Shown here: positions 1 to 13,445 of the stretch, piece by piece
How positions within the stretch are numbered: the first letter of the stretch is position 1
Layout of the letters: each line of letters starts with the position of its first letter
NCBI GenBank assembly: GCA_023430065.1
Contig: JAEZCG010000177.1
Span: 1-13,445 of the forward strand
Reading direction: 5' to 3'
Length of the DNA stretch: 13,445 nt
Source: Pseudomonadota bacterium
GTDB taxonomy: Bacteria; Pseudomonadota; Gammaproteobacteria; Burkholderiales; SHXO01
Translations under genes and position numbers: made by a program
Notes under the pieces: model-generated
What the model saw: only the letters and a program-made list of their open reading frames with translations
Databases searched by the model: none
What the model was told of the DNA's origin: nothing

Positions 1-263
1 TACTTCAGCACCCGCACGGGACCGACGGAAACCTCCGTGCTCCTGCGGGTGAAGTTGAACAGCTCGACGCGCAGGAGCCGCGCGAAGCGCTCGTTGATCA
101 GTTCCAGCGTGGGCCTGCGCCCCCGCACGATTCTTTGTTGGCGTCCAATGTCGTAGGCGCGGACGCCCTGCTCGCCTTCGACGGAAGCCGACTCTCCCTG
201 TTCGCCGCTTACCCCGCGCAGCAGCGCATCGACTTCTTCCTGTGAGAGGATGTCGTCGGCCAT
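1..263 (-). CDS. fliM: FliM, flagellar motor switch protein (N-terminal part, cut by the window edge)
   Basis: FliM is part of the cytoplasmic C-ring (switch) and binds phosphorylated CheY to reverse motor rotation. Only the first 87 codons are present; the rest lies beyond the left edge. Residues 6-15 read LSQEEVDALL, the conserved N-terminal CheY-P-binding peptide of the family. After a variable linker, the start of the middle domain is visible (YDIGRQQRIVRGRRPTLE, then ELINERFARLLR). The ATG at 261-263 is supported by an AGGTG-type ribosome site just upstream and lies only 5 bases after the fliL stop codon, so the two genes are almost certainly co-transcribed and probably translationally coupled. 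No defect is seen in the visible part. Confidence 0.96.
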   Translation of the reverse strand, partial: MADDILSQEEVDALLRGVSGEQGESASVEGEQGVRAYDIGRQQRIVRGRRPTLELINERFARLLRVELFNFTRRSTEVSVGPVRVLK

Positions 264-268
264 GTCAC

Positions 269-811
269 CTACTGGATGACGAACGAGGTCAGCAGCACTT
301 CCTGCACGCCCTTGACGTCATCGGCGCCGTCGCCATCGACCGCGTCGGCATCGTGATCTCCGGGTTCGATGCCCAATGGCGCATTCACCGCCGCGCGAAT
401 CTCGCGACGCAGCAGGTTCTTGCCCTCCAACGTGCCGAGCTCGTCCGCGTTCTTGCTCGACAGCAGGAGGAGCACCCCGTTGCGGATCTGTGGCAGGTGC
501 GCCTTGATCTGGTCCTCGATCACTTCCTCCGACACCTTGAGGTCGATTCCCACTTGCAGGTAGTGCTGTACTTCGCCGGAAAGATTCACCACGAACGGCT
601 CGAGCGTCACGAACTTCGGCGGGTGCTTGAGTCTGGGCTTCTCCGCCTGCGCCGCGTGCTCTGCATCGCCCTTGGACAGGAACACCCAGACTGCCCCACC
701 TCCACCCGCGAGCAGCAGCACCGCCGCTGCGATGATGGCCAGCAATAGACCTTTCTTTTTCTTGCCGCCGCCGCCCTCGCCTTCGCTCTTGGCTTGCGTC
801 TTGTCCGACAT
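269..811 (-). CDS. fliL: FliL, flagellar basal body-associated protein
   Basis: FliL is a single-pass inner-membrane protein that surrounds or stabilises the stator units at the flagellar motor. The protein is 180 residues, usual for the family. It has a short Gly/Lys-rich cytoplasmic tail (GGGGKKKK at 13-20), one membrane segment at about 21-45, and a periplasmic domain containing FVTLEPFVVNL (67-77) and the family C-terminus LLTSFVIQ. An Asp-rich stretch, roughly 151-165, sits between the conserved APLG motif and that C-terminus. The ATG at 811 was chosen over upstream in-frame codons because a perfect AGGAGG lies 6 bases before it and the family N-terminus fits. It is followed 5 bases later by fliM. 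Upstream is a 208-base spacer that may carry its own promoter. Confidence 0.95.
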   Translation of the reverse strand: MSDKTQAKSEGEGGGGKKKKGLLLAIIAAAVLLLAGGGGAVWVFLSKGDAEHAAQAEKPRLKHPPKFVTLEPFVVNLSGEVQHYLQVGIDLKVSEEVIEDQIKAHLPQIRNGVLLLLSSKNADELGTLEGKNLLRREIRAAVNAPLGIEPGDHDADAVDGDGADDVKGVQEVLLTSFVIQ

Positions 812-817
812 GGTCGA

Positions 818-823
818 CCTCCT
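818..823 (-). promoter_or_regulatory. Strong Shine-Dalgarno site of fliL
   Basis: On the minus strand this is AGGAGG, 6 bases before the fliL ATG. It decides the start codon, since the open frame continues further upstream. Confidence 0.85.
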
Positions 824-937
824 CTCGGGTCCGGTGAATGCGGCGCGATGCCGCCACCTCCGCATTTACGGCGCGGATCCCTTCGATATGAGGGCCGACG
901 CTTCAAACCAGAGAAAAAACAAGACGCTCTGCGACGC

Positions 938-966
938 AGTTTAGGTGGTTTCTAGAGCCAAGGCAA
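938..966 (-). promoter_or_regulatory. Possible sigma-70 promoter for fliL-fliM
   Basis: On the minus strand TTGCCT (961-966) and TAAACT (938-943) are separated by exactly 17 bases, each matching four of six positions of the -35 and -10 consensus. It lies in the 208-base fliK-fliL spacer (812-1019), which holds no gene that I can support. An 11-base palindrome, CTGCGTCGCAG (929-939), overlaps the -10 edge and the expected start site near 931. No convincing sigma-54 or sigma-28 promoter was found in the spacer. Two four-of-six matches can arise by chance, so this is a moderate to weak call. Confidence 0.3.
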
Positions 967-977
967 GGCTCGTAAGC

Positions 978-990
978 GTGCGCCGCGCAC
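978..990. repeat. Short inverted repeat in the fliK-fliL spacer
   Basis: The plus strand reads GTGCGCCGCGCAC: two 5-base arms with a 3-base centre. It sits 4 bases from the longer 995-1010 palindrome and just upstream of the possible fliL promoter. It may be a small hairpin or half of a compound operator. No U-tract follows on either strand, so it is not a standard terminator. Confidence 0.4.
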
Positions 991-994
991 AGAC

Positions 995-1010
995 TGCATC
1001 GATCGATGCA
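995..1010. repeat. Perfect 16-base palindrome after fliK
   Basis: TGCATCGATCGATGCA is a perfect 16-base palindrome, 10 bases past the fliK stop codon. It could be a protein-binding site, or it could form a hairpin with 6-base arms and a GATC loop. There is no T-run after it on either strand, which argues against an intrinsic terminator. Function unknown. Confidence 0.6.
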
Positions 1011-1019
1011 CAGGGGCGA

Positions 1020-2045
1020 TCAGGCGTAGGTGTCGACCAGTCCCATGCCGGTGCGACGCGCAGACCGGTCGATCGATCCAGACGCGGTGATCGAGCGCTC
1101 GCCCTCCAGCTGACGGTCGACCTGCCGACGCGATCCACCGTCCGCCTGTTCATGCGATCCCGGTTGCGCTTCGCCACCGACACTGACGTTGCCAAGTTCG
1201 AGTCCGATCGAGTGAATCATATCCTGCAGCCGCGGAATGCTCGATTGCAGCGCCTCGCGCACACCGGCGTGGGCCGCGACCAGACTCACGTTCGCCTGCT
1301 CGCCGTCGATGCTGAGGCGGACTTCGATGGGTCCGAGATGCGGCGGATCGACGCGCAGTTCGGCGACCTGCCGGTTGTTCGTGGCCATCCAGAGAACGCG
1401 ATCGCCGAGGTCGCTCGAGAAGCCGCGGCGGCCGAACGCGACCGGGTCGTCCAATGGGGTTCCGGCAACAGGAGCGGGCGCCGGGGAAGTCAGCTCGCCC
1501 TTACGCTCGGGTGCCTGCTGCGCGGAGAACTGCACCGGCATCGAGGCAGCAACCGGTGCGTCTGCGCTCTCGGCATGGCCCGCCATCGTGGGGGCGACGC
1601 GCGCGTCATCCCCGGCAATCACTGCCGCCTGGAGTGCTCCGGTCTGTGCGGCGGTCGCCAGGGTGCTCGTCGCCCGGCCCGGCATCGTGCCCTCGATCGC
1701 CGTCTCGTCGGACGCGTCGCTTCCCGTCGCCGACTCGCCGCTGCGCGCCAGCACGGAGAGCTTCGGCGCAGGCACCGGAACCGGAGACACCAGCGTCTGC
1801 AGGGTCACGGCCTCCGCGGCGCCCGCAAGCGTCCCGTCCTCCTCTTGCGCGCTTGCATCCTCGGCTGCCTTTACGGGGGCCTGTCCGACACCAGGCGGTT
1901 CGCCAGAGGGCGTGCCGAACTGCCGGGCCAGCACGGCCTGAAAGTCGAGACCGGCATCTTTGGCGCCCGGGAGGTCGGCTGCGGCCATCGTCTCGTGGCC
2001 GGGGGTGGAAAGCTGGAGCGTACGCAGGGTCAGCGATTCGGACAT
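1020..2045 (-). CDS. fliK: FliK, flagellar hook-length control protein
   Basis: FliK is the secreted molecular ruler that measures hook length and switches the export gate from hook to filament substrates. The called protein is 341 residues. Residues about 20-205 are Ala/Pro/Ser-rich, low-complexity and poorly conserved, as expected for the ruler part. Residues about 212-290 form the conserved C-terminal hook-length domain (Flg_hook), with the motif RVDPPHLGPIEVRL at 231-244 and the following strand/helix pattern. The tail after 290 is Arg/Ser/Gly-rich. Start: ATG at 2045 (MSESLTL...); an ATG three codons earlier, at 2054, is equally possible, and neither has a clear ribosome site. It lies 76 bases after fliJ in the same direction. 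The family identity is firm from the C-terminal domain and position; the exact start is not. Confidence 0.88.
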   Translation of the reverse strand: MSESLTLRTLQLSTPGHETMAAADLPGAKDAGLDFQAVLARQFGTPSGEPPGVGQAPVKAAEDASAQEEDGTLAGAAEAVTLQTLVSPVPVPAPKLSVLARSGESATGSDASDETAIEGTMPGRATSTLATAAQTGALQAAVIAGDDARVAPTMAGHAESADAPVAASMPVQFSAQQAPERKGELTSPAPAPVAGTPLDDPVAFGRRGFSSDLGDRVLWMATNNRQVAELRVDPPHLGPIEVRLSIDGEQANVSLVAAHAGVREALQSSIPRLQDMIHSIGLELGNVSVGGEAQPGSHEQADGGSRRQVDRQLEGERSITASGSIDRSARRTGMGLVDTYA

Positions 2046-2121
2046 AGGCGGCATCGGCAAGTGGCGGGAGCGCCTTTGCAATGTCCATGCCGTCGCGCCG
2101 CAAAGGAAATTATGCTCAATT

Positions 2122-2571
2122 TCAACTGCTTGTCGAATCGCTGCGCGAACGCCTGCCGGCAAATTCGTCCTGTTGCTTCTGCTCCCGTTTGCCGTCCCGC
2201 ACCGCCTCGGCAGCCAGGTGTCGCGTCTTCAGGACGTCCATCGCCTGCTCGCGCTGACGCAGGTCGAGCCATTCCCGGTGCTTGGCGGACCAGGCCTCCT
2301 GGCTTCGCCGCACTTCCGCACCCTGCAGATCGACCGCGCGCTCCAGCTTCGCGAGGAAGGCGCGGAAGTCCTGCAGCCGTCCGGTCTCCAGGCCGGACTG
2401 CATCGCGGTTCGAAACTGCTCACGATAGTCCGCCAGAAACCCCTGCAGCTGATCCAGACGGCTTTGGGCATCGGCGCGCCGCTGCGCGAGCTGTTGCAGC
2501 TCTCCGGTCGCGGCTTCCAGGCGCCGCCGCGCCAGCTCGAGCACCGGTTCCAGGCGGAAGCCCCGTGCCAC
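2122..2571 (-). CDS. fliJ: FliJ, flagellar export chaperone / ATPase stalk protein
   Basis: FliJ is a small coiled-coil protein that inserts into the FliI hexamer, much like the gamma stalk of F-type ATPases, and helps deliver export substrates. The product is 149 residues, typical of the family. It begins VARGFRLEPVLELARRRLEA, the usual FliJ N-terminus, and is almost wholly charged heptad-like helix (RRADAQSRLDQLQG, EVRRSQEAW), ending in a Lys/Arg/Gln-rich tail. The start is GTG at 2571, one base after the fliI stop codon, which implies translational coupling. The open frame extends upstream into fliI, but that part is only the antisense or out-of-frame shadow of the fliI end. Confidence 0.9.
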   Translation of the reverse strand: MARGFRLEPVLELARRRLEAATGELQQLAQRRADAQSRLDQLQGFLADYREQFRTAMQSGLETGRLQDFRAFLAKLERAVDLQGAEVRRSQEAWSAKHREWLDLRQREQAMDVLKTRHLAAEAVRDGKREQKQQDEFAGRRSRSDSTSS

Positions 2572-2572
2572 G

Positions 2573-4006
2573 TCAGCCGCCCACCAGTTCACGCAAGCGC
2601 TGCCGGCTCGCCGCGTACGGTGCGGCCTCCAGCAGATCCTGCTGCAGGAAGCCGGCGAGTTGCGGGTACAGGGCGACCGCACGATCCAGCAGCGGGTCGC
2701 TGCCGCGCACATAGGCCCCCACGGCGATCAGGTCCCGAGAGCGGCGATATGCCGAGAACAGCTGCTTGAAGCGGCGTGTCTCGTCCAGCTCGCCCGGCTG
2801 GAGGAGATCGGTCATCACCCGGCTGATCGACGCTTCGATGTCGATGGCCGGATAGTGCCCCTGCTCGGCGAGGTCACGCGTGAGCACGATATGGCCGTCG
2901 AGAATGGCCCGGGCCGCATCGGCCACCGGATCCTGCTGGTCGTCCCCCTCGGTGAGCACGGTATAGAAGCCTGTGATCGAGCCGCGGTCGTCCTGTCCGT
3001 TGCCGGCGCGTTCGACCAGCTGCGGCAGCTTCGCGAACACCGACGGCGTATAGCCCTTGGTCGCCGGCGGCTCGCCGATCGCCAGGCTGATCTCGCGCTG
3101 CGCCATCGCGTAGCGCGTGAGCGAATCCATGATGAGCAGGACGTGCTTGCCTTGATCGCGAAAGTACTCGGCCACGGCGGTGGCATACGCGGCGCCGTGC
3201 AGGCGCAGCAGCGGGGGGCTGTCGGCAGGGGCCGCCACGACCACCGCACGCCGCCTCCCTTCTTCCCCGAGGATGCTTTCGATGAACTCGCGGACTTCGC
3301 GTCCGCGCTCCCCGATGAGACCGACCACGACGACGTCCGCAGTGGTGTAGCGCGCCATCATGCCGAGCAGAACGCTCTTGCCCACGCCGCTGCCGGCGAA
3401 CAGCCCCAAGCGCTGTCCGCGACCCACGGTGAGAAGCGCATTGATGGCGCGCACCCCGACGTCGAGTACGTGGCGGATCGGTGCGCGATCGAGCGGGTTG
3501 GAGGTACGGCTGTGCAGGGGAACGTGCCGATCGAGCACGAGCGGACCCCGATCGTCGAGCGGACGGCCGGCGCCGTCCACCACACGTCCCAGCATGCCCC
3601 ATCCGACCGGCACCTGCTTGGCACGGTCCTGTGCACGCCGGCGCGGTACGAACGCCTCGCCCAGGCGAGGAACACGGGTCGCAGCGGGATCCACCGGCAC
3701 CACGAGGGCACCAGGCTTGAGGCCGTACACATCGGTCGAGGGCATGAGGAACAGCCGCTCGCCGTTGAAACCCACCACCTCGGCATCGACCCGCTGGCTG
3801 CTCGGAGTCATCACGTAGCAGCTGTTGCCGACCGGCAATTTGAGGCCGACGGCCTCCATCACCAGCCCCGCCACACGCGTGAGTCGTCCGCATACCATGA
3901 ACGGCTGGGTCATATGCAGCGCGCGCCTGCAGTCGTCCAGATAACGGTCCCAGCGCTGACGATAGTCCACGAGAGTGCGTCGCGGGAAGCGATCAATCCC
4001 AGGCAT
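2573..4006 (-). CDS. fliI: FliI, flagellum-specific export ATPase
   Basis: FliI is the hexameric ATPase at the base of the flagellar type III export apparatus; it is related to the F1 beta subunit and energises substrate unfolding and entry. The 477-residue length is normal or slightly long. Walker A is AGSGVGKS (204-211), Walker B is LLIMD (290-294) followed by [11 protein letters not shown], and [13 protein letters not shown] (312-324) with [10 protein letters not shown] (342-351) are family signatures. The ATG at 4006 overlaps the end of fliH by 14 bases, and the stop codon is followed one base later by fliJ. This makes fliH-fliI-fliJ a tightly coupled export-ATPase module. No missing catalytic residue is seen. 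Confidence 0.98.
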
Positions 4007-4652
4007 CGTCGCGCCCGAGCGCGGCGATCACGCGCTGCCAGCGCGTCTCCATGCTGCCGTCCACCTCGGTCGACGAGGTTTCGAGCCTGAATCCACCGCG
4101 GGTCATCTGCGCGTCCTCGACGATTCTCCATGGGACCGGAAGGATGCGTTCGTCGCCCGATAGCGCGCGCAGCATCTGCGCGTCGGCCGGATGCACGACC
4201 AGCGTCACCTGCTCGGACAGCGACGGCAGGCTTTCCACCCCCTCTCGCAGCGCGGCGAGCAGGATGTCGGGCTTGACCCGCAGGTGCTCCCGCAACACCA
4301 GCCTTGCCACCTCCAGGCTCATCCCGAGCACGTCGCCGGCGAGCCGTTGCTCCAGGTCGCGCATGAGCGACTGCAGACCCTGCATCGCACGCCGCAAGTC
4401 TTCCCGCTCGCGCTCGAGCACGCTGTCCAGTTCCGTGCGTGCGGCCTGCGCACCCGCGCGGCGACCCTCCTCGCGCGCCTGCTCGAGTTCGGCGGCACGC
4501 GCAGCGGCTGCCGACTCATCGGCCCGGCGCTTCGCTTCGAGCGCCGCCTCCCCCTCGGCACGCGCCTTCGCCACCTGGGGTGCGGCGAAGTCGGCAAGAT
4601 CGGCCTTGCGCATGCCGGCGACCGCGGCGCCACGCAGAATGCTATTCGACAA
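3993..4652 (-). CDS. fliH: FliH, flagellar export ATPase regulator (stator-like)
   Basis: FliH dimerises through coiled coil, binds the N-terminus of FliI, inhibits the free ATPase and anchors it to the C-ring. The product is 219 residues: residues about 25-105 are Ala/Glu/Arg-rich helix (the extended coiled coil with its small-residue repeats), and about 105-215 are the globular FliH/V-ATPase E-subunit-like domain, with [13 protein letters not shown] and [15 protein letters not shown] as recognisable family pieces. The called start is a TTG at 4652, overlapping the fliG end by 11 bases, with a GAGGG just upstream. An ATG 13 codons downstream (MRKADL) is the alternative. The overlaps with fliG and fliI indicate coupling. 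Confidence 0.93.
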
Positions 4653-5640
4653 GACCCTCGTCTCCCTTCCCGCCCATCACGATCTGACCTTCCTCGGCGA
4701 GGCGGCGCACGATGCGCAGGATTTCCCTCTGCTCCGCCTCGACCTCGGACAGGCGCACCGGCCCCTTCGACTCGAAGTCGTCGCGCAGCATCTCGGCGGC
4801 GCGCTGGGACATGTTCTTGAATATCTTCTCGCGCAGCGCCTCGCTCGTCCCCTTGAGCGCGACGATCAGCGTCTCGGACTGGATCTCGCGCAGCAACAGC
4901 TGGATCGAGCGGTCGTCGAGTTCGGTGAGGTTGTCGAACACGAACATCTTGTCCTGGATCCGCTGCGCGAGGTCGGCATCGGTCTCGCGGATGTGGGCCG
5001 TGACGGAGGCTTCCACGGTGCCGCCCAGGTAGTTGAGAATGTCCGCTGCCGCCTCGATGCCTCCCTTGGAGGTCTTCTTCAGCTTGTCGCTACCGGCGAG
5101 CAGCTGCATGAGTGCATCGTTGAGGTCGCGCAGTGCGGACGGCTGCACGCCCTCCAGCGTGGCAATCCGCAGCATGACGTCGTTGCGCAGTCGCTCGACG
5201 AACTTGCCGAGCACCTCTGCCGCCAGATCCGCGTCCAGGTGCACGAGGATCGTGGCGATGATCTGCGGATGCTCGTGCTTGATCAGCTCGGCGATCGCAT
5301 CGCCGTCCATCCATTTCAGGCTTTCGATGCCGCTGACATCCTGCGCCTGCAGAATGCGGTCGATGAGCGGGCCGGCCTTCTCGCTGCCCAGCGCGCGGGT
5401 GAGGACCGAGCGCAGATACTGATCGGGCGACGTGCCGATCGACGTCTGCTGGCTGGCCTGTTGGCGGAAGGCGCGCAGCACGTCTGCCACCTGGTCGCGG
5501 CTGACGCCATTGAGCGTGGCCATGACCTGGCCGAGCTTGTGCACCTCCTTCGGGCCGAGATGCTTGAAGACTTCGACCGCCTCCTCCTCGCCAATCGACA
5601 TGAGCAGGATGGCGCTGCGCATCAAGCCATCGTCACTCAC
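4642..5640 (-). CDS. fliG: FliG, flagellar motor switch / torque protein
   Basis: FliG forms the top of the C-ring, joins it to FliF and meets the MotA stator to produce torque. The 332-residue length is exactly typical. The N-terminal FliF-binding domain starts SAILLMSIGEEEA (9-21); the middle domain carries EHPQ at 123-126; the hydrophobic hinge MFVF is at 232-235; and the torque helix keeps the charged residues K263, R280, D287, D288 and R296, which match the well-studied E. coli positions shifted by one. The start is GTG at 5640, overlapping the fliF stop by 8 bases; it gives the normal family N-terminus, whereas the next ATG (residue 7) would clip it. No anomaly seen. Confidence 0.98.
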   Translation of the reverse strand: MSDDGLMRSAILLMSIGEEEAVEVFKHLGPKEVHKLGQVMATLNGVSRDQVADVLRAFRQQASQQTSIGTSPDQYLRSVLTRALGSEKAGPLIDRILQAQDVSGIESLKWMDGDAIAELIKHEHPQIIATILVHLDADLAAEVLGKFVERLRNDVMLRIATLEGVQPSALRDLNDALMQLLAGSDKLKKTSKGGIEAAADILNYLGGTVEASVTAHIRETDADLAQRIQDKMFVFDNLTELDDRSIQLLLREIQSETLIVALKGTSEALREKIFKNMSQRAAEMLRDDFESKGPVRLSEVEAEQREILRIVRRLAEEGQIVMGGKGDEGLVE

Positions 5641-7312
5641 CGCGCCCCACCCACTCCTTCACGACGTTCGCGACCAGCCGCGGCTCCTGCTTGGCGAGCT
5701 CCTTGACTGCCCTGAGGTCCGCCTCGAAGCGCGCAGCCGCATCCCCGGGCACGCCAATCGTCTCCGCGCCGGGCGCGGCGCCCGCAAGCTGCGCCTGCAT
5801 GCCGGGTGGCGCCGGCAATTCCTCCACGGTCGGCTCGATGCGGCCGGGGGCGCCCAGATCGCGCAGCATGGCGCGCACGATGCGGAAGACGATCAGCAGC
5901 ACCAGGGCCGCGCCGAGGTACTTGAGGATCTGGATCACGCCGACCGGCGTGCCGAGATCCTGTACGAACGTGGTCCAGGGCGAGGGCGCCGCCTCGCCTC
6001 CCGGCAACACGTCTGCGCTGAACGGCGCATTCACCACGTTGACGGTGTCGCCACGCTCCGGGCTGAACCCCATGGCCTGGCGCACCAGGGCATTGACCTG
6101 CTGGATTTCCGGCTCGGTCAGCGGCTTGTAGGTGGCCGTGCCGTCCGCGCCGGCCTCGCGCTTGTAGTTGACCACCACGGCGGCGGACAGGCGCCTGATC
6201 GCGCCCAGCTCGCCCTGGCTGCGTCGGATCACCTTGTCCACCTCGAAGTTGGTGATCGTCTCGCGCTGGGTACTGGTCGGCTGCGGGGGCGCGCCGGCAG
6301 CCTGTTCCGCCTGGCCGGGCGCCGTCAACGGAGCGGTCGCCGCGCCCGGCGGCTGGTTGCTCAGGGCGCCCGGCACCCCTTGCGCAGCCTGCGCCTGAGT
6401 GGTGGTGCTCTCCGTGGTCTGCTGGCTTCGGACGGACGACTCCGCCGGGGTCGGATTGGGCTTGAAGCGCTCGGAGGTTTCCTCGACGCGGGTGAAATCC
6501 AGCGCAGCGGTCACCTGCGCCCGCACGTTCTCCGCCCCTACCAGCGGCACGAGGATGTTCTCGATGCGTCGTGCATAGCTGGACTCGACTGCATGCACAT
6601 ACTTGAGCTGAGCCGCATCGAGCTGGTTCGGCATTTCTGCCCCGGCTGCGCCGCTCAGCAGGTTGCCCGCCTGGTCTACCACGGTGACTTGGCGCACGCC
6701 GAGCTCGGGAACGCTGCTGGCGACCAAATGCTGGATTGCGCTCACCTGCGCAGCATCCAGCATCCGCCCCGGATACATGGACACGAACACCGACGCGCTC
6801 GGCTTCTGCTGTTCGCGCACGAACACGGTCGGTCGGGGAATGGCCAGATGCACGCGTGCCGCCTGCACGGCGCCGACCGATTGAATGCTGCGGGCCAGTT
6901 CGCCGGCCAGGGCACGCTGGTAGTTGACCTGCTCGGCGAACTGGCTGATGCCAAACTTCTGCGTATCCATCAGCTCGAACCCGACCGCTCCGCCCCTGGG
7001 CAGGCCCTGCGAAGCGAGCTGCAACCTCAGATCGTAGACCCGGTCCGCGGGCACCATGAGTGCGGTGCCGCCCTCGGCAACCCGATAGGGGACGTTCATC
7101 TGCGCGAGCGCGGCGATCACCTCGCCACCGTCGCGATCGGACAGGTTGGAATACAGCACCCGATAGTCCGGAACCCTTGCCCACAGGATCGCGACCGCGG
7201 TCACGGCGACGAGCGCTGCGATGGCGGCGAGGACGCCGAGCTTCTGGGGGATGCTGAGTCGCGCGAAGCCGGAGGCTGCGCGGCGGATGCCTTGTCCCGG
7301 GGACTGGGCCAT
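5633..7312 (-). CDS. fliF: FliF, flagellar MS-ring protein
   Basis: FliF assembles in the inner membrane as the MS ring, the foundation for rotor and export gate. The called protein is 559 residues, normal for the family. It has a first membrane segment at about 25-45, periplasmic ring-building domains (VPDYRVLYSNLSDRDGG early; later the HLVASSVPEL region), a disordered Gln/Pro/Thr/Ala-rich linker in the C-terminal half, a second membrane segment within YLGAALVLLIVFRIV, and a C-terminal FliG-binding tail (VANVVKEWVGRGE). The ATG at 7312 was chosen over the adjacent upstream TTG because AGGGG lies just before it. Its 3' end overlaps fliG by 8 bases. The 106 bases between it and fliE hold no gene I can see. 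Confidence 0.98.
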   Translation of the reverse strand: MAQSPGQGIRRAASGFARLSIPQKLGVLAAIAALVAVTAVAILWARVPDYRVLYSNLSDRDGGEVIAALAQMNVPYRVAEGGTALMVPADRVYDLRLQLASQGLPRGGAVGFELMDTQKFGISQFAEQVNYQRALAGELARSIQSVGAVQAARVHLAIPRPTVFVREQQKPSASVFVSMYPGRMLDAAQVSAIQHLVASSVPELGVRQVTVVDQAGNLLSGAAGAEMPNQLDAAQLKYVHAVESSYARRIENILVPLVGAENVRAQVTAALDFTRVEETSERFKPNPTPAESSVRSQQTTESTTTQAQAAQGVPGALSNQPPGAATAPLTAPGQAEQAAGAPPQPTSTQRETITNFEVDKVIRRSQGELGAIRRLSAAVVVNYKREAGADGTATYKPLTEPEIQQVNALVRQAMGFSPERGDTVNVVNAPFSADVLPGGEAAPSPWTTFVQDLGTPVGVIQILKYLGAALVLLIVFRIVRAMLRDLGAPGRIEPTVEELPAPPGMQAQLAGAAPGAETIGVPGDAAARFEADLRAVKELAKQEPRLVANVVKEWVGRGE

Positions 7313-7418
7313 CAACCCCTGCCTTGCTGCGGGCAGGTCGGAGGGCAGGGTCCGGGCGGAGGACTGCTACGGCGCACGGGCCGCGAACTGGATGGGACGC
7401 AGATCGCCACCGACACGC

Positions 7419-7745
7419 TCAGACCTGCATGTTCATGATTTCCTGGTACGCCGAAACCAGCCGGTTGCGCACCTGGACCATGGTCTGGAACGACAGACTG
7501 GCCTTCTGGAGTGACGCCATCACCTCGTGCAGGTTCACGTCGGGGGCGTTCATATCGAACTGCTGCTGGAGCCGGGCCGCTTCGTTCTGCGCGGCATTGA
7601 CCTGCTCGAGTGCCGTCTTGAGCGCCTCGCCGAACTCGACGCCACCCGCGCCGTCGGCCGGGGCACTTTCCCCCCCAGCCTGCGCAGCCATACGGTTCAA
7701 CTCCTGCAGGAGCTGATCGATGCCTTGCGAATTGATGCTGTTCAT
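7419..7745 (-). CDS. fliE: FliE, flagellar hook-basal body adaptor protein
   Basis: FliE is the first axial protein and links the MS ring to the proximal rod; it is itself an export substrate. The product is 108 residues, the usual size. The conserved C-terminal half is clear: FGEALKTALEQVNAAQNEA, then DVNLHEVMASLQKASLSF and the ending VRNRLVSAYQEIMNMQV. The ATG at 7745 gives the normal N-terminus (MNSINSQGIDQLL). The open frame reaches 7823, but that codon lies upstream of the predicted sigma-54 transcription start near 7801, so it cannot be used from that promoter. The ribosome site is weak. It is the first gene of the fliEFGHIJ(KLM) run. Confidence 0.96.
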   Translation of the reverse strand: MNSINSQGIDQLLQELNRMAAQAGGESAPADGAGGVEFGEALKTALEQVNAAQNEAARLQQQFDMNAPDVNLHEVMASLQKASLSFQTMVQVRNRLVSAYQEIMNMQV

Positions 7746-7764
7746 CGGATTGCGATCACGGTTG

Positions 7765-7796
7765 AATGCGGGCGTCCCCGTCGTACCGAACGCATT
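7765..7796. repeat. Inverted repeat in the fliE leader
   Basis: AATGCG (7765-7770) and CGCATT (7791-7796) are 6-base complementary arms with a 20-base spacer, inside the predicted fliE 5' untranslated region (about 7746-7801). It may be a weak leader hairpin, or a downstream enhancer-type site for the sigma-54 activator, as described for some FlrC targets. With 6-base arms it may also be chance. Confidence 0.25.
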
Positions 7797-7811
7797 ACCC
7801 GGGCGCCCGGC

Positions 7812-7827
7812 TGCAACTCCCATGCCA
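7812..7827 (-). promoter_or_regulatory. Sigma-54 (-24/-12) promoter of the fliE operon
   Basis: The minus strand reads TGGCATGGGAGTTGCA, against the consensus TGGCAC-N5-TTGC(A/T). Only one base departs from the core, and the GG and GC doublets have the required 12-base period. The predicted start of transcription is near 7801, giving a leader of about 56 bases before the fliE ATG. The site begins 8 bases after the stop codon of the adjacent sigma-54 activator gene, its likely regulator. Spacing, position and context all agree. Confidence 0.88.
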
Positions 7828-7835
7828 CACGACGC

Positions 7836-9209
7836 TCACTCTCCCTCTACCCGCTGCGCCGCACTCTCCAGGCGATACTGCGCGAGCTTGTAGCGCAGCG
7901 TTCTCTCGCTCATGCCCAACCGCTCCGCCGCGACCTTACGCACGCCGCCCGCCGCCGCCAATGTCTCGAGGATGTGGGTCCGCTCCAGCGACTTCAGGTC
8001 GGTAGGCAGCCCCCTCGCACCGGACGGGGCGGCAGTTTCTGCCGCTTCGAACGCTGTCGCCCCCGTGGCAGCCGGATGGCCGCCGCTCGGCAGGCACAGA
8101 TGCTCCGCTTCGATCGTGGCGCCGGGCGCGAGGATCATCGCCCGCTGCATCACGTTCTCCAACTCCCTGATGTTACCTTTCCAAGTATAGGTCGTCAAAC
8201 GACTTTCCGCCTCTGCCGAGAGGGAAAATGTGCGCCCCCCGCGCTGCGATGCGGCGCGCGCCAGGACCGCACGTGCCAGGGGCAGGATGTCGCGCCGGCG
8301 CTCCCGTAACGCCGGCACGCGCAGCGGGAACACGTTGAGCCGATAGTACAGGTCCTCGCGGAAGCGGCCTGCCTGCACCTCGGCCTCCAACTCCCGGTTG
8401 GAGGTCGCGAGCACCCGCACATCCAGGGCAATGGGACGCCTGGCGCCCACGCGCTCCACCTCCCGTTCCTGTAGTACGCGCAGCAGTTTGGCTTGCAGCG
8501 CCAGGGGCATCTCGGTGATCTCGTCGAGCAGCAGGGTCCCCGACTGCGCCTGCTCGAATTTGCCCGCATGCGGCTGGGTCGCGCCGGTGAAAGCGCCACG
8601 CTCGTATCCGAACAGGGTGGCTTCCAGCAGATTGTCCGGGATGGCCGCGCAGTTGATCGCGACGAAGGGATGGCGTGCGCGCGCCGAATGGCGGTGGATG
8701 GCACGCGCCACCACCTCCTTGCCCACCCCGCTCTCGCCGGTGAGCAGGACGGTGGCCTCCGAGGCGGCGACCCGTCGCGCCAGTTCGAGCATCTCCCTGG
8801 TGGCCGGATCCTCCGCGATCACCTCGCCATCCCCGTTCGACGCGGCAGGCAGCATCCAGCGCGCGACTTCAGCAACCAGCGCCTCGGGTTCGAAGGGCTT
8901 CGGCAGGTAGTTGCACGCTCCCTGACGCATCGCTTCGACGGCACGTTCGATCATCCCGTACGCGGTCATCAGCAGCACCGGGGTGGCGGGCCAGCGCGCC
9001 TTCACCTCGCGCAGGAGCGTTTCGCCGTCCATCGGTTTCATCTGCACATCGCTCACGATGATGCCCACGCGCCGGTTTTCCAGCAGGCGCAGCGCTGCTT
9101 CCCCGTCCGCGCACTCGAGTGTTTCGTAGCCGGACAATTCCAGCGTGTCCTTGAGCGCTTCGCGCAGATCGGTGTCGTCCTCGACGACGAGCACGGGCAA
9201 TGGCTTCAC
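7836..9209 (-). CDS. fleR: Sigma-54-dependent flagellar response regulator (FleR/FlrC type)
   Basis: This is an NtrC-family activator that, when phosphorylated by its partner kinase, opens sigma-54 promoters of mid-class flagellar genes. The called product is 457 residues. The receiver domain spans 1-118 with acidic residues E10-D12, phospho-acceptor D54 (VSDVQM), T82 and K104. The AAA+ domain has Walker A GESGVGKE (158-165), the sigma-54-contacting GAFTGA loop (205-210) and Walker B LLLDE (226-230), followed by REDLYYRLNVFPLRVP. A Fis-type helix-turn-helix ends the protein (VRKVAAERLGMSERTLRYKL). The GTG at 9209 is preferred because CCGGAG lies 5 bases upstream; a TTG at 9239 would extend it by 10 residues into the kinase gene. 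It follows the kinase by 13 bases and precedes the sigma-54 promoter of fliE. The symbol is by family and context; FlrC would be the Vibrio name. Confidence 0.93.
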   Translation of the reverse strand: MKPLPVLVVEDDTDLREALKDTLELSGYETLECADGEAALRLLENRRVGIIVSDVQMKPMDGETLLREVKARWPATPVLLMTAYGMIERAVEAMRQGACNYLPKPFEPEALVAEVARWMLPAASNGDGEVIAEDPATREMLELARRVAASEATVLLTGESGVGKEVVARAIHRHSARARHPFVAINCAAIPDNLLEATLFGYERGAFTGATQPHAGKFEQAQSGTLLLDEITEMPLALQAKLLRVLQEREVERVGARRPIALDVRVLATSNRELEAEVQAGRFREDLYYRLNVFPLRVPALRERRRDILPLARAVLARAASQRGGRTFSLSAEAESRLTTYTWKGNIRELENVMQRAMILAPGATIEAEHLCLPSGGHPAATGATAFEAAETAAPSGARGLPTDLKSLERTHILETLAAAGGVRKVAAERLGMSERTLRYKLAQYRLESAAQRVEGE

Positions 9210-9214
9210 GGCAA

Positions 9215-9220
9215 CTCCGG
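9215..9220 (-). promoter_or_regulatory. Shine-Dalgarno site deciding the GTG start of the response regulator
   Basis: The minus strand reads CCGGAG, 5 bases before the GTG at 9209. No comparable site lies before the alternative upstream TTG at 9239. Confidence 0.6.
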
Positions 9221-9222
9221 AT

Positions 9223-10398
9223 TCATCGTTGTTCGGCAAGCGGTACGGTCAGCGTGAACAGCGCCCCGTGCCCCGGCACGGACTCGACGTCGATTTCGCC
9301 GCCGTGGGCCTGCACCACGGTGCGCACGATCGCGAGTCCCAGACCCGTCCCCTCCTGCCGGGTGGTGAAGAACGGCTCGAACAGCCGCGCACGCGTCGCC
9401 GCGTCTATTCCGGGACCGCTGTCGCGCACCCGCACGCGCAGCTGCGCGTGCGCGACGTCCGCGTCCAGGCTCACGCTGCCACCGCTGCCGCAGGCCTGCA
9501 GCGCGTTCTCGAGCAGGTTCACCAGCGCCCCCTGCAGCGCCTTGCGATTGCCGCGCGCGTGCGCATCCCCCGCGGCGATGCGCGCATCGAAGGCGATGCC
9601 GGCGGCATGCATCTGCGGCTCGATCGTCTGCGCGACCTCCTGCAGCAGTTCCGGCACGGCGATGACCTCCTGCGCGGCGGGTGCGCCGCGCACGAAGGTG
9701 AGCATGTCCTGGATCATCCGCTCGAGGTCGCGCAGTCACGCCTGCGCGCGTTCGGCGAAGCGCACCCGGTCGCCGTCGGCGAGCGCCGGGCGCGCGAGAT
9801 TGCCGGCGTACAGGAGCGCCGTGGCGAGCGGCGTGCGCAACTGATGGGCGAGTCCGGCCGCCATCTCTCCCATCGAAGCGAGGCGGCGATGGTGCTCCAG
9901 TTGCTCGGCCAGGCGGCGCGCCTCGGTGATCTCGGTCAGCAGCAGAATGCTCGCACCTGCCGAATCCAGCGGACTCGTCGACAGCGTGACCCAGCGCTCC
10001 ACCGCGCCGGCCCCGCGCAGGGACCACTCCTGCCCCCCCTGGCGCGGCTGCAGCGCCTCGGCGGCCACCTCGTCCCACTGCCGCCCGATCGGCTCGACGC
10101 CGAGCATGTCCTGCGCGGCCGGATTGCACTGCGCCACGCGCCGCTGTGCATCGAGCACCACGACGCCGCCGGGCAACGCGGCCAGCAGGTGGGAAAGGCG
10201 CTGCGACAAGGCCTCCTTTTCCTCGTACTGGCGGCGCAACTCGCCGTTGGCGACGGCCAACTCTTCGCTCAGCCGCGCCACCTGCTGCTCGAGATCGTGG
10301 TAAGCGTTCGCAAGCTGGGCAGATGCCTCGTTGAACAGGGAGAATGCCTGTTCCAGGTCGCGCGGTGACGGGACGTTCGCAGAGTCGGCCAAGGGCAA
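9223..10398 (-). pseudogene. fleS: Flagellar sensor histidine kinase (FleS/FlrB type), interrupted by an in-frame TGA
   Basis: This soluble PAS-containing kinase should phosphorylate the neighbouring FleR-type regulator. From a TTG at 10398 (start uncertain, no clear ribosome site) the frame encodes a coiled coil (about 30-70), a PAS domain (about 70-160) and the phospho-acceptor box AGLAHQLRTPL with His185. It then meets TGA at codon 221 (bases 9736-9738). The same frame continues without any shift as LRDLERMIQDML, then the N box (VNLLENALQA), G1 (VRDSGPGID), F box (FEPFFTT) and G2 (GTGLGLAI), to the stop at 9223. Read through, it would be about 391 residues with family-normal spacing. The stop falls where relatives carry an Arg, so one C-to-T change (CGA to TGA) explains it. 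As written, the first product lacks the ATP-binding domain. It could be a true nonsense mutation, a mixed-strain base or a base-calling error. Confidence 0.88.
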
Positions 10399-10483
10399 GA
10401 CGAATGCAAGGCGGAATTGAGGGTTCGCGCGAGCATACCAACGGCGGCATCCGGGCGAAAGGCCGGAGCGGTCGCGGCGTGGT

Positions 10484-10513
10484 TTGACACCCGTTCGCGG
10501 CCGATGCTAAAAG
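10484..10513 (+). promoter_or_regulatory. Sigma-70 type promoter of sodC
   Basis: A perfect -35 TTGACA (10484-10489) is followed after 18 bases by TAAAAG (10508-10513), which has an extended -10 TG at 10505-10506. The predicted start near 10520 leaves a leader of about 60 bases before the sodC ATG. It lies in the 184-base divergent spacer between the kinase gene and sodC. No clear promoter for fleSR on the other strand was identified in the spacer. Confidence 0.6.
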
Positions 10514-10582
10514 AGCTCGAATCGACGATTACCGCCTCGGCGCGCACAAGGCGCTGGGACACACGCCTCCGCAGGAGATTTG

Positions 10583-11113
10583 ATGAAAGCCAGTCTTGTC
10601 GTGTCCGTCTGTGCGCTCGTGCTCGCGGGCTGCGCGGGTGTCAGCCTGCGCTCTCCCACTGCGGTCGCGAAGCTTGCGCCGACCCGAGACAGCCAGGTGA
10701 GTGGGACGGTGGCCTTCACGCAGGAGGGCGACAAGGTGCGGGTGGAGGCGCGCATCGTCGGACTGAACCCCGGCTTGCACGGCTTCCACGTGCACGAACG
10801 CGGGGACTGCACCGCGCCGGACGGATCGAGCGCGGGACCGCATTTCAATCCGCACTCGGGCGAACATGGCGGCCCGGACACCTCCACCCGGCATGCCGGC
10901 GACCTCGGCAACATCGAGGCCGGAGAAGACGGCGTGGCCGTCTATCGCGCGCAGGTCGCCGGTATCAGCCTGGGCAGCGGCACCGACAGCATCATCGGCC
11001 GCTCCGTGATCGTGCACGAGAATCCCGACGACCTGTCCTCGCAGCCAGCCGGCAGCGCCGGCGCCCGGCTCGCCTGCGGACTGATCAGCAAGAGTGCGGA
11101 CAAGTGGTTCTGA
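10583..11113 (+). CDS. sodC: Cu,Zn superoxide dismutase family lipoprotein
   Basis: The protein should dismutate superoxide to hydrogen peroxide and oxygen in the periplasm, anchored by lipid. It is 176 residues. A lipoprotein signal peptide ends in LAGC with the lipidated Cys at 17. The metal ligands are all visible: H69 and H71 (FHVHE), bridging H87 (HFNP), zinc ligands H95, H104 and D107 (RHAGDLGN), and copper ligand H145 (VHENPDD). C76 and C165 are placed to form the structural disulfide. The ATG at 10583 is preceded by AGGAG at the right distance; a TTG one codon earlier is too close to it. It has its own sigma-70-like promoter and is divergent from the flagellar block, with no functional link apparent. 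Confidence 0.95.
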   Translation: MKASLVVSVCALVLAGCAGVSLRSPTAVAKLAPTRDSQVSGTVAFTQEGDKVRVEARIVGLNPGLHGFHVHERGDCTAPDGSSAGPHFNPHSGEHGGPDTSTRHAGDLGNIEAGEDGVAVYRAQVAGISLGSGTDSIIGRSVIVHENPDDLSSQPAGSAGARLACGLISKSADKWF

Positions 11114-11164
11114 GCCCGAGAGCGTGAGGACCGACGCGCTCCGTTTACGCCGTCTCAACCACCC

Positions 11165-11899
11165 TTGATCCCCTGGCTCACCGAGGCGATCGAGTTCCCG
11201 CCGCTGCACCGGGCGCTGTCGGAACCGAACGGACTGCTCGCCGCCGGCGGAGATCTGTCTGCGGAACGCCTGATTGCCGCCTATAGGCGCGGCATCTTCC
11301 CCTGGTATGGGGAGGACGATCCCATTCTGTGGTGGAGCCCCGACCCGCGCACCGTGCTCTACCCCGAGGAACTGCACATCGGTCGCACGCTGCGCAAGAG
11401 CCTGCGCAAGGCTGCGTATCGGGTGACGCTGGATCGTGCCTTTCCGCAGGTCATCGCCGCCTGCGCCGCACCGCGTGTCGGACAGGCCGGCACCTGGATC
11501 ACCGACGAGATGCGGCAGGCGTATTGCATGCTGCACCGGCGCGGTCTCGCGCACTCCGTCGAGGCGTGGCACGGCGAACGGCTGGTGGGTGGCCTGTACG
11601 GCGTGGCCATCGGACGCGTGTTCTTCGGTGAATCGATGTTCTCGCGCATGGACGATGCGTCCAAGGTCGCGTTCGTGCACCTGGTGCGCAAGCTGATGGA
11701 GTGGCAGTTCGGGCTCATCGACTGCCAGATGCGAACCGAACTGCTGGCGTCCTTCGGAGCACGCGACATCCCGCGCGAGACGTTCTCGCGCACGGTGGAG
11801 GAGTTGGTACACTACCCGGATCGGCCCGGCCCATGGACCTTCGACGGACCTTCGACGTTGCACTCACGGGCGCCGGCGCCTGAATCCGGACAGGCATGA
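11165..11899 (+). CDS. aat: Leucyl/phenylalanyl-tRNA-protein transferase
   Basis: Aat transfers Leu or Phe from aminoacyl-tRNA to proteins with N-terminal Arg or Lys, marking them for ClpS/ClpAP degradation (bacterial N-degron pathway); it acts in the cytosol. The 244-residue length is normal. Family signatures include [37 protein letters not shown], the GNAT-like core [19 protein letters not shown] and LIDCQM. The start is a TTG at 11165, giving MIPWL, which fits relatives; no in-frame ATG suits, and no good ribosome site is visible. It begins 51 bases after sodC and ends in an ATGA overlap with bpt, so it may share transcription with sodC or use an unseen promoter. Confidence 0.95.
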
Positions 11900-12642
11900 C
11901 ACAACTCAACGACCTGCCGTTCTCGGTCCTGCAGTTCTACGCCACGGCCCCGTATCCGTGCAGCTATCTGCCGGACCGGCTGGCGCGCTCGCAAGTCGCC
12001 ACACCCAGCCATGCCATCGATCCGCCGGTGTACAGCCAGCTGGTGCGGGCGGGGTTCCGGCGCAGCGGCGCGTTCACCTATCGGCCGTATTGCGACAGCT
12101 GTCGCGCCTGCGTTCCCGTTCGCATTGTCGCGAACGAGTTTGCACCGACGCGCTCGCAGCGCCGCGCATGTGCCCGCCATCGCGATCTCGACGCACGGGT
12201 CCTGGACCTGAAGTACAACCCCGAGCACTACGCGCTGTATCTGCGCTATCAGTCGAGCCGGCACGCCGGCGGCGGCATGGACCACGACAGCCGCGAGCAG
12301 TATCGCCACTTTCTCCTGCAGAGCAACGTGAACTCGAGCCTGGTCGAATTCCGCCGCGATGGCAGGTTGCTAATGGTCAGCATCATCGATCGCCTCGAGG
12401 ACGGGCTGTCCTCGGTCTACACGTTCTTCGAACCCGACCTGCCCGGCGCGAGCCTGGGGACCTACAACGTGGTGTGGCAGGTGGACATGTGCCGCCGCCT
12501 CAACCTGCCCTATCTATACCTGGGCTACTGGATCGGCCAGAGTCGCAAGATGGCATACAAAGTCAACTTCCAGCCGGCCGAGGGCCTGGCCAATGGGCAC
12601 TGGCAGCGCCTTGCGCGCGGCGATGCCGGCGACCGCGCCTGA
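11896..12642 (+). CDS. bpt: Aspartate/glutamate leucyltransferase (Bpt, arginyltransferase-related)
   Basis: Bpt adds Leu from leucyl-tRNA to proteins with N-terminal Asp or Glu, feeding them into the same N-degron pathway as Aat; it is the bacterial relative of eukaryotic ATE1. The product is 248 residues, normal length. The N-terminal half has the Cys cluster CDSCRAC (C66, C69, C72) with C22 upstream, after the family opening PCSYLP. The C-terminal half has the GNAT-like pieces [10 protein letters not shown] and [10 protein letters not shown], then [12 protein letters not shown]. The ATG overlaps the aat stop as ATGA, which implies translational coupling and makes aat-bpt a two-gene N-degron operon. 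Older annotations call such genes ate1 (arginyltransferase); the leucyl specificity is inferred from the bacterial family. Confidence 0.93.
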
Positions 12643-12646
12643 GGTG
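12641..12646 (+). promoter_or_regulatory. Shine-Dalgarno site of the crotonase gene
   Basis: GAGGTG begins inside the bpt stop codon and lies 6 bases before TTG at 12653. It supports that TTG over the ATG at 12623, which is inside bpt. Confidence 0.6.
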
Positions 12647-12652
12647 TCTTCC

Positions 12653-13372
12653 TTGTCCTTCGAACGCATCACCATCGAGACCCGCGACCACGTGACGCTC
12701 ATCGGACTGAACCGTCCGACCAAGCGCAACGCCGTGGACATCGCGATGTACACCGAGCTCGCGCAGGCCTATGGCGCGTACGAGCGCGATGCGGATGCGC
12801 GCTGTGCGCTGCTGTTCGCGCACGGCGAGCACTTCACCGGCGGGATCGAACTGCCGCAGTGGCTGCCCTACTTCCGGGACGGACGCATGCCGCCGCTGCC
12901 GGAGGGCGCCATCGACCCGCTGCTGCGCACCCGGTCGCTGTCCAAGCCGCTGGTGATCGCCGTGCGCGGGTGGTGCCTGACCATCGGCATCGAATTCCTG
13001 CTCGCCGCCGACATCCGCCTCGCGGCGCACGACACGCGCTTTGCGCAGATCGAGGTCAAGCGCGGCATCTTTCCCATCGGCGGCGCCACCGTGCGCCTGC
13101 CGCGCGAGCTCGGCTGGGGCAATGCGATGCGCATCCTACTCACCGGCGACGAGTTCGGCGCCGAGCAGGCACTAGGGTGGGGGATGGTGCAGGAGACCGC
13201 GCCTGCCGACGAGGTCCTGGATCGCGCGCGAACGCTCGCGCAGCGCATCGCGCGGCAGTCGCCCGTGGGCATCCGGGCGACGCTGGCCTCGGCGCGCCTG
13301 GCGCGCGATGGCGGGGACGCGGCCGCGGATTCCCGGGCGGGGGGCGGCGCGGCACGGTGCCGACCTCGATGA
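12653..13372 (+). CDS. Crotonase / enoyl-CoA hydratase-isomerase family protein, 3' end disrupted
   Basis: Crotonase-fold enzymes act on acyl-CoA thioesters, most often hydrating enoyl-CoA; the exact substrate here is unknown. From the TTG at 12653 (MSFERITIE, good ribosome site) the frame has 239 codons. Visible features are LNRPTKRNA (20-28), the first oxyanion-hole segment HFTGGIEL (60-67), the second one around [12 protein letters not shown] with Glu114, and [12 protein letters not shown] with Glu134, so both catalytic Glu positions of the hydratases are kept; [12 protein letters not shown] follows. Resemblance continues to about residue 225 (base 13325), after which the frame reads a Gly/Arg-rich tail and stops at 13372. 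That is some 30 residues short of a normal end, because the DNA there is the opposite strand of a pyrD fragment. An ATG at 12623 is the alternative start. Confidence 0.85.
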
Positions 13373-13445
13373 ATCCGAAGCCCAGGTGGGCGAGTGCGTC
13401 GAGATGCTCGGCGTTCTTGTCCAGGCCTGCCGCGAGACCCACGGG
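13317..13445 (-). pseudogene. pyrD: Dihydroorotate dehydrogenase (class 2) internal fragment
   Basis: Read leftward from the right edge, 43 codons match the FMN-binding region of membrane-linked dihydroorotate dehydrogenase (orotate formation in pyrimidine synthesis, electrons to quinone). [18 protein letters not shown] is followed by [10 protein letters not shown] and PGNPRPR. The 5' part of the gene lies beyond the window. After PGNPRPR the frame immediately becomes the antisense of the crotonase gene, so all of the 3' part of pyrD is absent here. Between GTV and PGN the near-invariant TPRPQ pattern is replaced by PRRPP, which suggests low-quality bases or decay. In many betaproteobacteria pyrD lies close to aat-bpt, so its presence is expected, but a truncated copy in this opposing orientation is not. 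Confidence 0.8.

What the first reader, a model, noticed from the sequence alone, without database searches (positions are those of the whole stretch)
9736..9738. In-frame TGA splits the FleS-type flagellar kinase between its His box and its ATP-binding domain
Both halves lie in the same frame with no missing or extra residues, so only one base is wrong relative to an intact gene. The family alignment I can recall puts Arg at this position, and CGA to TGA is a C-to-T change at a CpG. If real, the kinase cannot autophosphorylate in one piece, FleR-type activation would fail or rely on another donor, and the cell could be non-motile or phase-variable. The downstream fliE-fliM genes look intact, so any loss would be recent.
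Basis: partly seen in the sequence, partly recalled or inferred. Interest (0 to 1): 0.75.

Follow-up and report, generated by a model that had tools for sequence, protein, structure and literature searches.

The report
Lone stop codon in flagellar kinase
A bacterial flagellar sensor kinase gene carries one in-frame stop that its examined close relatives lack, most simply a recent knock-out mutation or a sequence error and not a new mechanism.

Summary
On the minus strand, codon 221 of a FlrB/FleS-type kinase gene (10398-9223) is TGA at 9738-9736. Upstream lie PAS and the phospho-acceptor helix; downstream, in the same frame, an intact HATPase domain. In the predicted structure the stop falls inside the second helix of the HisKA hairpin. 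The stop looks private: intact homologue P0121 differs at only one other residue besides start-codon reading, with 170 of 170 identical after the stop. The 120 listed best homologues all have Arg there, and 0 of 78 comparable loci have a stop at this site. Recoding is not supported: TGA ends 11 of 13 complete genes, no selenocysteine signal is evident, and nearly the same downstream DNA follows a sense codon in a relative. No repeat supports phase variation. I read it as a very recent null allele (about 0.5) or a consensus error (about 0.4); the contig end carries an inverted join. Reads are needed. 'Non-motile' does not follow: Pseudomonas aeruginosa lacking fleS kept its flagellum (PMC8335546), though FleSR is reported as required for rod and hook genes (PMC7064773). 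Ordinary; low interest.

The parts
9739..10398 (-). fleS/flrB-type kinase, upstream piece: PAS and HisKA with the phospho-acceptor His at residue 185; start TTG 10398 or the TTG at 10392 that P0121's start corresponds to
   Evidence: Pfam PAS_8, PAS_4, HisKA; His box at residue 185; P0121 start
9736..9738 (-). in-frame TGA, codon 221
9223..9735 (-). downstream piece in the same frame: rest of HisKA helix 2 and the HATPase_c domain, ending in its own TGA
   Evidence: Pfam HATPase_c E 6e-28; stop
9715..9717 (-). first in-frame ATG after the stop, 18 nt downstream, no clear Shine-Dalgarno-like sequence in the 20 nt before it
9655..9671 (-). AGGAGG (9671-9666), 8 nt, then in-frame GTG (9657-9655): possible but unconserved start for a HATPase-only protein
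   Evidence: both features in 3 of 56 loci, G009 included
7836..9239 (-). fleR/flrC-type sigma-54 activator (receiver, AAA+, Fis HTH), uninterrupted; start TTG 9239 (overlaps fleS by 17 nt) or GTG 9209, the start of P0001 (no overlap)
   Evidence: P0001 is identical to it from residue 11 on
7812..7827 (-). sigma-54-type -24/-12 site with one mismatch, at the start of the longest fliE frame and upstream of its second ATG (7745); identical in G009
   Evidence: consensus recalled; 10 sites with up to 3 mismatches in the window, this one the best
3..7823 (-). fliE, fliF, fliG, fliH, fliI, fliJ, fliK, fliL, fliM (cut by the contig end)
   Evidence: gene names recalled from sequence and order, no family search was run on these nine
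13318..13445 (.). contig end: a piece read as pyrD (recalled) in inverted orientation relative to G009, cutting the enoyl-CoA hydratase gene; the two matches overlap by 9 bases at the join

Best explanation
This is an ordinary FlrB/FleS-type flagellar kinase gene with one private, very recent nonsense codon. In a cell that carries it, translation ends inside the second helix of the HisKA hairpin. The product has PAS and the acceptor His but no complete dimerisation bundle and no ATP-binding domain, so it cannot autophosphorylate: a null allele. FleR would then lack its usual phosphodonor and act at basal level or through other donors, weakening sigma-54 flagellar promoters, perhaps the one in front of fliE. 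Shown: the stop, the frame, the domain cut, intact near-identical homologues, a promoter-like site. Inferred: the null effect and the regulatory outcome. Whether the base exists in living cells is not shown; a consensus error is the main rival.
For: One codon between the halves, both domains recognisable. P0121 (389 aa, longest contig 27,838 bp) is intact and, apart from how the start codon is read, differs from the window only at the stop and at residue 212, where the window has Val like P0122 and P0123. After the stop 170 of 170 residues are identical to P0121, so no decay has followed. The 12 other complete genes match G009 over all or nearly all their length, and the window-G009 pair shows purifying selection in 11 of 11 stretches tested, both kinase halves included, Ka/Ks 0.06-0.33. 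In PAO1 only full-length FleS, not variants lacking PAS, HisKA or HATPase, restored a fleS deletion (PMC8335546, passages).
Against: No other sequence with this stop was found: the search with the upstream piece gave no identical truncated protein (fragments may be hidden inside larger clusters). The contig end shows an inverted join with odd residues beside it, so base-level errors cannot be ruled out. No reads or coverage were available, and no whole genome is held for the window.
Confidence: 0.5

Rival explanations
1. Consensus or amplification error: the cells have an intact fleS and one wrong base entered the contig.
For: The stop is seen in none of the relatives examined: 0 of 120 listed proteins and 0 of 78 loci at this site. 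A 99% identical homologue is intact. The last 128 bases are inverted relative to G009, the two matches overlapping by 9 bases; inversions made up 406 of 475 amplification chimeras in PMC1855051 (passages). Residues next to the join depart from G009 in a short run.
Against: The join lies 3.6 kb away, and contig ends are often poor. Elsewhere in the window no other frame looks broken against G009, and FleR equals P0001 throughout P0001's 457 residues, so the error rate is low.
Confidence: 0.4
2. Split kinase: the downstream piece is started separately (GTG 9657 behind AGGAGG, or ATG 9717) and works with the PAS-HisKA piece in trans.
For: AGGAGG eight nucleotides before an in-frame GTG, also in the nearest genome G009. 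Split kinases exist: CheA3/CheA4 (PMC3591291, passages).
Against: The stop divides HisKA helix 2, so neither piece has a whole dimerisation domain. The start features occur together in only 3 of 56 loci, and in G009 they lie inside an intact gene. In PAO1 variants lacking a domain did not complement, and single FleS domains were also tested (PMC8335546, text and legend passages). No other copy of the stop was found.
Confidence: 0.04
3. Recoding: TGA is read as selenocysteine, tryptophan or another residue and a full-length kinase is made.
For: Cys occurs at this column in 5 of 78 loci, which are 34-41% identical in the downstream half; a weak hairpin can be drawn after the stop.
Against: TGA is the terminator of 11 of 13 complete genes, fleS included, against a changed code. 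The fold is ordinary (z -1.04, 31 of 200 shuffles as good), no Rfam family reached its gathering score in the window, and in G009 almost the same downstream DNA follows a sense codon. The 120 listed homologues have Arg.
Confidence: 0.02
4. Phase-variable or selected off-switch of motility.
For: Phase variation of flagellar two-component genes in Campylobacter is recalled (one search listed 8 of 19 papers holding the words; no text was read). Motility regulators are lost in nature, e.g. FleQ in PA103 (PMC4020848, abstract).
Against: No tandem repeat in fleS and no run of four or more equal bases within 60 nt of the stop. The only run of six or more in the gene is seven C (plus strand) at 10033-10039, where the frame is intact. 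Inverted repeats were not searched.
Confidence: 0.04

Closest known systems
FlrB/FleS flagellar sensor kinase (Vibrio cholerae, Pseudomonas aeruginosa)
   Same: PAS, HisKA and HATPase_c, directly upstream of an FlrC/FleR-type activator in a flagellar gene cluster; many homologues bear the source name 'sensor histidine kinase FlrB'.
   Different: This copy is interrupted by TGA in HisKA helix 2.
Natural loss-of-function mutations in flagellar regulators (FleQ G240V in PA103, PMC4020848, abstract)
   Same: A point lesion in a flagellar regulator.
   Different: Missense in a master activator of a strain shown to be aflagellate; here a nonsense codon in the kinase, with no phenotype known.
Split histidine kinases (CheA3/CheA4 of Rhodobacter sphaeroides, PMC3591291, passages)
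   Same: Acceptor and catalytic parts on different polypeptides, if both pieces were made.
   Different: CheA3 and CheA4 are two separate proteins that form a bipartite kinase; here the cut runs through a helix and was found in one contig only.

Membership tests
FlrB/FleS-type flagellar kinase | PAS, HisKA, HATPase_c in this order | tested here: met
   both pieces together; intact homologue P0121 bears the same Pfam families
FlrB/FleS-type flagellar kinase | no membrane segment (cytoplasmic) | not tested
   no membrane predictor was run
FlrB/FleS-type flagellar kinase | gene next to an FlrC/FleR-type activator in a flagellar cluster | tested here: met
   fleR follows fleS directly and has receiver, sigma-54 activator and HTH_8 domains; order shared with G009; fliE-fliM names recalled
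FlrB/FleS-type flagellar kinase | one uninterrupted polypeptide | tested here: not met
   in-frame TGA at codon 221; listed homologues have a sense codon there
FlrB/FleS-type flagellar kinase | kinase activity towards FleR | not testable with these tools
   needs biochemistry
Selenoprotein | TGA aligned with Cys in close homologues | tested here: not met
   0 of 120 listed homologues have Cys; 5 of 78 genome loci, all distant, do
Selenoprotein | bacterial SECIS hairpin directly after TGA | tested here: inconclusive
   weak hairpin, z -1.04; no Rfam match in the window
Selenoprotein | sel genes in the genome | not testable with these tools
   no whole genome held
Split histidine kinase | separate reading frames with whole acceptor and catalytic domains | tested here: not met
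   cut inside HisKA helix 2; internal start features in 3 of 56 loci only
Phase-variable gene | slippage tract or tandem repeat at the lesion | tested here: not met
   no tandem repeat in 9200-10450, no run of four or more bases within 60 nt; inverted repeats not searched

The most novel reading that the evidence does not exclude
The stop is real and tolerated because the cell makes two polypeptides: a PAS-HisKA stub and a HATPase protein started at GTG 9657 behind AGGAGG. These act together or compete, turning a one-piece flagellar kinase into a split one by a single mutation.
Probability: 0.03. Interest if true: 0.5.

Novelty: already known. Interest (0 to 1): 0.12.

Why it matters
It matters little. 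If the allele is real it is one more example of a flagellar regulator caught just after loss, in a betaproteobacterium. It also shows that a nonsense codon in a lone contig should not be read as biology until reads and relatives have been checked.

Tried and rejected
Own genome: not held. None nearer than G009 was found (kinase 84% and 74% identical in its two halves), so the DNA of near-identical strains could not be compared.

'Another TGA-bearing kinase' in G088 (L097, flagged): rejected; the frame is open through the kinase to a natural terminator. L050 shows a stop at the third codon of its match, near the N terminus, possibly before the true start; not followed up.

Accelerated decay of the downstream half: Ka/Ks of window against G009 is 0.33 there against 0.10 in the upstream half. 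Rejected as a sign of decay: the downstream half is the less identical one in 115 of 120 comparisons with the window and in 749 of 780 pairs made from the first 40 of the 120 listed intact homologues.

Selenocysteine, changed code, reinitiation, slippage: see rivals. A plasmid search with the downstream piece gave kinases below 60% identity (limit of 5000 records reached), and a nucleotide search gave 27 records, none covering 80% of the gene. NCBIfam gave no listed match above its cut-off for the kinase or FleR (best 25 shown). A sigma-70 promoter and terminator scan of 9200-10600 found nothing. A literature search for fleS, premature stop codon and nonmotile (44 papers with two of three terms, 15 listed) listed none about such an allele; that does not show that none is in print.

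Full report
What is there. The window is a contig with high third-position GC (0.76-0.89 in 13 genes). The best-matching FleR loci (64-66% identity) are mostly betaproteobacteria, while the 80 kept also hold gammaproteobacteria and others; where named, two of the near FleR and FleS homologues are labelled Burkholderiales bacterium (P0003; P0134). No whole genome is held for it. On the minus strand it reads fleS, fleR, then fliE, fliF, fliG, fliH, fliI, fliJ, fliK, fliL and the start of fliM; on the plus strand sodC, aat, ate and an enoyl-CoA hydratase gene. The names fliE to fliM and pyrD are recalled from sequence and gene order; no family search was run on them.

The stop. Codon 221 of fleS is TGA at 9738-9736. 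The upstream 220 codons match PAS and HisKA, the downstream 170 match HATPase_c. Of 114 loci held, 6 were left out as duplicates, 30 gave no usable match to both halves, and 78 remained; in 78 of 78 the halves are in one frame. Two of the 78 showed a stop inside the matched stretch: L097, where it is the natural terminator, and L050, at the third codon of the match, not followed up. None has one at this site. The residue at the site in the 78, projected without gaps from the downstream match, is Arg 58, Gln 11, Cys 5, Gly 2, Ser 2.

How private it is. A protein search with the frame read as X at the stop listed the best 120 of 3792 matches among 8000 candidates scored. All 120 have Arg at the column. 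The best, P0121, is a 389-residue intact kinase whose longest contig has 27,838 bp. Apart from how the start codon is read, it differs from the window only at residue 212 (Glu in P0121; Val in the window, P0122 and P0123) and at the stop. After the stop, 170 of 170 residues agree. FleR of the window is identical to P0001 over P0001's 457 residues; P0001 is on two contigs, the longest again of 27,838 bp. By that length I infer that P0001 and P0121 share a contig; whether the second contig is the window's own is not told. So a near-identical strain has an intact kinase, and the window's copy has gathered no other private residue. A search with the upstream piece alone found no identical truncated protein; its one hit at E <= 1e-80 was P0241, a different truncated kinase.

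Where the protein is cut. The AlphaFold2 model of P0121 (36 sequences, mean pLDDT 84.7, pTM 0.50) has HisKA helices 156-198 and 206-235; the acceptor His is 183 and the stop falls at 219. The best solved sequence relative is 9p6i, named histidine kinase (E 6e-68); the 50 listed fold matches of 993 are mostly histidine kinases, with a few phytochromes. The stub therefore keeps PAS and the His but loses half of the second hairpin helix and the whole ATP-binding domain. In PAO1 the text of PMC8335546 states that only full-length FleS, not variants lacking PAS, HisKA or HATPase, restored a fleS deletion (passages).

Consequences for motility. [quoted passage not shown] A scan for sigma-54-type sites gave 10 in the window with up to 3 mismatches; the best, with one, lies at 7827-7812 by fliE and is identical in G009, and one with two lies at 2092-2077 by fliK, with a similar site at the matching place of G009. 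PMC8335546 reports that deletion of fleS only slightly reduced swimming and left the flagellum intact, while deletion of fleR abolished it (passages). So a null fleS need not mean a non-motile cell, though the two papers pull in different directions.

Other readings tested. Changed code: TGA terminates 11 of 13 complete genes. Selenocysteine: no Cys in the 120 listed homologues, an ordinary fold after the stop (z -1.04, 31 of 200 shuffles as good), no Rfam match at gathering score, and nearly the same downstream DNA behind a sense codon in G009; sel genes could not be looked for. Reinitiation: an ATG 18 nt after the stop has no clear ribosome-binding sequence; a GTG at 9657 has AGGAGG at good spacing, but both features occur together in only 3 of the 56 loci of at least 40% identity that could be scored, G009 among them. 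Slippage: no tandem repeat in the gene and no run of four or more within 60 nt.

Real or error. For a real allele: the 12 other complete genes match G009 over all or nearly all their length, and selection on the pair window-G009 is purifying in 11 of 11 stretches tested, the two kinase halves included. For an error: the stop has no second witness, and the contig is not faultless. Its last 128 bases align to G009 in the opposite orientation, the two matches overlapping by 9 bases at 13318-13326, with about 390 bases of G009 between the joined points. Residues beside the join depart from G009 in a short run. Inversions were 406 of 475 amplification chimeras in PMC1855051 (passages), though an assembly fault, or a real rearrangement, could look alike. 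I give 0.5 to a real recent null allele and 0.4 to an error; only reads can settle it.

Verdict.

Noticed in passing
window 13318-13445: The contig end is a piece (pyrD by recall) inverted relative to G009 and joined inside the enoyl-CoA hydratase gene, with odd residues beside the join; most likely an amplification or assembly chimera.
   Followed up: partly
window 7812-7827 and 2077-2092, minus strand: Two sigma-54-type sites, by fliE (identical in G009) and by fliK (similar site in G009).
   Followed up: partly
protein P0241 (256 aa, contig of 144,939 bp): A second truncated FleS-like protein, 70% identical to P0122, whose similarity ends shortly after HisKA in a short unrelated tail; a different, frameshift-like lesion or error in another lineage.
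   Followed up: partly
window 10033-10039: Run of seven C (plus strand) inside fleS where the frame is intact; a possible slippage site unrelated to the stop.
   Followed up: no
L028, L034, L035, L038, L039 (upstream of fleR): Distant proteobacterial FleS relatives have Cys where the window has TGA and most others have Arg.
   Followed up: partly
L050, about 2794: A stop near the N terminus of the FleS-like match; may lie before the true start.
   Followed up: no
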